From contig NZ_VFNV01000001.1 of NCBI RefSeq assembly GCF_006715765.1, positions 1,488,001-1,552,000 of the forward strand: 64,000 bases of DNA. The letters run 5' to 3'. The notes under the pieces were generated by a model. It ran no database searches, was not told the DNA's origin, and saw nothing but the letters and a program-made list of their open reading frames with translations. Positions 1 through 64,000 of the stretch are shown here, piece by piece. Numbering within the stretch: the first letter of the stretch is position 1; every line of letters begins with the position of its first letter. This stretch comes from Rarobacter incanus (GTDB lineage Bacteria; Actinomycetota; Actinomycetes; Actinomycetales; Cellulomonadaceae). Made by a program: the position numbers and the translations under genes.

Positions 1-1223
1 ACGGCCGATCCCACGTGCCTAATGTATTCATTAAGCGCATCGGACTTCAAAGAACGCTGAACGTCGATGAATTGTTGCGGATCCTTTTGGAAGGCGATGA
101 AGAACAATCCGGCGGTCAGTTGCCCCAAATTGTTGTTCCCCTCGACGAAGTTGAAGCCCCTTCGCAGGATCCGGACGCCGCCATTATTGTCCGGGTGGGC
201 CAAGCGCACGTGCGAATCGGCGGGAATCGCGAAGGCCCCGTCCGCTTCGACCGCGCCGAAATCGGGATCCGTGAATTCCTCCCCGCCCGAAAGCGGCGCG
301 CCCTCGAATTTGTCCCTGCCGATAATCTGTTCCTGTTCGCCCAGTTGGGCCCGGTCCCAACTCTCGATCGTCATCAGGATCTTGCGCACCACCAGGTACG
401 TCCCACCCGCGAACCAGGCCGGCTGCGAATCGGCGTCGGTCCACACCCAGGCTTCCAAGTCGGCGGTTTCGTTCGCCATGATGTTCGCGGTGCCGTCCTT
501 GAATCCGAACAGATTGCGCGGGGTTGCCTGCTTCTTCGACGTTGCGGAGGTCTTGCCGTAACCAAGCTGCGCCCACCGAATCATCGCCTTGCCGAAGGCA
601 AGCCGGGTCAGGTTACGAATCGCGTGGACGGCAACCTGCGGATCCTCCGCGCATGCCTGGATACACAGATCACCCCCGCTCAGTTCATCTTCGAGGATGT
701 CGAACGCGAACAGCGGCAAATCGGCGAGCGCATCCGGCTTCCGGTCCGCGATACTCAATCGCTTTCCCAACTCGCCCGTAAAAAGCGATGGGCCAAAACC
801 AAACGTTATGGTCAAAGCAGCGGGCCCCAGCCCCAGCGCCTCGCCCGTGTCATCCGGCGGCTTCAGCGGGCCTCCCCCAACGGCGCCTTCGGCGGTGACC
901 TGCTGCCCGTGGGTCAGGCGCGCGGACGCGTCCGTCCACGCCTTGAGCAGCTCGATCAGGTCATCGCGCGTGGTGGAGTCCGTCAGGTCCAGGCTCGCGA
1001 AGTACAGGTGCTGCTGCACCTCGGTCGTGATGCCAGCCTGGTGGGTTCCGTAGAAGGGGTGGACGGTCTTGGCGCCGCTAGCGGCCTGGGCGCGGGCGGC
1101 GCCGATCCCGTAACCGGCACCCCCCGCCGCCGCGGCCGCCGCCCCGGCACCAACCAACCCTAGGAATCCGCGGCGCGACACACCGCCGGTTTCCTTTCCG
1201 GTTCTTTCGGGTTCGTTGGGCAT
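1..1223 (-). CDS. efeB: Dyp-type heme peroxidase EfeB, 3' end outside window
   Basis: This minus-strand frame stays open from an ATG at 1223 to the window edge, about 407 codons, so only the last residues are missing (the family is about 420 aa). AGGAGG lies 8 nt before the ATG. The N terminus has a twin-arginine signal (SRRGFLGLVGAG) followed by an Ala-rich stretch, indicating folded export. Dyp hallmarks are visible: GFKDGTAN (GXXDG motif) near residue 210 and a later SHVRLAHP segment carrying the probable proximal heme histidine. EfeB is the periplasmic or extracytoplasmic peroxidase partner of EfeO and EfeU in ferrous/heme-iron acquisition, and it lies third in the efeUOB operon here. Long open frames on the opposite strand are mirror frames. 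Confidence 0.93.
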   Translation of the reverse strand, partial: MPNEPERTGKETGGVSRRGFLGLVGAGAAAAAAGGAGYGIGAARAQAASGAKTVHPFYGTHQAGITTEVQQHLYFASLDLTDSTTRDDLIELLKAWTDASARLTHGQQVTAEGAVGGGPLKPPDDTGEALGLGPAALTITFGFGPSLFTGELGKRLSIADRKPDALADLPLFAFDILEDELSGGDLCIQACAEDPQVAVHAIRNLTRLAFGKAMIRWAQLGYGKTSATSKKQATPRNLFGFKDGTANIMANETADLEAWVWTDADSQPAWFAGGTYLVVRKILMTIESWDRAQLGEQEQIIGRDKFEGAPLSGGEEFTDPDFGAVEADGAFAIPADSHVRLAHPDNNGGVRILRRGFNFVEGNNNLGQLTAGLFFIAFQKDPQQFIDVQRSLKSDALNEYIRHVGSA

Positions 1224-1278
1224 CCGGAGCCTCCTGCGTTCCATCGTCTACTTCCGCGGAGACCAGCCCCGCAACCTA

Positions 1279-2493
1279 CTACTCTGCCTGTTCAACCCCG
1301 AGCACGGTGTGCGTGAGCTGCGACAACGGTTCGCTCAACGCGTTCAGTTGCGCCCCAAGCGCGTTGCGCTGTTCCTGGCTGACCGTATCGTAGGACACAA
1401 ACCCGTCCGTGTAGTTGCCGTACTTCGCCAACGCCTCCTTCATGGCCTTGAACTGCTTGTCGAGCTCGGCAACCAGCGTCTTGCCCTCGGCACCCTTGGC
1501 AATCGCGATGTCTCGCACCGACTCGTAGGCAACGTCCGCGCCCTCCACGTTGGCATAGAAGTCGTACAGATCCGTGTGGCTAAATTCGTCCTCTTCACCC
1601 GGCAGCTTCCCGTCGGGTGCGGCAACCTCGTCCAGCAGCCCGATCGCACCGTTGGTGATGTCGGCGAGCGTGAGCGCGAAGTCGGCCGAATGCACCTTGT
1701 CGTAGAGCGCCTGGATGTCGGTGTTCAGCTGGTCGGCGACCTTCTTGCGGCCGGCATCGGTGAGTTGCTCGATGTCCTCGTTGGGGTAGTTCTTGACGGC
1801 CTCGCCGTACCACAGGTCCATTTCGATCCGGTGGAATCCGGTGAATTCCAGCCCCTCCGCCTCGGCGCCGGGCTTGCGGTAGTCAATCTTCGGATCCAGG
1901 TCGCCGAACTGTTCCGCCGTGGGCTCGATGCGCTCGTAGCTCACCCGCGCCAGCGGGAAGAGTTTGCGGGCCTCGTCATCGTCGCCCGCAACGTACGCGT
2001 CGGTGAACTTCTTGACATTAGTGACGAGTTCCCCCACCTGCGTTTTCACGTATGCCGTGTAGTTGGTCACCGCCGTTGCCGTCTGGGCGGCCTCGTCCTG
2101 ATCAACCGCGATTTCCTGGCCCGTTACCGTAAAGGGCGTCTTGCCCACGCCGTCGCCGACCATCCCGGGCTTGCAAACGGTGAAATAGTTGCCCGGTTGC
2201 GCCTGAATTGTCAGGGCCCGGCTGGCCGCGGGGGCGATGTTTTCGACCTCGCCGACAATGCGCAGCCCGTCGTCGGCCAGCACGTAGAACTCCGTCACGG
2301 TGTCGCCCGCATTGGTGACGTTGAACGACACGTTCCCGCTGGTCGCGGTATCAGCGGAAACGTCGCAGGCGTCGGCGGTGGATGCAACGGTGATCGCTTG
2401 CGCGCCAGACGTCGGGTTGTTCGCGACGCAACCGCTCATCGCAAACGCGGCGGCGACCGTCGTGGTTGCCGCGAGTACGCGTGTGGTCTTCAT
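1279..2493 (-). CDS. efeO: iron uptake lipoprotein EfeO (cupredoxin + imelysin/M75 domain)
   Basis: A protein of about 404 aa. The ATG at 2493 is chosen over one 36 nt upstream because AAGGAG sits 7 nt before it and because it opens directly into a lipoprotein signal (MKTTRV...FAMSGC). An N-terminal cupredoxin-like domain (about residues 35-130, Cys and Met rich) precedes an alpha-helical imelysin-like domain with the GFHRIEMDLW segment that corresponds to the conserved HxxE metal-binding motif. EfeO is thought to capture iron outside the membrane and pass it to the EfeU permease. The start lies 1 nt after the efeU stop codon, so translation is likely coupled. Confidence 0.94.
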   Translation of the reverse strand: MKTTRVLAATTTVAAAFAMSGCVANNPTSGAQAITVASTADACDVSADTATSGNVSFNVTNAGDTVTEFYVLADDGLRIVGEVENIAPAASRALTIQAQPGNYFTVCKPGMVGDGVGKTPFTVTGQEIAVDQDEAAQTATAVTNYTAYVKTQVGELVTNVKKFTDAYVAGDDDEARKLFPLARVSYERIEPTAEQFGDLDPKIDYRKPGAEAEGLEFTGFHRIEMDLWYGEAVKNYPNEDIEQLTDAGRKKVADQLNTDIQALYDKVHSADFALTLADITNGAIGLLDEVAAPDGKLPGEEDEFSHTDLYDFYANVEGADVAYESVRDIAIAKGAEGKTLVAELDKQFKAMKEALAKYGNYTDGFVSYDTVSQEQRNALGAQLNALSEPLSQLTHTVLGVEQAE

Positions 2494-2494
2494 G

Positions 2495-3391
2495 TCACTC
2501 CTTGGTGGCAATTGATGCGGCCCGCGCACGGGACGCCCTGAGATGGATGATGATGTAGATGGAAAGAGTGGTCGCGACGTAGACGAACCAGCCGGCGACT
2601 TCGAGCTTGGTCATTTCCGGGCTGAAGCCAACGGTTCCCTTCAGGACTGCGGCCAGGATGCCGTCGGGGCTGATCGTGTCGCTGACCTTGAACGCCCACG
2701 CGCCGTTCCCGAAGAATTGCGCCGCGAGCACTCCCCCACCGTCGGGCACGGGTGCGAACGGGCCGGGCAGGACGCGCGCCTCTTGCAGGTCGTGGATGCC
2801 GTAGGCAAAAATGCCACCAGCGACGAAAATCAGGAACACTCCCGTCCAGGTGAAGAACGTGCCCAGGTTTATCCGCACGGCTCCCCGGTAGATCAGCCAG
2901 CCGAGCGCGACCGCGGCCAACAGCCCGATGACCGCACCGACCCAGGCAGTCGGGGCGTCACCGCTGGCGCGGACCGCCGACCACAGGAACAGCGCCGTCT
3001 CGATGCCCTCGCGGGCGACCGCAACGAAGCCGATGACGACGAGCGACCATCCCGATCCGGTCAGCAACGCCTTGTCGACGGTCCCTTCAAGTTCGCGCTT
3101 GAGGTTGCGGGCAGCCTTCTGCATCCAGAAGATCATCCAGGTGACCAGCCCGACGGCAAGAATCGACATGGATCCGCCGATAATTTCCTGCGCCTCGAAG
3201 GTGAGCCCGTAGGCACCGAAGGTGAGAATTGCGCCGATGAGCAAGGACCCGACTATTGCCAGTCCGACCCCGGCCCAGATCCTCCGCACAACGTCTGCTC
3301 GCCCCAGCTTATTGGCGTAGGCGATAAGTATGCTGACGACCAGCGCGGCCTCAAGGCCTTCACGCAGGCCAATGATGAACGTTCCAATCAT
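2495..3391 (-). CDS. efeU: ferrous iron permease EfeU (FTR1 family)
   Basis: A 298-aa polytopic membrane protein. The REGLE motif required for iron transport in FTR1/EfeU proteins appears twice: LREGLEAAL at residue 10 and AREGIETAL near residue 127. Seven hydrophobic segments are apparent. It is the first gene of efeU-efeO-efeB, with GGGAG about 10 nt before the ATG. A DtxR/IdeR-type box lies 28 bp upstream, so repression by iron-loaded regulator is expected. Confidence 0.95.
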   Translation of the reverse strand: MIGTFIIGLREGLEAALVVSILIAYANKLGRADVVRRIWAGVGLAIVGSLLIGAILTFGAYGLTFEAQEIIGGSMSILAVGLVTWMIFWMQKAARNLKRELEGTVDKALLTGSGWSLVVIGFVAVAREGIETALFLWSAVRASGDAPTAWVGAVIGLLAAVALGWLIYRGAVRINLGTFFTWTGVFLIFVAGGIFAYGIHDLQEARVLPGPFAPVPDGGGVLAAQFFGNGAWAFKVSDTISPDGILAAVLKGTVGFSPEMTKLEVAGWFVYVATTLSIYIIIHLRASRARAASIATKE

Positions 3392-3418
3392 GCGGTGGCA
3401 ATACTCCCGGTGGTTTGT

Positions 3419-3437
3419 TTAGGTAAGCCAAACCTAC
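3419..3437. promoter_or_regulatory. DtxR/IdeR iron box upstream of efeU
   Basis: TTAGGTAAGCCAAACCTAC matches 17 of 19 positions of the actinobacterial DtxR/IdeR consensus TWAGGTWAGSCTWACCTWA. It is 28-46 bp before the efeU ATG, a position suited to blocking transcription when iron is plentiful. The match is seen directly; the regulator gene is not in the window. Confidence 0.85.
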
Positions 3438-3673
3438 CCACACAGACCCCCGTTGTCACGCACAAGGAAGGTGACAAACCGCACATCGCGAGCAGCCATC
3501 GCCCGCCATTTATGGCGCCAACAGCCGTTATTAGTGTCAGTTTTGGACTTGACAAGCCCATTCCACCCGATAATCTTAGGCACTAGGGAGTGACAGCGTT
3601 GTCAGCCATTCGGATCCAGCGCGTGGCCCAGCAATCCTGCAATGCCGCAGGGTGAAACGTACTTCGCAGAACA

Positions 3674-3727
3674 AAGCGTTACCCGCAGGGCAAGCATTAC
3701 CCGCAGGGCAAGCGTTATCCGCAGGTT
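3674..3727. repeat. three tandem 18-bp repeats in the 3438-3782 gap
   Basis: Three copies of AAGCRTTAYCCGCAGGGC (3674-3691, 3692-3709, 3710-3727) with one to three differences. They lie 56 bp before the start of the glycosidase gene. The rest of the 345-bp intergenic region holds no convincing gene; it must contain the promoters of the divergent efeU and glycosidase genes. The repeats could be regulator sites or a recombination product. Confidence 0.6.
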
Positions 3728-3782
3728 CGCGGGCAAACATCGCCGCCGCGAACACCCGCAACAGTGAGGTAAGGGTGAGGAA

Positions 3783-6700
3783 TTGAAAAGGAATATCCGG
3801 CGTCGCCGCGCGCTGGCGGTCGCTGCCGCAGCAGCCATCATCGCGCCACTCGTGGCGACAAGCGCGCCCAGCGCCCTCGCCGCCGCTTGCGACACGCCCA
3901 CTGGAGCGACGACCTACACCGACCCCGATGGTGCATCCGGAAGCGTAGCCATAACCGACACGGACTCGTCCACGTGCAAGCGCACCTACAAACTCACCTA
4001 CGGCAACGACACCAGCACGTTCAGCGAGACGCAAGGGGACCCCCGCGTTCGCACCGGTTCGGCTGCACTCGATGGCATGTATGCGCTAGCGCTACAGGAG
4101 TCGAAGGAGGTGTCACGGGATTCCGTGACAGACGGCGCGTACAACAGCTTTCAGCCAATTAACTGCTCGGCGGACGGCACCGGCTGCTTCATCACGGGCG
4201 AAAACTGGACGTTTGTGTGGACTCGGGACGTTTCTTATGCCGCGTCGCTCGGGCTCACGGCGGTCGATCCGGTTCGCATGCGCAACACCCTCAACTTCAA
4301 GCTATCCGAACGCCGCAGTGGCTACTGGGATGACCTCAACTCAGACGGTACTACCGGAAAAGACCTGCAGATCATTCAGGATTCTGGTACGGGTGGCAGC
4401 TACCCGAATTCCACTGACCGCGTGTCTTGGGCGGTCGGGGCGCAGGAGATCATGGCGTGGCTGCCCGACAACTTCCGCGCGGCCTTCGAAACGCGCGCTT
4501 ACACCGCAATCAGCAACACCATCGAACACGATCGCCAGGTCATCTTTGACACCACGAACGGACTGTATTCGGGAGAATCATCCTTCCTGGACTGGCGGTG
4601 GCAAACGTATCCGCAGTGGATTGGCAAGGACATGACTCAGGTCGCGCAGTCGATGTCGCTTTCGACAAACGTCACCCACTGGGTCGCCATAAACCTTGCC
4701 GCGCAACTAGCCACCGAGGACGGCGATAGCGCCAAGGCAACGAAATACCGCTCCTGGGCGGACGAACTGGCAGACAACATCCGCACCAAGTTCTGGCTGC
4801 AACAGCGCGGGCAATTCTCGGCGATGATCTCCTCGACCCTGGATCCCTCCGCCACACTGCGCTACGACGCGCTGGGAACAGCGCTGGTCATCCTCACTGG
4901 AATCGCCACACCCGAACAGGCCGCAAAGGCGGTTGCGAACTACCCGCAGACGGTTGCGGGACCCCCGGTCATCTGGCCACAACAGCAGGTCATTTCGTCG
5001 CTGCAGCCGCAACAAACCAGCAGCTATCACAACGAAGGCGCATGGCCCTTTATTACCGCCTACATGCTGCTAGCGGCTGCGAAGGTCGGCAACGACACCG
5101 CCGCATCCGAGCAGGTCGATGCGATGATGCGCACGCCGATGCTCTACGGCTCAAACTACGAAAACATCAACATCGTTTCCGGGGCCAAGAACACGGCCAT
5201 GAACTCCCGGAAGCAACTGTGGTCCATCGCGGGCATGCTGGGCATGTTCCAGCGCGTGTTCTTCGGCGTCAATGCATCGCGTGACGGGCTCACCATCGCC
5301 CCTTCGATCAGCGCGCAAACCCGCAACAAGTACTTTGCCGATTCCGAGAACCTAACGCTCACCGGCCTGAACTACCGGGGACGCAAGCTCAACGTAACCG
5401 TCAAGCTGCCTGACGCAACCGCTAGCAAGGGGATGTACACGGTGACGGCAATGACCGTTAACGGAAATTCGGTCGCCCCGGACACGACTATCACCGCCGA
5501 CATGCTCGGGCCGACGGGGTCCGAGGGCAACGTTGTGGTCACGCTCGGCGCCCCGCAAGCATCGGTGAGCGCCCACGCGGTTGTTCCCGTGACATCAACC
5601 GAAGCACTATGGGGGCCAAAGGATCCGGCGATCTCGTCCCTGAATGTTACAAACCGGGGCGTCGAACTAGCGATCGATTACAACGGCACCGAACCATCGC
5701 GTGTCACCATGGACGTGCTGCGGGACGGCGTCGTGGTCGCGCAGGACATTCCCGGGCAAAGCACCTACACCGACCGCACCGCGGCGCAGGCCTCAACGAC
5801 CTCGTACTGCTACACAGTCCGCCTGACCTACACGTCGAGCGGCAACACCTCCCAACCCTCCAAGCCGGCGTGCTATTGGGGGGCAAACGACTCCCGCATC
5901 ACGACGATCGATTCCAATTCGTTCGACCGCGTTGGCGGGGAATGGGGAGAAAAGACCATAGGCGGGCAGACCCGACGCTACGTCAAGAACTGGGGCAACG
6001 GGCTCACGGACTCGCTCACCGGCAGGTTCACCGCCAGCGCCACGGGCAGCTACCTGGTCCAAGTCAGCTACGCGGCCACGGCCGTGCGCGACATCACCGG
6101 CGGGGTATCGTCCGGCATCAAAATGCTATCGGTGATCGACGATACGACGGGCGAGACGGTGGCGCGCAAGCCGATCGTCATGTCGAACTATGGAACATGG
6201 GACGAGATCAACCGGTCAACGTTTGTCCCCGCAAACCTGACCAAGGGCAGAACATACAAGATCGTGGTATCTGCTGATCGTTTGGCCGTCAACATGGGCT
6301 ACTTCACGATCAATTCCACCTACCGAGCGAGCGACACGGAGGAACTATCGCAAGCGCCAATGAATGCGAACGACATCTTTGACATGCGCGTGCTGCTTAA
6401 AGAAGCCGAACCGCTAAAAGTGACGGCCATATCTGATGCTTTGACCGCCGCGCAGGGGGAACCGGTCGACACTATTCTGGCAACGGTCACCTCGGGTACG
6501 GCTGTGGAGGCATCCGACCTCACGGCCAGCGTCGCGTGGGGTGATGGGAGCCAGGACGCCGGCGCGATCGCAACCACCACCGACGGGTCCTTCACCGTTT
6601 CGGGAGCCCACACCTATCCAAGTGCGGGCCTATACACGGCGACCGTTACCGTCAGTGATGGAACGGCAACCCAAACCGTGACCTCCCGGGTCAGCGTCAA

Positions 6701-7313
6701 GGCGCCCGGAACTAACGTGAGCTCGGTTCCCGCCATCACCGGAACCGCCGGGGTCGGCGGCACGCTCAACGCTCTTGTCGGCACGTGGCGCCCGGCGGTG
6801 TCCCTCGAATACCAGTGGCTGAGCGACGGAAAGCCGATCGCGGGCGCCACCGGCGCCTCGCTTGCCGTCACGGCCGCGCTGGTCGGATCGCGCATATCGG
6901 TGCAGGTCACGGGGCAGTTCCCCGACGGCAAGGCCGTCACCGAAACCTCGCGCGCCACCGATCCCGTCACCGCCCCCGCGGCGACCAATCCCGGCACGGG
7001 CGGCGGGGATGGCAACGGCACGGGCGGTACCAAGCCGAAGGCCCCGAAGAAGTTCACCAAGCGCACCACCGTCCGCATCACGGGCAAGGCGAAGGCCAAG
7101 AAGAAGTTGAAGGCCAGGATCAAGCGGGCGAAGCCGGGCCCAGTGAAAATAAAGATCACCTGGTATGTCGGCAAGAAGGTCGTCAAGAAGGGTTCCAAAA
7201 CCCTCAAGATCAAGAAGAAATGGCGCGCAAAGAAGGTTCGCGTGAAGGTCACGACGTCGAAATCCGGCTATGCCACGACGACCGCCTCGGCGAAGGTGAG
7301 GATCAAGCGATGA
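3783..7313 (+). CDS. secreted multidomain six-hairpin glycosidase
   Basis: A 1176-aa secreted protein with a TTG start preceded by GGGTGAGG and an Arg-rich signal peptide ending near ALAAACD. Residues about 80-590 look like an (alpha/alpha)6-barrel glycosidase: WTRDVSYAASLGL, GGSYPNSTDRVSW, PQWIGKDMTQ and YHNEGAWPF are the recognisable conserved stretches with likely acidic catalytic residues. An Fn3-like segment follows (about 620-700), then a CBM35/CBM6-like beta-sandwich (about 715-860), a PKD domain (about 880-975, with WGDGS), an Ig-like repeat (about 980-1065) and a Lys-rich C-terminal module ending KVRIKR. The substrate and GH family are not certain; amylo-glucosidase-like or GH63/GH15-like clans are candidates. 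The next gene overlaps by ATGA, so the two are co-translated. Confidence 0.8.
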   Translation: MKRNIRRRRALAVAAAAAIIAPLVATSAPSALAAACDTPTGATTYTDPDGASGSVAITDTDSSTCKRTYKLTYGNDTSTFSETQGDPRVRTGSAALDGMYALALQESKEVSRDSVTDGAYNSFQPINCSADGTGCFITGENWTFVWTRDVSYAASLGLTAVDPVRMRNTLNFKLSERRSGYWDDLNSDGTTGKDLQIIQDSGTGGSYPNSTDRVSWAVGAQEIMAWLPDNFRAAFETRAYTAISNTIEHDRQVIFDTTNGLYSGESSFLDWRWQTYPQWIGKDMTQVAQSMSLSTNVTHWVAINLAAQLATEDGDSAKATKYRSWADELADNIRTKFWLQQRGQFSAMISSTLDPSATLRYDALGTALVILTGIATPEQAAKAVANYPQTVAGPPVIWPQQQVISSLQPQQTSSYHNEGAWPFITAYMLLAAAKVGNDTAASEQVDAMMRTPMLYGSNYENINIVSGAKNTAMNSRKQLWSIAGMLGMFQRVFFGVNASRDGLTIAPSISAQTRNKYFADSENLTLTGLNYRGRKLNVTVKLPDATASKGMYTVTAMTVNGNSVAPDTTITADMLGPTGSEGNVVVTLGAPQASVSAHAVVPVTSTEALWGPKDPAISSLNVTNRGVELAIDYNGTEPSRVTMDVLRDGVVVAQDIPGQSTYTDRTAAQASTTSYCYTVRLTYTSSGNTSQPSKPACYWGANDSRITTIDSNSFDRVGGEWGEKTIGGQTRRYVKNWGNGLTDSLTGRFTASATGSYLVQVSYAATAVRDITGGVSSGIKMLSVIDDTTGETVARKPIVMSNYGTWDEINRSTFVPANLTKGRTYKIVVSADRLAVNMGYFTINSTYRASDTEELSQAPMNANDIFDMRVLLKEAEPLKVTAISDALTAAQGEPVDTILATVTSGTAVEASDLTASVAWGDGSQDAGAIATTTDGSFTVSGAHTYPSAGLYTATVTVSDGTATQTVTSRVSVKAPGTNVSSVPAITGTAGVGGTLNALVGTWRPAVSLEYQWLSDGKPIAGATGASLAVTAALVGSRISVQVTGQFPDGKAVTETSRATDPVTAPAATNPGTGGGDGNGTGGTKPKAPKKFTKRTTVRITGKAKAKKKLKARIKRAKPGPVKIKITWYVGKKVVKKGSKTLKIKKKWRAKKVRVKVTTSKSGYATTTASAKVRIKR

Positions 7314-9262
7314 AGCACATGAGGAGCACACGGCACCCGGCGATCGGACTCGCGGTGGCCGCTGCGGTGACAGCCACGGTGGCCGCCGGAGCCCTGGCCC
7401 CCAGCGCACGCGCCGACTACAGTGCCATCCGGCAGAGCACCAACGTCGACGTGTCCTCCACGATCAACTGGCTCGCCTCCGACTACACCAACGCGGCGAT
7501 CGGCGACCTGGGAAGCGGGAACGCTGACGCCGATGGGGGCCAGAACTACCTGTTGCGCTCCGACATGATCAGCGCCGGGGCAGCGCCGAACGTGGCGACC
7601 GTACTGCCGGGGTCCGGGCTCACCTACGTGCTGGGTGGTGGCGTCGCGAACGCGGCCGACCATATCCGGGCACAGGGCCAGTACATCGACACCCGCGCCG
7701 CCCTCGGGTCACAGTCGGCTCGTCCCGCGACCAAGATCCAGCTCGTTGGCTTCGGGGTCCAGGGCGGGCAAGCGGACCAACCCCTCACGCTAGCGTTGGG
7801 CGGATCGGACCAAACCGTGAAATTTGGGCTCACCGACTGGTGTTCGGCCACGCCTTCCTACGGAAATCTGGTCGTCGGAACCCACAAGAAGCGTTACAAG
7901 GGAACCGATTCGGACGGCGGGGTGTGCGGGTTGTTCGCCACCGCTACCATCGACGTCCCCACCGGCAAGACGCTCGAAGGCATCCGCCTGCCGGCCAACC
8001 CGAACGTGCGGATATTCGCGATCGCCTCAGACGCCGACACCACGAACGCTGGCCGGCAGCCCGCCCACCAGTTGAGCGTCGATGGCCCCGCCCGCGTCGG
8101 CGCTTCCCTCACCGCCACGGTGGCGGGCCTGAGCGGGACGGAGGCAGTCGGCTACCGCTGGCTGCGGTCCAGCGCCGAGGTCCAGGGAGCGGACCAGGCA
8201 ACCTACCTCGTCACGTCGTGGGATCTGGGCAAGAAGGTCCGCGTTGTGGCAACCGTGGCGCGGTCCGGCCACGTCCCCTTCGCGCTTGAGGGCACCGCCA
8301 CGGATCCGGTTGGCGCCGGAACCATAACGGCGGATGCCCCACCGACAGTCACGGGACTAGACCAGGCCGGACTGGTCCGAGCCGGGCAACGCCTGGCGGT
8401 CGACGCCGGATCGTACTCACCGCGTTGGGCGGATGCGGAGGCGACATGGTTTGCGAACGGCGAACAAATCGAAGGAGCGACGAGCGCCGCCTTCACCCCC
8501 GGAACCGATTTGGTCGGTGCGACGCTCAGCGTCACAGTCACGGCAGCCGCCACCGGCTACGCGCCGCTGACACAGAACGTTGCGGTCGGCATCGTCACGG
8601 CCCCCGCCCTCGAGGTCACCGATGAGCCCGTCGTGACGGGAACTCCCGTCGTGGGTGAGACGCTCACGGCCGTACCCGGCGCCTATTCCGTTGCGAACAC
8701 CGCAGAATCCGTCGAATGGCTCCGCGACGGAGCCGTCGTGGCGCGCGGATCCCGGACGTATCAGGTCCCAGCGCGGGACGCCGGACACCGGGTCACCGCG
8801 CGCGTGACGGCATCGGCGCCGGGGCACACCCCGGTGACCACGTCGATTGCGGTGGGAGACGTGCAGAAGTTCGCCGCACCCCCCACTGCGGCTGCGGCCA
8901 AGACGAACGCATCCGCCGGTGCAGTCGCCACCGAAGCGACCTCCAGCAAGAAGAGGTCGGCGATCACAGCCGATTCCATCAGGCCACCGGTCATTACCGC
9001 ACGCGGCAAGCGGGTGACGCCCGCGACGAAGGTGCGCAAGGGCACGAAGCTCAAGGTGACGATGCGGAGCGTCTCCGCGCCAACCGCCACCATCAGCTAC
9101 CGGTGGTTACGCGGGACAAAGACAATCAAGGGGGCAACGAAGCGCACCTACATCGTCAAGCGCAGGGACGTCGGAAAGAAGCTGCGCGTGAAAGTCACCG
9201 TGGCTGTCAGTGGCTCGGCAGCGGTCAAGATCGTCACTGCCGCAACCCCGAAAGTCCGGTAG
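7310..9262 (+). CDS. secreted Ig-repeat protein with N-terminal beta-sandwich module
   Basis: A 650-aa protein whose ATG at 7310 overlaps the previous stop (ATGA); an in-frame ATG at 7319 is an alternative. The signal peptide ends ...APSARA. Residues about 35-250 resemble a beta-sandwich seen beside glycosidase and phosphatase domains in actinobacterial exoproteins (DxDGGQNY, GQYID, DWCS). Three or four Ig-like repeats of about 85 aa follow (pattern G..L.A..G.Y....W...G..I.GA), then a basic C-terminal module with the same YRWLRGTKTIKGA pattern. No catalytic motif is visible. Co-transcription with the glycosidase suggests a substrate-binding or surface-scaffold partner. Confidence 0.75.
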   Translation: MKHMRSTRHPAIGLAVAAAVTATVAAGALAPSARADYSAIRQSTNVDVSSTINWLASDYTNAAIGDLGSGNADADGGQNYLLRSDMISAGAAPNVATVLPGSGLTYVLGGGVANAADHIRAQGQYIDTRAALGSQSARPATKIQLVGFGVQGGQADQPLTLALGGSDQTVKFGLTDWCSATPSYGNLVVGTHKKRYKGTDSDGGVCGLFATATIDVPTGKTLEGIRLPANPNVRIFAIASDADTTNAGRQPAHQLSVDGPARVGASLTATVAGLSGTEAVGYRWLRSSAEVQGADQATYLVTSWDLGKKVRVVATVARSGHVPFALEGTATDPVGAGTITADAPPTVTGLDQAGLVRAGQRLAVDAGSYSPRWADAEATWFANGEQIEGATSAAFTPGTDLVGATLSVTVTAAATGYAPLTQNVAVGIVTAPALEVTDEPVVTGTPVVGETLTAVPGAYSVANTAESVEWLRDGAVVARGSRTYQVPARDAGHRVTARVTASAPGHTPVTTSIAVGDVQKFAAPPTAAAAKTNASAGAVATEATSSKKRSAITADSIRPPVITARGKRVTPATKVRKGTKLKVTMRSVSAPTATISYRWLRGTKTIKGATKRTYIVKRRDVGKKLRVKVTVAVSGSAAVKIVTAATPKVR

Positions 9263-9270
9263 GAGGCCCA

Positions 9271-9298
9271 CCTCCGGGCGGCGCGAGCCGCCCGGAGG
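9271..9298. terminator. perfect hairpin between convergent genes
   Basis: A 12-bp perfect stem CCTCCGGGCGGC with loop GCGA, 9 bp after the Ig-repeat gene stop and 6 bp before the end of the convergent beta-helix gene. It is probably a bidirectional terminator, though the T-tract is poor. Confidence 0.75.
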
Positions 9299-11425
9299 CC
9301 TCGTCAATTTCGATTGATCACAAACGATTCACCCGCATCGTTTGCAATTTCCTGATTGTTGTTGGACATCGTTAGGTTCGTGAGCGTCATCGCCCCCGTC
9401 GCGCCCCACTTCACCCAGATCGCCCGTCCCGAACCGTCGTTCCAGGCGTCACCGCTTAGTTGCGCACCGGTAATCGTCACGTTCGTCAACGTCACGTTCC
9501 GAATGTCCTGATTGGCCGCGGTGTTCTTCGACACCGTGATGCCCGCGTAGGTCGGATCGGTGATCGTGATGTCGGACATCTCTACGTTTTGGAACTGCTC
9601 CTGCGAGGCGTACAGCCATATCGCGCCGAACGTCTGCGAACCCCAAAAGTGCCCGCCTGCGCGTTCAATCGTGATCGCGCTGAAAACGGTCGAGCCGTCG
9701 ACGCCAAACCCGTCCATCGAGTATCCGAAATTTTCGGAGCTCACGGTGACTCCCGAATACGCCAGGGTGTCAGCGACGTATATGTTGCGGAACGTATTGT
9801 TACCGCCCCCATACACGGCCAATCCCGCGGCCCGCCACGGCAGCAGCGCGGTTAGATTCTCGTAGGTGTTTCCCGTCTGGCTGGCCTTGACGCCATCCGT
9901 GGCGCTGAACAACGCGAACGAATCGTCTCCGGTCGTGCGCGCGGCAACATTGCGCACCGTATTAGACGTGGACCCGTTGGTCATGTTTACCCCATCGGCG
10001 AACATGTTGCGGATCCGAGAATTCTGGATCGTGACATTGCGAATGTTCGTGCCCCAAAACCCGCACACCGCGTGTTCCAACCACACGTTGTCGATCGTCA
10101 CGTCGGACACGTCCCAAAGGTTGATCGCCTTTCCGGGCCCGTCGATGCGCTCAACGTAGTTGCCCCAGTATGAAAAGCCGCGCAGCTGAGTGCCGCTGGC
10201 GGCCGACGCAACCCCGATTGTGGCATTCGTGTTTATCTGGTCCGTGGGGGCGTGAAGCAGGGTAAACCACGGGCCCGCGCCGACAATGTCCATCGCTCTT
10301 CCCCACACCCACAGGGTGCCGTCGACCGTGTAATCGCCCGGCGGCAGGTACACCCCGGCGTATTGGTCGCTCCCTGCGACCTTATCGATCGCGGCCTGGA
10401 TGTCCTGCTGGGTGAAGCCGGCGGGCTGCACGTACTTGCTGGTGTCTGGGTTCGCCGTGAATTGGGCCATTTCCGTGTCGATAAGATCGACGGTGACCGG
10501 CAGCGGGTTTGCCTCCGTGCGCTTGATAGTCAGCGTCGCGCCGGCCGGAATTGTGCGCGGCAGGTATGTGTGCGCCTCGTCGTAGATGTGGCGCGGCGCG
10601 CCGTCACTGGGGTTGTTTGTCGGGTTGGTTTCATCCCCGTACTGCCACGAATACTTCGAGGTGAGCGCAAGCCTCACCACGAACTCGCCATCTGCGTAGA
10701 CGTCAATCGAGCCATCGCGGCCCTTGCCGTCCGCACTGTCGGGGATCGAAAAGCGCCCAACGATCGTGTCTGTAGGTTCCGTCAGCGTCCACTGGACGTA
10801 CGCGCCCGTGGTGTCGAGCGTCACCGCGCGCCGCCCCGAGGCCTCCCCCGCTAGGTCCCCGACCGTTCGATTCGGTCCGACGGCCTGGGCCCCGCCGCCA
10901 AGTTCGCCGTCCTCCGCCTCGTAGGTGACGTACGACATATCCGCTCCACGGGCGTCGTTCGAAGTTTCGGGGGCCAGGTCACCAAAGACGCGTAGTTCAG
11001 CGACCTGACCGCCCGTAGCATTGACCGACGAGTTCCCCGTAAACACCAAGCGAACCTCATCACCAACAAAACTGGCAACGGGAATAGTCACATAGTTACC
11101 CGTCAAAGCCGAAAAACTATAACTCTTCTCAGCGGCAACACTCACCCAATCCCCACCAGACAACCGCGCCTGAACACCAAACGACTGCGTCCGATCCTCC
11201 CACGCAGCATCCGGACTCAACGCCACCGTCACCGAATCAATCACCGTCGCACCAGTCAACGGCACCGACAACTGACTCCACTGCTCAGCGGCACCCCAAA
11301 AAGTCCCAACATCACCATCAGTAGCATTCGACACCACCGTCCACGAAGCCGTCGAACTAGCCTCACCACCACCAACAACAACCCGATTCACACGACCCTC
11401 ATTCGGATCAACCGGCACCACAACC

Positions 11426-11797
11426 CCCGGATCCGTACCCGGATCCGTACCAGGGTCCGTGCCGGGATCAGTCCCAGGGTCCGTACCAGGATCCGTACCC
11501 GTGTCAGTACCAGGATCCGTGCCAGGATCCGTACCAGGATCCGTACCGGGATCCGTACCGGGATCCGTACCAGGATCCGTACCGGGATCCGTACCCGTGT
11601 CAGTACCAGGGTCCGTACCCGGATCAGTACCCGGATCAGTCCCCGGATCAGTACCCGGATCAGTCCCCGGATCAGTACCCGGATCAGTCCCCGGATCAGT
11701 ACCAGGATCAGTCCCCGGATCAGTCCCCGGATCAGTCCCCGGATCAGTACCCGGATCAGTCCCCGGATCAGTACCGGGATCCGTACCAGGGTCCGTT
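11426..11797. repeat. 12-bp minisatellite encoding (TDPG)n, about 31 units
   Basis: About 31 tandem units of a 12-bp sequence. On the minus strand each codes TDPG, with two TDTG variants. Unit variants such as GGATCCGTACCC and GGATCAGTCCCC occur in blocks, a sign of slipped-strand duplication. The unit length is a multiple of three, so copy changes keep the frame. The opposite strand is also open (GSVP repeats), but that is a by-product. Confidence 0.95.
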
Positions 11798-12862
11798 CCT
11801 GTGGCGGTCCCTCCACCAGCGGAGTCGGGGCGCTCGTCCTTTATCCTTGCCTGCTCCAGAATTGGCTTCCGCCGAGGTGCTTGAGCTGCCCTGCTGAGCC
11901 ATCTTCGGCACCTCCGGCTGCGCCCCGCGCGCCCACACCTGTAGCTCTGCAACCCGTGCCGGATACTTCCGTGAGATCTTCGGAAACACCAACCGCACGC
12001 CCGTGATGCCAGCGTTGATCTTGATGGCGGCCTGATTGCCGCGAGTAAGCCGGAACTCGTAGGTTCTAACCTTGGTCACGCGACGCCAGGTTCCCTTGGG
12101 CGAACGGACCTCGACTGCGAATCGCATCTTCGTCTTCTTGGCTCCGGAGCGGGGGTCGAGCTTCACGATTATCCCCCGCACCGATTGACGCGCCTTGAAG
12201 GCGGCGGTGAGGGTTGCGCGCTTGGCACCGCTCTTAGCCACCCACGACGTTCCAAGATCGCCGTCCAGGGCAAGTTTCGCCGAGCGGGCGGCAGAGCTCG
12301 CACGAGCTTTCACCACCCCGCCCGTGCCCACATTTATCGTCTTCTTGAACTTAATCGCACCGTCCGCGCCCTTGCGCCGAAACACCTTGACGGAAGACAG
12401 CTGAGCGACCGACGCGCGCGAATTTGCGGTGACGAGCACCCGCACATATCGCACCTTCAGATCCTTCACATCGATGGCGACCGCGTTCTTCCTTTTTGGC
12501 GTGAACGTGTATCGCTTCTTCGCGGCCAGAACGCTGAACTTCTTGCCGTCGCGCGAGCCAAGGATCGTAAGCGTCTGCTTGCGGGCGGGCCACGCCGTCG
12601 GCAAGCGGAGTTCGATGTCGCTGATTTTTCGTGCTTTTCCGAGGTCTACCTGCACCCACTGCGGAAGGCGCTGCTTTGAAGACCACGCCAGGGACTGGTC
12701 GACATCGGTCACGTTGTCGGCCGCGTTCCCACTACTCGCGGTCGCGGCGGCTCCTCGCGCAAGATCGACGCGGACTGCTTCGGCCGGAGTGATGCTCACC
12801 GTGCCGACCAACGCGCACATCGCCACAGCCGCTACCGCGGACCTAGCCCATCGCAATGCCAT
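11768..12862 (-). pseudogene. N-terminal part of the frameshifted GH87-like protein (signal peptide + discoidin domains)
   Basis: Start chosen at the ATG at 12862, which opens a signal peptide (MALRWARSAVAAVAM...PAEA); an ATG 90 nt upstream has no ribosome site. Two F5/8 type C (discoidin)-like carbohydrate-binding domains follow, about residues 35-165 and 175-320, with the typical WVQVDLGKARKISDIEL and RYVRVLV segments. Both are unusually rich in Lys and Arg. After residue about 335 the frame runs out of the discoidin pattern into unrelated Arg/Trp-rich sequence and stops at 11768. The neighbouring frame takes over with KDERPDSAGGG then TDPG repeats, so the two frames are one disrupted gene. 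Confidence 0.78.
11840..11842 (-). other. single-base frameshift site
   Basis: On the minus strand the junction reads GATAAAGGACGAG. Deleting one A of the AAA run joins ...AGKDK to DERPDSAGGG exactly and restores a single frame of 1186 codons from 12862 to 9304 (3559 nt minus 1 divides by three). Confidence 0.75.
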
Positions 12863-12946
12863 CGAAGCTTCCCACCATTCACGTGCGATCCCCGTCGACC
12901 AACGCCTGCCATCGGTGGCTGCGCGACCAAGCCTTATGACTGTCTC

Positions 12947-12991
12947 GACCATATATAGGAATGATTAAGACCAACATCCCCTATATAGGTC
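12947..12991. promoter_or_regulatory. inverted repeat GACC(A)TATATAGG upstream of the discoidin/beta-helix gene
   Basis: GACCATATATAGG (12947-12959) and CCTATATAGGTC (12980-12991) form an inverted repeat with a 20-bp spacer, 85-130 bp before the start at 12862. The AT-rich arms stand out in this GC-rich DNA. They may be paired operator half-sites for a dimeric regulator or may overlap a -10 element. Confidence 0.5.
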
Positions 12992-13041
12992 TCTCTGCTG
13001 GAGCGCGAGGAAATGTTGTTGAAGGCAGGCAGGTGATTCGG

Positions 13042-13152
13042 CGATCGAGTGCGCCGCAGGCGTGTATCGAGATCAAAACCCGCGTGGTCTCGATACACGG
13101 GCTCCGCCCGCTACTCGACCAGCGGCGGGGCGGGCCACTCGACCAGCGGCGG
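13042..13152. repeat. dispersed palindromic repeat copy beside metE
   Basis: Contains GATCGAGTGCGCCGCAGGCG followed by TATCGAGATC, then the inverted partner GGTCTCGATACACGGGCTCC...CTCGACCAGC. It is the same family as the array at 16722-16991. It lies just downstream of metE, between metE and the discoidin gene. No gene is visible in 12863-13194. Confidence 0.8.
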
Positions 13153-13194
13153 GGGCGCTCGCGCGCCCCCGCCGCCTGCGAACCCCTTCGCGAA

Positions 13195-15507
13195 CTACTT
13201 GGCGATCTTTTCCCGCACCGCGCGCGTCGCGGCGACAAGGTGCTCGAGCGACGGCACTGTCTCGGCGTAACCGCGAGTCTTCAACCCGCAGTCCGGGTTG
13301 ATCCACAAGAGGTTCCCCGGAACGCCATCGGCCGCCAGCTCAACGAGCTCGGTGACTTCTTCAACCGACGGGACACGCGGCGAGTGGATGTCATACACGC
13401 CCGGCCCGACGCCGCGCGCATAGCCGGCCTCGGAGAGCTCGGGCACAATTTCCATCTTTGACCGCGCCGCCTCGATCGACGTAACGTCCGCGTCCAGTCC
13501 GTCGATCGCGCCAATCACCTCACCGAATTCCGAGTAGCACAGGTGCGTGTGGATTTGCGTCTCGGGGCGCACGCCCGCGGTCGACAGGCGGAACGAACCA
13601 ACCGACCAGTCAAGGTACGCCTGCTGGTCCTCGCGGCGCAGCGGCAACAGCTCGCGCAGCGCGGGCTCATCGACCTGAATGATCCCGATGCCGGCTGCTT
13701 CCAGGTCGTTGACCTCATCGCGCAGCGCCAGTCCCAACTGATTTGCGGTGTCACCCAAGGGAATGTCATCGCGCACAAACGACCACGCCATGATCGTCAC
13801 GGGGCCAGTTAGCATCCCCTTGACGGGCTTTTCGGTCAGCGACTGCGCGTAAGTCGCCCACCGCACCGTCATCGGCTCGGGGCGCGACACATCCCCCCAC
13901 AAGATTGAAGGACGAGTGCACCGCGACCCATACGACTGCACCCAGCCGTTGGTGGTCACCGCGAAACCGTCCAGCAGCTCCGCGAAGTACTGAACCATAT
14001 CGTTACGCTCGGCCTCACCGTGGACCAACACGTCAAGGCCGATCGATTCCTGCAGTTCGATAACGCGTTTGATTTCGTCGCGCATCGCCGATTCGTAGTC
14101 GGCAGTCGACAGTTCGCCGCGGGCGTGCGCCGCCCGCGCGCGGCGAATATCGATGGTCTGCGGGAACGAACCGATTGTCGTCGTCGGCAAAGGGGGAAGG
14201 TTGAGCTTTTCTTCCTGCGCGGCGGCGCGGTCGGCATATGTGCCGCGGTGGAAATCCGACTCGGAGAGGGCGGCCGTGCGCTCGCGAACGCTCGCGACCT
14301 GCACCCCGTTGGCCGCGGCACGCGAGGCAAGAGCTTCCTGGGAGGCGGAGATCTCGTCCGCAATTGCCTCCCGACCCTGGACTAGCCCGCGCGCGAGCGT
14401 AACGACCTCGACCACCTTCTGGTCCGCGAACGCCAACCAGGCGTGCAGGTTCGCATCAAGTTCCGCATCCTGCCACTTTTCATCAGCGGTGTCGTGCGGA
14501 ACGTGCTGCAAGGACGTCGCCGTCGCCGCGGTCACCTGCGCCGCTCCAAGCGCGCGCAACGCTTCGAGCTGGTCGAACTTGGCACCCAGGTCTGCGCGCC
14601 AGATGTTGTGGCCATCGATGACGCCGCCGACCAAGGTCTTCGTCGCCAAGCCGTCCGCCGCCGCGGGCTGCGCGCCGTGCACCAGATCCACGTGAATCGC
14701 TTCGACATTGCTGGCAGCCAGCGCGGCGAAGTTATCGCGCAGCGCCCCGAATGCTGAGGTGACCAGGATTGCCGGTCGCTTGCCGGACGTGAGCACGTCG
14801 TAGGCGCGCTTGACGGCGTCGGTTACAGCTGCCGCCGGGATATCGATGTTGTCGGTGACCAGTCCCGGCTCATCGAGCTGGACCCAGGGGGCGCCCGCAT
14901 CGGCAAGTTCCGCCAGGATCTGCGCGTACACCGCGACGACGTCGTCGAGGCGGTCGACCGGGTTGAAGTCCGCGGGGGCGCCCTCTGCGGCCTTGGACAA
15001 GAGCAGGTAGGTGACCGGACCGACAAGGGTCGGCCGGGTGACGAATCCGGCCGCCTTCGCCTCAAGGAACTGGTCGATCACCCGGCGCGACGATAGCGCG
15101 AACGCGGTGTCGGGGCCGATTTCTGGCACCAGGTAGTGGTAGTTGGTGTCAAACCACTTCGTCATTTCCAGCGGCGCAATGTCACCAACGCCGCGCGCGA
15201 GAGTGAAGTACAGGTCAAGCCCTTCGAAACCGGCGAAGCGCGGCGGTACCGCACCGATCGCGGCGGTGACGTCCAGGACCTGGTCGTAGAAGGAGAAAGT
15301 CTCCGGGATCGATGCGTCGGTGCGACCCAGGCCCAACTCGACCAGGCGTTCACGCGTGAAGTTGCGCAGTTCGTGCGCGGTCAGTTCAAGTTCGCTAAGC
15401 GAGGTCTTCCCCGCCCAGTATGCCTCGATGGCCTTCTTCAGTTCGCGGCGGCGACCGATACGGGGGTAGCCAACGATGGTGGCGACGGGAAATGCGGGGG
15501 TGGTCAT
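13195..15507 (-). CDS. metE: cobalamin-independent methionine synthase MetE
   Basis: A 770-aa enzyme of full family length that transfers a methyl group from 5-methyltetrahydrofolate to homocysteine. It opens with VGYPRIGRRRELKKA, the folate-binding N-terminal signature. The C-terminal zinc site is complete: His and Cys in IHTHLCYSEFGEV and the distal Cys in NPDCGLKTRGY. The ATG overlaps the metF stop (ATGA), so the pair is co-translated from the SAM-riboswitch transcript. The acceptor methyl donor is made by the upstream MetF. Confidence 0.97.
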   Translation of the reverse strand: MTTPAFPVATIVGYPRIGRRRELKKAIEAYWAGKTSLSELELTAHELRNFTRERLVELGLGRTDASIPETFSFYDQVLDVTAAIGAVPPRFAGFEGLDLYFTLARGVGDIAPLEMTKWFDTNYHYLVPEIGPDTAFALSSRRVIDQFLEAKAAGFVTRPTLVGPVTYLLLSKAAEGAPADFNPVDRLDDVVAVYAQILAELADAGAPWVQLDEPGLVTDNIDIPAAAVTDAVKRAYDVLTSGKRPAILVTSAFGALRDNFAALAASNVEAIHVDLVHGAQPAAADGLATKTLVGGVIDGHNIWRADLGAKFDQLEALRALGAAQVTAATATSLQHVPHDTADEKWQDAELDANLHAWLAFADQKVVEVVTLARGLVQGREAIADEISASQEALASRAAANGVQVASVRERTAALSESDFHRGTYADRAAAQEEKLNLPPLPTTTIGSFPQTIDIRRARAAHARGELSTADYESAMRDEIKRVIELQESIGLDVLVHGEAERNDMVQYFAELLDGFAVTTNGWVQSYGSRCTRPSILWGDVSRPEPMTVRWATYAQSLTEKPVKGMLTGPVTIMAWSFVRDDIPLGDTANQLGLALRDEVNDLEAAGIGIIQVDEPALRELLPLRREDQQAYLDWSVGSFRLSTAGVRPETQIHTHLCYSEFGEVIGAIDGLDADVTSIEAARSKMEIVPELSEAGYARGVGPGVYDIHSPRVPSVEEVTELVELAADGVPGNLLWINPDCGLKTRGYAETVPSLEHLVAATRAVREKIAK

Positions 15508-16496
15508 GCTGGGGTGCCTTTCACGACCGCCGATGCGGTCAGGGGGTTGGGTTGGTTTGGTTCTACATTGAGGAGTTCCAGGTGCGCCAGGACATCGAGT
15601 GCAGGGCGCGCTTTGTTGAAGGTATAAATGTGCAAACCGGGAGCCCCTGCGTCGAGCACGGACTGCGCCAGCGCCGCGGTCGCCTGCGTGCCGATCGCGT
15701 GGCGCTCGTCGTCGCTCGACGCCGCGCTGAGGCGGTCCAGTAGTTCCGCGGGGGGCCTAACTCCCGACAACTCGGCCACCCGCAGCAAGCGCGTGGGGTC
15801 GGTTGCCGGCAAGATTCCCGCCAGGATGGGGATGTGAACGCCGGCGGCGCGCGCTCGTTCCACAAATTCTGCATAGGTGCGCGCGCGGTAGAACAACTGC
15901 GTGATTGCGAAGCTCGCCCCCGCTGCCTGCTTGACCAGCAAACGTTCGATTTCTTGATCGCGGGTCGTGCCCGCCGCCGGGTTTCCATCAGGAAATGTTG
16001 CGACCGCGATGGTGAGCGGGTGCGCGGCCCCGCGCAGGGCGTTGCCCGGGTGGGCGGCGCACCGGGTGCGTTCGCGGTCCTTGAGCAGGGCGATCAATTC
16101 GACGGACGAGTTCACCCCTCCCGGAGTCGGTTTCCAGTCAGGCTGACCGGCCGGCGGATCCCCGCGCAATGCCAGGAACGAGCGAACCCCCGCGGACAAG
16201 AACTCGTCCACAACGTCAACCACATCTGCCCGCGAGTGCCCCACGCAGGTCAGATGCGCGATCGGAAGAACCGGAGCCTGCTGAACCAGCCGCGAAACCA
16301 CCTGCCTGGCGGTGTCTCGATCGTTTCCGGCCGCACCGTATGTCACCGAGAGGAAGTCCGGGCGCGCGCCGATCAGCGCATCGACCGTTCCCCAGAACTT
16401 TGGCGCCAGCCCCGGACGGCGGGGCGGCATGACTTCAAATGAGATGGTGGGACGCAACGGCGGAACAGCCCAACAATCGGTGTCCTGGTCGGTCAT
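15504..16496 (-). CDS. metF: methylenetetrahydrofolate reductase MetF
   Basis: A TIM-barrel flavoenzyme of about 330 aa that reduces 5,10-methylenetetrahydrofolate to the 5-methyl form used by MetE. Family segments include ISFEVMPPR near the N terminus, DFLSVTYGAAG, HLTCVGHSRADV, LALRGDPP and FAITQLFY. The ATG at 16496 is preferred because AGGAGGG precedes it by 5 nt; an in-frame ATG at 16559 would lie inside the riboswitch aptamer and has no ribosome site. The metE start overlaps its stop. Confidence 0.95.
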   Translation of the reverse strand: MTDQDTDCWAVPPLRPTISFEVMPPRRPGLAPKFWGTVDALIGARPDFLSVTYGAAGNDRDTARQVVSRLVQQAPVLPIAHLTCVGHSRADVVDVVDEFLSAGVRSFLALRGDPPAGQPDWKPTPGGVNSSVELIALLKDRERTRCAAHPGNALRGAAHPLTIAVATFPDGNPAAGTTRDQEIERLLVKQAAGASFAITQLFYRARTYAEFVERARAAGVHIPILAGILPATDPTRLLRVAELSGVRPPAELLDRLSAASSDDERHAIGTQATAALAQSVLDAGAPGLHIYTFNKARPALDVLAHLELLNVEPNQPNPLTASAVVKGTPA

Positions 16497-16516
16497 GGTT
16501 GCCCTCCTGCGGCGCT

Positions 16517-16611
16517 CCATCGTTCCTGGCGGTAGCACCCTGTCCATGCATTTCTGCACCGGGGGGTTGCTGCGGCGTCGTTGAGCCAGGTCTCTCAGCC
16601 GCTCTGGATGG
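16517..16611 (-). ncRNA. SAM riboswitch (SAM-I type) in the metF leader
   Basis: On the minus strand the leader shows SAM-I features in order: closing stem CCATC/GATGG, the conserved GCGGCTGAGAGACCTGG block, GACGCCGCAGCAACC, then GGTGCTACCGCCAGGAACGATGG (shown here in parts). The aptamer ends 20 nt before the metF ATG and directly abuts the AGGAGGG ribosome site. With no room for a separate terminator, control is probably translational. A Rfam covariance search would settle the class. Confidence 0.85.
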
Positions 16612-16721
16612 TCGCCTCATACTCTAATGGATAGTTCTCATCATGGACTACGTCGCGTCCACGATTCGGACATGGTGGTGGCGGCTGATCGAGCGCGCCC
16701 CTCCCAGCTGATCGCGTGCGC

Positions 16722-16991
16722 GGTCTCGATACGCGCGCTTCGCGCGCACTCGACCAGCGGGCCGGGGGACTTCGCTGATCGAGTGCGCCGCAGGCGCATA
16801 TCGAGATCAACCAAAGAGCGGGCGCGGTCTCGATACGCGCGCTTCGCGCGCACTCGACCAGCGGGGACAGCACGCCACTCGACCAGCGGGCCGGGGGACT
16901 TCGCTGATCGAGTGCGCCGCAGGCGCTTATCGAGATCAACCAGAGAGCGGGCGCGGTCTCGATACGCGCGCTTCGCGCGCACTCGACCAGC
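16722..16991. repeat. array of alternating palindromic repeats
   Basis: Three copies of GGTCTCGATACGCGCGCTTC...CACTCGACCAGC (from 16722, 16825 and 16954) alternate with two inverted relatives GATCGAGTGCGCCGCAGGCG...TATCGAGATCAACC (from 16778 and 16907). Each direct unit has an internal GCGCG-CTT-CGCGC hairpin and neighbouring units can pair with each other. The array occupies most of the gene-free stretch 16612-17137, between the divergent metF and sbp genes. Confidence 0.9.
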
Positions 16992-17070
16992 ACCCGCCGC
17001 CTATCTCGGAATTCAAGACGGACGCCGAACCACATTGCCATACCGATGCGCCCCGCTAGGGTTTAGCGCT

Positions 17071-17118
17071 ATAGTCGTCATTGGTGCGACTATCTATTCA
17101 CTGATCCGATCAATCGGA
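17071..17118. promoter_or_regulatory. two inverted repeats in the sbp promoter region
   Basis: ATAGTCG (17071-17077) and CGACTAT (17087-17093) are perfect 7-bp arms with a 9-bp spacer. TCCGATCAATCGGA (17105-17118) is a 14-bp palindrome, 20 bp before the ATG. They are plausible operators for sulfur control of the sulfate operon; no known consensus was matched. Confidence 0.5.
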
Positions 17119-17137
17119 CCGACAAATTCGAGGAACC

Positions 17138-18166
17138 ATGACGCCCAAACCACTTCGCCGACTCACCGCCTCCATCGCGGCATTAGCCGCCATCGTGAGC
17201 CTGGCCGCCTGCGGCGCAGGCAGTGGCGGTGACGCCACGACGCTCTCGCTGGTCGGCTTCGCCGTCCCCAAGGCCGGAAACAACGCGGTCCAGGCCGCAT
17301 GGGCCAAGACAGACGCCGGCAAGGGCGTGACTTGGTCCGAATCGTACGGCGCCTCTGGTGACCAATCCCGAGCCGTCGAAAAGGGACTGAAGGCAGACGT
17401 CGTTCACTTCTCGGTCACCCCCGACGTCACACGCCTGGTCGATGCGGGGCTGGTCGCCGACACCTGGGATGACGGGGCCAACAAGGGCATCCTCACCGAT
17501 TCCGTGGTTGTTCTTGTCGTCCGCGAAGGCAATCCCAAGGGCATCACCGGCTGGGATGACCTTGCAAAGGACGGCGTACAGATTGTCACGCCGAACCCGG
17601 GATCGTCGGGCGCTGCCCGCTGGAACATTCTCGGTGCTTGGCAGCACATCATCGCTGCAGGCGGTTCGGAAGACGACGCCAAGACGTTCCTTGGCAAGGT
17701 CCTGGCAAACGTCGCGGCTTTCCCAGGCTCCGGGCGCGACGCCACCCAGGCCTTCGAGTCGGGCACCGGCGACGTCTTGATCTCATATGAGAACGAGGCC
17801 GTCCTCGCCCGCCAGGAAGGTCAGAAATTCGACTACATCGTCCCGGACGACACGCTACTCATCGAAAACCCGGCGGCCGTGACCAAGGACGCTAACCCGA
17901 AGGCGCAGCAGTACCTGGACTTCGCGCTATCAGCCGAAGGCCAGAAAATCTACGCATCCAAGGGGTTCCGCCCGCTGCCATCCGCTGGCACCGTCGATGT
18001 TGGCACCGTCGAAGGCGCAAATGACCCAAGCAACCCGTTCCCCGAGGTCAAGACGCTCTTCACGATCGACGGAGATTTTGGCGGCTGGAGTGAAGTCAAG
18101 ACGAAGTTCTTCGATGAAAACACCGGCATTATCACCAAGCTTCAGCAAGAAGCGGGGCTGAGCTAG
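17138..18166 (+). CDS. sbp: sulfate ABC transporter substrate-binding lipoprotein
   Basis: A 342-aa lipoprotein (LAACG lipobox at about residue 25) of the sulfate/thiosulfate-binding family. Recognisable stretches are SYGASGDQSRAVEKGLKADV, TDSVVVLVVREGNPKGI, TPNPGSSGAARWN and SYENEAVLAR, which line the oxyanion pocket in family members. AGGAACC precedes the ATG. It is the first gene of sbp-cysT-cysW-cysA; cysT begins 2 nt after its stop. Confidence 0.95.
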   Translation: MTPKPLRRLTASIAALAAIVSLAACGAGSGGDATTLSLVGFAVPKAGNNAVQAAWAKTDAGKGVTWSESYGASGDQSRAVEKGLKADVVHFSVTPDVTRLVDAGLVADTWDDGANKGILTDSVVVLVVREGNPKGITGWDDLAKDGVQIVTPNPGSSGAARWNILGAWQHIIAAGGSEDDAKTFLGKVLANVAAFPGSGRDATQAFESGTGDVLISYENEAVLARQEGQKFDYIVPDDTLLIENPAAVTKDANPKAQQYLDFALSAEGQKIYASKGFRPLPSAGTVDVGTVEGANDPSNPFPEVKTLFTIDGDFGGWSEVKTKFFDENTGIITKLQQEAGLS

Positions 18167-18168
18167 CC

Positions 18169-19116
18169 ATGACCTCCACCGGCGCTGCTATCGCAGCCGA
18201 TCTCAACACGGAGCACCTAGACGCTGACGCACCAGGCGCCTTACCCCGCGAGCAGTCGCCGGTGGAGCGGTCCTCCGCCCCCACAAGCACCGGGCGCCGC
18301 CCGCCAAGGCGGCGCCCGGGCGGGGCGCGTCACAATCTGACGCGCCCCGCGGGGGTCGGACTCGGCGTGAGCATCCTCTGGTTCTCGCTCCTGGTTCTCA
18401 TTCCGCTGGCGCTCATCATCATTCAGGCGGTCGACGGGGGGTGGACCAATTTCGCCGAGACGATGCGCAACCCGCAGACCGCCGCCGCGATCTGGCTCAC
18501 GGTCAAGCAGGCCCTCCTGGTGACTGTCGTGAACACGGTCGCCGGGACCCTGATCGCCTGGGTCTTGGTGCGCGATTCGTTCCCCGGCAAACGTGCGCTG
18601 GAAGTGATAATCGACATTCCGTTCGCGCTACCAACAATCGTTGCCGGCCTGGTACTGCTCGCAACATACGGCCCGCAAAGCCCCATCGGGATCGACGTGG
18701 CCAACACCGAAAAGTCGGTTTTCCTGGCACTCCTGTTCGTCACGTTGCCATTTGTCGTGCGAACCGTGCAGCCCGTCTTGCTAGAACTCGAGCCCGAAGT
18801 CGAAGAGGCTGCGCAATCATTGGGCGCGAATCGCTTCCAGACGTGGACCAAGGTGGTGCTGCCCGCCCTAGTGCCGGCAATAAGCGCCGGCGCCACGCTC
18901 TCCTTCGCCCGCGGGATTAGCGAGTACGGATCCTTGGTGCTGCTCTCCGGCAACCTGCCGTTCAAGTCCGAGGTCGCCGCGGTTCGCATCTTCAGCTACA
19001 TCGAAAACGACAACGTCGCAGCGGCCGCCTCAATCGCGCTCGTTCTGCTCCTAGTGGCAGTCGCGGCGATCGTGACCCTCGACATCATTTCCCGGAAGGT
19101 GGCCCGCCGTGGCTGA
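18169..19116 (+). CDS. cysT: sulfate ABC transporter permease CysT
   Basis: A 315-aa permease with six apparent membrane segments and the EAA loop (EEAAQSLGANRFQTWTKVVLP) that docks on the ATPase. The first 65 residues are a hydrophilic, Arg/Pro-rich extension. The DNA for this extension contains two strong hairpins (18290-18350), so a GTG at 18367, just before the first membrane segment, is a possible alternative start. It overlaps cysW by 8 nt. Confidence 0.93.
   Translation: MTSTGAAIAADLNTEHLDADAPGALPREQSPVERSSAPTSTGRRPPRRRPGGARHNLTRPAGVGLGVSILWFSLLVLIPLALIIIQAVDGGWTNFAETMRNPQTAAAIWLTVKQALLVTVVNTVAGTLIAWVLVRDSFPGKRALEVIIDIPFALPTIVAGLVLLATYGPQSPIGIDVANTEKSVFLALLFVTLPFVVRTVQPVLLELEPEVEEAAQSLGANRFQTWTKVVLPALVPAISAGATLSFARGISEYGSLVLLSGNLPFKSEVAAVRIFSYIENDNVAAAASIALVLLLVAVAAIVTLDIISRKVARRG
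18290..18350 (+). promoter_or_regulatory. two adjacent perfect stem-loops at the start of cysT
   Basis: Stem 1: CCGGGCGCCGCC (18290-18301) pairs with GGCGGCGCCCGG (18308-18319) around a 6-nt loop. Stem 2: GCGGGGCGCGTCA (18320-18332) pairs with TGACGCGCCCCGC (18338-18350) around a 5-nt loop. Both are perfect and back to back, and lie 120-180 nt after the sbp stop. They may partly terminate transcription or protect sbp mRNA, giving more binding protein than permease. Confidence 0.65.
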
Positions 19117-19972
19117 GACACTCGCAGCGGGGGCGGCGGCCTCGTCCTCGCGTAATAAATCTCGGTGGCAAGCAAAGTCCGCGGGCACCTACGTGCGCCG
19201 CACCATCGTCATCGCCTATCTGGGCGCGCTGGTCATCTGGCCCGTTTCGCTTGTGGCGGTGCGCACGTTCTCGGACGGCAATTCGCTGACCGATGCGCTC
19301 CATGACCCCGCCGTGACCGCGGCGCTATGGCTAACCGTGGTGGTCGCCGCCTGGGCCGTCGCCATCAACACGATATTTGGCGTTGTGGTTTCGATCCTGA
19401 TCGTGCGCTACCGGTTCCCCGGGCGGCGCCTGTATTCAACACTGCTCGATCTGCCGCTTTCGGTGTCGCCCGTCGTTGTCGGACTTGCCCTCTTGCTCGC
19501 CTACGGCCCCACCACCGGCCTGTTCGGCCCCTGGCTGGAGAAGGTCGGCTTCAGCGTCATCTTTTCGACGCCAGGCATGGTGCTGGCCACCGCGTTCGTG
19601 TCGCTGCCACTCGTGATCCGCGAAATCGTCCCCGTCCTCCAGGAAATTGGGATGGATCAGGAACTCGCTGCCCGGTCGCTCGGCGCGGGACCGTGGGCAA
19701 CATTTCGGCGCATCACCCTGCCATCGATCAAATGGGCACTGCTTTACGGAGTTGTGCTGTCGCTTGCCCGCTCCCTCGGGGAGTTCGGCGCCGTCAAGAT
19801 CGTGTCGGGGAATATCTCGCTGCGCACCCAAACAGCCACCCTCGTGGTGGAGGACAAGTACCTGGAATTTCAACAAGGGACGGCCTATGCGACCGCGTTC
19901 CTTCTCACCCTGATCGCCGTCGCGGCCCTGGTGGTCGTCACCTTCCTGCGCCCCAAAGAGGAGCAAAAATGA
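19109..19972 (+). CDS. cysW: sulfate ABC transporter permease CysW
   Basis: A 287-aa permease paired with CysT in the membrane. Six hydrophobic segments are visible, with the EAA-type loop [22 protein letters not shown]. It overlaps cysT upstream and the cysA start downstream (ATGA), so the subunits are translationally coupled. Confidence 0.95.
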
Positions 19973-20952
19973 GCATCGTCGTGCGCAACGTCAACAAGAA
20001 TTTCGGGGACTTCGCCGCCCTCACGGACGTGTCCGTCGCGATCCCGACCGGCGGGCTGACCGCGCTGTTGGGTCCGTCCGGCGGCGGCAAATCAACGCTG
20101 CTGCGCATTATCGCCGGGCTTGAACATCCCGACTCCGGGAGCATCGAGATCGGCGGGACGGATGCAACCAACGTGCCCGCGCAACGGCGTGGCGTCGGCT
20201 TCGTGTTTCAGCATTACGCGGCGTTCAAACACATGAGCGTGGCAAAGAACGTGGCCTTTGGGCTCGAGATCCGCAAGAGACCCAAGGACGAGATCGCCGC
20301 GCGCGTGCGCGACATGCTCGATCTGGTGCACCTGAGCCAATTCGCGGACCGACTGCCGTCGCAGTTGTCCGGCGGGCAGCGCCAACGCATGGCCTTAGCT
20401 CGCGCGCTGGCAATCGAACCCAAGGTGCTACTGCTGGATGAGCCCTTCGGGGCACTGGACGCGAAGGTGCGCAAGGAACTGCGCGACTGGCTGCGCCGGC
20501 TCCACGACGAGGTGCACGTGACCACCGTCTTCGTGACGCACGACCAGGAGGAGGCCCTGGAGGTCGCCGACACCATCGTGGTGATCAACAACGGCCGCGT
20601 GGAGCAGATCGGCAGCCCCGACGACCTATACGATCGCCCGGCGAACGCCTTCGTGCTCGAATTCTTGGGCCCCATCACGCACCTGAACGGTGTCGCCGTC
20701 AGGCCACACGACATCGACGTGGTCTCGGCGCAAAGCGCCGCCGACTTCCCGGCCGAGGTAGTAGCGGGCCGGATAACGCGCCTGCTGCGCATCGGCTTCG
20801 AGGTCCGCATCACGGTCGCGCCAGACGCCCCGGCCGGCGCCGAGGTCGACCCGGTGAGCGTGACTCTCACCCGCTCCGAAGCCCGCGAGTTGGCGCTGGA
20901 GGTCGGGCAGGTGGTTGGGTTGCGAGCCCGCACAGGAGCGCTGGTCCGCTAG
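19969..20952 (+). CDS. cysA: sulfate ABC transporter ATPase CysA
   Basis: A 327-aa ATPase. The ATG at 19969 follows AGAGGAG and overlaps the cysW stop. Walker [10 protein letters not shown] (about residue 36), Q-loop region [12 protein letters not shown], signature LSGGQRQR, Walker [12 protein letters not shown] and the H-loop VTHDQEEA are all intact. A C-terminal TOBE-like regulatory segment (about 240-327) follows. It powers sulfate/thiosulfate uptake with Sbp, CysT and CysW. Confidence 0.96.
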
Positions 20953-20983
20953 GCGGGCACACCAGTGCTGGTAGGTTCATCGC

Positions 20984-21757
20984 ATGACGAAAAACGCCGT
21001 GGCGATCCGCGCGGAAAGACTCACGGTCACCCGCGGATCCCACCGCGTGCTGCACGACATCGACCTGACGGTCACCCGCGGCGCGATCACCGGGCTGCTC
21101 GGCCCCTCGGGATCGGGCAAGACGACGCTGATGCGCTCGCTCCTCGGCGTGCAGATCATCGAGTCCGGCACGGTCACCGTGCTCGGCAAGCCGGCGGGCG
21201 ATCCCGCGTTGCGCCGCCGCGTCGGATACGTCACGCAGGCCCCCTCCATTTACCCCGACCTGACCGTGCGCGAAAACATCGCCTACTTCGCGCGAATCCT
21301 GCTCGGGCGCGGCGCCCGGGGTGCCATCGACGAGGCCATCGCCACGGTCGGGCTTGAGGCGCAGGCCGGTCAGCTGGCCGCGACGCTGTCGGGCGGGCAA
21401 GCGTCGCGCGTGTCGCTGGCAACCGCGCTGCTCGGAGCGCCCGATGTGCTGGTCCTCGATGAACCGACCGTCGGGCTCGACCCGGTGCTGCGCGCCAGCC
21501 TCTGGGACCTCTTCACCCAGATCGCCGCCCGCGGCTGCACCCTCATCGTCTCCAGCCACGTCATGGACGAGGCCGCCCACTGCGACGACCTGGTGCTGTT
21601 GCGGCAGGGCAAGATCGTCTTCCGCGACAATCCATCCGCGCTGCTCGCCGCGACCGGGCTCACCAGTTACGACGACGCCTTCTTGGCGCTGGTGACGCGC
21701 GAGCCGGGGAGCGGGACTCGTCCCACAAGCTCGCACGACAAGGACACGGACCGATGA
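20984..21757 (+). CDS. ABC transporter ATP-binding protein (ABC-2 system)
   Basis: A 257-aa ATPase with Walker A GPSGSGKTT, signature LSGGQASR (one residue off the usual LSGGQ-R/QR form), Walker B VLVLDEPTVGLDP and the SSHVMDEA switch histidine. The DEPTVGLDP form is typical of exporters of the DrrA/NodI class. It starts 31 bp after cysA, so it may be read through from the sulfate operon, but the function differs. It overlaps the next gene by 4 nt. Confidence 0.9.
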   Translation: MTKNAVAIRAERLTVTRGSHRVLHDIDLTVTRGAITGLLGPSGSGKTTLMRSLLGVQIIESGTVTVLGKPAGDPALRRRVGYVTQAPSIYPDLTVRENIAYFARILLGRGARGAIDEAIATVGLEAQAGQLAATLSGGQASRVSLATALLGAPDVLVLDEPTVGLDPVLRASLWDLFTQIAARGCTLIVSSHVMDEAAHCDDLVLLRQGKIVFRDNPSALLAATGLTSYDDAFLALVTREPGSGTRPTSSHDKDTDR

Positions 21758-22467
21758 TCGCCACGGCAGCGCGCGTGCTGCGCCAGCTCCGCCACGACCC
21801 GCGCACCATCGCGATGATCTTCGCGCTGCCGTGCCTGCTGCTCGCCCTGCTGTGGTGGGTGTACGACGGCGGGGCGATCTTCGACCGCATCGGCCCCGCG
21901 CTACTGGCCCTGTTTCCGCTGGTCGTGATGTTCCTGGTGACATCCATTACCGTGCTGCGCGAACGCCGCGGGGGCACGCTCGAACGCCTGCTCACCCTTC
22001 CCCTGTCCAAGGGGGCGTTCATCGGGGGATACGCGCTCGCATTCGGCGCGCTGGCCGTGGTGCAGGCGCTGGCGGCGTCGGCACTGCTGCTCGGGCCGCT
22101 CGGCGTCAGCCCCGCCGGGCCCGCGTGGATGCTCGTGCTCATCGCCGTCGCCGACGCGCTGCTGGGAACCGCGCTGGGCCTGTTCGTCAGCGCGTTCGCG
22201 CGCACCGAGTTCCAGGCCATCCAGTTCTTCCCGGCGATCGTGCTGCCGCAGTTCCTGCTGTGCGGCCTGCTCGTTGCGCGCGACGACCTGCCCGGGGTGC
22301 TCCATGCGCTGTCGAGCCTGCTGCCGCTCAGCTACGCGGTCGACGCGATGAACGAGGTCTCCGCCGCCAGCGACCCGGCCATCTGGGCGCCGCTGGGGGT
22401 CGTGGCGGGGTTCACCGTCGGGATGCTGGCGCTGGGGGCGGCAACCCTGCGGCGGCGCACGCCGTAG
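21754..22467 (+). CDS. ABC-2 type transporter permease
   Basis: A 237-aa protein with six hydrophobic segments and the ABC-2 family stretch FLVTSITVLRERRGGTLERL after the second segment, then PLSYAVDAMNEV near the C terminus. It forms an exporter with the preceding ATPase (ATGA overlap). The substrate is unknown; family members export drugs, polysaccharides or peptides. Confidence 0.9.
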   Translation: MIATAARVLRQLRHDPRTIAMIFALPCLLLALLWWVYDGGAIFDRIGPALLALFPLVVMFLVTSITVLRERRGGTLERLLTLPLSKGAFIGGYALAFGALAVVQALAASALLLGPLGVSPAGPAWMLVLIAVADALLGTALGLFVSAFARTEFQAIQFFPAIVLPQFLLCGLLVARDDLPGVLHALSSLLPLSYAVDAMNEVSAASDPAIWAPLGVVAGFTVGMLALGAATLRRRTP

Positions 22468-22655
22468 GGCGACCCAAGTGCGCGGTGGCGGGCCTCGTCC
22501 CCCGCATTCCTTTCACCCCGGCGAAATGTGACCTTCGAGGCATTTGTCACGCGACTCCCAGACTTTAGTCCTACGCTGAAAGGCGAGCGGAAGTTATGAA
22601 ACGGCCGCCGCCTAAGTGACGACGGTGCGCTTCCGCAGGAATCGGAGGGCTCGTC

Positions 22656-24047
22656 ATGACCTACCAGACCATCAATCCATACACGGCCGAAACTGTCGCC
22701 ACTTTCCCCTTCGCCACGGACGCGGAGGTTGATGCTGCCGTAGACAAGGCGCACACCGCCTTCCTCTCCTGGCGGGCGGTACCCGTCGCCGAGCGCGCGA
22801 CACTACTGGGCACGGCCGCCGCGCTGCTGCGCGAGCAGAAGGAACAATACGCTCGGCTCCTCACTTTGGAGATGGGCAAAACCATCAACGAGGCCCGCGC
22901 CGAAGTGGACCTGTCCGCCGATATTTTGCAGTGGTACGCCGATCGCGGCCCTGAACTCCTACAACCACGCACCCTCGACCACACCAATGAATCCGGCAAG
23001 GAAGCGTACCTGGTGCGTGAGCCGCTCGGCGTCCTGTACACGGTGGAGCCCTGGAACTTCCCGTTCTATCAGGTCGTGCGGGTGGGCGCACCGCAGATCG
23101 TGGCCGGAAACACGATCATCCTGAAGCACGCCTCGAACGTCCCGCAGTCGGCCGCGGCGATGCAGAAGCTGTTCCTGGACGCCGGAGCCCCCCAGGGCAT
23201 CCTCACGAACCTCTATGTGAACCGCGACCAATCGGCGCGCATCATCGCTGATGAGCGCGTGCGCGGGGTCGCGCTGACCGGCTCCGAAGACGCCGGCCGC
23301 ATCGTGTCGACCCAGGCTTCGCAGGCCCTGAAGAAGTCGACCCTGGAGCTTGGCGGGGCGGACGCATACATCGTGTTGCCGGACGCGGACATCGACAAGG
23401 CCGCCCGCTGGGGCGCGTTCGGGCGGCACTGGAATGCGGGGCAGGTGTGCTGCTCATCAAAGCGCATGATCGTTGTCGATGACGTATACGACAAGTACAT
23501 GAGCGCGTACACCGAAGAGATCGGCAACCTGGTCCCCGGCGATCCATTCGACGAGACCACCACGCTCGCGCCGCTGTCGTCCCAAAAGGCCGCCGACGAC
23601 GTGAAGGCCCTCATCAAGGAGGCCGTTGAACACGGCGCCACCGCAACCGAATACGGTTCGCCCGTTCCCTCGCAGGGCGCCTTTGTGCAACCAACCGTGC
23701 TGACGGACGTTGCCGCAGACAACCCGGTGTTCCACAAGGAGATTTTTGGTCCGGTGTCGATGGTGTTCCGCGCCAAGGACGAGGACGACGCCATCCGCAT
23801 CGCTAACGACTCGCCGTTCGGGCTGGGTGGTTCCGTGTTCACCGAGAACGAGGCGCACGGGAAGGCGGTCGCCGCGCAGATGGAGACCGGCATGGTCTAC
23901 ATCAACCACCCGACGGGCGTGAAGGCGGACCTACCATTCGGTGGCGTCAAGCACTCGGGCTACGGGCGCGAGCTGCTGGATCTGGGCCTGTTCGAGTTCG
24001 TCAACGACAAGCTCGTCGTCGTCTCCGACATCGACGGGGTCTTCTAA
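22656..24047 (+). CDS. NAD(P)-dependent succinate-semialdehyde-type aldehyde dehydrogenase
   Basis: A 463-aa aldehyde dehydrogenase. The catalytic Cys is C265 in NAGQVCCSSKR and the general base is E231 in LELGGADAY. EPWNFPFYQ corresponds to the cofactor-site PWNFP motif. Length and sequence resemble the short Sad/YneI-type succinate-semialdehyde dehydrogenases, so 4-aminobutyrate or related carbon breakdown is likely, but the exact aldehyde is unproven. GGAGGG is 9 nt before the ATG. The 188-bp upstream gap has no other gene and should hold its promoter. Confidence 0.88.
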   Translation: MTYQTINPYTAETVATFPFATDAEVDAAVDKAHTAFLSWRAVPVAERATLLGTAAALLREQKEQYARLLTLEMGKTINEARAEVDLSADILQWYADRGPELLQPRTLDHTNESGKEAYLVREPLGVLYTVEPWNFPFYQVVRVGAPQIVAGNTIILKHASNVPQSAAAMQKLFLDAGAPQGILTNLYVNRDQSARIIADERVRGVALTGSEDAGRIVSTQASQALKKSTLELGGADAYIVLPDADIDKAARWGAFGRHWNAGQVCCSSKRMIVVDDVYDKYMSAYTEEIGNLVPGDPFDETTTLAPLSSQKAADDVKALIKEAVEHGATATEYGSPVPSQGAFVQPTVLTDVAADNPVFHKEIFGPVSMVFRAKDEDDAIRIANDSPFGLGGSVFTENEAHGKAVAAQMETGMVYINHPTGVKADLPFGGVKHSGYGRELLDLGLFEFVNDKLVVVSDIDGVF

Positions 24048-24079
24048 GGGCTAACCCGCAGCAACCGAACAGTTCGCGA

Positions 24080-24110
24080 GTGGGGGTCCGGCATCGCGCC
24101 GGGCCCCCAC
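24080..24110. terminator. hairpin between convergent aldehyde dehydrogenase and hrpA
   Basis: GTGGGGGTCCGGC and GCCGGGCCCCCAC form a 13-bp stem with one G-T pair around a 5-nt loop, 32 bp after one gene and 18 bp before the end of the other. Confidence 0.75.
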
Positions 24111-24128
24111 TGCCATGCCCGGGATCCC

Positions 24129-27100
24129 TCACCAGCCCTTCGTGCCCAAGAACTTGTGGATTCGTTTCTCGCTGATCGGTCCGTCCGTGCCGAGCTGCTG
24201 CGCGAAGAGCGATACCCGCAGCTCCTCTAGCATCCAGCGCACCTGCGCCAGGTCGTCGGACAGGGGAACGGAGTCGGCCAGCTCATTTTCCGTCCGCCAC
24301 TGCACGATCCGGTGCTTCCAAGCCGACTCGACGTCGCGCACGCGCGCGGCAAGGTGCTGGTCGCGGATGGGATCGGATTCTGCCTTTTCCAGGCGGTGCA
24401 GGTCAGCCCGCAGGTAGCGCGCCAGGTGGCGTAGCTTTGCGGGCGGGGTCGACGCGATGAATCCGGGCCCCAGCAGTTCGCCGTAGTGCGCCCGAATATC
24501 GGTGACGGTGCCGAGTTGCGCCAGCCCCGTGGCGCGCCGCAAAGCAACGTCCAGTTCCCGACCCGCAGCCAGTATCGCCACCACGTCCCCAACCGTGCGG
24601 TAGACCTCGTCTTCGAACGCGGGCCGGACCCGGGAAATTGCCTGCGCATACGAGCTTTGGTCCGTTAGGTCGGCGTCCTCTCCGATCAACCGCATCGCCG
24701 TCGCCCGCTGCAGATCGCGGACCAAAGCGTCCTTTCCGTCGTAGGGTGCAGCACCAAGCGCTAACGCCTGCTTGCTTGACCAACGACTCGTGATTCTGCC
24801 GGTTGAAAGACCAATGTCGGCGATAAGTCGATCCACATCGGCCCAAGGATCGACCTGCGCGGGGCGAATCGGCGCCGCTTGCTCCCGCGCGGCGCCGGGT
24901 GCGCCCGGGCCCGTTCCCGATTTGCTGGCTGGGTGCGCTGGCGCGCCCGGTTTAAGAAAAGGTTTTCCCGATCTAGCGGCCGGCGCGGGTCGGCCCGCTT
25001 CGCGCATGGCCGCGGCCAGTGCTCCCCGCACGGTTCCACGCAAAGCGTGTTCGGCCTGCGCGGCGAACTTGCGCTGCAAAGCGACCAGATCCTTCGATTC
25101 GTCGACGACCACGCGGGAGGCGGAGCGCTCGTCGGTAATTCTGAATGTCATTCGCAGGTGGGCCGGCAGTCGGTCGCGATCGATGCTGCCAGCCGGGATG
25201 CGCACGTCCTTTACGGCGCGCACCGCCTCCGTGAATGAGTGTTCGAAGGAATCCGCCATGTCGCCCGCGCGCGCCATATCCGCCCACGCGGGGGTGTTTG
25301 CTCGCAGCCAGGCGGCAACGCTGGCGCCGACGTCGGGCGCCGGCACCAACTGCACGCGGAGCGCCTTGGGTAGCGCCTTGATCGAAGCCACAACCAGTTC
25401 GTCGAGCATCCCCGGGACCATCCAGTCGAATCCGTTCGGAACTACCGCCTCCAAAGCCGCCAACGGAATATGTACAGTAACACCATCCGCATCTGTACCA
25501 GGCTGGAACTGGTAGGTCAGCGGGTACGCGCTTTCGCCCTGCGGCCACGCGTCCGGGTAGCGGTTCGGGTCCAGTGCTTCCAGTTCCGGGACCAGGTCAC
25601 GCACCGAAAGATTCAGCAGCTCCGGGCGGTCACGGCGCGCGCCGCGCCACCACTTGTCGAAGTCCGCGGCCGACACGATGTGGGCCGGGATCCGCGCGTC
25701 GTAGAACTTGTACAACTCTTCGTCGTCGAACCACGTCGCCCGCTGCCGCGACCGGGCCTCAACCTCCTCGATCTCGGCGCGCACCTGCTCGTTATGCGCG
25801 ATGAACTTGTGATGCGCGACCCAATCACCATCGATCAGGGCATGCCGAATGAACATCTCGCGGGCGGCGGCCCCGTCGACCCGCGAATACAGGACACGCC
25901 GGTCTACGACGATGGGGACTCCGTACAGCGTCACCTTTTCGCGCACCACCGCCGCGCCGCGCTTGCGCGACCACGCGGGGTCCGAATAGCTCGACTTGGC
26001 GAGCGGTCCCGCCAGGTGTTCGGCCCACTCCGGTTCAATGCGCGCGACATCACGGGCCCACAGCCGTGAGGTTTCCACCAATTCGCCAGCCATGATGAAC
26101 TCGGGCGGCTTCTTTGACAGTGGCGATCCGGGGAAGATCGCGAACCGGGCGCCGCGAGCGCCCATGTATTCGTTCCGAGCCTGGCGCTTGGCGCGCTTGA
26201 GGGCCCGCTCCCGGGCGGCTCCGCGCAGGTGGGCGACCGCGGACGCCTTGATCTCGCCCGATTCCTGCATTCCGATCTGCGAAAGCAGCCCCGCCAGCAA
26301 GGACCGGTGGATGGCGTCTGCGTTGCCGCCCGTGGGGTATCGCGGAACTTCCGGAACCGGGTCATGGTTCGATTGCGCGGTGTGCGCAGTACCGCGTCCA
26401 GCCGTCGCGCGATTCGCCGCTAGGGGCGATTCGCCAGCGGATTGGTGCCCGGCGGTCGGGCCGGCCGTTTGACCGGCGGCCTTCAGAGCTCGCTGCGGCG
26501 AGGTCGGCAAGACCCTGCGGGGGTTCACGCGCAGCCCCAGGCCGCGGGCCAACTCGCGCAGCTGCGCCACAACGTCCTGCCACTCGCGCACGCGCAGGTA
26601 GTTGATGTATTCGCGCCTGCACATGCGCCGAAACGCGCTACCCGATAACTCGCGCTGCATCGAACGCAGGTATTCCCACAAATTGAGGTACGACAGGAAG
26701 TCGGAGGTCGGATCCGCGAAGCGCGCGTGCATCTGATCGGCCTGCGCGCGTTCCTCATTCGGCCGCTCCCGGGGATCCTGCACCGACATCGCCGCGGTGA
26801 TGATCATCACTTCGTAGACGACCCCGTGACTGGCGGATTCCAGAATCATCCGGCCCAGGCGCGGATCCATGGGCAGGGCCGCCAGGCGACGCCCGGTATC
26901 GGTCAGCCCCCTGCCGCCGACCGTCAAGGCGCCCAATTCCGTCAACAGCACGACGCCGTCGCGCACCGCCCGCGTGTCCGGTGGCTGCACAAACGGGAAG
27001 TGCACCATGTCGTCGGCGGATCCCACGACGCCGACCGCCATCATCTGCAGCAGGACCGACGCTAACGAGGTACGCAGGATCTCGGGTTCGGTGAACTCGT

Positions 27101-28400
27101 CCCTGGCATTGAAATCGTCCTCGGAATACAGCCGGATCGCGATGCCGTTGGCAACGCGCCCGCACCGGCCCGCGCGCTGGTTCGCGCTAGCCTGCGAAAT
27201 GGGCTCGATCGGCAATCGCTGCACCTTAGTAGCCCGCGAATACCTGGAGATTCGCGCGGTGCCCGGATCGACCACATACCTGATACCGGGGACGGTCAGG
27301 GACGTTTCGGCGACGTTGGTCGCTAGCACGATGCGCCGGCCAGCATGCGGCTGGAAGACGCGGTGCTGTTCGGCGGCCGACAGGCGCGCGTACAGCGGCA
27401 CGATTTCAATGTAGTCGGGTCGCTTGTCGTCGTTAGTCCGCGCCCCGAAATGACCGGCGAGGGCGTCCGCGGCGTCGAGGATTTCCCGCTCGCCGGAAAA
27501 GAACACCAGTATGTCGCCGGGTCCCGCCTTGCACAGTTCATCCACCGCGTCGAGCACACCCGTGATCGGGTCGCGATCGCCCTTCCCGGACTTGCCCGGG
27601 CCTGCTTCCAAGTCCGTCAGCGGCCGGTAGCGGATTTCGACCGGGTACGTGCGCCCGGACACTTCCACGACGGGTGCGGGCGTGTCGCCCGTGCCGAAGT
27701 GCTCCGCGAACCGCCCAGAATCAATGGTCGCGGACGTGATTATCAGCTTCAGATCGGGACGGCGCGGCAGCAGTCTCGCCAAATACCCAAGCAAGAAGTC
27801 GATGTTGAGACTGCGTTCGTGGGCCTCGTCGATAATGATCGTGTCGTAGGCGAGCAGTTCGGGATCACGCTGGATCTGCGCCAGCAAAATGCCATCCGTC
27901 ATGACCTTGACTAGCGTGTCGTCGCTGGCCTGATCCGTGAAGCGCACCTGGTATCCCACCGCCGCCCCGAGCGGGACCCCTAATTCCTGCGCGATCCGCT
28001 CGGCGACGGTCCGGGCCGCGATTCGGCGCGGCTGCGTATGCCCGATCTGTCCGGCGCGCCCGCGCCCCATCTCCAGGAGCATTTTGGGCAGCTGCGTGGT
28101 TTTCCCGGAGCCCGTTTCGCCCGCGACGACCACTACCTGATGTTCGGCGATGGCCTCCATGATGGCGGCCCGGTTGGCGCTGACCGGAAGCTGCTCGGGG
28201 TAAGTGATGGGCGGCAGCGAAACCGCGGCTCGCTTGCCAGCAGCGCGCGCAAGTTCCTGTTTGAACTGCGGATTTGGGGGGACGAGGGCTCCGCTGCGAC
28301 CCTTCTTCGCGCGCGGGCTCCTGGCAGCCCGCGCCGCGCCGCCGCCCCGATGGCCGCTACTGCCCACCTGGCCGCGGGGCGATCGGTCGTTACTGCTCAC
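24129..28400 (-). CDS. hrpA: ATP-dependent RNA helicase HrpA (DEAH box)
   Basis: A 1423-aa DEAH-box helicase. Residues 1-60 are a basic Gly/Arg-rich tail. Motif I GETGSGKTT is at 94-102, motif Ia TQPRRIAART, motif II IIDEAHERS, motif III TSATID, and motif VI QRAGRCGR. The helicase core is followed by winged-helix/ratchet regions and a long HrpA-type C-terminal domain (DUF3418-like, about residues 830-1420). A low-complexity insert lies near residues 640-680. HrpA acts on structured mRNA and stalled ribosomes in other bacteria. It is apparently monocistronic. Confidence 0.95.
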   Translation of the reverse strand: MSSNDRSPRGQVGSSGHRGGGAARAARSPRAKKGRSGALVPPNPQFKQELARAAGKRAAVSLPPITYPEQLPVSANRAAIMEAIAEHQVVVVAGETGSGKTTQLPKMLLEMGRGRAGQIGHTQPRRIAARTVAERIAQELGVPLGAAVGYQVRFTDQASDDTLVKVMTDGILLAQIQRDPELLAYDTIIIDEAHERSLNIDFLLGYLARLLPRRPDLKLIITSATIDSGRFAEHFGTGDTPAPVVEVSGRTYPVEIRYRPLTDLEAGPGKSGKGDRDPITGVLDAVDELCKAGPGDILVFFSGEREILDAADALAGHFGARTNDDKRPDYIEIVPLYARLSAAEQHRVFQPHAGRRIVLATNVAETSLTVPGIRYVVDPGTARISRYSRATKVQRLPIEPISQASANQRAGRCGRVANGIAIRLYSEDDFNARDEFTEPEILRTSLASVLLQMMAVGVVGSADDMVHFPFVQPPDTRAVRDGVVLLTELGALTVGGRGLTDTGRRLAALPMDPRLGRMILESASHGVVYEVMIITAAMSVQDPRERPNEERAQADQMHARFADPTSDFLSYLNLWEYLRSMQRELSGSAFRRMCRREYINYLRVREWQDVVAQLRELARGLGLRVNPRRVLPTSPQRALKAAGQTAGPTAGHQSAGESPLAANRATAGRGTAHTAQSNHDPVPEVPRYPTGGNADAIHRSLLAGLLSQIGMQESGEIKASAVAHLRGAARERALKRAKRQARNEYMGARGARFAIFPGSPLSKKPPEFIMAGELVETSRLWARDVARIEPEWAEHLAGPLAKSSYSDPAWSRKRGAAVVREKVTLYGVPIVVDRRVLYSRVDGAAAREMFIRHALIDGDWVAHHKFIAHNEQVRAEIEEVEARSRQRATWFDDEELYKFYDARIPAHIVSAADFDKWWRGARRDRPELLNLSVRDLVPELEALDPNRYPDAWPQGESAYPLTYQFQPGTDADGVTVHIPLAALEAVVPNGFDWMVPGMLDELVVASIKALPKALRVQLVPAPDVGASVAAWLRANTPAWADMARAGDMADSFEHSFTEAVRAVKDVRIPAGSIDRDRLPAHLRMTFRITDERSASRVVVDESKDLVALQRKFAAQAEHALRGTVRGALAAAMREAGRPAPAARSGKPFLKPGAPAHPASKSGTGPGAPGAAREQAAPIRPAQVDPWADVDRLIADIGLSTGRITSRWSSKQALALGAAPYDGKDALVRDLQRATAMRLIGEDADLTDQSSYAQAISRVRPAFEDEVYRTVGDVVAILAAGRELDVALRRATGLAQLGTVTDIRAHYGELLGPGFIASTPPAKLRHLARYLRADLHRLEKAESDPIRDQHLAARVRDVESAWKHRIVQWRTENELADSVPLSDDLAQVRWMLEELRVSLFAQQLGTDGPISEKRIHKFLGTKGW

Positions 28401-28482
28401 AACAAACCATTGTCCCAGGTGGCGCCGACCACGTCACGACAATTTGCGTTTTTGCAGGTCGCGCCCCGTCGCCGCGGCGCGA

Positions 28483-30387
28483 TCAACGCAACCCGGAGCA
28501 GTTGTTCTCCCAGTCGCAATCGATCAGCCACGAACCGGCTAAGTTGAGGGTTCGCTGGGCCGTGTAGGTCCACACGGTTTCGCCCGACTTCGCATTGACG
28601 GCGGAAACGGTCCGCGTGAACTCGTCCGCGATGAATACGCGCTTGCTGTCAACAGCCAAGGGCCGTCCCGTGGCCTGCCAGGCGGTTGCCCCGCTGTCCG
28701 CTTCCAGCGCAATGACGTTCGAGGTGGGGTCGGACTGGGACCCGGTGGCCGGTACTGTCGACGCAACGATGACCTTGTCGCCCATGATCAAGGGCTCATT
28801 CGCGCCGCCCGCACCGACCGGCATCGGAACCGTCCACACGGGCTTGTCCCAGCCGTTCGTGGCGAATGCCGCCACCTCGTTGCCCCCGCCGATCACCGCG
28901 GTCGTACCGGTCGCGGCCAAGTATGGCGTCCCTTCCACGGTGAGCCACGCGATTTCGGAACCGTGCGCATCCGCCACTACCAGCGCGGACTGGACCTGCT
29001 GCAAGCCGTTTTCCTCGTAGCCGCTCACATCATCGCCCGCCTCGTCGCGCAGCACCGTGTCCGGGTCCAGGTATGCCATCGGCGGCATACTTCCCTGATA
29101 CACGACTTCGCCGTTGTCGGGCTTGATTGCAAAGTAGTATCCGCCCGATTCCGCGGGGCACGACGCGGCTACTTCACCCGAACTCGTTAGGACTTGCGAC
29201 TCGTCCAGGGCGGCGCACGATCCCAATGGGCGCACACTCAACACCACGATCCCCATGCCAAGATCGGGTGCGGATAGCGATACGGCCGGTATCCATTGCG
29301 GAAGCGACGAACGGTCCGCGGCCGCGGCCGACTGGTACGCGGCGGGAACGGCCACTATGGACTGCCAGGCGGGAATCAGTCCGCGGCGAGCGGCGATCGT
29401 TAGCGCTGCGCCGTCGGCCGTCGCGACCAGGTCGTACACCGTGTCGCCCAGCACCGTGGCCTGCGGGCCCAGGGCCGTGGTGGCTCCGGTGGAGATTTGG
29501 TAGAGCGTTGACGTCAACGTGGTCCGTTCGTTGCAATACGCGAGGTCATCGCCTGCGGGCAGGCACGACATTACCGGGCCTTCGACGTCGGGAAAGATCT
29601 TTGCGGGGTCGAGCGCCCCCATCACCGTGCCGGACTCCAGGTTGACTGCGACGTCGAACGTTACCGACGGAGTGATTACATCCACGTCGATCCCGTACAC
29701 AATCGGGTTCTCGTCGGTCTCGGTTGCGCCTGCGGTGTCGTTCGCATCCATGAGGGTCACGCTCGCGATGCCGAGATCCCCCGATGAGCTCCACCCGACC
29801 GACCCATCATCGGTGGCTGCGCCCGGGTCAACCGCGGTGATCGCGGCAGCCAGGTCGGAATAGGGGATCGTCCAGGCCGCGCTCGGCTCGTTCGGATAGT
29901 CGTTGATCCGCAGGGCCTGGTCCGCAACGTCGGGCTGGCCCGCCCTGTTCCCCATCGAGACCGCTACCCAGGCGCCGCCGCCTCCAACCACGATCGCCGC
30001 GGCCACCACCGATGCCACGAATGCCTTGCTTCGCCGTTTCGGGCTCGCCGCCGACCCCGGCTCCTTGGCATCGGTGGCTTCGCCACCAAATTCCGCGGCA
30101 AAGAAGTCCGCCGGCGGGGCTGTTTCCGGATCGCGCGGGGGAGTCGTTGCTGCGCCGATATTCAAAGACCTGCCCCAGCCCGCCGCCGGCGGCTTGCGCC
30201 ACGCGAGGTGCCGGTCAATTTCTGGGCGGTTGAGCGCCGCAAGCCGGAGCAGGACGGTGTCATCCGCACCAGGGTTTTGGGCGATCAATGGGGCGAGCGC
30301 CGGACTGTCGTCGAGCAATTGCAACAAGCGGCGAGACGAGGTGCGCGGATCGGCGGCAAGCTCGGTGGGCGATGAGTCGGACGACAT
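28483..30387 (-). CDS. membrane-anchored beta-propeller protein with N-terminal LRV-type helical repeat
   Basis: A 634-aa protein. The ATG follows GGAGAG. Residues about 10-70 (DPRTSSRRLLQLLDDSP, then a similar NPGADDTVLLRLAAL unit) resemble variant leucine-rich repeats. An acidic/Pro linker leads to a single membrane segment at about 122-146 after KRRSKAF, so the N terminus is cytoplasmic. The outer 480 residues contain repeats such as GETVWTYTA and GATAWQATG, typical of PQQ-like beta-propellers without a known active site. Three Cys pairs may form disulfides. The function is unknown; an outer-surface sensor or scaffold is a guess. The downstream neighbour is hrpA, 82 bp away. Confidence 0.75.
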   Translation of the reverse strand: MSSDSSPTELAADPRTSSRRLLQLLDDSPALAPLIAQNPGADDTVLLRLAALNRPEIDRHLAWRKPPAAGWGRSLNIGAATTPPRDPETAPPADFFAAEFGGEATDAKEPGSAASPKRRSKAFVASVVAAAIVVGGGGAWVAVSMGNRAGQPDVADQALRINDYPNEPSAAWTIPYSDLAAAITAVDPGAATDDGSVGWSSSGDLGIASVTLMDANDTAGATETDENPIVYGIDVDVITPSVTFDVAVNLESGTVMGALDPAKIFPDVEGPVMSCLPAGDDLAYCNERTTLTSTLYQISTGATTALGPQATVLGDTVYDLVATADGAALTIAARRGLIPAWQSIVAVPAAYQSAAAADRSSLPQWIPAVSLSAPDLGMGIVVLSVRPLGSCAALDESQVLTSSGEVAASCPAESGGYYFAIKPDNGEVVYQGSMPPMAYLDPDTVLRDEAGDDVSGYEENGLQQVQSALVVADAHGSEIAWLTVEGTPYLAATGTTAVIGGGNEVAAFATNGWDKPVWTVPMPVGAGGANEPLIMGDKVIVASTVPATGSQSDPTSNVIALEADSGATAWQATGRPLAVDSKRVFIADEFTRTVSAVNAKSGETVWTYTAQRTLNLAGSWLIDCDWENNCSGLR

Positions 30388-30451
30388 TGTCTCTCCATGA
30401 ATTCGGTGCTGCCGAGCCGCGATCCGCGCCGTGCAGTCAGATTCCGGAAGT

Positions 30452-30901
30452 CTACGCCGTTTGGGACACCGATTCCAGACGTTGGGTCATGTCCGTCAGC
30501 TGTGCGGAGATCTCCGTAAGACGGCTCTGGCTGGCCGCGTTCACTTCACCGAGCGCGAATGTCACGTGCGCCTGCGCGGCGAGCAGGCCCAGGCTCGCCT
30601 CCTGCGCCACCGTCTCGGCGTGCCAGGCAGCGGTATCTACGTCGCCCATCATTGCCAGCGCCAGGTCGGCCCGCGCGATGGCGGCGGCCGCATCGTCGAT
30701 CGCTGCCCGCCTTATCGTGTCCGACTTCGCGTCAGCATCGGCCGCCGGATCCGATTCGATCAGCGCTCCGCCCGTAACCCCAGCCGACGCAATACCGAGT
30801 GAGTCGGCACGGGACACCACGGCAGCCTGTGCGGTCGGTGCGAGTGGCAGGGTCAGTGCGAGGACTCCAGCAGCCGCCAACTTCTTTGTTCGCGCGTTCA
30901 T
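30452..30901 (-). CDS. small secreted Ala-rich helical protein, unknown function
   Basis: A 149-aa protein. The ATG at 30901 has GAGG 5 nt upstream and opens into MNARTKK plus a signal peptide ending PTAQA. The mature part is Ala-rich, largely helical in appearance (about residues 60-149, heptad-like spacing of hydrophobics), and lacks Cys. No family was recognised. It lies 64 bp upstream of the beta-propeller gene in the same direction, so they may be co-transcribed. Confidence 0.65.
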   Translation of the reverse strand: MNARTKKLAAAGVLALTLPLAPTAQAAVVSRADSLGIASAGVTGGALIESDPAADADAKSDTIRRAAIDDAAAAIARADLALAMMGDVDTAAWHAETVAQEASLGLLAAQAHVTFALGEVNAASQSRLTEISAQLTDMTQRLESVSQTA

Positions 30902-30962
30902 GCCTCTATGATGGCACGCGTTCCTGAGCGGCCACTGTGCTGCGCTTAGGGGATTCGCCAGT

Positions 30963-31049
30963 GCGGCTGCCCCGCGCGCCCGCAGCAGGACCGAACGCGC
31001 TATCCGAACCGGAAGCGCGAAAGCGGCTGCCCCGCGCGCCCGCAGCAGG
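30963..31049. repeat. 27-bp direct repeat, two copies 60 bp apart
   Basis: GCGGCTGCCCCGCGCGCCCG continuing CAGCAGG occurs at 30963-30989 and 31023-31049, between the small secreted gene and the end of the nuclease gene. It may be a duplicated terminator or recombination scar. Confidence 0.75.
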
Positions 31050-31050
31050 G

Positions 31051-31737
31051 TCACGGGGGCTTAGCGGTGCGACACGATCCGATTGCGCGGCTCAGAGCCC
31101 GCCGCTCGGCATCGCTAACGCCCAGTGCGTACTGCGTCTTGACCTGCACCTGTTTGATCGCATAGACGCACCGAAATCCCGCGTTGGGAGGCGTCCACTG
31201 ATCGGCGGTCGCGGCGCCCTTGTCCTGATTGGCGGTGCCCGCGACGGCCAGCAAATTGTCCGGATCGTTGGCGAAGGCAATCCGCACGGTCCGATCCCAC
31301 GCCCATGCGCCCGAGTTCCACGCATCCGCGAGCGCCACAACGTGGTCAATCTGCACGCGCGCACTGGTGCTGCCGCGCGCGAATTGAATATCCGAACCCG
31401 TGTAGGGGTCGTGCAACACGCCTGCCTGCACCACGCAGGCGCCCGCACCGGGAGCAAGCGTGACCGCCTCCAGGTCCCGCCGCAGGATGTCGTTGCGGGT
31501 ATCGCAACCGTTGGAATCGATATCCGCCCACGCCTGGCCAAATTCCGCCCGCTCGTATGCGGGAACCCGCGTCGGCCGCGTGCTTCCTAGCCGTTGCACC
31601 TGAACGCGCGCGGCGGCCAGGACCTCAACGGTCACCGGATAGCGGGCGAGTGCCTTGTAGTCCTGTGCCCGCGGAAGCATCACCCCGAGCGCTAGCCCCA
31701 GCAACGTTACTGCCGCGGCCCACACGAACACGATCAC
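31051..31737 (-). CDS. membrane-anchored or secreted HNH-family nuclease (DUF1524/GmrSD C-terminal type)
   Basis: A protein of about 228 aa. I choose the GTG at 31737 because a strong GGAGAGGGG site precedes it and it opens into a hydrophobic signal or anchor (VWAAAVTLLGLALGV); an ATG at 31773 is the alternative. The C-terminal half has the DUF1524 pattern: DTRNDILRRDL, then QIDHVVALADAWNSGAW (the DH pair of the HNH finger), NDPDNLLAV, NQDKGAATADQW and the C-terminal Cys pair. Homologues are extracellular DNases. It points away from the SbcD-like gene, 151 bp apart. Confidence 0.82.
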   Translation of the reverse strand: MIVFVWAAAVTLLGLALGVMLPRAQDYKALARYPVTVEVLAAARVQVQRLGSTRPTRVPAYERAEFGQAWADIDSNGCDTRNDILRRDLEAVTLAPGAGACVVQAGVLHDPYTGSDIQFARGSTSARVQIDHVVALADAWNSGAWAWDRTVRIAFANDPDNLLAVAGTANQDKGAATADQWTPPNAGFRCVYAIKQVQVKTQYALGVSDAERRALSRAIGSCRTAKPP

Positions 31738-31888
31738 GTCCCAATCCCCTCTCCTCTCTCGCGTACCGTCCATGCCTGTTTTCTACAGTCGCGACGCGCG
31801 CCACGACCCACCGGGGCCCCGCCTGTGGATAACTCTTCGGCGTCACCGGGTCGGTTTAGGGTGGTGTCAACGAAGACAAGGAGGCGTC

Positions 31889-33022
31889 ATGAGGTTTATC
31901 GCGACCGCGGATTGGCAGTTGGGCATGACGGCGCGCTATCTTTCCGACGAGGCCCGCCCGCGCTATCACCAGGCGCGCTTGGACGCGGTGCGTCGCATCG
32001 GGGAACTGGCGCGCGACCGCGACGCCGCGTTCGTGGTGGTTGGCGGCGACGTGTTCGAACACAACCAACTCGACCGAGCGATCGTCTCGCGCGCCTTCGA
32101 GGCCCTGCGCGGCTTCACCGTCCCCGTGGTGCTGGTCCCGGGCAATCACGACCCACTCGACGCAGGGTCGATCTACCGATCCCCCGCATTTACGTCCGCC
32201 TGCCCCGCAAACGTTATCGTCGCGACCGGGCCTCGTCCCTTCTCGGTGGTTCCCGGAGCGAGCATTGTCGCCGCTCCGTGGTCCTCCAAGCGGCCGACCT
32301 CGGACCTGGTCGCCGACGCACTCGCCCCGCTCGAACCGCGCCCTGACGGCCAGGTGCGGGTGCTGGTGGGGCACGGTGCGGTGGCATCCCTGAACCCGGA
32401 CGCGTCCTCGCTCGCGGCAATAGACGACACCGCCCTTGCGGCTGCCGCCGACTCGGGGGTGATCGACTTTGCGGTACTCGGGGACCGGCACAGCACCACG
32501 CAGGTGGCACCCCGCATTTGGTATCCGGGGACGCCCGAGGTGACGGCGCGACGGGAGGTGGAACCCGGCAATGTGCTGGTGGTGGACGTGGATCCGGCCT
32601 CTCGCAGCGCGGATGTCGAGGTGGTACGGGTCGGGACGTGGCGATTCGTGACGCTGCAGCGCACTCTTGCAGAAGTGGGCGACGTGGACCAGCTGGGACG
32701 CGACCTCGATGCGATGCCCGCGAAGGAACGCACGGGCGTGTGGCTGGCATTGACAGGAGCACTCACCGCGGCGGCCGCCGCGCAGCTCGAATCCGTCATC
32801 GATCGTGCGCGGGACGTTTTCGCGCGGCTCGACGTGTGGGATAGCCATAGCGATCTGGCCGTGATACCCGATGACCATGATTTCACCGACATGGGATTGA
32901 GTGGCTTCGCTGACGATGCGGTTCGCGAATTGGCGGCGTTGGCGCTTTCGGATAGTGAATTGGCCCGTACCGCGCAGGACGCCCTTTCCGTTTTGTACCG
33001 AATCGAGCAGGCACAATCATGA
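31889..33022 (+). CDS. SbcD/Mre11-like DNA repair exonuclease
   Basis: A 377-aa metallophosphoesterase. The ATG at 31889 follows AAGGAGG. Metal-binding motifs of the Mre11 family are present: ATADWQLG (the first Asp and a Gln in place of the usual His), VGGDVFEHN, VPGNHDPL and GHGAV. In the late GDRH motif (LGDRHSTTQV) the final His is retained. The gene overlaps the next by ATGA, the standard nuclease-ATPase arrangement. It resembles YhaO as much as SbcD. Confidence 0.88.
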   Translation: MRFIATADWQLGMTARYLSDEARPRYHQARLDAVRRIGELARDRDAAFVVVGGDVFEHNQLDRAIVSRAFEALRGFTVPVVLVPGNHDPLDAGSIYRSPAFTSACPANVIVATGPRPFSVVPGASIVAAPWSSKRPTSDLVADALAPLEPRPDGQVRVLVGHGAVASLNPDASSLAAIDDTALAAAADSGVIDFAVLGDRHSTTQVAPRIWYPGTPEVTARREVEPGNVLVVDVDPASRSADVEVVRVGTWRFVTLQRTLAEVGDVDQLGRDLDAMPAKERTGVWLALTGALTAAAAAQLESVIDRARDVFARLDVWDSHSDLAVIPDDHDFTDMGLSGFADDAVRELAALALSDSELARTAQDALSVLYRIEQAQS

Positions 33023-35706
33023 AATTGCGAACCATCGAGCTGCGCAATTTCCGCGGCGTCGGCCATTGCCTCGTCAACTTCGAGGCCGGCGCGACGATTA
33101 TCGAAGGCGAAAACGAGGTGGGTAAGTCCTCGATCGCCGAAGCGTTGCGGGTACTTCGCGAGGTCAAGGCGTCGTCGAACCGGGCTGATATCAAGGCACT
33201 ACAACCCGCCGGGCGCGATGTCGGACCCGAAGTTCGCCTCACCATGACCACGGGACCCTACGAACTGACATACTTCAAGCGGTGGTTACGCAGTCCCGCC
33301 ACCGAGCTGACCGTGACTGCCCCGGCGCCGGAACAGCACACCTCCGATCCGGCGCACGAACGCTTCCTCGCGATACTGCGTGAAACCATCGATGTCGACC
33401 TGCTCACCGAGCTGGACGTGGTGCAGGGATCGTCGCTATCGCAACCGGTGCTGGCACGCATCGGGGCACTCCGGGAAGCCCTGGATCGCACGGGGCAGGC
33501 GGCGGGGAGCAGTGACGAACTCCTCGGCGCGATTAATGACGAGTACGCAAAGTACTTTACGGCGAGCGGTCGGGAGAATCGGGCGTTCCTCGCGAGCGCA
33601 GAGGCCGTGCGCACCGCCGCGGCCGCCGTCGCGGAAATCGAGGGGCAGTTGAGCGACGTCGATGCCTTGGTCGCCGAGCACTCCGAGGTCTCGCGACGGC
33701 TCGAGGCCCTGCAACCGCAATTGGCGGCGGCCGCGAGGGGCTGCGATGATCTGCGCAGGCGCGACCTTGAGCTCGGGGAGCTACGAGATCGGGTCGCCCA
33801 GGCCAAGAGCTCGCTGAAGTTGGCCCTGGCGCAGCAGGAGACCGCGCGACGCGCCGCCGACGAACGACGGGCGGCGCATGCCAACGTGAAACACCGCGCT
33901 GCGGCGGTAGAGGCGGCAGAGCTGGCCGCCAAAGCAACCAGCGAGGTGCTGGCCGAACACGAAGAGCGCCTCGTTTCGTTGCGCGACGCCGAGAAGCGGG
34001 CTCGGGCCGCGCGCGATAGCGCCGCGCGGGTCGCGAAGGATGCTGCCGATGCCGCCTCGCTTGTGCGGGCCAAGGGCGAGGCTCAGGCTCTGGATGCGCG
34101 CCTCGCCGCCATCGACGCCGAATCCAAGAAACTGCAAGCTGCCGAACTCGCGGTGCGTGACAACCCGGCAAGTGACCGGGCGCTGCAAGAAGTGGTCGAT
34201 CTCGAAACCACCTGGAGAGTTGCTGAGGCCGCGCTCGCTGCGGCAGCAGCTCGCGTCAGCGTTACGCCGCTGTGCGCGAAGCCAGTTGCCATTGGCGAAG
34301 CGACCGTGACCGAACCAGCAAGCTTCGAACTCCTCGATGACACCACAATCGAGGTGCCCGGGGTCGTTCGCGTCGAGCTGACGCCGGGAGCGCAACCAGT
34401 GGACCTGCGGCGTGCGCAAGAGGCGGCGCACAAGGACCTTGCCGAAGCACTGCGGGAATTCGGCGTTGAGAGCCTCCAGGCCCTCCGCGCGCGGGTAAGC
34501 GCACGGCGGGAGGCAGAACGCGAACGCGACAAGGCGCAGTCGGCCTACGAGGCGCTACTCGCCGGTCAGCACCTTCCGGCGCTGACTGCGCAGGCGGCAG
34601 ACTTGAAAAGGCGAATCGAAACCCTGGCCAAGCGAGTCGCTGCACAGCACGGGGCCGAAGGCGCAACCGGGGCGGATTCACCGTCGACCCACACGCCGGA
34701 AGTCGCGGGTCCGCCAACTCCCGCTTCGCTGAGCGAGGCAGAAGATTGTGCGCACGCGGCCGCGATCAATGCGGAACGCGCCGAACAGGAACTCGCGGAA
34801 TGCGCGAAACGCGTCAGCGACCTGGTCGCCGAAACAGATAGAGCCCGCGACGCCGACATACGGGCCAACAGCGAGTTGGAGGCGGCAAACCACGAGCTGG
34901 AGACGGTAACTGCCAGCCTTACGACGGCCCGAATGGCAAGTTCCGATGCGGATCTCAATGCGGACCTCGCTTCCGCGACCGCGCTAGCCGAGGCCTGCAG
35001 CGGGGAGGTGGACGCGGCCAACGCCCGTCTCGCCATGGAGAATCCGGATGCACTGGCGCAGGACCTCGAAAACGCGCTCGCCCTGGTCAAGCGGCGCGAG
35101 ACCGAGATCGAGCAGGCCCGCAATCGACTCATCGAGATCGACGCGCTGCTGGGAGATCGCGGATCGCGGGGGCTAGCAGACGCCTTGGCCGACGCGCAGC
35201 AAAGAGAAGACTCCGCCCGGGCGAGCCACCAACGGTTACACCGCCAAGCAATGGCCGCGAGGCTTCTGAAGGAAACCATGGATCGACACCGACGGCTCGC
35301 TCAGGAGCGGTACGTCGCTCCGTTCCGCGAGCGCATCGAGGCCCTGGGAAGGCCGCTCTTCGGGTCGGATTTCCAGGTAGAGATCTCCCCCGAACTCGAA
35401 GTCGTCTCGCGAACGGTCAACGCGCAAACGGTTCCCTTCACCTCCCTGTCCGCTGGTGCTCGCGAACAACTCGCGCTGCTGGGCCGAATCGCTTGCGCCG
35501 AACTAGTCGATCCCGCACGCGGCGCCCCCCTGATCCTCGACGACACCTTCGGGTTTGCGGACCCGGCCCGGCTCGCAAGGCTCAACGTGATCCTCAACGC
35601 TGCCTCTAAGAAGACGCAAATAGTCGTGCTCACGTGCCAGCCCGACCGTTTCGACAAGCTGGGAAGCGCCAGCGTTGTGCGGTTGCCCCGCACGGCGCAG
35701 GCGTAG
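33019..35706 (+). CDS. SbcC/Rad50-like (YhaN-type) SMC-family ATPase
   Basis: An 895-aa ATPase. Walker A GENEVGKSS is at about residue 34; the C-terminal signature FTSLSAGAREQLALL (about 812) and Walker B PLILDDTFGFAD (about 838) complete the head. Between them lie long Ala/Glu/Arg-rich coiled coils broken by a Pro/Ser/Gly segment near residues 550-575. I find no CXXC zinc hook, which argues for a YhaN-like rather than a classical Rad50/SbcC protein. It would act with the upstream nuclease on DNA ends or hairpins. Confidence 0.88.
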   Translation: MKLRTIELRNFRGVGHCLVNFEAGATIIEGENEVGKSSIAEALRVLREVKASSNRADIKALQPAGRDVGPEVRLTMTTGPYELTYFKRWLRSPATELTVTAPAPEQHTSDPAHERFLAILRETIDVDLLTELDVVQGSSLSQPVLARIGALREALDRTGQAAGSSDELLGAINDEYAKYFTASGRENRAFLASAEAVRTAAAAVAEIEGQLSDVDALVAEHSEVSRRLEALQPQLAAAARGCDDLRRRDLELGELRDRVAQAKSSLKLALAQQETARRAADERRAAHANVKHRAAAVEAAELAAKATSEVLAEHEERLVSLRDAEKRARAARDSAARVAKDAADAASLVRAKGEAQALDARLAAIDAESKKLQAAELAVRDNPASDRALQEVVDLETTWRVAEAALAAAAARVSVTPLCAKPVAIGEATVTEPASFELLDDTTIEVPGVVRVELTPGAQPVDLRRAQEAAHKDLAEALREFGVESLQALRARVSARREAERERDKAQSAYEALLAGQHLPALTAQAADLKRRIETLAKRVAAQHGAEGATGADSPSTHTPEVAGPPTPASLSEAEDCAHAAAINAERAEQELAECAKRVSDLVAETDRARDADIRANSELEAANHELETVTASLTTARMASSDADLNADLASATALAEACSGEVDAANARLAMENPDALAQDLENALALVKRRETEIEQARNRLIEIDALLGDRGSRGLADALADAQQREDSARASHQRLHRQAMAARLLKETMDRHRRLAQERYVAPFRERIEALGRPLFGSDFQVEISPELEVVSRTVNAQTVPFTSLSAGAREQLALLGRIACAELVDPARGAPLILDDTFGFADPARLARLNVILNAASKKTQIVVLTCQPDRFDKLGSASVVRLPRTAQA

Positions 35707-35830
35707 GAACCTGGGCGAAGACACTCCAACGCGACCTCGCCACAGGACCTTCGAACCTGAGTGAAGACACTACAACGCGACCTCGCGAGGACCTCCGAAC
35801 CTGGGCGCCAGCGTAGGAGCCGGACATAGG

Positions 35831-35869
35831 GATGCTCCCGGGGTGGTCCCTGACCACCCCGGGAGCATC
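35831..35869. terminator. 17-bp perfect hairpin
   Basis: GATGCTCCCGGGGTGGT and its exact complement ACCACCCCGGGAGCATC flank a 5-nt loop. It lies between the convergent SbcC-like and subtilase genes and can serve both. The preceding 35707-35820 stretch holds two imperfect copies of a 50-bp sequence (GAAGACACTCCAACGCGACC and GAAGACACTACAACGCGACC). Confidence 0.85.
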
Positions 35870-35883
35870 GGTCGCCGCCCGGC

Positions 35884-38800
35884 CTACCGCCGCACGACCA
35901 CCTTGGCCTTCGATACGCGAGCCGGTTTGGAAACGGAGGTTACCGTAAATCGAACCGCGCCCTTGGTCTTCTTCTTGCCCTTCTTCGCCTTTATCACCAC
36001 GGTCAATCGCACCGACTTGCCCGCTGCAACCCGACCGGTCTTGAACTTGCGGGAACGCACCGCACGGGTCACGTCCTTCCCCTTGGCATTGCGAACCTTC
36101 ACGGTGAAGCCCTTGGGCGCCTTCGACGCTTTGAACCGCAACGCGTCGGTCGCGTTACCCAGGTTCGCCAGCACAACGGTTACCTTCTTGGCCTTACGCT
36201 TCTTGACCTTCACCGCGGCCTTGGCTCCGAGCCGGGCGCCGACCATGATCTTGGGACTGTAGGTCGTCACGGGCAGGTACTTGGTGTGGTTGACCACCTT
36301 GACGACCGTGTGCGTCTCGATGATCGTCCCGCCACCGGTGCTGCCCCCCGTGACGGTGTAGGTCGGTTTGTCGTTCAGCGAGACCGTGAGTGCAACGGAA
36401 CCCTCATCGCCCGCTGGCTCCTCGGAATAGCGGGAGACAACGATGAAGTAGGTCGCCCCCGCCGATACCTTGACATCAGATACGGCGCCCGCGATCGATC
36501 CGAACGCGTCATCGGAACAGGCCACCGAGTCGAACGAAGATCCGCTCTGCGTAAACACGGACACCACGGTGTCGTTGAAGGCACCCGTGCTTCCCCCCGT
36601 GCCAACGTTGAGGTAACCCGACACAGATGGTGTGATGGTCCACCACAGGCTGCCGCCGCCCTGGCGTGGCCCACCCGTCGCGCAGGCGTGGAACGGGTTC
36701 TCGTCGAAGGTTCCCGCGGAGGCCGCATCGGTCACGATTTGCTTGAACGGGGTGGCAGTGATCGGCAGCGCGTTGGCGTACGAATCGTTGAAGGAAAAGT
36801 CCGAACTGATGGAAACCTGAAGTATTGAGTCGGAGGCCCTATCCAGTTCCCCGTCGCTTCCCACCATGACGTAGTAGGTCTCGCCGCCGGTGACATCGAC
36901 GGTGGTGAGGTCGCTTCCGTAAGTGCTCAAGCAGCTCAGCTGATTGTCCTCATTCGGCTCCCCCGCAAAGACGGCCGTAACCACGCCCATGTCCTCGTCG
37001 TATTCGTAATCCAGGTCGTAAATCTTGCTGCCGGCCGTGTCGATCCGAATACGGCCCGTTTGCGCCGGTTCAACCTTGTACCACACGGTGTTGGAAACGT
37101 TGTCGTACGTGCAATCCGTGAGGGGATCCGTGTCGGAGCGCGTCGCCCACCGGATGCTATCGACGCTGTCGACGTACGACTCCTGTGGACCATCGAAAGA
37201 CACCTCCGTGGCGTCGGCGATCAGGTCGTTAGCGGGCGCGCACATGCTTCGATAGACAACGCCGCTGGGCGCCGATCGATCGCCGTTACCCGCAACCGCC
37301 GTGACGCGGTAGTAGACCAACCCGCACACGTCGGGGACGTCTGAGTATGAGGTCTTGGTGGCGGGCAAATCGGCGCCGAGGCGCGCCCACGAACCCCCGG
37401 CCACCCGCGATTCGACCGAGATTGCCGTGATCTGAACGTCCTCGGGGCCGACGACAGGCAGCGCCCAACTGATCTCATTGGTAACGTCGTCCGACGCCTC
37501 GAGGCTTACGTCCGTCACGGACTGCGGGCATTGACGCAGGGTGTGCCGCACCTCGTCCGAGGGAACCGACGCAACGCCCGCGGCGGTCACAACGGCGACG
37601 GAGATGCTCAGTTCCCCGCACGATTCGTTCGAGAGCGAATACTGCGTAATGTCGCGCACTTCGTGCTGGGTTCGCTCCCCGGACACCGCAGAGACGACGG
37701 TCACCACATAGTGGTCTGCATTCGCAGATGGATCCCAACTCGCGACATCGGTTTGCGGGTCGACCGCCAGCCCGGTCGGCGGATCCAGCGTCAGCGCAGC
37801 CAAGATCGCGGGCGGGGAAACCCTGGGGAAAGTGACCTTCTTGATGCGCGGATCCTTCACCTGCACGCCTGTGCGCTCCAGGAATTCTTGCAGGCCGGCT
37901 GCCGTAAACGCCTTGCGCCCCTTATCGGCGGCAATTTCTTTGGTTAGGGCCGCCACGCCAACCGCGTATGGAGTGGCCATCGAGGTTCCACACATGGGCA
38001 CGTCGTCGGTGCCTGCCAACCCTAGCGACGTAATCTCGCACCCGGGTGCAACGATGTCGACCAGCTGCCCCGGCCCCTGCACCGCAGTCGCGTTGGAATA
38101 GCAGGAAACCTGATCGGCCAGCGTGCCGCTCCCGTAGCAGTAATCGGCGCTTGCGTTATCGGTGACATCGACGGATCCGACACCGATCGCACCGTCCACG
38201 CAGGCGGGCGCGCTCACCGAGGAGGTGGACTCGTCATTTCCGGTCGCCACAAAATTGGACACTCCCTGCGCGTTGAGGTTTGCGAAAGCAACCTTGTACG
38301 CGGCGTTGTCACTGTTGCAGCTATCGGCGTCGGTGTAGTCGCCGCCGCCCAGGCTCAGGTTGACGAAGTCGACGGTTCCGGCAGCATCATCGTTGAGTTC
38401 GGTGACGTAATCGAGTGCCGCAAGGATGCCCGCATCGTCCCCGTAACCATAAGAATCGAGGACCTTGATTGCGTAGAAATCGGCGCCTGGGGCAACGCCG
38501 TTTGGCCCGGTGATAATGCCCGCGACGTGCGTGCCGTGGCTCTCGTCGTCGGCAGGAGTATCGGTTGCGTCGTCCTCGTCGCACCCGTCATCGGCAAAGC
38601 ACGCCTGGCCCACCAGATTGTCCGCCAAACCCGGATGCACCACGCCGTCTGTGATGTCGACGCCGGTATCCAAGATCGCGACTGTCGCCCCGTCGCCGGT
38701 GTATCCCGCCAGTTGCACTTCATCGGCGCCGGTGAGCGTGTTCGCCTCGTCCAGCGTCGATTTCTTGACCGTCTTGTTGGTCTGGATCGCCGTCACCGCG

Positions 38801-39213
38801 GGGTTGGCGCTGAGCGCGGCCAGGCCCTGGCCGTCGACCTCGACGGCTATCGCCGAGACGGTCGTGTATGTTCGCTTGACCGTCGCGTGGCCGGCGGGAA
38901 GCGCCTTCACGATCGCTTTGCGGGTCGCTGCGATCTTTGACCGCGCGCTGGCGGTCCGCCTCTTGGACGCACCCGCCTTCACCCCGGCGTCAAAGACCGC
39001 GATCACCGATGCCGTCGCGTCCGGGTCCTTCGCCAACTTTTCCGCCTGCTTCTTGGCCTCGGCGGACAGGACGTCGGCGCCTACGTCAGCGGCGGCGGGT
39101 GGGGTCGTGTCGCTGGGCAATGGAGCGGCAACGGCCCCGCCAGCGGCGCTCAGGGTTGCGCCCACGAGCGCTGTTGCACACAACGCGGCGGCGATGCGAT
39201 GGCGATATTTCAA
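35884..39213 (-). CDS. secreted subtilisin-like serine protease with C-terminal modules
   Basis: A 1109-aa protein with a TTG start after GGGGGGAT. A signal peptide (about 1-29) and an I9-type propeptide (about 50-145) precede the S8 domain (about 165-470). The catalytic triad is Asp in AILDTGVD, His in DDESHGTHVAGI and Ser in CGTSMATPYAVG. Fn3-like segments (about 480-660), two Cys-containing beta-sandwich repeats (about 670-960, each opening with SVDS/YANALP-like elements) and a Lys/Arg-rich C-terminal domain ending KAKVVVRR follow. It is paralogous to the subtilase at 44180-47404. The basic tail may bind the wall. Confidence 0.92.
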   Translation of the reverse strand: MKYRHRIAAALCATALVGATLSAAGGAVAAPLPSDTTPPAAADVGADVLSAEAKKQAEKLAKDPDATASVIAVFDAGVKAGASKRRTASARSKIAATRKAIVKALPAGHATVKRTYTTVSAIAVEVDGQGLAALSANPAVTAIQTNKTVKKSTLDEANTLTGADEVQLAGYTGDGATVAILDTGVDITDGVVHPGLADNLVGQACFADDGCDEDDATDTPADDESHGTHVAGIITGPNGVAPGADFYAIKVLDSYGYGDDAGILAALDYVTELNDDAAGTVDFVNLSLGGGDYTDADSCNSDNAAYKVAFANLNAQGVSNFVATGNDESTSSVSAPACVDGAIGVGSVDVTDNASADYCYGSGTLADQVSCYSNATAVQGPGQLVDIVAPGCEITSLGLAGTDDVPMCGTSMATPYAVGVAALTKEIAADKGRKAFTAAGLQEFLERTGVQVKDPRIKKVTFPRVSPPAILAALTLDPPTGLAVDPQTDVASWDPSANADHYVVTVVSAVSGERTQHEVRDITQYSLSNESCGELSISVAVVTAAGVASVPSDEVRHTLRQCPQSVTDVSLEASDDVTNEISWALPVVGPEDVQITAISVESRVAGGSWARLGADLPATKTSYSDVPDVCGLVYYRVTAVAGNGDRSAPSGVVYRSMCAPANDLIADATEVSFDGPQESYVDSVDSIRWATRSDTDPLTDCTYDNVSNTVWYKVEPAQTGRIRIDTAGSKIYDLDYEYDEDMGVVTAVFAGEPNEDNQLSCLSTYGSDLTTVDVTGGETYYVMVGSDGELDRASDSILQVSISSDFSFNDSYANALPITATPFKQIVTDAASAGTFDENPFHACATGGPRQGGGSLWWTITPSVSGYLNVGTGGSTGAFNDTVVSVFTQSGSSFDSVACSDDAFGSIAGAVSDVKVSAGATYFIVVSRYSEEPAGDEGSVALTVSLNDKPTYTVTGGSTGGGTIIETHTVVKVVNHTKYLPVTTYSPKIMVGARLGAKAAVKVKKRKAKKVTVVLANLGNATDALRFKASKAPKGFTVKVRNAKGKDVTRAVRSRKFKTGRVAAGKSVRLTVVIKAKKGKKKTKGAVRFTVTSVSKPARVSKAKVVVRR

Positions 39214-39387
39214 AATCCCCCCTGGGGTATCACGCCGAAGCCAATTGGGACCCGGCGTATTGTTAGTGACTAGGCCACCCTACTTTTCACGGCCGCCCCT
39301 GTCGACCCGGCCGCTGCCGATCCGGCGACGGTCCGCCCCCGCGGGCTCGCAAGGACACTACGAAACGGCCCGGCCCTTGCGATTCAT

Positions 39388-39403
39388 ATACCCCCGGGGG
39401 TAT
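39388..39403. promoter_or_regulatory. CsoR/CstR-type operator upstream of the thioredoxin gene
   Basis: ATACCCCCGGGGGTAT is a perfect 16-bp palindrome, 10 bp before the thioredoxin ATG. It has the ATACCCC...GGGGTAT form known for CsoR and CstR operators. A CsoR-family gene follows in the same cluster, and a near-identical site lies at 42633. Confidence 0.85.
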
Positions 39404-39412
39404 GCTGTGGAT

Positions 39413-39796
39413 ATGACAACTCACGAAGTGACCCTTGACAACGTCAAGGACATTATCAACGGCAACGAAATCGTCCTCCTGGACTTTTGGGCATCGTGGT
39501 GCGGACCGTGCCGGGCCTTCGCTCCGGTCTTCGACAAGGCATCCGAAACTCACCCCGATGTGACGTTCGGCAAGGTGGACACGGAGGCTAACCGGCAGCT
39601 CGCCGCAGAATTCGGCATCTCGGGCATACCGACGCTGATCGCCTTCCGCGACGGCATCGGAGTCTACAACGAGGCGGGCGCGCTGCCCGCTCCGGCCCTT
39701 GAGTCGCTGATCACGGCGATCAAGGACTTGGACATGGACGAGGTTCGCGAAAAGCTCCAAGCCGCCAAGGCCGAGCAGGGAGGCACCACCAAATGA
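39413..39796 (+). CDS. thioredoxin
   Basis: A 127-aa thioredoxin with the classical WASWCGPCRAFAP redox site at about residues 28-40 and the cis-Pro in SGIPTLIAF. An acidic/Lys-rich tail extends about 20 residues beyond the usual C terminus. The start is fixed by the operator just upstream; longer in-frame readings would run through the protease promoter. The stop overlaps the next ATG. As first gene of a persulfide-type operon it likely reduces protein or low-molecular-weight persulfides. Confidence 0.92.
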   Translation: MTTHEVTLDNVKDIINGNEIVLLDFWASWCGPCRAFAPVFDKASETHPDVTFGKVDTEANRQLAAEFGISGIPTLIAFRDGIGVYNEAGALPAPALESLITAIKDLDMDEVREKLQAAKAEQGGTTK

Positions 39797-41463
39797 AGCT
39801 CGTCATAGTGGGCGGGGTCGCCGGCGGCATGAGCGCCGCAGCACGCGCCCGGCGCCTCGACGAATCCGCGCAGATCATCGTGCTAGACAAGGGCAAGCAC
39901 GTATCCTTCGCGAATTGCGGGCTACCGTATTTTATAGGGGACGAGATCACCGATCCCGGCGCCCTGTTGGTCCAAACGCCGCAGTCGCTCAAGGCGGCGC
40001 TGAACCTCGACGTTCGCCCCGAACACGAAGTAGTCGGGCTCGACGCCGCGGCTCACACGGTAACCGTGAAGTCCGCGCAGGGCACGCACCGCGAATCGTA
40101 CGACGCCTTGATCCTCGCACCTGGAGCAAATGCGGTCATCCCGCCGCTTCCCGGAATAGGCTCAGCGCGCGTGCGCACCCTGCGCACGGTCGACGACGCG
40201 GTCGCCCTCAAAGACATGGCGGACGGTGCCAAGGATGCGGTGGTGCTCGGCGCGGGGTTCATCGGGCTGGAAGCCGCCGAGGCCCTGGAGAAGCGCGGCC
40301 TGAACGTGACCGTCGTCGAGCTGGCACCGCAGATCCTGCCGCCCCTGGACGCGCCCATGGCCAACCTAGTGCAGGCGGAACTCGAACGACTGGGCATATC
40401 CGTGCGCGTCGGCGTCGGCGCAACCGAAGTGATCCCCGGCGACGAGCGCGATGTCGTGGTCCTCGCCGATGGCACCCGCATCCCCGCCGACCTCATCGTG
40501 ATATCTGTCGGAGTGCGCCCCGCCACTGCGGTCTTCGAAGCAGCCGGCATCGCCTGCGACCGGGGCGCAATCCTCACTGACGACCACGGGCGCACCAATC
40601 TGCCCGACGTGTGGGCCGTGGGTGACGCGACAGCGGCAAAGGATCCCGTAACCGGTGCGGTGCGCCCCGTCGCACTTGCCGGGCCCGCGAACCGGGCCGG
40701 GCGCCTGGTAGCGGACGATTTATTCGGGTTGGAGGGCGCTCGTCCCATCCCAACTCCACTCGGTACCGCGATCGTTCGCGCCGGGAATCTCACCGCGGCA
40801 ATGGTGGGCGCCAACAGGCGCAGCCTGGAGCAGGCGGGAATCGACTTCGACACGATCGACCTGCACCCCAATCAGCACGCCGGGTACTTTCCGGGGGCGT
40901 CGCAGATTCACCTGACCGTCCACTTCCGGGCTAACGACGGCACAATCCTGGGTGCGCAGGCCGTTGGCGCCGACGGCGTCGACAAGCGCATCGATGTGCT
41001 CGCCACCGCGATTCGCGCCAAAATGGCGGTGGGCGACCTGATCGACCTGGATCTGTGCTACTCGCCGCCCTACGGCAACGCCAAGGACCCCGTCAACCTG
41101 GCCGGCATGTTCGGTCAAAACGTGCTGGATTCCACCACCGCGCTGTGGCATCCCGCGGACCTGGACCGGGTTACGCAGACCTCGCTCATCTTGGATACGC
41201 GAAGCGCGGGAGAATTCGCCGGCGGGCACGTCGCGGGCGCGCTGAACATTCCGCATACCCAATTGCGCGACCGCATCGATGAGGTCACCGCCGCCGCCGC
41301 CGGGCGGCCCGTGCGGGTGCTGTGCGCCTCGGGTATGCGTTCTTACATAGCGCACCGCGTCTTGCAGCAGGCCGGGTTCGACTCCGCAACGCTTTCCGGT
41401 GGCATGCTGGCCCTGCGCGCCCATCTGGGCGATCGCGGCGATTCCGTAATAGTAAAGGGGTAG
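39793..41463 (+). CDS. CoA-disulfide reductase/rhodanese fusion flavoprotein
   Basis: A 556-aa protein: an N-terminal pyridine-nucleotide-disulfide oxidoreductase (FAD site VIVGGVAGGMSAA; NAD site VVLGAGFIGLEAA) with a single active Cys in SFANCGLPYFIG as in CoA-disulfide reductases, then a C-terminal rhodanese domain (about 460-556) with Cys in VLCASGMRSY. Such fusions reduce CoA persulfides or polysulfides. It overlaps the thioredoxin and is followed 4 nt later by the CstR-like gene. Confidence 0.93.
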   Translation: MKLVIVGGVAGGMSAAARARRLDESAQIIVLDKGKHVSFANCGLPYFIGDEITDPGALLVQTPQSLKAALNLDVRPEHEVVGLDAAAHTVTVKSAQGTHRESYDALILAPGANAVIPPLPGIGSARVRTLRTVDDAVALKDMADGAKDAVVLGAGFIGLEAAEALEKRGLNVTVVELAPQILPPLDAPMANLVQAELERLGISVRVGVGATEVIPGDERDVVVLADGTRIPADLIVISVGVRPATAVFEAAGIACDRGAILTDDHGRTNLPDVWAVGDATAAKDPVTGAVRPVALAGPANRAGRLVADDLFGLEGARPIPTPLGTAIVRAGNLTAAMVGANRRSLEQAGIDFDTIDLHPNQHAGYFPGASQIHLTVHFRANDGTILGAQAVGADGVDKRIDVLATAIRAKMAVGDLIDLDLCYSPPYGNAKDPVNLAGMFGQNVLDSTTALWHPADLDRVTQTSLILDTRSAGEFAGGHVAGALNIPHTQLRDRIDEVTAAAAGRPVRVLCASGMRSYIAHRVLQQAGFDSATLSGGMLALRAHLGDRGDSVIVKG

Positions 41464-41467
41464 GACC

Positions 41468-41761
41468 ATGTCGACGAGCGACGAAGAGACTCAGAAGAAG
41501 ATCCTGAACCGTCTCAAGCGGGCGCGCGGGCAACTCGACGCGGTGATACGCGCCGTCGAAACCGGCGGATCCTGCCGCGACGTCGTGACGCAGTTGGCGG
41601 CGGTGACCAGCGCCCTGGACAGGGCGGGGTTCACGATTGTTTCGTCCGCGATGAGGGACTGTGTTGCGCTGCAGGATCAGCCCGCGGGCACCGACGCGGC
41701 CGAGAACCGCGAAGTCCTGACCGTCGCCGAACTGGAAAAACTGTTCATGATGCTTGCCTAA
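41468..41761 (+). CDS. cstR: CstR-like persulfide-sensing repressor (CsoR family)
   Basis: A 97-aa four-helix CsoR/RcnR-fold repressor (RLKRARGQLDAVIRAVE). The two conserved sensor cysteines are present (GGSCRDV and MRDCVAL). The histidine that CsoR uses for Cu(I), four residues before the second Cys, is Ala here (SSAMRDC), which is the diagnostic difference of CstR. Its place behind thioredoxin and the rhodanese fusion, and two matching operators, support reactive-sulfur sensing. GGACC precedes the ATG. Confidence 0.88.
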   Translation: MSTSDEETQKKILNRLKRARGQLDAVIRAVETGGSCRDVVTQLAAVTSALDRAGFTIVSSAMRDCVALQDQPAGTDAAENREVLTVAELEKLFMMLA

Positions 41762-41805
41762 GGCGCGGTCGGGGGTGCCCGGCCCGCCATTGCACGCCAT
41801 TGCGA

Positions 41806-41846
41806 GCGGCTGCACGCCGCTGCGCATCCTCGCGGCTGCACGCCGC
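41806..41846 (+). repeat. twin small hairpins in the 41762-41915 leader
   Basis: GCGGCTGCACGCCGC occurs twice (41806-41820 and 41832-41846), each able to fold with a 5-bp stem. They lie between cstR and the 54-residue ORF and may tune its expression. Nothing else is visible in this 154-bp gap. Confidence 0.5.
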
Positions 41847-41915
41847 CAAAACCTCCGGGTGGGATCGTTTCGCACCTGGCACAACCATCGCAAAGAGTGA
41901 ATCTAGGAGAAAACC

Positions 41916-42080
41916 ATGTGCTACCCAGCCACCTGCCGCAAGTGCGGAAAGACGACCTGGTCCGGATGCGGACAACACGTTGACCAGGTCATGCGACACG
42001 TCCCCAAGGCCCAGCAGTGCCAGGGACACGCGGCGGAGCCGTCCACCGGCCTGCTCGGCCGGATTTTCGGCGGCCGCTGA
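41916..42080 (+). CDS. 54-aa Cys/His-rich small protein
   Basis: ATG at 41916 with TAGGAG 7 nt upstream, stop at 42078-42080. The sequence opens MCYPATCRKCGKTTWSGCGQH and has five Cys in the first 35 residues plus three His, arranged like a small zinc ribbon (C..C..C...C); the C-terminal GLLGRIFGGR is amphipathic. It resembles small uncharacterised zinc-binding proteins common in actinobacteria, from memory. Its place 154 bp after cstR suggests a role in thiol or metal stress. A terminator follows. Confidence 0.8.
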   Translation: MCYPATCRKCGKTTWSGCGQHVDQVMRHVPKAQQCQGHAAEPSTGLLGRIFGGR

Positions 42081-42120
42081 GCCCCCTCGAATAGGTACTC
42101 TCCCGCCAATTCCGGGGGAA

Positions 42121-42158
42121 ACGCCCCGTTCCGATTCATGCGAATCCGAACGGGGCGT
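42121..42158. terminator. hairpin shared by the small Cys protein and the rhodanese gene
   Basis: ACGCCCCGTTCCGATTC and GAATCCGAACGGGGCGT pair with one mismatch around a short loop, followed by TATTCGTG. It lies 40 bp from the ends of both convergent genes. Confidence 0.8.
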
Positions 42159-42200
42159 ATTCGTGTGCGCGCAACAGCGCTAGGCAGGCCAGGGGCCCGC

Positions 42201-42578
42201 CTAACCTTTTACGACGGGCAGTCCCGTGGCGCTTGCGGCTTGCGAGATCCCACCCAGATCCTCGACCTTCGTTAGCCCGGCCTGCTTCATCGCCGCCGCG
42301 GCCTGCGCGGATCGGTTCCCGCTGCGGCAATAGACCCGGTACGCCGCACCCGTGTCGAGCGACTCAATGCGCTGCGCGAAGTCGGACCCCTGCACGTCGA
42401 TGTTGATGGCGCCCTGCAGGTGACCCTCCGCGTATTCGGAGGCGGTGCGCACGTCCACAATCGTGGCGGCCGCATTCTGCGCGGGCGCCTCGGTGCTCTG
42501 CGCGCCCGAGCACGCCGCGGTCAATCCGATCACGGCAGCTACCGCCGCGGCGGCAAACAATCGCGTCTTGCTTCGCAT
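42201..42578 (-). CDS. rhodanese-domain lipoprotein
   Basis: A 125-aa protein. The ATG at 42578 has TGGAGG 6 nt upstream and opens into a lipoprotein signal (GLTAACSG). The rhodanese domain (about 35-125) retains the catalytic Cys in YCRSGNRSAQ and the DVRTASEYAEGHL entry motif. It would handle sulfane sulfur outside the membrane. It is transcribed divergently from the MFS gene with a CstR-like operator between them. Confidence 0.92.
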   Translation of the reverse strand: MRSKTRLFAAAAVAAVIGLTAACSGAQSTEAPAQNAAATIVDVRTASEYAEGHLQGAINIDVQGSDFAQRIESLDTGAAYRVYCRSGNRSAQAAAAMKQAGLTKVEDLGGISQAASATGLPVVKG

Positions 42579-42632
42579 TTCGAACCTCCAGGTCAATAGT
42601 GAGTTGCAGCACCCCTTGCCGCCCATCCGATC

Positions 42633-42648
42633 ATACCCCGGGGGGTAT
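42633..42648. promoter_or_regulatory. second CsoR/CstR-type operator, between divergent rhodanese and MFS genes
   Basis: ATACCCCGGGGGGTAT: 7-bp inverted arms ATACCCC/GGGGTAT around GG. It differs from the 39388 site by one central base and lies 54 bp before the rhodanese ATG and 23 bp before the likely MFS start, so one repressor could control both directions. Confidence 0.82.
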
Positions 42649-42671
42649 TGTCGGCGATACGATGGTCGCAA

Positions 42672-44051
42672 ATGACACGCCCCCACGCCCCCTCTCGCGC
42701 AGCCAACATCGTGCTGGGCACCGCCATTTTCGCGTACATCGTGGCCGTCGCCCATCGCTCATCGTTCGGCGTCGCGAGCCTGGAAGCCATCGACCGATTC
42801 CAGGCGGACGCCACGACCGTCTCGCTTTTCGCCGTGGTGCAGATCGGCGTCTATGCGGCAGCGCAGCTGCCCGTTGGTATTGCCCTGGACAGGTTCGGGC
42901 CCCGCCGGGTGATCACAACCGGCGCCGTCCTGATGACTATCGGGCAGATCGGCATGGCCCTCGCATCGCACACCGAAATAGCGATCGCGATGCGCGTCCT
43001 GGTCGGCCTGGGCGACGCCACCACCTTCGTCGGGGCCGTGCGCCTCATCCCGGCGTGGTTCCCCGCCCGCCGCGTCCCAATCCTCACCCAGATCACCGGC
43101 ATCGTCGGCCAGTTGGGCCAGGTCATCACGGCTTTCCCCTTCCTGGCGTTGCTGCATTCGCGCGGCTGGACCGTGGCATTCATGGCGCTGGCTGGGCTGG
43201 GCGTCGGCGCGGCGGTCGCGACTTGCGCCTGGGTAAGGGATTCACCGACGAGTTCCCCCCTCCCCGCCACCACCCAACCGCAGGGGCCGCAGGTCCCCTC
43301 GCCGGAGTCGCTGCGCGACGTCCTCACGCACCCCGGAACGTGGCTGGGGTTCTGGACGCACCTGGTAACCAGTTTTTCGCTCAGCGCCTTCACCCTCATG
43401 TGGGGTTACCCCTTCTTGGTCTCCGGTCAGGGGCTCGCGCCCAGCGCCGCCAGCTGGCTCTTGACGTGGAGCGTCATCGTTGCCATCGGTGCCGGCCCCC
43501 TCATCGGAGAGTTCACCGCCCGTCACCCGCTGCGCAGGTCGTGGGGCGTGCTCGCCATCGCGGGCGCGGTCGCAGCCGGGTGGCTCATGGTTTTGCTGCC
43601 TTCCGGCCCCCGCCCGATGTGGGTGCTCATCACCTTCATCACTCTGATTTCGTTGGGCGGACCGGGATCCGTCATCGGTTTCGATTTCGCGCGGTCTTTC
43701 ACGCCGCCCAGCCGATTGGGAAGCGCGACCGGGATCGTGAACGTTGGCGGATTTGTGGGATCCATGGCCACCGTCTTGGCGGTTGGCGTTGTCCTTGACC
43801 GCGTCCGTACCGGCGCAACCTACACGCTCGACGATTTCCGTCAGGCCTTTGTCGTGGTTCTGATCGTGTGGGCAATCGGCATGGGTGGAGTGCTGCTTTC
43901 GCGGCGCGCCACCCGGTCGATGATGGCGACTCGCGGCGTGCAAATCCCGCCGCTGGCGGAGGTTTGGGCGCGCCGCGGCGCCCGCCGCGACGCCCAGAAG
44001 GCCGCGGACACCAACGCCGATCCACCGCAGCGCCGCCAGCCGCGCGGCTAG
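42672..44051 (+). CDS. major facilitator superfamily transporter
   Basis: A protein of about 459 aa with 12 apparent membrane segments, the motif-A-like GIALDRFGPRRV after segment 2 and a long hydrophilic loop in the middle (about 185-215). The ATG at 42672 is chosen; a TTG at 42648 would lie on the operator and neither has a strong ribosome site. The substrate is unknown. The shared operator suggests export of a sulfur compound such as sulfite or a thiol conjugate. The C-terminal tail is Arg/Ala-rich. Confidence 0.85.
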   Translation: MTRPHAPSRAANIVLGTAIFAYIVAVAHRSSFGVASLEAIDRFQADATTVSLFAVVQIGVYAAAQLPVGIALDRFGPRRVITTGAVLMTIGQIGMALASHTEIAIAMRVLVGLGDATTFVGAVRLIPAWFPARRVPILTQITGIVGQLGQVITAFPFLALLHSRGWTVAFMALAGLGVGAAVATCAWVRDSPTSSPLPATTQPQGPQVPSPESLRDVLTHPGTWLGFWTHLVTSFSLSAFTLMWGYPFLVSGQGLAPSAASWLLTWSVIVAIGAGPLIGEFTARHPLRRSWGVLAIAGAVAAGWLMVLLPSGPRPMWVLITFITLISLGGPGSVIGFDFARSFTPPSRLGSATGIVNVGGFVGSMATVLAVGVVLDRVRTGATYTLDDFRQAFVVVLIVWAIGMGGVLLSRRATRSMMATRGVQIPPLAEVWARRGARRDAQKAADTNADPPQRRQPRG

Positions 44052-44150
44052 GTCAGCGCTCCATCTACCCGCGGCCAGGTCACCGCACCATCACCGCGCG
44101 GCTAGGCCACCGCACCATCACCGCGCGGCCAGGTCAGCGCCGCCCGTAGG
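44041..44150. repeat. 27-bp tandem repeats, about four copies
   Basis: Imperfect units of GCGCGGCTAGGTCACCGCAC followed by CATCACC begin in the last MFS codons and run into the 128-bp gap before the convergent subtilase. They may be an expanded terminator or a slippage product. Confidence 0.7.
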
Positions 44151-44179
44151 GCCCGCGGCGAGGCGCGGGTTGGGGCTAG

Positions 44180-47100
44180 TCACCGACGCAACACGATCCG
44201 AACTCTATCCGCGGTTCCGCTACCGTTTTGCGGCACCGCAGCGAACGTCACGACGGACTTCTTCTTGACCTTCTTCGGTTTTACCCGTTTGAGTGTGACT
44301 AAAATTTTTGCGGATCCGCCCGGCTCCAGCACCTTTGTCGCGAAGGTACCCCTCGTGACCTTCGAAGTGATGTTTCGGCCACTGGCGGTGCGGTAGACGA
44401 CCTTGTAACCCCTTGGCGTCTTTGTCCCTGTCAGCTTTATCCGGGAAGACGCCGCGCCGCGATTCCATACGGTCAGCGTGATCTTGGTCGTCTTCCCCGC
44501 GCGCTGGGTCTTTGTTTGCTTCGCTGCGGAACCGATGTAGTACCTGCCGACCTGCGCGCCCCTGCCCTTAATAGCCAGATCAGCGATGACACGCGTCCCC
44601 GCGGGGTTCACGACCGGGCTCGTCCCGCCGCGCGGAGTTGCAGACGAATCGCCGCCGGTGGAGCCCGACGCCCCGTTCCCGCCCGCGCCTTCGCCCCCGG
44701 TCGACGCGCCAGGATCAGTCCCGGGAGTCGGAATTGGATCGGTGCCGCCCGCGGATCCACCGTCAACCGGATCCGAACCGCCACCGTCCCCGGCGCCGGG
44801 CAGCGAACCACCACCATCACCGTCACCGGGCACCGAACCACCACCATCACCGTCCCCCTCACCGGGCAGCGAAACACCACCATCACCGTCCCCGTCACCG
44901 GGCAGCGAAACACCACCGCCACCGCCACCGTCCCCGTCACCGGGCTCCGATGTACCGGGATCGTCGGGGGCACTCACGGCAACGCGCACACCGGCGGTGC
45001 CCGCGTCATTCACCCCGGCACCGTCGATCCGATCGATGCGTATCAGATAGGTCGATCCGGATTCAAGCAGGACCGCATCGGTCGCCGCGGGCTTCGCCGC
45101 GGAACCGGCGGCGCAGCCGACATTCACCAATTCCGCCCCGGCAACCTTCCACACGGACAGAACGTGATCGCTCCACGACCCCGCCATTGTGTCCGCCGTG
45201 ACGTCGACGGCCTGCGAAGCGATCGCGCCGAACGACCACCACAGGGAGGTCGTCACCCGCGATTGCTCCGTCGCGGCCAAACATCCGGCGGGGAACGCGA
45301 TGGCACCGGACCGGGCGGCAAGCTCCGCATGCTCGCTCGTGGCCGAATATGGCAGGTTGCCGATAGCGGTTGCCGTCGCCCGCGTTTCGTTCCACGGCTG
45401 GCACATATTCCGCACCTGATCTGCGGAAATGGCGGCGTCGCCCGACGAATTCGTACTGACGATCCGATACGTGATGCTCGCGCATCCGGCCTGCTCGTCA
45501 CCTAGATCATCGCGATAGCTGGTCGGCAATGCGCGGTCCGTCGCTGCGAAATGAACGATATCGGTGAAGGCGGCCTCGTCCCCCGTCTTTCTTTGAATCG
45601 TTAGGCCTGCCGCCGCCGGCAAATCCCAGGTCAAAAGCACGACTCGCTCCCCGCCGGACGCCGCCGAGAAGCCGCTGACCGCCGCCGGGCAGGCCCGAGC
45701 GGTGGCGCCGACCTGCTGCGTCCACTCCGAGACGACCCCACCCGCGGACACCGCCGCCACCCTATACGCCAACGCGCCGCACCCCGGGCCTTCATCGATG
45801 AACGAGGCCGCCTCGACCTCCCATCGCGTCGTCCCCGCCGCGCCCGTTCGCTCGAGGACGTAATGATCGGCGCCAGTGACCGCGCCCCACTGCAATGAAA
45901 CGTTCGACGGCGTCGCCGCCGCCACCAGCCCCGTTGGCGCGCCAATCGCAAGACTGCGCACCGCCGCTAGAGCGTCGACTCGCGGGAACTGAATCGTGCC
46001 GGACAGGCGCGTATCGGTCACCGGTTTCCCCGATTGCTCGAGGACCTGCTCCAGCTCATCCGCGCTCAAGGTGACGCCCGCATCCGCGGCCGCCTCTAGA
46101 ACAACCGCGCCGATCGCGGCCGCGTTGGGGGTGGCCATCGAGGTCCCGCACTTGACATCGGTAGTCGCCCCGCCCGCGCCATCGGACGCAATGGCGCATC
46201 CGGGCGCGAGCAGGTCGACTAACTCGCCGGTGCCGCGCGTGGCGGTTGTATTCGAAAAGCAGCCGACCATGTCTACGACCGCGTGCGCGTCGCGGCAGTT
46301 CGCGAACGAGACGTTCATGGCCGCGTCGTACGTGGCTCCCACGCCGATTGCCCCATCGACGCATCCCGGGGCCGACACGCCATTGGTGTTGGCGTCGTTG
46401 CCGGTGGCGGCAAAGATCGCAGCGCCCTGAGCCCGCAGGTCGGCGAAAGCGGTCTTGTAGGCCTGGTTGTCCGCGTTGCACGCGGCCCTATTCGCGTAGG
46501 TGTCACCACCCAGCGACATGTTGACGAGGTTCACCGAGCCCGGTGCGGAAGCGTTCTTGTTCACTATCCAATCGACGGCGGCCAGGATGTCGGAGTCGTA
46601 TCCGCTGCCGTCGCTGAGCACCTTAATGGGGTAGATCTTCGCGTCGGGGGCGGCCCCGTTGCCTCCCGTGATTATGCCCGCGACGTGCGTGCCATGGAAA
46701 TCCGCGTCATCGGCCGCGACGTTGGGGCCGGTGGGGCAGTCATTGTCCTCGCGGAAACACAGTTGCTCAACGACGTCGTCCGCCAGGTCCGGATGCACGG
46801 AACCCGTGTCGGAGGCGATTCCGGTATCGATTATTGCCACGGAGACGCCCTTGCCCGTGTACCCGTACGATCCTTGTACCTGGGTGATTCCGGTCACCGC
46901 ATTGGATTCGAGCATCGTGGCGCGCACGACCCGATCCATTTGCACGGCCGTCACGTTCGGATCCTCGCGCAGATCGTCGAGCGCCGCCTCATTCACCCGC
47001 AAACTCACCGCGGGGATCCTGGCGTAAGTCCGCGCAACGCGGTAGTCCGCCGTGCTGAGCTTTGCGAGCACCGCGGCGCGCCCGCGCGCGACCGCGGCCT

Positions 47101-47404
47101 TCGAGCTGACCACGCCTGCCGCGCGCTGGGTCGCGGTGCTGCCAGATCCAGCGAAGGTGACAATGACCCGAGCCGACCCGGAAGCGTCGAGCGCCACATC
47201 CGAGGCGACGTGGGCCGCAACATCGGCCTGCTGCGAAGAACCCGCCTGTCGCGCCGTCGGATCCGCGCTGGCGGCTGCGTCACGGCCCGCGGCCGCAGCC
47301 GGTTGGGTCATCGCAGAGACAGTCAGCAATGCCGCCATCGCTAATGCGCATACGCGCCCAAAGACTCTTTCCACTGCGACGGCTCCCGCCTGAATTCGGC
47401 GCAT
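44180..47404 (-). CDS. second secreted subtilisin-like serine protease
   Basis: A protein of about 1074 aa from the ATG at 47404; a GTG at 47374 has a better ribosome site (CGGGAG) and is an alternative. A signal peptide ends ...QPAAAA, an I9-like propeptide follows (about 60-150), then the S8 domain (about 165-470) with Asp in AIIDTGIA, His in DFHGTHVAGI and Ser in CGTSMATPNAAA. Fn3-like and beta-sandwich modules (about 480-830) lead to a low-complexity GDGDGG/LPG linker (about 835-950) and a Lys/Arg-rich C-terminal domain ending RVRIVLRR. It matches the protease at 35884-39213 module by module. Confidence 0.9.
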   Translation of the reverse strand: MRRIQAGAVAVERVFGRVCALAMAALLTVSAMTQPAAAAGRDAAASADPTARQAGSSQQADVAAHVASDVALDASGSARVIVTFAGSGSTATQRAAGVVSSKAAVARGRAAVLAKLSTADYRVARTYARIPAVSLRVNEAALDDLREDPNVTAVQMDRVVRATMLESNAVTGITQVQGSYGYTGKGVSVAIIDTGIASDTGSVHPDLADDVVEQLCFREDNDCPTGPNVAADDADFHGTHVAGIITGGNGAAPDAKIYPIKVLSDGSGYDSDILAAVDWIVNKNASAPGSVNLVNMSLGGDTYANRAACNADNQAYKTAFADLRAQGAAIFAATGNDANTNGVSAPGCVDGAIGVGATYDAAMNVSFANCRDAHAVVDMVGCFSNTTATRGTGELVDLLAPGCAIASDGAGGATTDVKCGTSMATPNAAAIGAVVLEAAADAGVTLSADELEQVLEQSGKPVTDTRLSGTIQFPRVDALAAVRSLAIGAPTGLVAAATPSNVSLQWGAVTGADHYVLERTGAAGTTRWEVEAASFIDEGPGCGALAYRVAAVSAGGVVSEWTQQVGATARACPAAVSGFSAASGGERVVLLTWDLPAAAGLTIQRKTGDEAAFTDIVHFAATDRALPTSYRDDLGDEQAGCASITYRIVSTNSSGDAAISADQVRNMCQPWNETRATATAIGNLPYSATSEHAELAARSGAIAFPAGCLAATEQSRVTTSLWWSFGAIASQAVDVTADTMAGSWSDHVLSVWKVAGAELVNVGCAAGSAAKPAATDAVLLESGSTYLIRIDRIDGAGVNDAGTAGVRVAVSAPDDPGTSEPGDGDGGGGGGVSLPGDGDGDGGVSLPGEGDGDGGGSVPGDGDGGGSLPGAGDGGGSDPVDGGSAGGTDPIPTPGTDPGASTGGEGAGGNGASGSTGGDSSATPRGGTSPVVNPAGTRVIADLAIKGRGAQVGRYYIGSAAKQTKTQRAGKTTKITLTVWNRGAASSRIKLTGTKTPRGYKVVYRTASGRNITSKVTRGTFATKVLEPGGSAKILVTLKRVKPKKVKKKSVVTFAAVPQNGSGTADRVRIVLRR

Positions 47405-47594
47405 GTTGCGCGGGCCATTGTGTGCGGCAAATAATACGCCTCGGACATCCCGGAAGGAACCTTGCGCCCCGAATCCAACGGGCCAATGATCAGCGCGCCC
47501 CGCACACCGTCCCGCTGCGCGAGCCCGGCCGCACCTACCCCAAGGCCCAATCTGTTCTGCGGACTTCACAGGAGCGCCCTCACACGCTTGAAGG

Positions 47595-47969
47595 ATGCCC
47601 AATTCATCAAGCGCCCGCGGACCCAAGGCCGAACCGCTATTCGATTGGACGACATACGCGCGCGAATTCGGCGTCCGCGTCCGCGCGCTGCGCGAGGCCC
47701 GCGAACTGACCCAGGAACAGTTGGCGGGGCTCGCCGGCATCGAGCGCAGCCAGTTGCAAAACATCGAACGCAACCGCACCTCCGCCAAGGGTCACCCCGC
47801 AAACCCGCAGCTCCTCAACGTCTTTCGGCTCGCCTGGGCCCTCCAGGTGCCGCCCGCAGTGCTGCTTCCCGAACTCGATGGCCCGCCTCAGGCGCACTAT
47901 GGCCCGGTCTTCGACGCCACCTGGCCGACGATAGAAGCCCAATTGCGGGCCGACTGGTCGTCCTCGTAG
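47595..47969 (+). CDS. XRE-family helix-turn-helix regulator
   Basis: A 124-aa protein with an HTH at about residues 25-85 (VRALREARELTQEQLAGLAGIERSQ in parts, then QNIERNRTS), whose recognition helix and salt bridge are intact. A C-terminal tail of about 35 residues has no match. It is divergent from the second subtilase (191 bp apart) and could regulate it or itself. Confidence 0.85.
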   Translation: MPNSSSARGPKAEPLFDWTTYAREFGVRVRALREARELTQEQLAGLAGIERSQLQNIERNRTSAKGHPANPQLLNVFRLAWALQVPPAVLLPELDGPPQAHYGPVFDATWPTIEAQLRADWSSS

Positions 47970-47978
47970 CGCAACGCT

Positions 47979-48596
47979 TCAGCCGTCCTCGACCGGGCGG
48001 AACACGTCGTCGTAGACGGCGATTCCGGACGCTTCGATAGCCCGGTTGGCCCGCCGCCAACCCGGGTCGCTTGCGTGCACCGCGAGCGCCGCGTACCCGC
48101 GCGCATCCACCCAGGGCCAGAATTCGCGGCAATGCTGCTGCAAGATGGCCCCGACGCGGCCGAGGACCAGGGGTGAGCCGAAATACCAGCTTCCGTCCTC
48201 AAATCCGAAGTCGATGTTGAATACCACCCCCGCCCGCGTCATCGGCATCGGCCCCGAGCGCCGGTACTGCACGAACGGGCCCTCGCCGTCTCGCCGGTAC
48301 TGCGGCTCGTAGCCGTAGGCCTCAATGCCGTGGCGCTGCAACGCCCGCACGACGCGACCCGCGTCGCCTTGCGTGAATTCGTCCCCCACCCACACTCTCA
48401 AGTCCCGCACCGAGGGATCACCAACTGCAACCAGTTCCCCGTCCCCTTCACCGAGATCGGGTGCCCACCGCAGGCCCTCATCGGTCAAGACCCTGCCGAA
48501 CGCGGGAAACCGCACGGTTGCCGTCCTGATGTGGATTTGCCCGCACGTCTCCGCGATGACCAATCCATGGGGGCTGCGCTTCCTTGTCGTCTTCAT
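47979..48596 (-). CDS. hypothetical protein
   Basis: A protein of about 205 aa, with no signal peptide or membrane segment. The start is one of GTG/ATG/ATG at 48602, 48599 or 48596; the last has the best spacing (5 nt) to GGGAG. Aromatic-rich stretches (YGYEPQYRRDGEG and DFGFEDGSWYFGSP) and a WPWVDARGYAAL segment suggest a compact globular fold. I do not recognise the family. It is convergent with the XRE gene, 9 bp apart. Confidence 0.65.
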   Translation of the reverse strand: MKTTRKRSPHGLVIAETCGQIHIRTATVRFPAFGRVLTDEGLRWAPDLGEGDGELVAVGDPSVRDLRVWVGDEFTQGDAGRVVRALQRHGIEAYGYEPQYRRDGEGPFVQYRRSGPMPMTRAGVVFNIDFGFEDGSWYFGSPLVLGRVGAILQQHCREFWPWVDARGYAALAVHASDPGWRRANRAIEASGIAVYDDVFRPVEDG

Positions 48597-48634
48597 CATC
48601 ACTCCCTTCGCCGCAGGTACCTATGTGCGAAGAA

Positions 48635-48676
48635 GGCCGTTGTGGGACCGCCCATCCGGGTGGCCCCACAACGGCC
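48635..48676. terminator. terminator of the aminotransferase operon
   Basis: A 12-bp perfect stem GGCCGTTGTGGG/CCCACAACGGCC, extended by further pairing in the loop. Read on the minus strand it is followed by TTCTTCG. It lies 69 bp after the aminotransferase stop. Confidence 0.8.
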
Positions 48677-48744
48677 GAATCTGCGGCCCTGTTACAGGAC
48701 CGTACGGGGAGCGTCCGACATTGCGTGCGGACTAACGCAGCGCG

Positions 48745-49989
48745 CTACTGCCGATAGGTGGAGAGGAAGTTGCCAAACCGTTCGATCGCCTCGCGCAGAT
48801 CGCGCGCCCACGGCAAGAACACGACACGCAGGTGGTCTGGGGTCGGCCAGTTGAAGCCGCGCCCGTGCACCAGCAATATCTTCTCTTGCAGCAGCAAGTC
48901 CAGGACCAGCTTCTCGTCGTCGTGTATCTCATGGACTTCCGGGTCCAACCGAGGGAAGGCATACAACGCGCCTTCCGGTTTGACGCAGGAAACACCGTCG
49001 ATCGAATTGAGCATCTGCCAGGCCGTGTCCCGCTGTTCGAGCAGCCGACCTCCGGGCTTGATGAGCTCGTCAATGGATTGATACCCGCCCAAAGCAACCT
49101 GAATCGCGTGCTGTGCGGGCACGTTGGGGCACAGCCGCGTGGATGCCAGGAGATTGAGCCCCTCTAAGAATCCCTTTGCGTGGTCCTTGGGCCCCGTGAT
49201 CACGACCCATCCGGCGCGGTAGCCCGCGACGCGGTAAGTCTTTGACAGCCCATTGAATGTTAGGCACAGCAAATCCGGTGCGAGCGAGGCAATCGAGGTG
49301 TGCTGGGCGTCGTCGTACAAGATCCGGTCGTAAATCTCATCGGCCAAAATCAACAGCCCGTACTTGCGCGCCAGTCCGACGATCCCGCGCAGGACCTCCT
49401 TGGAGTAGACCGCGCCCGTGGGGTTGTTCGGATTGATGACGACGATCGCCTTGGTCTTCGCCGTAATCTTCGCCTCGATGTCCTCAAGGTTAGGATTCCA
49501 ACCGTTTTCCTCGTCGCACAGGTAGTGCACCGGGACGCCGCCCGACAAACTCGTCATCGCGGTCCACAGCGGATAGTCGGGAGAGGGAATCAGAACCTCG
49601 TCGCCAACTTCCAGCAGCGCCTGGAGCGTGATCGTAATCAGTTCCGAAACGCCGTTGCCCAGGTAGACATCATCGACATCGAACTCGGGAAACCCCTCGA
49701 CCGTTTCGTATCGCGTGAATATGGCGCGACGAGCGGGCAAAATGCCCCGCGAATCCGAATAGCCCTGCGAGAACGGGAGCGCCGCAATCATGTCGCGCAC
49801 AATCACGTCCGGGGCATCGAAACCAAAGGTTGCCGGGTTGCCGATGTTCAGCTTGAGGATGCGGTGCCCTTCAGCCTCCAGCCGCGACGCATGCGCAGCC
49901 ACCGGCCCGCGGATCTCATAGAGAACGTTGCGGAGCCGGGCGGGCTGATCGAATGTTCGGCGTGGCTGGGCTGGGCCTGCGGGCGTCAC
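48745..49989 (-). CDS. PLP-dependent aminotransferase (AlaA/aspartate-aminotransferase class I)
   Basis: A 414-aa class I/II aminotransferase. The PLP lysine is in NGLSKTYRVAGYRAGW; NPNNPTGAVYS and the ADEIYDRILYDD segment supply the Asn and Asp/Tyr that hold the cofactor; RVVFLP provides the carboxylate-binding Arg. The sequence is closest to glutamate-pyruvate transaminases such as AlaA, so alanine synthesis is the likely role. The ATG overlaps the stop of the upstream Ala/Lys-rich gene (ATGA), so both share an operon. Confidence 0.9.
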   Translation of the reverse strand: MTPAGPAQPRRTFDQPARLRNVLYEIRGPVAAHASRLEAEGHRILKLNIGNPATFGFDAPDVIVRDMIAALPFSQGYSDSRGILPARRAIFTRYETVEGFPEFDVDDVYLGNGVSELITITLQALLEVGDEVLIPSPDYPLWTAMTSLSGGVPVHYLCDEENGWNPNLEDIEAKITAKTKAIVVINPNNPTGAVYSKEVLRGIVGLARKYGLLILADEIYDRILYDDAQHTSIASLAPDLLCLTFNGLSKTYRVAGYRAGWVVITGPKDHAKGFLEGLNLLASTRLCPNVPAQHAIQVALGGYQSIDELIKPGGRLLEQRDTAWQMLNSIDGVSCVKPEGALYAFPRLDPEVHEIHDDEKLVLDLLLQEKILLVHGRGFNWPTPDHLRVVFLPWARDLREAIERFGNFLSTYRQ

Positions 49990-50945
49990 TTTTCCTCGGC
50001 GGTGGTCGATTCTTCCGACGAGTCCACATCTCCCGCCGCTTCACCCTGCTCGTTGGTCTTGCGCGCACGCGCCGACTTGGCCTTCGCGGTTACCTCGTGG
50101 ACCGCCTCCTCGACGGTCTCCTTTGCGGCCGCAGCGGCGTCCTTCGCCTTGGCAACCGCAGATTCAGCCGCATCCGTCGCCGACTCCGCTACGTCCTTGG
50201 CCTTCGCCACGGTGTGGCCCGCGGCCTCGCCCGCGGCCTCGGCCGCATCACCCACGGCCTCGCGGGCCTCGTCAATCGCGTCTTTGAAGGAGTGGTGCTC
50301 GGCGTCATCCCAAGGCTCGGCCCACGGGTCCTCGATCGGCTGCGTGCGGCGCCAAAGCATATAGCCGCCCGCGCCCGCGGCGACGGCCGTGAGCACCCAG
50401 AACGTGGCCTTCCCCTTCGACCCCTTCTTGCCGGCCTGCTTCGCCGCGGCAGCGGCCTTCTTCGCGGCCTTCTTCGACGACTTCGCGCCGTGGTCGAGCG
50501 CCTGCGAGGCGGCCTGCGCACCCACACCGACGGCGGCGGCCGTGCGAGTTGCCGCCTGATCCGCGGCGGCATTGATAGCTTCAACGACCTTCGGCAGGAT
50601 CGTGTCAACCAGCGCGTCGTGCGCGGTGTCGATCACGGGAACGGCCCGTTCGGCAGCCTTTTCGACGTAGGGAGCCGACGCCTTGATCGACTCGTCTCGC
50701 GCCTTAGCCAGGCGAGGCGACAACCAATCCATGGCGCCCACCACCCGCGGTGCAGCCCAATCCTTCGCGTGCCCGGCGGCGTCCTTGGCCTGGTGCGCCA
50801 GCTTACCGGTCTGCGTCTCGGCCGCCGCCCGCGCGTCCGCCAGTCCCGCGGCAAGATCTGCTGCCGCCTTCTTGACCTGCTCAGCGTCGGCGCGCTCAAT
50901 CGCGTGCGCGACTTTCTCAACGGACTTGTGGATCTTCTTGGCCAT
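49986..50945 (-). CDS. Ala/Lys-rich protein with one membrane segment
   Basis: A 319-aa protein of low complexity. The ATG at 50945 follows GAGGAG. Residues 1-180 and 225-319 are Ala/Lys/Glu-rich helical repeats (AKDAAGHAKD, AESATDAAESAVAKAKDA) like apolipophorin or LEA-type sequences. One membrane segment (about 186-203, FWVLTAVAAGAGGYMLW) sits after a GKKGSKGK patch, so the ends may lie on opposite sides or the protein may associate with DNA and membrane like histone-tail-bearing proteins. The function is unknown. It is co-translated with the aminotransferase. Confidence 0.8.
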   Translation of the reverse strand: MAKKIHKSVEKVAHAIERADAEQVKKAAADLAAGLADARAAAETQTGKLAHQAKDAAGHAKDWAAPRVVGAMDWLSPRLAKARDESIKASAPYVEKAAERAVPVIDTAHDALVDTILPKVVEAINAAADQAATRTAAAVGVGAQAASQALDHGAKSSKKAAKKAAAAAKQAGKKGSKGKATFWVLTAVAAGAGGYMLWRRTQPIEDPWAEPWDDAEHHSFKDAIDEAREAVGDAAEAAGEAAGHTVAKAKDVAESATDAAESAVAKAKDAAAAAKETVEEAVHEVTAKAKSARARKTNEQGEAAGDVDSSEESTTAEEK

Positions 50946-51090
50946 GATTGCCGCTCCTCGGTTCCGGACCAGACGGTATGGGTAGTACACCCATTCTCTA
51001 CCTTTGCACAAAAGACGCGAAAAATTGCGGCGAACGTGTACGCCGGGGGCGAATTCCTCGTCCATAAAATGCCGGCGAACTCATGAAACA

Positions 51091-51639
51091 ATGGCTTGCA
51101 TGTTTGCTATCTTGCACACCTCCGAAGGTGACATCCGCGTAGAACTCTTCGAAAACCACGCGCCCCGAACGGTGGCGAATTTCACCGGCCTGGCGCAGGG
51201 CACCACCGAATGGGCCGACCCGCGCACGGGCCAAAAGCGCACCGACCCCCTGTACCAGGACGTGATCTTCCACCGCATCATTCCCGGCTTCATGATTCAG
51301 GGCGGCGACCCGCTGGGAACCGGAACCGGTGGACCCGGCTACAAATTCGATGACGAGATCCACCCCGAACTCCAGTTCAGTGAGCCCTACCTGCTTGCCA
51401 TGGCCAACGCGGGTAAGCAACTCAACCCGATCACCGGCCGCCCCACGGGAACGAACGGTTCGCAGTTCTTCATCACGGTCGCGCCAACAACGTGGCTGAA
51501 CGGGAAACACACCATCTTCGGGAAGGTCGCTGACCAGGAATCCAAGGATGTTGTAGACGCCATCGCCGCAGTGCCCACGGGCCCCGGCGACCGCCCCCTG
51601 ACGGACGTCGTCATCAAATCGATTTCAATCGAACAATGA
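51091..51639 (+). CDS. cyclophilin-type peptidyl-prolyl isomerase
   Basis: A protein of 182 aa with the cyclophilin core: FHRIIPGFMIQGGDP (catalytic Arg and Phe), GSQFFIT and LNGKHTIFGKV. No signal peptide, so it is cytoplasmic. Two in-frame ATGs (51091 and 51100) are possible; neither has a clear ribosome site. It starts the ppiA-rhomboid-crgA stretch found near the origin of many actinobacteria, and it overlaps the rhomboid gene by 4 nt. Confidence 0.93.
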   Translation: MACMFAILHTSEGDIRVELFENHAPRTVANFTGLAQGTTEWADPRTGQKRTDPLYQDVIFHRIIPGFMIQGGDPLGTGTGGPGYKFDDEIHPELQFSEPYLLAMANAGKQLNPITGRPTGTNGSQFFITVAPTTWLNGKHTIFGKVADQESKDVVDAIAAVPTGPGDRPLTDVVIKSISIEQ

Positions 51640-52481
51640 GCACCCCTCCCACCGGCGCACCCGCGCGCTGCGCCAACCACCCCGACCGGAATGCGTACGT
51701 GCGCTGCCAGCGCTGCGGCCGCCCCATTTGCGGGGAGTGCGCGCGCAACGCGCCGGTGGGAGTCCACTGTCCTTCGTGCGCCGGAGACGGGCACCGAAAT
51801 GCGGCGCGCTCGATCCTGCGCTCCGACACGCCGGTCGCAACCTACACGATCATGGCACTATGCGTTCTGGCATACGGATCGCAGTTCATTCTCGGATCCG
51901 GCTGGACGAGCCGCTGGATGTTCGCCCCCGTAGTCGGCGACATCGAACCGTGGCGGTTCATCACAGCGGGATTCATGCACGGCGGAATCCTGCACCTGGC
52001 AATGAACATGATTGCCCTGTGGTCCGTTGGGATGTTCTTGGAGCGCTCACTGGGGCGGACGCGCTTCGTATCGCTTTACCTCCTATCGATTCTCGGGGGA
52101 TCGGTCGGCGTGTTGCTCCTGGCGTCGCCGACGTCCGAAAGCTGGTACATCGGCGTACTGGGTGCGTCCGGCGGGGTCTTCGGCCTCTTCGCCGCGGTCG
52201 TGTTCGAACTCAAGCGGCTCGGACAAAACGCGCAGTCAATGCTCGCCATCATCGGCATCAACCTGGTCTTTGGTTTCGTGTTCTCCGGCATCTCCTGGCA
52301 GGGACACGTCGGCGGCCTGGTGACCGGCGCGCTGCTCGGGTTCATTTACTCGCGCCTCAGCTCGCCGTCGCAAAAGCTGGCATCGTATGCGGCGACGGCC
52401 GGGGTGGCCGTCTTGCTGATCGCGCTTGCGGTGATCCGATACAGCACGGCCGGGGCGGTCGCCCTCAGCACCGTAGGCTGA
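51636..52481 (+). CDS. rhomboid-family intramembrane serine protease with N-terminal zinc finger
   Basis: A 281-aa protein. An N-terminal Cys/His finger (CANHPDRNAYVRCQRCGRPIC in part, then CPSC; about residues 12-48) precedes six membrane segments. The rhomboid catalytic dyad is present: Ser in GASGGVFG and His in GHVGGL; the HGGILHLAMNM loop supplies the conserved His/Asn. Substrates are unknown. Confidence 0.93.
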   Translation: MSTPPTGAPARCANHPDRNAYVRCQRCGRPICGECARNAPVGVHCPSCAGDGHRNAARSILRSDTPVATYTIMALCVLAYGSQFILGSGWTSRWMFAPVVGDIEPWRFITAGFMHGGILHLAMNMIALWSVGMFLERSLGRTRFVSLYLLSILGGSVGVLLLASPTSESWYIGVLGASGGVFGLFAAVVFELKRLGQNAQSMLAIIGINLVFGFVFSGISWQGHVGGLVTGALLGFIYSRLSSPSQKLASYAATAGVAVLLIALAVIRYSTAGAVALSTVG

Positions 52482-52512
52482 AACTAACCCCACGATGCGG
52501 CTTCAACGCCGA

Positions 52513-52758
52513 GCCCGCCCCGCCCCTTGCTGGGGCCGAGCCAATATCGCTAGCCCCCCAAGGCGCCCACGCGCCCGCCCCGCCCCTTGTTGGGGCCGGG
52601 CCAATATCGCTAGCCCCCCAAGGCGCCCACGCGCCCGCCCCGCCCCTTGTTGGGGCCGGGCCAATATCGCTAGCCCCCCAAGGCGCCCACGCGCCCGCCC
52701 CGCCCCTTGTTGGGGCCGGGCCAATATCGCTAGCCCCCAAAGGCGCCCACGCGCCCGC
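52513..52758. repeat. 60-bp tandem repeat, about four copies
   Basis: A 60-bp unit, repeated with only a few changes, begins GCCCGCCCCGCCCC and contains CCCCTTGTTGGGG (a 4-bp stem) and GGGCCAATATCGCTAGCCCC. It starts 32 bp after the rhomboid stop. Frames are open in both directions, but there is no start codon with a ribosome site. Confidence 0.9.
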
Positions 52759-52795
52759 GTTCCTAGATGACACATTCGTAATTACAAGCGTGTAG

Positions 52796-52867
52796 TTATC
52801 CACACGAGTTTCCACCGGTGTGGATATGTCCACCGGGAAACACAGGGCTGTGCACAAGTTATCCACA
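52796..52867. other. DnaA-box cluster
   Basis: Two perfect DnaA boxes TTATCCACA (52796-52804 and 52859-52867) flank near-matches TGTGGATAT (52819-52827, inverted), ATGTCCACC (52826-52834) and TGTGCACAA (52849-52857, inverted). The stretch just before it, 52770-52800, is AT-rich for this genome. The boxes are seen directly; their role (origin, DnaA titration or dnaA-controlled promoter) is open, and no dnaA or dnaN lies in the window. Confidence 0.65.
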
Positions 52868-52929
52868 CCCTGGGGAAATTTGGGGAAGGCGCGGTCGCGT
52901 AGCCCGCACCCTCGCCCCCGCAGCCGGCC

Positions 52930-53034
52930 GCACAGCCCGCACAGCCCGCACAGCCCGCACAGCGGGCGTATCGAGCCCGCACTGCGCCTCACCCCGAATT
53001 TGGTCTCGATACGAGCCTGCGGCCGCACTTAACC
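52930..53034. repeat. 9-bp tandem repeats and a degenerate dispersed-repeat copy
   Basis: Four copies of CACAGCCCG (52930-52966) are followed at 53002-53034 by GGTCTCGATACGAGCCTGCG...CACTTAACCA, a diverged version of the repeat at 16722-16991. The region 52482-53098 contains no gene. Confidence 0.65.
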
Positions 53035-53037
53035 AAC

Positions 53038-53076
53038 GAAGGCGGGGTGGGAGCCCAAAGCTCCCACCCCGCCTTC
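53038..53076. terminator. 17-bp perfect hairpin after crgA
   Basis: GAAGGCGGGGTGGGAGC and GCTCCCACCCCGCCTTC pair fully around a 5-nt loop, 23 bp after the crgA stop on the minus strand. Confidence 0.85.
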
Positions 53077-53098
53077 ACAACGGTTGTTTGCGGAAAAA

Positions 53099-53494
53099 CT
53101 ACTTGTACTGGGTAGACAGGACGCCCCCGCCCAGGATCATCCCGAACCCGATCGCCAGGTTCCACTGCCCAATGTGCGGAATGGGCAGGTTGAAAGTCAG
53201 CAGGCCCGAGGTCACGTAGAACACGACGATCCAGACCAGGCCGCCGATCAGCAGGGTGAGCATCGTCGGTACCAACCAGACGGGGTTTTCAGAGGTCTTG
53301 ATGTTGGCGTGCGGCTTCTTCTTCCGCTGGTTCTGCGCGACTGCCTTTTGCCGCGCCTTCGTCAAGCCCGCCGCTGACGACTCAGTGACGGCCCCGTCAC
53401 TGACCTCGGCCGACTCCTCAACGCTGTCGGCGTCATCGACAACAGCAGCCTCTTCGGGCTCTTCGGATTCGTGGGATAGTTTTGCGCTCGGCAC
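53099..53494 (-). CDS. crgA: cell division protein CrgA
   Basis: A protein of about 131 aa from a GTG at 53494 (AGGA 8 nt upstream, start MPSAK as in other CrgA proteins); a TTG at 53512 is an alternative. An acidic N-terminal half (about 1-55) precedes two membrane segments (about 78-100 and 110-130) with the family PVWLVPTMLTLLIGG and LPIPHIGQWNLAIGFG signatures. CrgA links FtsZ/FtsQ with FtsI and PBPA at the septum. The acidic extension is longer than in mycobacteria. It diverges from the DUF881 gene. Confidence 0.92.
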   Translation of the reverse strand: MPSAKLSHESEEPEEAAVVDDADSVEESAEVSDGAVTESSAAGLTKARQKAVAQNQRKKKPHANIKTSENPVWLVPTMLTLLIGGLVWIVVFYVTSGLLTFNLPIPHIGQWNLAIGFGMILGGGVLSTQYK

Positions 53495-53598
53495 GGATGC
53501 GGTCCTGTTCAAAATTGGTCAACGTATTCTGGACAAGGATAGCCGCTCTTTTTGGCTATCATGATCATTCTGCCCTCTTCATGCTAATGAGGTTCCCC

Positions 53599-54372
53599 GT
53601 GAACGCGAAACGCAAACCGCGTATGAGCCGCTCGGCGGCCCTTGTCGCCGCGTTCGTTCTCGCGCTCAGCGGCCTCCTTTTCACGGTGAGCGCGCAACTG
53701 GCAAAGACGTCCGGCACCTCCCGCCACCCCGAATCGGTGGTCGCGCTGGTCAGTCAGCGCACCGCGCACGTGGCGACGGTCTCCGCCCAGATTAGCGCGC
53801 TTGACCAGCAGATACAGGAACTGTCTGGGACGGACATCGGAACCATCGGCGGCGGCAAGGCGGGGCTGGCGGCGCGCACCGCTGCCGGCACCAAGGAGCT
53901 TCGGGGGCCGGGCCTGAAGGTGACGCTGAAAGACTCGCCGCTCACCGAGGTTCCCGCTGGCGCGGTGGCGGATGATCTCGTCATTCACCAGCAAGATTTG
54001 CAAGCGGTTGTCAACGCGCTGTGGGCGGGGGGCGCCGAAGCCATGTCGCTGCAGGGCAAGCGAATTACCGCGCAATCGGCGATCCGTTGCGTCGGAAATG
54101 TCCTCTATTTGCAAGGCGAGATCTACTCTCCGCCATACACAATCGAGGCCATCGGCGAGGCATCAGCCCTGCACGCCGCCCTCGATTCGGATCGCAGCAT
54201 CCAGATCTATCAGCAGTATGTGGAGGCGTATTCGCTGGGTTGGAAGGTCTCGGACGAAAAGACGATCACGATTCCGGCCACGACCGACACCCAACGACTG
54301 CGCTACGCCGAACCATTGACGCAGCTTGAGGCGACGGCCACCGCATCTTCGAACGGTGCCGGGAAGAACTGA
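53599..54372 (+). CDS. DUF881-family membrane protein
   Basis: A protein of about 257 aa. The GTG at 53599 (TGAGG 6 nt upstream) is preferred to ATGs at 53581 and 53587. One N-terminal membrane segment (about 13-35), a short coiled coil (about 55-80) and the DUF881 beta-alpha domain with GPGLKVTLKDSP, NALWAGGAEAMSLQGKRIT and SPPYTIEAIG. The gene sits beside crgA in most actinobacteria; its role in division is not defined. It is followed 2 nt later by the amidotransferase. Confidence 0.9.
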   Translation: MNAKRKPRMSRSAALVAAFVLALSGLLFTVSAQLAKTSGTSRHPESVVALVSQRTAHVATVSAQISALDQQIQELSGTDIGTIGGGKAGLAARTAAGTKELRGPGLKVTLKDSPLTEVPAGAVADDLVIHQQDLQAVVNALWAGGAEAMSLQGKRITAQSAIRCVGNVLYLQGEIYSPPYTIEAIGEASALHAALDSDRSIQIYQQYVEAYSLGWKVSDEKTITIPATTDTQRLRYAEPLTQLEATATASSNGAGKN

Positions 54373-54374
54373 CG

Positions 54375-54995
54375 ATGAGGGACGAGGCCCCCGCCCCCGC
54401 GATCGCGGTCATCGACAACCACGACTCCTTCGTGTTCACTATCGTGGGTTACCTGCGAGCCCTGGGAGCCACGGTGAGCGTCACCCGCAACGACGACCCG
54501 GCCGCCGTGGACCGGGCACGCGCCGCCGACGGCGTGCTCCTTTCCCCCGGACCCGGCCACCCCAGGACGGCGGGAGCCACCCTCGCTGCGGTTGCCGCGT
54601 GCGCAAGCGACGCGCGCCCCCTGCTCGGTATCTGCCTGGGCCACCAGGCTATCGCCCACTACTTCGGGGCGCAGGTCGCCCATGCCCCAACCATCATGCA
54701 CGGCCGCGTCAGCCGGATTGCCCACGACGGTCGCGGCGTGTTTGCCGGTCTTCCCGATCCCATGATTGCCACCAGGTACCACTCGTTGGCGGTTGCGTCC
54801 GATTCGATTCCGGATGCGTTGGAAGTCAGCGCGACCGCGCTGCCGCAGGGCTACGACCCGCATCGGGTCGTCATGGGTTTGCGGCACCGCGAACTCCCGC
54901 TAGAGGGCGTGCAGTTCCACCCCGAGGCGGTGCTCACCGAAGGCGGCGCCGACCTGCTAGCAAATTGGCTCGCCATGGTGCGCGCCCGCGCTTAG
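54375..54995 (+). CDS. class I glutamine amidotransferase (TrpG/PabA type)
   Basis: A 206-aa glutaminase subunit. The triad is Cys in LLGICLGHQA, His and Glu in VQFHPEAVLT, and the oxyanion strand is LSPGPGHP. It would supply ammonia to an anthranilate or aminodeoxychorismate synthase encoded elsewhere. It faces pknB with only 2 bp between stop codons. Confidence 0.92.
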   Translation: MRDEAPAPAIAVIDNHDSFVFTIVGYLRALGATVSVTRNDDPAAVDRARAADGVLLSPGPGHPRTAGATLAAVAACASDARPLLGICLGHQAIAHYFGAQVAHAPTIMHGRVSRIAHDGRGVFAGLPDPMIATRYHSLAVASDSIPDALEVSATALPQGYDPHRVVMGLRHRELPLEGVQFHPEAVLTEGGADLLANWLAMVRARA

Positions 54996-54997
54996 CA

Positions 54998-57058
54998 CTA
55001 CCCGGCGTTCGTGTCCGATCCGGTGTCGGTGCCCGACCCGTCCCCCGCGTCCGTGTCCCCCGGGTCAGAGGGCTGCTGGTTATTTGCGGGACCCGTCGAG
55101 ATTGTCAGGGTAACGACCGTCCCCTTCTTCACCTTCTTGCCGATCTTGGGGCTGGTGCTGATGACCTGGCCCGATGGCACGGTGTCGCTGGAGGCCTGGA
55201 CAGAGGTCGCGTTGTATTCCAGCCCCTGCGCCTTGAGCGCGTCCATCGCGGCGCCCTCGGTCATGCCGGAAACGTCGGGGATCGCGACTTTGCTGACGGC
55301 CTTGGCGACCGTGATCGTGATTGCGGATCGTTGCGCGACTGGCTGGTCCGCCGGCAGCGTTTGACTGATGACGGTTCCGGCCTTTTGCGAGTCGTCTTCG
55401 ACGGTCTCCACGGTCACGACGAGCTTTTGCTCATTGAGCTTTTCCTCGGCTGCCGCCTGCTTCGCGCCCACCACGTTGGGGACCAGCACCTGCCCATTGG
55501 AGTAGTAGATAGTGACGTCGCTGCCCTTGGCGACCGATTCCCCGGCCGCGGGGTCGCTTCGCGTCACCTTGTCGCGGTCGACATCCGGGCTGTACTCCGA
55601 GCTTCCCGTGACCGGGTTGAGCCCCTGATCGCTCAGCATCTCGCGGGCGCGGTCCTGGTCGAGTCCCGTGACGTCCGGGATCGTGGCGTCCGCGGAACCG
55701 GAGGACACGGTCAGGGTGATGGCCGTATCGAGGGCCACCGATGCGTTGGCGACCGGGTCGGACGCCAACACGGTACCCTCCTCAGCGTCCTCGTCAGAAA
55801 CCTCGGTGATCGTTGGCTCGGCGGTGAATCCCTTGCGGGTCAGTTCGAGTTTGGCGTCGTTGACGTCCATTTCAACGACGTTCGGGAAAGGCTGAGTGAC
55901 GACCTGCGGGGTGTCGCTCTTCTTGTTGGAAACCATGACCAGGATCGCGATGATAGCGATCAACGCAACGATACCGATACTGATGAGCGTCCACATCAGG
56001 CCCTTGGACGACTTGTGTTCGGGGTCCTCGGGTTCCTCCACGGATGCCAGCGACCCCGTTGCGGTCGGCCCGGTGATGGTCGCTGTCGGGGTCGTCTGCC
56101 ACGCGGGCGCGGCCGCGGCCGCGGGTACCGGTGCCGGAAGCGGCGCCGCGAATACCTGCGTGGCCGCCTCGACGGGCTCATTGGCGCTGACGGGAAGCCC
56201 CTTCATGGCGGCCTCCAGGTCGGAACGGAACGCGGCGGCGCTGCTGTACCGTTGCTCGCGGTCCTTTGCCAGCGCCTTCGCCACGATCCTGTCCAGCACG
56301 GGCGGGACGTCGGAGGCGATTGAGCTTGGGGTCGGCGCGTTCTCGCGGACGTGCTGGTAGGCAACGGAAACCGGGGAGTCGCCGGTGAACGGCGGGCGGC
56401 CCGTCAGGAGCTCGAACAGCAAGCATCCTGTCGAATACAGGTCCGAACGGGCGTCGACCTGTTCACCCCTGGCCTGTTCGGGCGACAGGTACTGCGCCGT
56501 CCCGATCACCGCTTGCGTCTGGGTCATGGTCGCGGCCGAATCCGCGAGGGCGCGCGCGATACCGAAGTCCATCACCTTGACGGATCCGGTGGGCGTCAGC
56601 ATCACGTTGGCGGGCTTGATGTCCCGGTGGACTATTCCCGCGCGGTGGGAATAGTCGAGAGCCGATAGGACGCCGATCGTGATTTCTACCGCTTCCTCGA
56701 TCGGCACCGCGTTCCCGTCGCGCAGGATATCGCGAACCGTGTGCCCCTCGACGTATTCCATGACGATGAACGGGACGTGCGAAACCGTCCCTGTCGCCGG
56801 ATCGACCACGTTGTCCTCGCCCGTGTCGTACACGGCGACAATCGCGGGGTGGTTGAGGGCGGCCGCCGCCTGCGCCTCGCGCCTGAAGCGTGCCTGGAAC
56901 GATGGGTCTCGCGCCAGGTCCGAACGCAAGATCTTGATGGCGACGGTGCGCCCCAGTCGGTTGTCGTGCCCGATGTGGACTTCGGCCATACCGCCGCGGC
57001 CGATCAGCGCACCGACTTCGTATCGGTTAGCCAAGATTCGAGGAGCGTGGTCAACCAC
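54998..57058 (-). CDS. pknB: PASTA-domain serine/threonine kinase PknB
   Basis: A 686-aa kinase with a GTG start. The kinase domain is at about 12-275 (GRGGMAEVHIG, VAIKIL, HRDIKPANVML, DFGIARAL with an activation loop TMTQTQAVIGT). One membrane segment lies at about 350-372. Four PASTA repeats (about 378-650) sense muropeptides or lipid II. The C-terminal tail is Asp/Gly-rich. The gene overlaps pknA by one base (TAGTG). Confidence 0.97.
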   Translation of the reverse strand: MVDHAPRILANRYEVGALIGRGGMAEVHIGHDNRLGRTVAIKILRSDLARDPSFQARFRREAQAAAALNHPAIVAVYDTGEDNVVDPATGTVSHVPFIVMEYVEGHTVRDILRDGNAVPIEEAVEITIGVLSALDYSHRAGIVHRDIKPANVMLTPTGSVKVMDFGIARALADSAATMTQTQAVIGTAQYLSPEQARGEQVDARSDLYSTGCLLFELLTGRPPFTGDSPVSVAYQHVRENAPTPSSIASDVPPVLDRIVAKALAKDREQRYSSAAAFRSDLEAAMKGLPVSANEPVEAATQVFAAPLPAPVPAAAAAPAWQTTPTATITGPTATGSLASVEEPEDPEHKSSKGLMWTLISIGIVALIAIIAILVMVSNKKSDTPQVVTQPFPNVVEMDVNDAKLELTRKGFTAEPTITEVSDEDAEEGTVLASDPVANASVALDTAITLTVSSGSADATIPDVTGLDQDRAREMLSDQGLNPVTGSSEYSPDVDRDKVTRSDPAAGESVAKGSDVTIYYSNGQVLVPNVVGAKQAAAEEKLNEQKLVVTVETVEDDSQKAGTVISQTLPADQPVAQRSAITITVAKAVSKVAIPDVSGMTEGAAMDALKAQGLEYNATSVQASSDTVPSGQVISTSPKIGKKVKKGTVVTLTISTGPANNQQPSDPGDTDAGDGSGTDTGSDTNAG

Positions 57059-58671
57059 TAGACATCCTTAGGTCGTGTCGGGTCGGGTGCGGCGCTACGT
57101 GCCGCACCGTCATGCGGGGCGATGCCGTAACCGGCCATCACCTTATATTGTTCACTATCAGTTCGCACAAAGGCGCTCTCGGTGGCGCCGATTACGCCAA
57201 GCAGTCCCGCGGCCTTGTTGTCAGAGCCCCGAGAACCCAGCCCGATGAGCGACGCAATGACAACGGCGATCACCAGGCCGATCAGCACAAACGCCTGCCA
57301 TGACCAGTTTCCCCAGCGGCGTCCGGTGGTGGTTGAGGTGGGCCGTTGGGTTTGCGACGGTCGCGGGGTCGGCACCTGCTGCCGCCCGGCGTAGTTACGC
57401 GATTCACGGGGGCCCGTTTGGGCCGACGAGGCCCGCCCGCTCGGGCGCCCTGTCCCCCCGAAGGTGCCCGGCGCCCCCGCGGGCGTACGCACGGTCCCGG
57501 CGGATCCGCCTGCCGCCCCGGCGCCTCCGCGCCCGGTCCCCCCGAAGGTGCCCAGCGCCCCCGGGGGCGCGACCGCAGGCTGCTCGGCGGTTCGCTTTGC
57601 GCGCACGCTGTTGCGTTGGACGGCGGGGGCGGGCCGCCCTCCGACTTGTTCCGCAGGGCTCTGCGCCCCGGCGCCACGGCCGCCGGGGGTGTGGCGCGGG
57701 TCGCCGCCGATCGCGCCCGCACGCTGCGCGCGCGGCGGCGTGGGTGCCGCGTGACTCGGGTTGACCGGGTTGCCGTGTTCGGCGGAGATCGGCGGAAGCG
57801 GTTGCGTTTGCGCACCGATCGAGCCCAGCCACGGGTGCGCCCGGTACTTGACCATGAGTTCTTCAACCATGGTCGCCAGCTGCGCCCCGGACCGCGGGCG
57901 CTCGCTCGGATCCTTGGCGAGCATCCGTTGGATAAGGGTTGCCACATCCGGGGGAACCGACGATGGCAGGGGCGGAATGGGCTCATTGACGTGCGCGACC
58001 GCAATATCGACAGCGGTCTTTCCGGTGAAGGGCCGGTGCCCCACCAACGCCTCGAACGCGATGACGCCAAGCGCGTAGATATCGGACGTGGGCGTTGCGG
58101 GTTTGCCGACGGCCTGTTCCGGTGACAAGTATTGGGCGGTTCCCATCACCATTCCGGTCGCCGTCATCGGCGCCTGATCGGCAGCGAGCGACACGCCGAA
58201 GTCGGTGATCTTCACCGTCCCGTCGCGTTCCAGCAGTATGTTCCCCGGCTTGACGTCGCGGTGGACCACGCCTGATAGGTGGGCGGAATGAAGCGCTCGC
58301 GCGGTCTGGGCGATGATGCTTAGGGTCTGATCAAGGGGGAGGACGGGCGACCGCTCCAGCAGATCGCTCATGGGTTCGCCGACGACCAGTTCGAGGACCA
58401 GGTATCCGATCCCGTCGCGCTCGCCGTAGTCGAAGAGTTGCGCGATGCCGCGGTGGGACAGGGACGCCGCGTTGCGGGCCTCTGTGCGCAGCCGGCGCAA
58501 GAACTCCGTGTTTCCAGCGAATTCGGGCTTCAGCACCTTGATCGCAACCTCGCGGCTCAGCGACTCGTCCTGCGCGACCCACACCTGCCCCATTCCGCCC
58601 ACGGCCAGCTGCCGCACAAGGCGATAACGGTCGCCGAGAACAAGGCCGGGGGCCGGAATCAGCGCGCTCAT
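57058..58671 (-). CDS. pknA: serine/threonine kinase PknA
   Basis: A 537-aa kinase. The catalytic domain is at about 12-275 (AVGGMGQVWVAQD, VAIKVL, HRDVKPGNILL, DFGVSL, GTAQYLSPEQ). A long Pro/Gly/Ala/Arg linker (about 295-455) precedes one membrane segment (about 468-490) and a short outer tail of about 45 residues without PASTA domains. It acts with PknB on division and wall-growth proteins. The ATG overlaps the pbpA stop (ATGA). Confidence 0.95.
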   Translation of the reverse strand: MSALIPAPGLVLGDRYRLVRQLAVGGMGQVWVAQDESLSREVAIKVLKPEFAGNTEFLRRLRTEARNAASLSHRGIAQLFDYGERDGIGYLVLELVVGEPMSDLLERSPVLPLDQTLSIIAQTARALHSAHLSGVVHRDVKPGNILLERDGTVKITDFGVSLAADQAPMTATGMVMGTAQYLSPEQAVGKPATPTSDIYALGVIAFEALVGHRPFTGKTAVDIAVAHVNEPIPPLPSSVPPDVATLIQRMLAKDPSERPRSGAQLATMVEELMVKYRAHPWLGSIGAQTQPLPPISAEHGNPVNPSHAAPTPPRAQRAGAIGGDPRHTPGGRGAGAQSPAEQVGGRPAPAVQRNSVRAKRTAEQPAVAPPGALGTFGGTGRGGAGAAGGSAGTVRTPAGAPGTFGGTGRPSGRASSAQTGPRESRNYAGRQQVPTPRPSQTQRPTSTTTGRRWGNWSWQAFVLIGLVIAVVIASLIGLGSRGSDNKAAGLLGVIGATESAFVRTDSEQYKVMAGYGIAPHDGAARSAAPDPTRPKDV

Positions 58672-60116
58672 TTGCTCACCCCCGCCTTGAGGATGGCGGC
58701 GGCGATCGGCGCCGCCACCGCCCCACCGGTTGCCTCGCTGCCCAGGCTGCCGCCATTTTCCACGACAACGGCCACCGCGATCTGCGGGTCGTTTGCCGGC
58801 GCAAAGCCCGTAAACCAGGCGTGGGGTGCGCCGTCGTCGCCGGTTTGCGCGGTCCCGGTCTTGCCGGCGACCTTGAGTCCCGAAATCTGCGCCTTGGTCC
58901 CCGTACCCGACTCCACGACGGACACCATCATGTCGGTAAGGGTCGCTGCCGTCGCCGAACTGATCGGCTGGCCCAGCTGTTCGGGTTGCGTTTCGGACTG
59001 CACTTGCAGGTCTGGGGTTCTTACCTTGGAAACGAGGTACGGTTTCATCCGCTTGCCGCCGTTGGCGATGGTGGCGGAGATTTCGGCGACTTGCAGCGGT
59101 GTCACGCGCACCGACCCCTGCCCGATCGCCGCGATCGCGGTCTGCGCCTGATCGCCGGTCTGCGGGAACCGGCTGGAAGTCACCGGCAACGGTATAGCGA
59201 GGGACTCGTCGAATCCAAAGCTACGCGCCTGCGCCAAGAGATTGTCCGCCCCCACGCGTATCCCCAGGTCGGCGAACGCGGTGTTGCACGAAATGCGCAG
59301 GGCATTCGCCAGGTCGATCTTCCCACCGGAGGCGCACGCGCCCTTGCCGTAGTTGCTGATAACGCTCGTGGACTGCGGCAGCTGAAAGCCCGTGCCGCCA
59401 TCGAGGTCATCGACGCTTGTGTCGTTTTCCAGGGCGGCGGCGGCCGTGACCAGCTTAAATACGGACCCCGGCGGGTAGGTTTCGCCGGCAATCGCCCGGT
59501 TGGTGAGCGGACTCCCGTCCTCCTCAAGCAATTCTTGGTACTTCTTGGCCACCGCGGCGCGATCGTGCGACGCCAACTCGTTCGGGTCGTATGTGGGGCT
59601 GCTGACCATCGCCACAATGGCTCCGGTCTTGACGTTGATCGCGACCGCAGCGCCGCGTTGATTGCCCAGAGCCTTGGCCGCGGCCTGCTGCACCTTGGCG
59701 TCGATGGTCAATTCGACGGACGAACCCTGCGATATCTTGCCCGTGGTCAGTTGCTTGATGCGGTTCAACCACAGCGAGTCCGATGAGCCGTTGAGCAGCG
59801 AGTTGCTGTAGCGCTCGATGCCGGAGCGTCCGACGATGACGGAAAAGAACCCGGTCACGGGCGCGTACAGCGAACCGGGTTTGTAGATGCGCTGGAATCC
59901 GTAGTCGTCATCGGATTCGGTGGAGTAGGCGATCTCTTCGCCATCCACGATGATCGGGCCGCGGTGGTTGTCGAATTCGCGGTAGAGCGTGCGCTTGTTG
60001 CGCTGGTCGGCGTTGAGGCTGGGTGCCTGGAAGACCTGGATGTTCGTTATGGCGACCAGCACCGCGATGAACAGCAGCAGCGCCGCGGTGGATGTCTTGC
60101 GGATCGGGTCGTTCAC
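58668..60116 (-). CDS. pbpA: class B penicillin-binding protein PbpA
   Basis: A 482-aa transpeptidase. The GTG at 60116 overlaps the rodA stop (GTGA); earlier in-frame starts would lie inside rodA. A membrane anchor (about 9-28) precedes the dimerisation region and the transpeptidase domain with SXXK (PPGSVFKLV), SXN (ISCNTAFADLG) and KTG (VAGKTGTAQTG). It cross-links septal or lateral peptidoglycan together with the glycosyltransferase RodA. Confidence 0.96.
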   Translation of the reverse strand: MNDPIRKTSTAALLLFIAVLVAITNIQVFQAPSLNADQRNKRTLYREFDNHRGPIIVDGEEIAYSTESDDDYGFQRIYKPGSLYAPVTGFFSVIVGRSGIERYSNSLLNGSSDSLWLNRIKQLTTGKISQGSSVELTIDAKVQQAAAKALGNQRGAAVAINVKTGAIVAMVSSPTYDPNELASHDRAAVAKKYQELLEEDGSPLTNRAIAGETYPPGSVFKLVTAAAALENDTSVDDLDGGTGFQLPQSTSVISNYGKGACASGGKIDLANALRISCNTAFADLGIRVGADNLLAQARSFGFDESLAIPLPVTSSRFPQTGDQAQTAIAAIGQGSVRVTPLQVAEISATIANGGKRMKPYLVSKVRTPDLQVQSETQPEQLGQPISSATAATLTDMMVSVVESGTGTKAQISGLKVAGKTGTAQTGDDGAPHAWFTGFAPANDPQIAVAVVVENGGSLGSEATGGAVAAPIAAAILKAGVSK

Positions 60117-61483
60117 GCGGGCACCGCCTCGTTTGCGGCGCGGGCGGCGCGCAGCGGCAAGGGGTGGGGACGGCGCGCGTTGTCGGAAATGCGGATGAGG
60201 AGGGCGATGATGAGCCAGTTCGCGAGCAGCGACGAGCCGCCATAGGCGAGAAACGGAACGGTCAGGCCGGTCACCGGGATCAGCCGCGTGACGCCGCCAA
60301 TGACGACGAAACACTGCCACGCAATGGCGAAGGAGAGGCCCCCGGCCAGCAGCTTGCCGAACCCGTCCCGGGTGCCAAGCGCGATCCGGAAGCCGCGCTG
60401 AACCAGGATCACGTAGGCGATCACGATCGCGAACAATCCCGTCAGCCCCAAAACCTCGCCGAGCGAGGCGAAGATGAAGTCGGAGTAGGAAAACGGGGTC
60501 AAGTGCGGGTAACCATCGCCCCAGCCGGTCCCCAGCAGGCCGCCATTGGCCATACCGAATAGCCCGTTGACCAGTTGCCCCGAACCACCGACGGCGTAGT
60601 AAACCGAGTCATCCATCGCGTGCAACCAACCGTCGAAGCGCCGCGCGACGTGCCCAAACAGCTTGATTGCCGTAAGCGTTCCGACACCGAACAGGCCCAG
60701 CCCGATGATGATCCACGAGACCCGCTCCGTTGCGATGTAAAGCATCGCCAAGAAAATGCCCAGGAACAATAACGAGGTCCCCAAATCCCGTTGGAACACC
60801 AGCACCGCAAGGGATGCGCCAAGCGCGAGCAACAACGGGCCAAAATCGCGCAGCCGCGGCAACTGCAAACCGAGCACCTTGCGCCCCGCGAGCGCCAGGG
60901 TGTCGCGGTTGGTGACCAGGTATCCCGCACAGAAGACGGCGAATGCAATTTTCGCGAGCTCGGCTGGTTGAAAGGACAGCGGGCCGACGTGAATCCAGAT
61001 GCGCGCGCCGTGGATCTCCGTGCCGATTCCGGGGATGAGAGGCAGCATCAACAACCCCGCCGCGGCTAAGAGCGCGACGTATGTGTACCGGCGAAGCGTG
61101 CGGTGATCGCGCAGCACGGCCAGCAAGCTCACCGCGGCCGCCATCGAAATCAGTGTCCACAGCGTCTGCTTGAACGCGATGTTCTTAGCCGAGACCATGG
61201 GGTCGAGCTGATAGATCATTGCCAAACCGATCCCATTGAGGGCAATGGTGATCGGCAGGATGATCGGGTCGGCGTACGGCGCGAATTTACGCACCGCAAG
61301 GTGCATCCCCACGGTCAGGATGACCAGCACGCCGGCATCGCGGTAAAAGGTCGCCGGCAGCCCCCCGCTTGTTGCCAGGCCCACCAGGGCGTATGCGCCC
61401 ACGCCGAGTATCAAGGCGAACAGGATGAGGAAAAACTCGCTTCCGCGCCGCCGGGGAACGGGGGTTGGCTCAACGGTCGCCAC
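60113..61483 (-). CDS. rodA: SEDS peptidoglycan glycosyltransferase RodA/FtsW
   Basis: A 456-aa polytopic protein with a GTG start that overlaps the pstP stop by one base (TAGTG). About 12 membrane segments; SEDS signatures include GPLSFQPAELAKIAF, FQRDLGTSLLFLG, GLLGTGWGDGYPHLTPFSYSDF with the catalytic-loop Asp, and TGLTVPFLAYGGSSLLANW. The N-terminal two segments are an actinobacterial extension. Confidence 0.96.
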   Translation of the reverse strand: MATVEPTPVPRRRGSEFFLILFALILGVGAYALVGLATSGGLPATFYRDAGVLVILTVGMHLAVRKFAPYADPIILPITIALNGIGLAMIYQLDPMVSAKNIAFKQTLWTLISMAAAVSLLAVLRDHRTLRRYTYVALLAAAGLLMLPLIPGIGTEIHGARIWIHVGPLSFQPAELAKIAFAVFCAGYLVTNRDTLALAGRKVLGLQLPRLRDFGPLLLALGASLAVLVFQRDLGTSLLFLGIFLAMLYIATERVSWIIIGLGLFGVGTLTAIKLFGHVARRFDGWLHAMDDSVYYAVGGSGQLVNGLFGMANGGLLGTGWGDGYPHLTPFSYSDFIFASLGEVLGLTGLFAIVIAYVILVQRGFRIALGTRDGFGKLLAGGLSFAIAWQCFVVIGGVTRLIPVTGLTVPFLAYGGSSLLANWLIIALLIRISDNARRPHPLPLRAARAANEAVPA

Positions 61484-62907
61484 TACGATTCACCCGACGT
61501 GGCCGGATCGGTCGCGCTCGAATCGGTGGTCGGCGAGGTCGGTTCAGTGGCGGGCGCGGTCGTCTCACCGGCCGCAGGGGTCGCCCCCGTGGTCGCGGCG
61601 GTATCGGCCGAATTCGGCTGCGCCGCAATGTCGGATTGGATCTGCTGCCAGCGCTCTTCGATTCCGGCCTGCGACCCAGCGGTTATGGTCGATGACCGCA
61701 CGGAAGTGCGGGTCGGTTCGGGGAGCAGATCAGCGTTGACCTGCGTGCTAACGACCACGCTGGACAGCGAAATCGGTCCCAAGGACTGCGGGATGCCACG
61801 GTAGAGCGCGACGTTTCCGTCCGCCGTTCCAATGAAGTACTGCGTCTGCGTCCAGCTGTACCCGAACCAGCCGGCCACCGCCAACAGCGCGACGACGATC
61901 ACCGTCACAGTCCACGGAATCCACCTGCGGCGCGGGCGCGGCGCGGGCGCCGGCTCTGCGCTCTCATCGGTGAACTCGTCCGAGGCGGCCTCGGTCGGCG
62001 ACGCGTCGGCCGCACCGTCCCCGGCACGCTCGGGATCGCCGCTGCCGGAAACGGCCGCCGCCAACGAAGCGGCACGAGCCGCCGGCCCGTCAACCGCAGC
62101 CGAGGGTTCGTCCCGATTGACGGCAGCGGCGCCGACCACAATCACGTCAGGCTGGGGAACCGAACCATCGGGGGCCTCGTCCAAATCAATGATGTCGGCA
62201 ACGATGCAAGTGATGTTGTCCGGTCCGCCTGCCCGCAGCGCCAGCTGAATCAGCTTTTCGGCGGCCTCATCTGGGGTCGCAGACTCGCTGAGGGTCCGCT
62301 GCAACGTCTCGAAGGTGACGTAACCGCTCAAGCCATCGGAGCAGATCAGCCACCGATCGCCGACCTCCGCCTCGCGCATGGACACATCGGGCGTGAGCTC
62401 GACCTCGAAATCGCCCAGGACGCGCATGACCACGGATCGTTGGGGATGATGCTCCGCCTCTTCGGGCGTAATCTTGCCGGTGTCGACCAGGTGCTGCACC
62501 AGCGTGTGGTCGACGGTGACCTGGGATAGCTCGCCATCGTGCAACAGGTATGCGCGCGAATCACCCATGTGCGCCATGGCGATCTTGTTTCCCGATCGCA
62601 GCAACGCCGTCACGGTCGTCCCCATGCCCGCAAGCTTCGGATGGGAACGCGCATATCGGACAAGTTCGACCCGCGCATCCTCGATCGTGTCCCGCAGCTT
62701 CTTCACGATTTCCCCGGACCCCAGGGCTTCATCGTCCAGGGGGGCAAGCTTCGCGATTGCGATCGAGCTGGCCGTGTCGCCGCCCGCGTGTCCGCCCATG
62801 CCGTCGGCCACCGCCAGCAGGTGCGGGCCCGCGTACGCGGAGTCCTGGTTATTGGCGCGTACCAGCCCCACATCGGAGGCGGCCGCGTAGCGCAGGGCAA
62901 TCGACAT
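61483..62907 (-). CDS. pstP: PP2C-family protein phosphatase PstP
   Basis: A 474-aa protein. The ATG at 62907 opens MSIALRYAAASDVGLVRANNQD, the usual PstP start. PP2C metal motifs ADGMGGHAGGD, AHMGDSRAYL, SDGLSGYV and GGPDNITCIV are intact in residues 1-235. An Ala/Glu/Asp-rich linker, one membrane segment (about 320-342) and an outer domain of about 130 residues rich in Ser/Thr/Ala follow. It reverses PknA and PknB phosphorylation. Confidence 0.95.
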   Translation of the reverse strand: MSIALRYAAASDVGLVRANNQDSAYAGPHLLAVADGMGGHAGGDTASSIAIAKLAPLDDEALGSGEIVKKLRDTIEDARVELVRYARSHPKLAGMGTTVTALLRSGNKIAMAHMGDSRAYLLHDGELSQVTVDHTLVQHLVDTGKITPEEAEHHPQRSVVMRVLGDFEVELTPDVSMREAEVGDRWLICSDGLSGYVTFETLQRTLSESATPDEAAEKLIQLALRAGGPDNITCIVADIIDLDEAPDGSVPQPDVIVVGAAAVNRDEPSAAVDGPAARAASLAAAVSGSGDPERAGDGAADASPTEAASDEFTDESAEPAPAPRPRRRWIPWTVTVIVVALLAVAGWFGYSWTQTQYFIGTADGNVALYRGIPQSLGPISLSSVVVSTQVNADLLPEPTRTSVRSSTITAGSQAGIEERWQQIQSDIAAQPNSADTAATTGATPAAGETTAPATEPTSPTTDSSATDPATSGES

Positions 62908-62915
62908 TCGGGGTG

Positions 62916-63386
62916 CTACTTTCTCAGTTCGATAACGCTCTGCCCGATCTGCAGAGGCGTGTCGAGCGGTAGTTCTTCCGGTCGCTCCAGGGGGTGCCCG
63001 CCCACCTTGGTGCCGTTCGTTGATCCCAGGTCCTCCACGAACCACGTGCCATCGTGCGGATAGATGCGGGCGTGTCGGGATGAAGCGTAGTCGTCGTTGA
63101 CGACAAGTGTGCAATCCGGAGCGCGGCCGATCATCACAGACACGTTCCCCAACGGCAGGGTCGTGCCCTCCAGCGGACCAGCCGTGACAACCAGATGCCG
63201 CGAATCCGGGTGGGGCTGGCGGCGAGGCGCCGCATCGACGGGGCCGGGCACCGGATGCCCCTGACGCCGCGGACTGATCCGCGTGCCGTACAGGTCCCTT
63301 CGCAGCACGGATATGACGGCGAGCACAAAGAGCCACATTGCCACCAGGTAGGCAATGCGCAGGATGGTCATCGTCAATTCGTTCAT
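62916..63386 (-). CDS. fhaB: FHA-domain protein FhaB (FipA-like)
   Basis: A 156-aa protein with an N-terminal membrane segment (about 8-28) and a C-terminal FHA domain (about 65-150). The phosphothreonine-binding residues are in MIGRAPDCTLVV, SSRHARIY and DLGSTNGTKVGG. It is the FhaB/FipA type that bridges kinase signals to division proteins. It is 8 bp upstream of pstP. Confidence 0.94.
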   Translation of the reverse strand: MNELTMTILRIAYLVAMWLFVLAVISVLRRDLYGTRISPRRQGHPVPGPVDAAPRRQPHPDSRHLVVTAGPLEGTTLPLGNVSVMIGRAPDCTLVVNDDYASSRHARIYPHDGTWFVEDLGSTNGTKVGGHPLERPEELPLDTPLQIGQSVIELRK

Positions 63387-63389
63387 GCG

Positions 63390-64000
63390 TTAGGCATCTG
63401 TTTCCGGGTCGGCATCCCAAAACAGGATGCGCGTGCGGCCAATTGTCAACGTATTTCCGTCCACCAGGGTGGCGGCTGGCACCTGGTGGCCCTCAACGAA
63501 AAGCCCGTTGGTTGAACCCAGGTCGGTTGCGACCACTCCGTGGGGTGTCAGCTTCAATTCGAGGTGGCGCCTGGATATCCCGGGGTCATCGACGACAATA
63601 TCCGCCTCCGATCCGCGACCTATGACGGTCGTGGCACCGGTCAGCAGGTAGCGCTGGCCGTCGATGTCGATCATCGGGTGCCGCGTCGAGGCGGTGGTGG
63701 GTGCGGCGCCCGCCGCCCGCACGGTTTCGGAGGCGATCTGGAACTGGCCGGCGGGAAGGTCGGCCTCTTCAAAGGCGACCGACACGGGGCCAACCATGGC
63801 ATAGCCTTGGCGTGTGGCGTGCTGCACCAGCGCCTCCGCCAGTTCGGCGGCCAGCGCGTCCTCGCCCCAGGACTGAATCCGCGCAAGGTCGCTCGCCGAT
63901 ACGTCGAACCGGTACACGTTGGGGACGACGGTGCGTTCCTGATCGATGGCGGCGGCGCGGTAGTCCGCCTCCTTCTTAAGCGCGGCGACCAACTCGACTT
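63390..64000 (-). CDS. fhaA: FHA-domain protein FhaA, 5' end outside window
   Basis: The frame is open past the right edge, so the start is outside (the TTG at 63992 is internal). The visible 203 residues are the end of the N-terminal DUF3662 domain (LKKEADYRAAAID through VSVAFEEAD), a short linker and a C-terminal FHA domain with VIGRGSEADIVV, ISRRHLEL and DLGSTNGLFVEG. FhaA interacts with PknB-phosphorylated MviN in mycobacteria. It is 3 bp upstream of fhaB. Confidence 0.93.
   Translation of the reverse strand, partial: VELVAALKKEADYRAAAIDQERTVVPNVYRFDVSASDLARIQSWGEDALAAELAEALVQHATRQGYAMVGPVSVAFEEADLPAGQFQIASETVRAAGAAPTTASTRHPMIDIDGQRYLLTGATTVIGRGSEADIVVDDPGISRRHLELKLTPHGVVATDLGSTNGLFVEGHQVPAATLVDGNTLTIGRTRILFWDADPETDA

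What the first reader, a model, noticed from the sequence alone, without database searches (positions are those of the whole stretch)
52796..52867. DnaA-box cluster next to crgA, outside dnaA-dnaN
Two perfect TTATCCACA boxes and three near-matches fall in 72 bp, preceded by AT-rich DNA and a 60-bp tandem repeat. The flanking genes (ppiA, crgA, pknB block) lie near the origin in other actinobacteria. This could be a displaced origin element, a DnaA titration site or a DnaA-controlled promoter.
Basis: partly seen in the sequence, partly recalled or inferred. Interest (0 to 1): 0.62.

Follow-up and report, generated by a model that had tools for sequence, protein, structure and literature searches.

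The report
Conserved DnaA-box element beside crgA
A short DNA element next to the cell-division gene crgA, carrying a fixed arrangement of binding sites for the replication starter protein DnaA, is found near the replication origin in most of the actinobacterial families sampled and is probably a brake or reset switch for replication rather than an origin.

Summary
The DnaA boxes are real: two perfect TTATCCACA plus weaker boxes, in the gap between the convergent genes rhomboid and crgA. They are not a displaced origin: dnaA lies 51 kb away and the GC-skew minimum falls at the dnaA-dnaN junction. The second perfect box and the 60-bp repeats were not found in genus relatives.

A box trio of this kind occurs downstream of crgA in 128 of 174 actinobacterial genomes (34 of 40 families); reversed motif and shuffles gave 0 of 174. 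In the window's own genome the trio pattern occurs three times: here, at dnaA-dnaN and upstream of dnaA. In M. tuberculosis and M. smegmatis the corresponding intergenic region binds DnaA experimentally (PMC7738170), but was reported to have no obvious correspondence in other bacterial species. The correspondence appears to be class-wide. Best reading: an origin-proximal DnaA-regulating site (titration or reset), not a promoter. What it does to DnaA, and what binds the palindrome, is unknown.

The parts
52782..52795 (.). palindrome TTACAAGCGTGTAG (core ACAnnnnTGT, 52784-52793), 2 bp outside box III
   Evidence: core within 6 bp of a box in 63 of 174 genomes, mirror control 2 of 174; composite box+palindrome pattern occurs once in the whole own genome, at this site; one variable position in the 3-way genus alignment
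52796..52804 (+). DnaA box III of the trio, perfect TTATCCACA
52808..52816 (+). DnaA box II of the trio, weak (GTTTCCACC; TCCAC core kept in the genus)
52819..52827 (-). DnaA box I of the trio (ATATCCACA), head-to-head with II
52849..52857 (-). additional weak DnaA box TTGTGCACA, not part of the conserved trio
   Evidence: not conserved
52859..52867 (+). second perfect DnaA box TTATCCACA; not conserved in the two genus relatives aligned
52513..52758 (.). 4.1 copies of a 60-bp GC-rich tandem repeat; no sign that it belongs to the element
   Evidence: unit not found by blastn in the crgA loci of the three other genus genomes
53038..53076 (.). perfect 17-bp inverted repeat with 5-nt loop, probable terminator hairpin of the convergent gene pair (inferred; not among the hits of the terminator scan)
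51636..52481 (+). rhomboid-family membrane protease gene, convergent with crgA
   Evidence: Pfam PF01694
53099..53512 (-). crgA, cell-division protein CrgA
   Evidence: Pfam PF06781 above its cut-off

Best explanation
An origin-proximal regulatory site for DnaA, conserved across the class Actinomycetes. DnaA is expected to assemble on three boxes in a fixed geometry (I right-facing, II and III left-facing, start offsets 11+12 or 10+13 bp), about one helical turn apart, beside a second palindrome that a still unknown partner probably reads. Lying near oriC, it is copied soon after initiation; the two copies would then hold or reset DnaA and delay the next initiation (datA- or DnaA-box-cluster-like control). 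Shown here: the boxes, the geometry, its conservation, its position, and that it is not the origin. Shown by others in mycobacteria: DnaA binding at the corresponding intergenic region. Inferred: DnaA binding in this organism, the titration/reset function, the partner protein.
For: Two or more boxes within 60 bp in the 350 bp downstream of crgA in 136 of 174 genomes; reversed motif 7 of 174, 20 shuffle rounds mean 0.5 and maximum 3, distal stretch of the same loci 4 of 168. Trio in the 600 bp downstream in 128 of 174 genomes and 34 of 40 families; reversed motif 0, five shuffle rounds 0, four wrong spacings 0 or 1. Named genomes: cluster 45 of 55 (39 of the 55 are Streptomyces, all 39 with a cluster), trio 44 of 55. 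In the own genome the 11+12 trio pattern (up to 2 mismatches) occurs at three places, this site, dnaA-dnaN and rpmH-dnaA, control 0; no trio in 19 sampled 10-kb stretches. Near oriC in 78 genomes measured: 9 to 178 kb, median 23 kb, 67 of 78 within 60 kb. Convergent position. PMC7738170: DnaA enriched at oriC, Rv0010c-Rv0011c, dnaB upstream, Rv3843c-RVnc0040 and rpmH-dnaA in M. tuberculosis DNA, homologues of the same five in M. smegmatis ChIP-seq, gel shift at Rv0010c-Rv0011c. One sentence of PMC4585315 says clusters near oriC in S. coelicolor and B. subtilis can repress untimely initiation.
Against: No DnaA binding or replication data were found for this organism. 38 of 174 lack a cluster in the 350 bp (some of these have it farther off, e.g. 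G003, G006, G014, G030), and genus g9 of the own family is without one in 6 of 6. The palindrome directly outside box III is present in 56 of 174 only; in family f8 it stands on the other side of the trio, 0 of 9 next to III. Box II is weak here, and R. faecitabidus (G001) fails the trio threshold. The palindrome-box stretch also scores as a terminator-like hairpin on the - strand (52806-52789; 4 such hits in the region, 1.8 expected), so an RNA role is not excluded. Function in mycobacteria is left undecided by its authors. The trio was defined after looking at these genomes, and 74 of the 174 belong to one family.
Confidence: 0.58

Rival explanations
1. DARS-like reactivation site: the head-to-head boxes I and II make bound ADP-DnaA release its ADP, so the site promotes initiation instead of restraining it.
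For: Same order and direction of boxes as E. coli DARS1 and DARS2, both of which read as 0+, 14-, 26-; [quoted passage not shown] The trio was found at the crgA site in 17 of 18 genomes but in the dnaA-dnaN gap in 3 of 20, so it is mostly not an oriC arrangement.
Against: Boxes I and II are 10-12 bp apart, not 14; with I-II 13-15 and II-III 11-12 only 1 of 174 matches. It lies near oriC; DARS1 and DARS2 lie far from oriC (recalled). A trio is also found upstream of dnaA in 11 of 20, where autoregulation is the simpler role.
Confidence: 0.17
2. The palindrome is the main functional part: a site for a transcription, nucleoid or segregation protein, with DnaA as co-factor.
For: Palindrome at fixed distance from a box; the composite also occurs upstream of nrdR in other families, 15 of 20 further sites fetched. 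A paper reports the regulator HigA2 binding at the M. tuberculosis Rv0010c-Rv0011c DnaA site (PMC11205783, passages).
Against: Boxes are found more widely (136 of 174) than the palindrome core (90 of 174). No protein known to me reads ACACnnGTGT; this was not searched systematically.
Confidence: 0.12
3. DnaA-controlled promoter.
For: DnaA is a transcription regulator elsewhere; [quoted passage not shown]
Against: In 134 of 134 genomes with a rhomboid hit, the own included, the neighbours converge. No sigma-70-type promoter-like hit in the gap (the scan does not cover other promoter types). In M. tuberculosis dnaA mutants neither flanking gene changed expression.
Confidence: 0.07
4. Displaced or second replication origin.
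For: Boxes closer to consensus than in the dnaA-dnaN gap of the same genome; AT-richer stretch next to them (39% GC).
Against: GC-skew minimum at the dnaA-dnaN junction and genome-wide sign pattern; skew is negative on both sides of the site.
Confidence: 0.03
5. Chance cluster or relic.
For: Weakness of box II here; absence in some relatives.
Against: Conserved geometry with zero matches in reversed-motif and shuffle controls; footprint in the genus alignment, 39 of 47 columns invariant.
Confidence: 0.01

Closest known systems
Rv0010c-Rv0011c DnaA site of Mycobacterium tuberculosis and its M. smegmatis homologue (PMC7738170)
   Same: Gap next to crgA (Rv0011c = crgA is recalled), near oriC, cluster of DnaA-box-like sequences and a short palindrome. 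A family in my set that I take for Mycobacterium and kin (f8, inferred) has a trio in 9 of 9 and a strict palindrome in 8 of 9.
   Different: There the other neighbour is Rv0010c, not a convergent rhomboid. In f8 the palindrome stands on the box I side, here on the box III side. The authors read their palindrome as two DnaA-box-like sequences; that it is the ACAnnnnTGT palindrome is my inference. DnaA binding is shown there, not here.
S. coelicolor DnaA-box clusters near oriC (Smulczyk-Krawczyszyn 2006; paper not held, names H69, H24, D78 recalled)
   Same: Origin-proximal DnaA-box clusters in an actinobacterium that can repress untimely initiation (one sentence of PMC4585315). All 39 named Streptomyces loci have a cluster downstream of crgA.
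   Different: Whether one of the published clusters is the crgA site could not be checked; that H69 might be is a recalled guess from cosmid names.
E. coli DARS1 and DARS2
   Same: Three boxes, first head-to-head with the second, third in tandem with the second.
   Different: I-II offset 14 instead of 10-12; IHF/Fis sites not looked for; other chromosomal position (recalled).
E. coli datA
   Same: Non-origin DnaA-box cluster near oriC in a gap between genes.
   Different: No trio of either geometry; datA needs IHF; here an unrelated palindrome.

Membership tests
Chromosomal origin oriC | GC-skew minimum at the site | tested here: not met
   minimum at 1591625, 51 kb away; 19 samples agree
Chromosomal origin oriC | next to dnaA/dnaN | tested here: not met
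   dnaA at 1592215-1593561, dnaN starting at about 1591804; site at 1540780-1540827
Actinobacterial crgA-proximal DnaA site (type: Rv0010c-Rv0011c) | cluster of DnaA boxes in the gap downstream of crgA | tested here: met
Actinobacterial crgA-proximal DnaA site (type: Rv0010c-Rv0011c) | short palindrome next to the boxes | tested here: met
   52782-52795; identity with the palindrome described in PMC7738170 is inferred
Actinobacterial crgA-proximal DnaA site (type: Rv0010c-Rv0011c) | DnaA binding | not testable with these tools
   published for mycobacteria only
DARS (DnaA-reactivating sequence) | boxes I and II head-to-head, III tandem with II | tested here: met
DARS (DnaA-reactivating sequence) | I-II offset 14, II-III 12 as in both E. 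coli DARSs | tested here: not met
   11 and 12 here
DARS (DnaA-reactivating sequence) | stimulates ADP release from DnaA | not testable with these tools
   needs purified protein
datA | IHF-dependent stimulation of DnaA-ATP hydrolysis | not testable with these tools
   needs protein; an IHF site was not searched for
DnaA-box cluster / titration site (S. coelicolor, B. subtilis) | origin-proximal box cluster outside oriC | tested here: met
   51 kb from dnaA; densest box cluster in 184 kb
DnaA-box cluster / titration site (S. coelicolor, B. subtilis) | deletion causes early or extra initiation | not testable with these tools
   experiment needed

The most novel reading that the evidence does not exclude
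Actinomycetes share one ancient DnaA control element downstream of crgA, the counterpart of datA/DARS in a group for which I found none defined: a head-to-head box trio on which DnaA changes its nucleotide state, gated by an unknown protein that reads the adjoining ACACnnGTGT palindrome. The little-understood mycobacterial DnaA site would then be one instance of a general switch that ties initiation to a fixed locus beside a division gene, and the same palindrome upstream of nrdR would tie it to nucleotide supply.
Probability: 0.22. Interest if true: 0.82.

Novelty: new variant of a known kind. Interest (0 to 1): 0.62.

Why it matters
How actinobacteria keep initiation to once per cycle is poorly understood (my general knowledge). 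[quoted passage not shown] The survey here suggests that it has one in most actinobacterial families sampled, with a fixed three-box geometry and often a companion palindrome. That turns an oddity of one genus into a conserved element that can be studied in harmless laboratory actinobacteria, and gives exact bases to mutate. My literature searches for a prior description of this conservation (open-licence papers only) found none, but the 2006 Streptomyces paper could not be read.

Tried and rejected
Displaced origin: rejected by GC skew. Promoter: disfavoured by convergent neighbours. The 60-bp repeat as part of the element: dropped, the unit is not found in the crgA loci of the other genus genomes. 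Full DARS membership: rejected on spacing. Palindrome as NrdR box, LexA box, parS or HigA2 site: compared only by eye with recalled consensus sequences and with the HigA2 motif in PMC11205783; none fits well. Upstream of nrdR the palindrome lies between putative NrdR boxes (recognised by eye), so that second class of composite hits may have its own cause. Terminator-like hit over the palindrome and box III on the - strand: noted, about as many such hits as shuffles can give, not pursued. An E. coli-style consensus alone (TTATCCACA, at most one mismatch) gives 10 hits in the window against 4.06 expected and was too blunt; TTNTCCACA was used instead. A strict 14-bp palindrome pattern (43 of 174) misses the own site by one base and was replaced by the 10-bp core with one flanking T or A. 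Selection: of 101 family genomes with crgA 74 were examined (30 best-scoring, 4 of the genus, 40 chosen to spread over genera); of the 189 other class genomes with crgA 100 were examined (30 best-scoring, 40 chosen by family, 30 that included the weakest CrgA scores); 3 of the 174 have under 300 bp of flank. crgA-dnaA distance: 78 genomes whose two places were listed on one contig; left out were nine more whose pair spans the end of a contig of unknown length, and rows that the capped lists did not show.

Full report
Observation. Weaker boxes lie at 52808 (+, two mismatches), 52819 (-) and 52849 (-). The 60-bp repeat (4.1 copies, 52513-52758) is real, and the 36 bp before the boxes are 39% GC against 65% for the window. 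Genes on either side are ppiA, a rhomboid, crgA, a DUF881 gene, a GATase (trpG/pabA type), a PASTA kinase and a penicillin-binding protein. The rhomboid ends at 52481 and crgA, on the other strand, at 53099: the boxes lie between two gene ends.

Not the origin. The window is bases 1488001-1552000 of a single-contig genome of 2,486,262 bp. Its genus group holds three other genomes; the element of one is identical to that of Rarobacter faecitabidus DSM 4813 and of another to that of Micrococcales bacterium KH10, so the organism is probably a Rarobacter. dnaA is at 1592215-1593561 and dnaN starts at about 1591804. The cumulative GC-skew minimum over 1448001-1632000 is at 1591625, just inside dnaN. 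In 19 sampled 10-kb stretches the skew is negative in all 9 between 422 kb and 1424 kb; of the other 10 nine are positive and one is about zero, as expected for an origin at dnaA and a terminus near 350 kb. Skew is negative on both sides of the crgA site.

Conservation. I collected the DNA downstream of crgA from 174 genomes, 74 of the own family and 100 of the class outside it. In the 350 bp downstream, a perfect TTNTCCACA box occurs in 128 of 174 (reversed motif 0, shuffle mean 0.7) and two or more boxes within 60 bp in 136 of 174 (reversed motif 7, shuffle mean 0.5 and maximum 3 in 20 rounds; distal stretch of the same loci 4 of 168). Of 55 named loci, 39 of them Streptomyces, 45 have such a cluster, including all 39 Streptomyces. 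Exceptions: genus g9 of the own family in 6 of 6, and single genomes elsewhere; some have the cluster beyond 350 bp.

Geometry. Box pairs are not randomly placed: right-left pairs peak at 23 bp (64 genomes) and at 10 and 11 bp (30 and 38), same-direction pairs at 12-13 bp, and left-right pairs are nearly absent. This resolves into a trio: I facing II head-to-head at 10-12 bp, III in tandem 12-13 bp beyond, read on either strand. Within 600 bp of crgA it is present in 128 of 174 genomes and 34 of 40 families; the reversed motif and five shuffle rounds give 0, four wrong spacings give 0 or 1. The commonest spacings are 11+12 (68) and 10+13 (43), so I to III is 23 bp in both. The trio was defined on these data, so the controls measure chance, not the choice of the rule; the named set (44 of 55) and the whole-genome search are partly independent checks.

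Second motif. Next to the boxes lies a palindrome with core ACAnnnnTGT, most often 2 bp outside the TT edge of a box: 90 of 174 genomes have the core and 63 have it within 6 bp of a box, against 4 and 2 for the mirrored core. Directly outside box III it was found in 56 of 174; in family f8, which I take for Mycobacterium and kin, it stands on the other side. The combined pattern occurs once in the whole own genome, at 1540784-1540804, which is this site. In 197 class genomes it was found in 41, the backward control in 1. I fetched 20 of the matches that are not at crgA: 15 lie beside an nrdR gene, one upstream of dnaA (L283), and at four (L276, L286, L288, L289) the reading frame tested was not nrdR. 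In the alignment with two genus relatives 39 of 47 columns are invariant from the palindrome through the trio, window 52780-52826, while the rest, including the second perfect box, is not conserved.

Where else the trio occurs. In the 184 kb around the own origin there are three trios: this site, the dnaA-dnaN gap and the rpmH-dnaA gap. A whole-genome search with the 11+12 pattern and up to two mismatches returns the same three places and no control hit. In 30 genomes that search gave 32 matches in 19 genomes, 16 of the matches at crgA, 6 next to dnaA and 10 elsewhere, control 2 (places compared by hand). In 20 genomes other than the own the trio was found upstream of dnaA in 11 and in the dnaA-dnaN gap in 3; at crgA it was found in 17 of the 18 of these for which I held the DNA. 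So the trio is mainly a mark of the crgA site and the dnaA upstream region, less of oriC itself; the own genome, with one at oriC too, is not typical in that.

Link to experiment. PMC7738170 (abstract, section 9 and passages read) mapped DnaA on M. tuberculosis DNA in vitro and in M. smegmatis cells. [quoted passage not shown] Rv0011c is crgA (recalled). By neighbouring genes, three of the five correspond to the three trio places of the window's genome. The authors confirmed binding at Rv0010c-Rv0011c by gel shift, described a palindrome in that gap, made of two DnaA-box-like sequences, that is mutated repeatedly in clinical isolates, found longer cells and altered isoniazid survival in mutants, and left open whether the site titrates DnaA or helps nucleotide exchange. 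They saw no obvious correspondence in other bacterial species.

Mechanism. The most likely role is control of DnaA near the origin. The site is copied soon after initiation (crgA-dnaA distance 9 to 178 kb, median 23 kb, 78 genomes), it lies between convergent genes in the 134 of 174 genomes with a rhomboid hit, and in the own genome its boxes are somewhat closer to consensus than those at oriC. Passive titration or active inactivation (datA-like) fits best. The alternative, reactivation as in E. coli DARS, shares the box order; DARS1 and DARS2 both read 0+, 14-, 26-, while here it is 0+, 11-, 23-. Nothing here measures nucleotide state, so these remain inferences.

Verdict. It is a new variant of a known kind (DnaA-box clusters outside oriC).

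Noticed in passing
L271-L275, L277-L282, L284, L285, L287, L290 (other actinobacterial families): A DnaA-like box plus ACAnnnnTGT palindrome lies just beside nrdR in 15 of 20 further sites fetched, apparently between tandem NrdR boxes, often with further TGTGGA repeats upstream: possible DnaA control of nrdR.
   Followed up: partly
G000:C1:1588375-1588467 and 1619299-1619464 (L034, L036): Further small DnaA-box clusters with 12-bp tandem spacing on both sides of the own dnaA locus.
   Followed up: no
G000:C1:1728702-1728723: TTGTCCACA and TTATCCACA 13 bp apart in tandem, the only other pair of perfect TTRTCCACA boxes within 100 bp in the genome.
   Followed up: no
family f24: G224:C1:5500895, G159:C1:1829704, G274:C1:6425060: The same trio pattern at a third place, about 95 kb from dnaA in two of the three, in three genomes of one family.
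   Followed up: no
G102:C12:177035-177055: Composite box+palindrome pattern about 260 bp upstream of the dnaA match.
   Followed up: no
window 11426-11787: 30 copies of a 12-bp repeat (CCCGGATCAGTA) near the 5' end of an 882-aa minus-strand reading frame.
   Followed up: no
window 16747-16991: Nearly two copies of a 129-bp repeat, 98% alike.
   Followed up: no
family f31 (e.g. G163, G178, G226, G236, G266, G285): CrgA matches come as two tandem stretches, as if the CrgA domain were duplicated.
   Followed up: no
window 31824-31832: Third perfect TTATCCACA of the window, alone, within a reading frame listed at 31772-33022.
   Followed up: no
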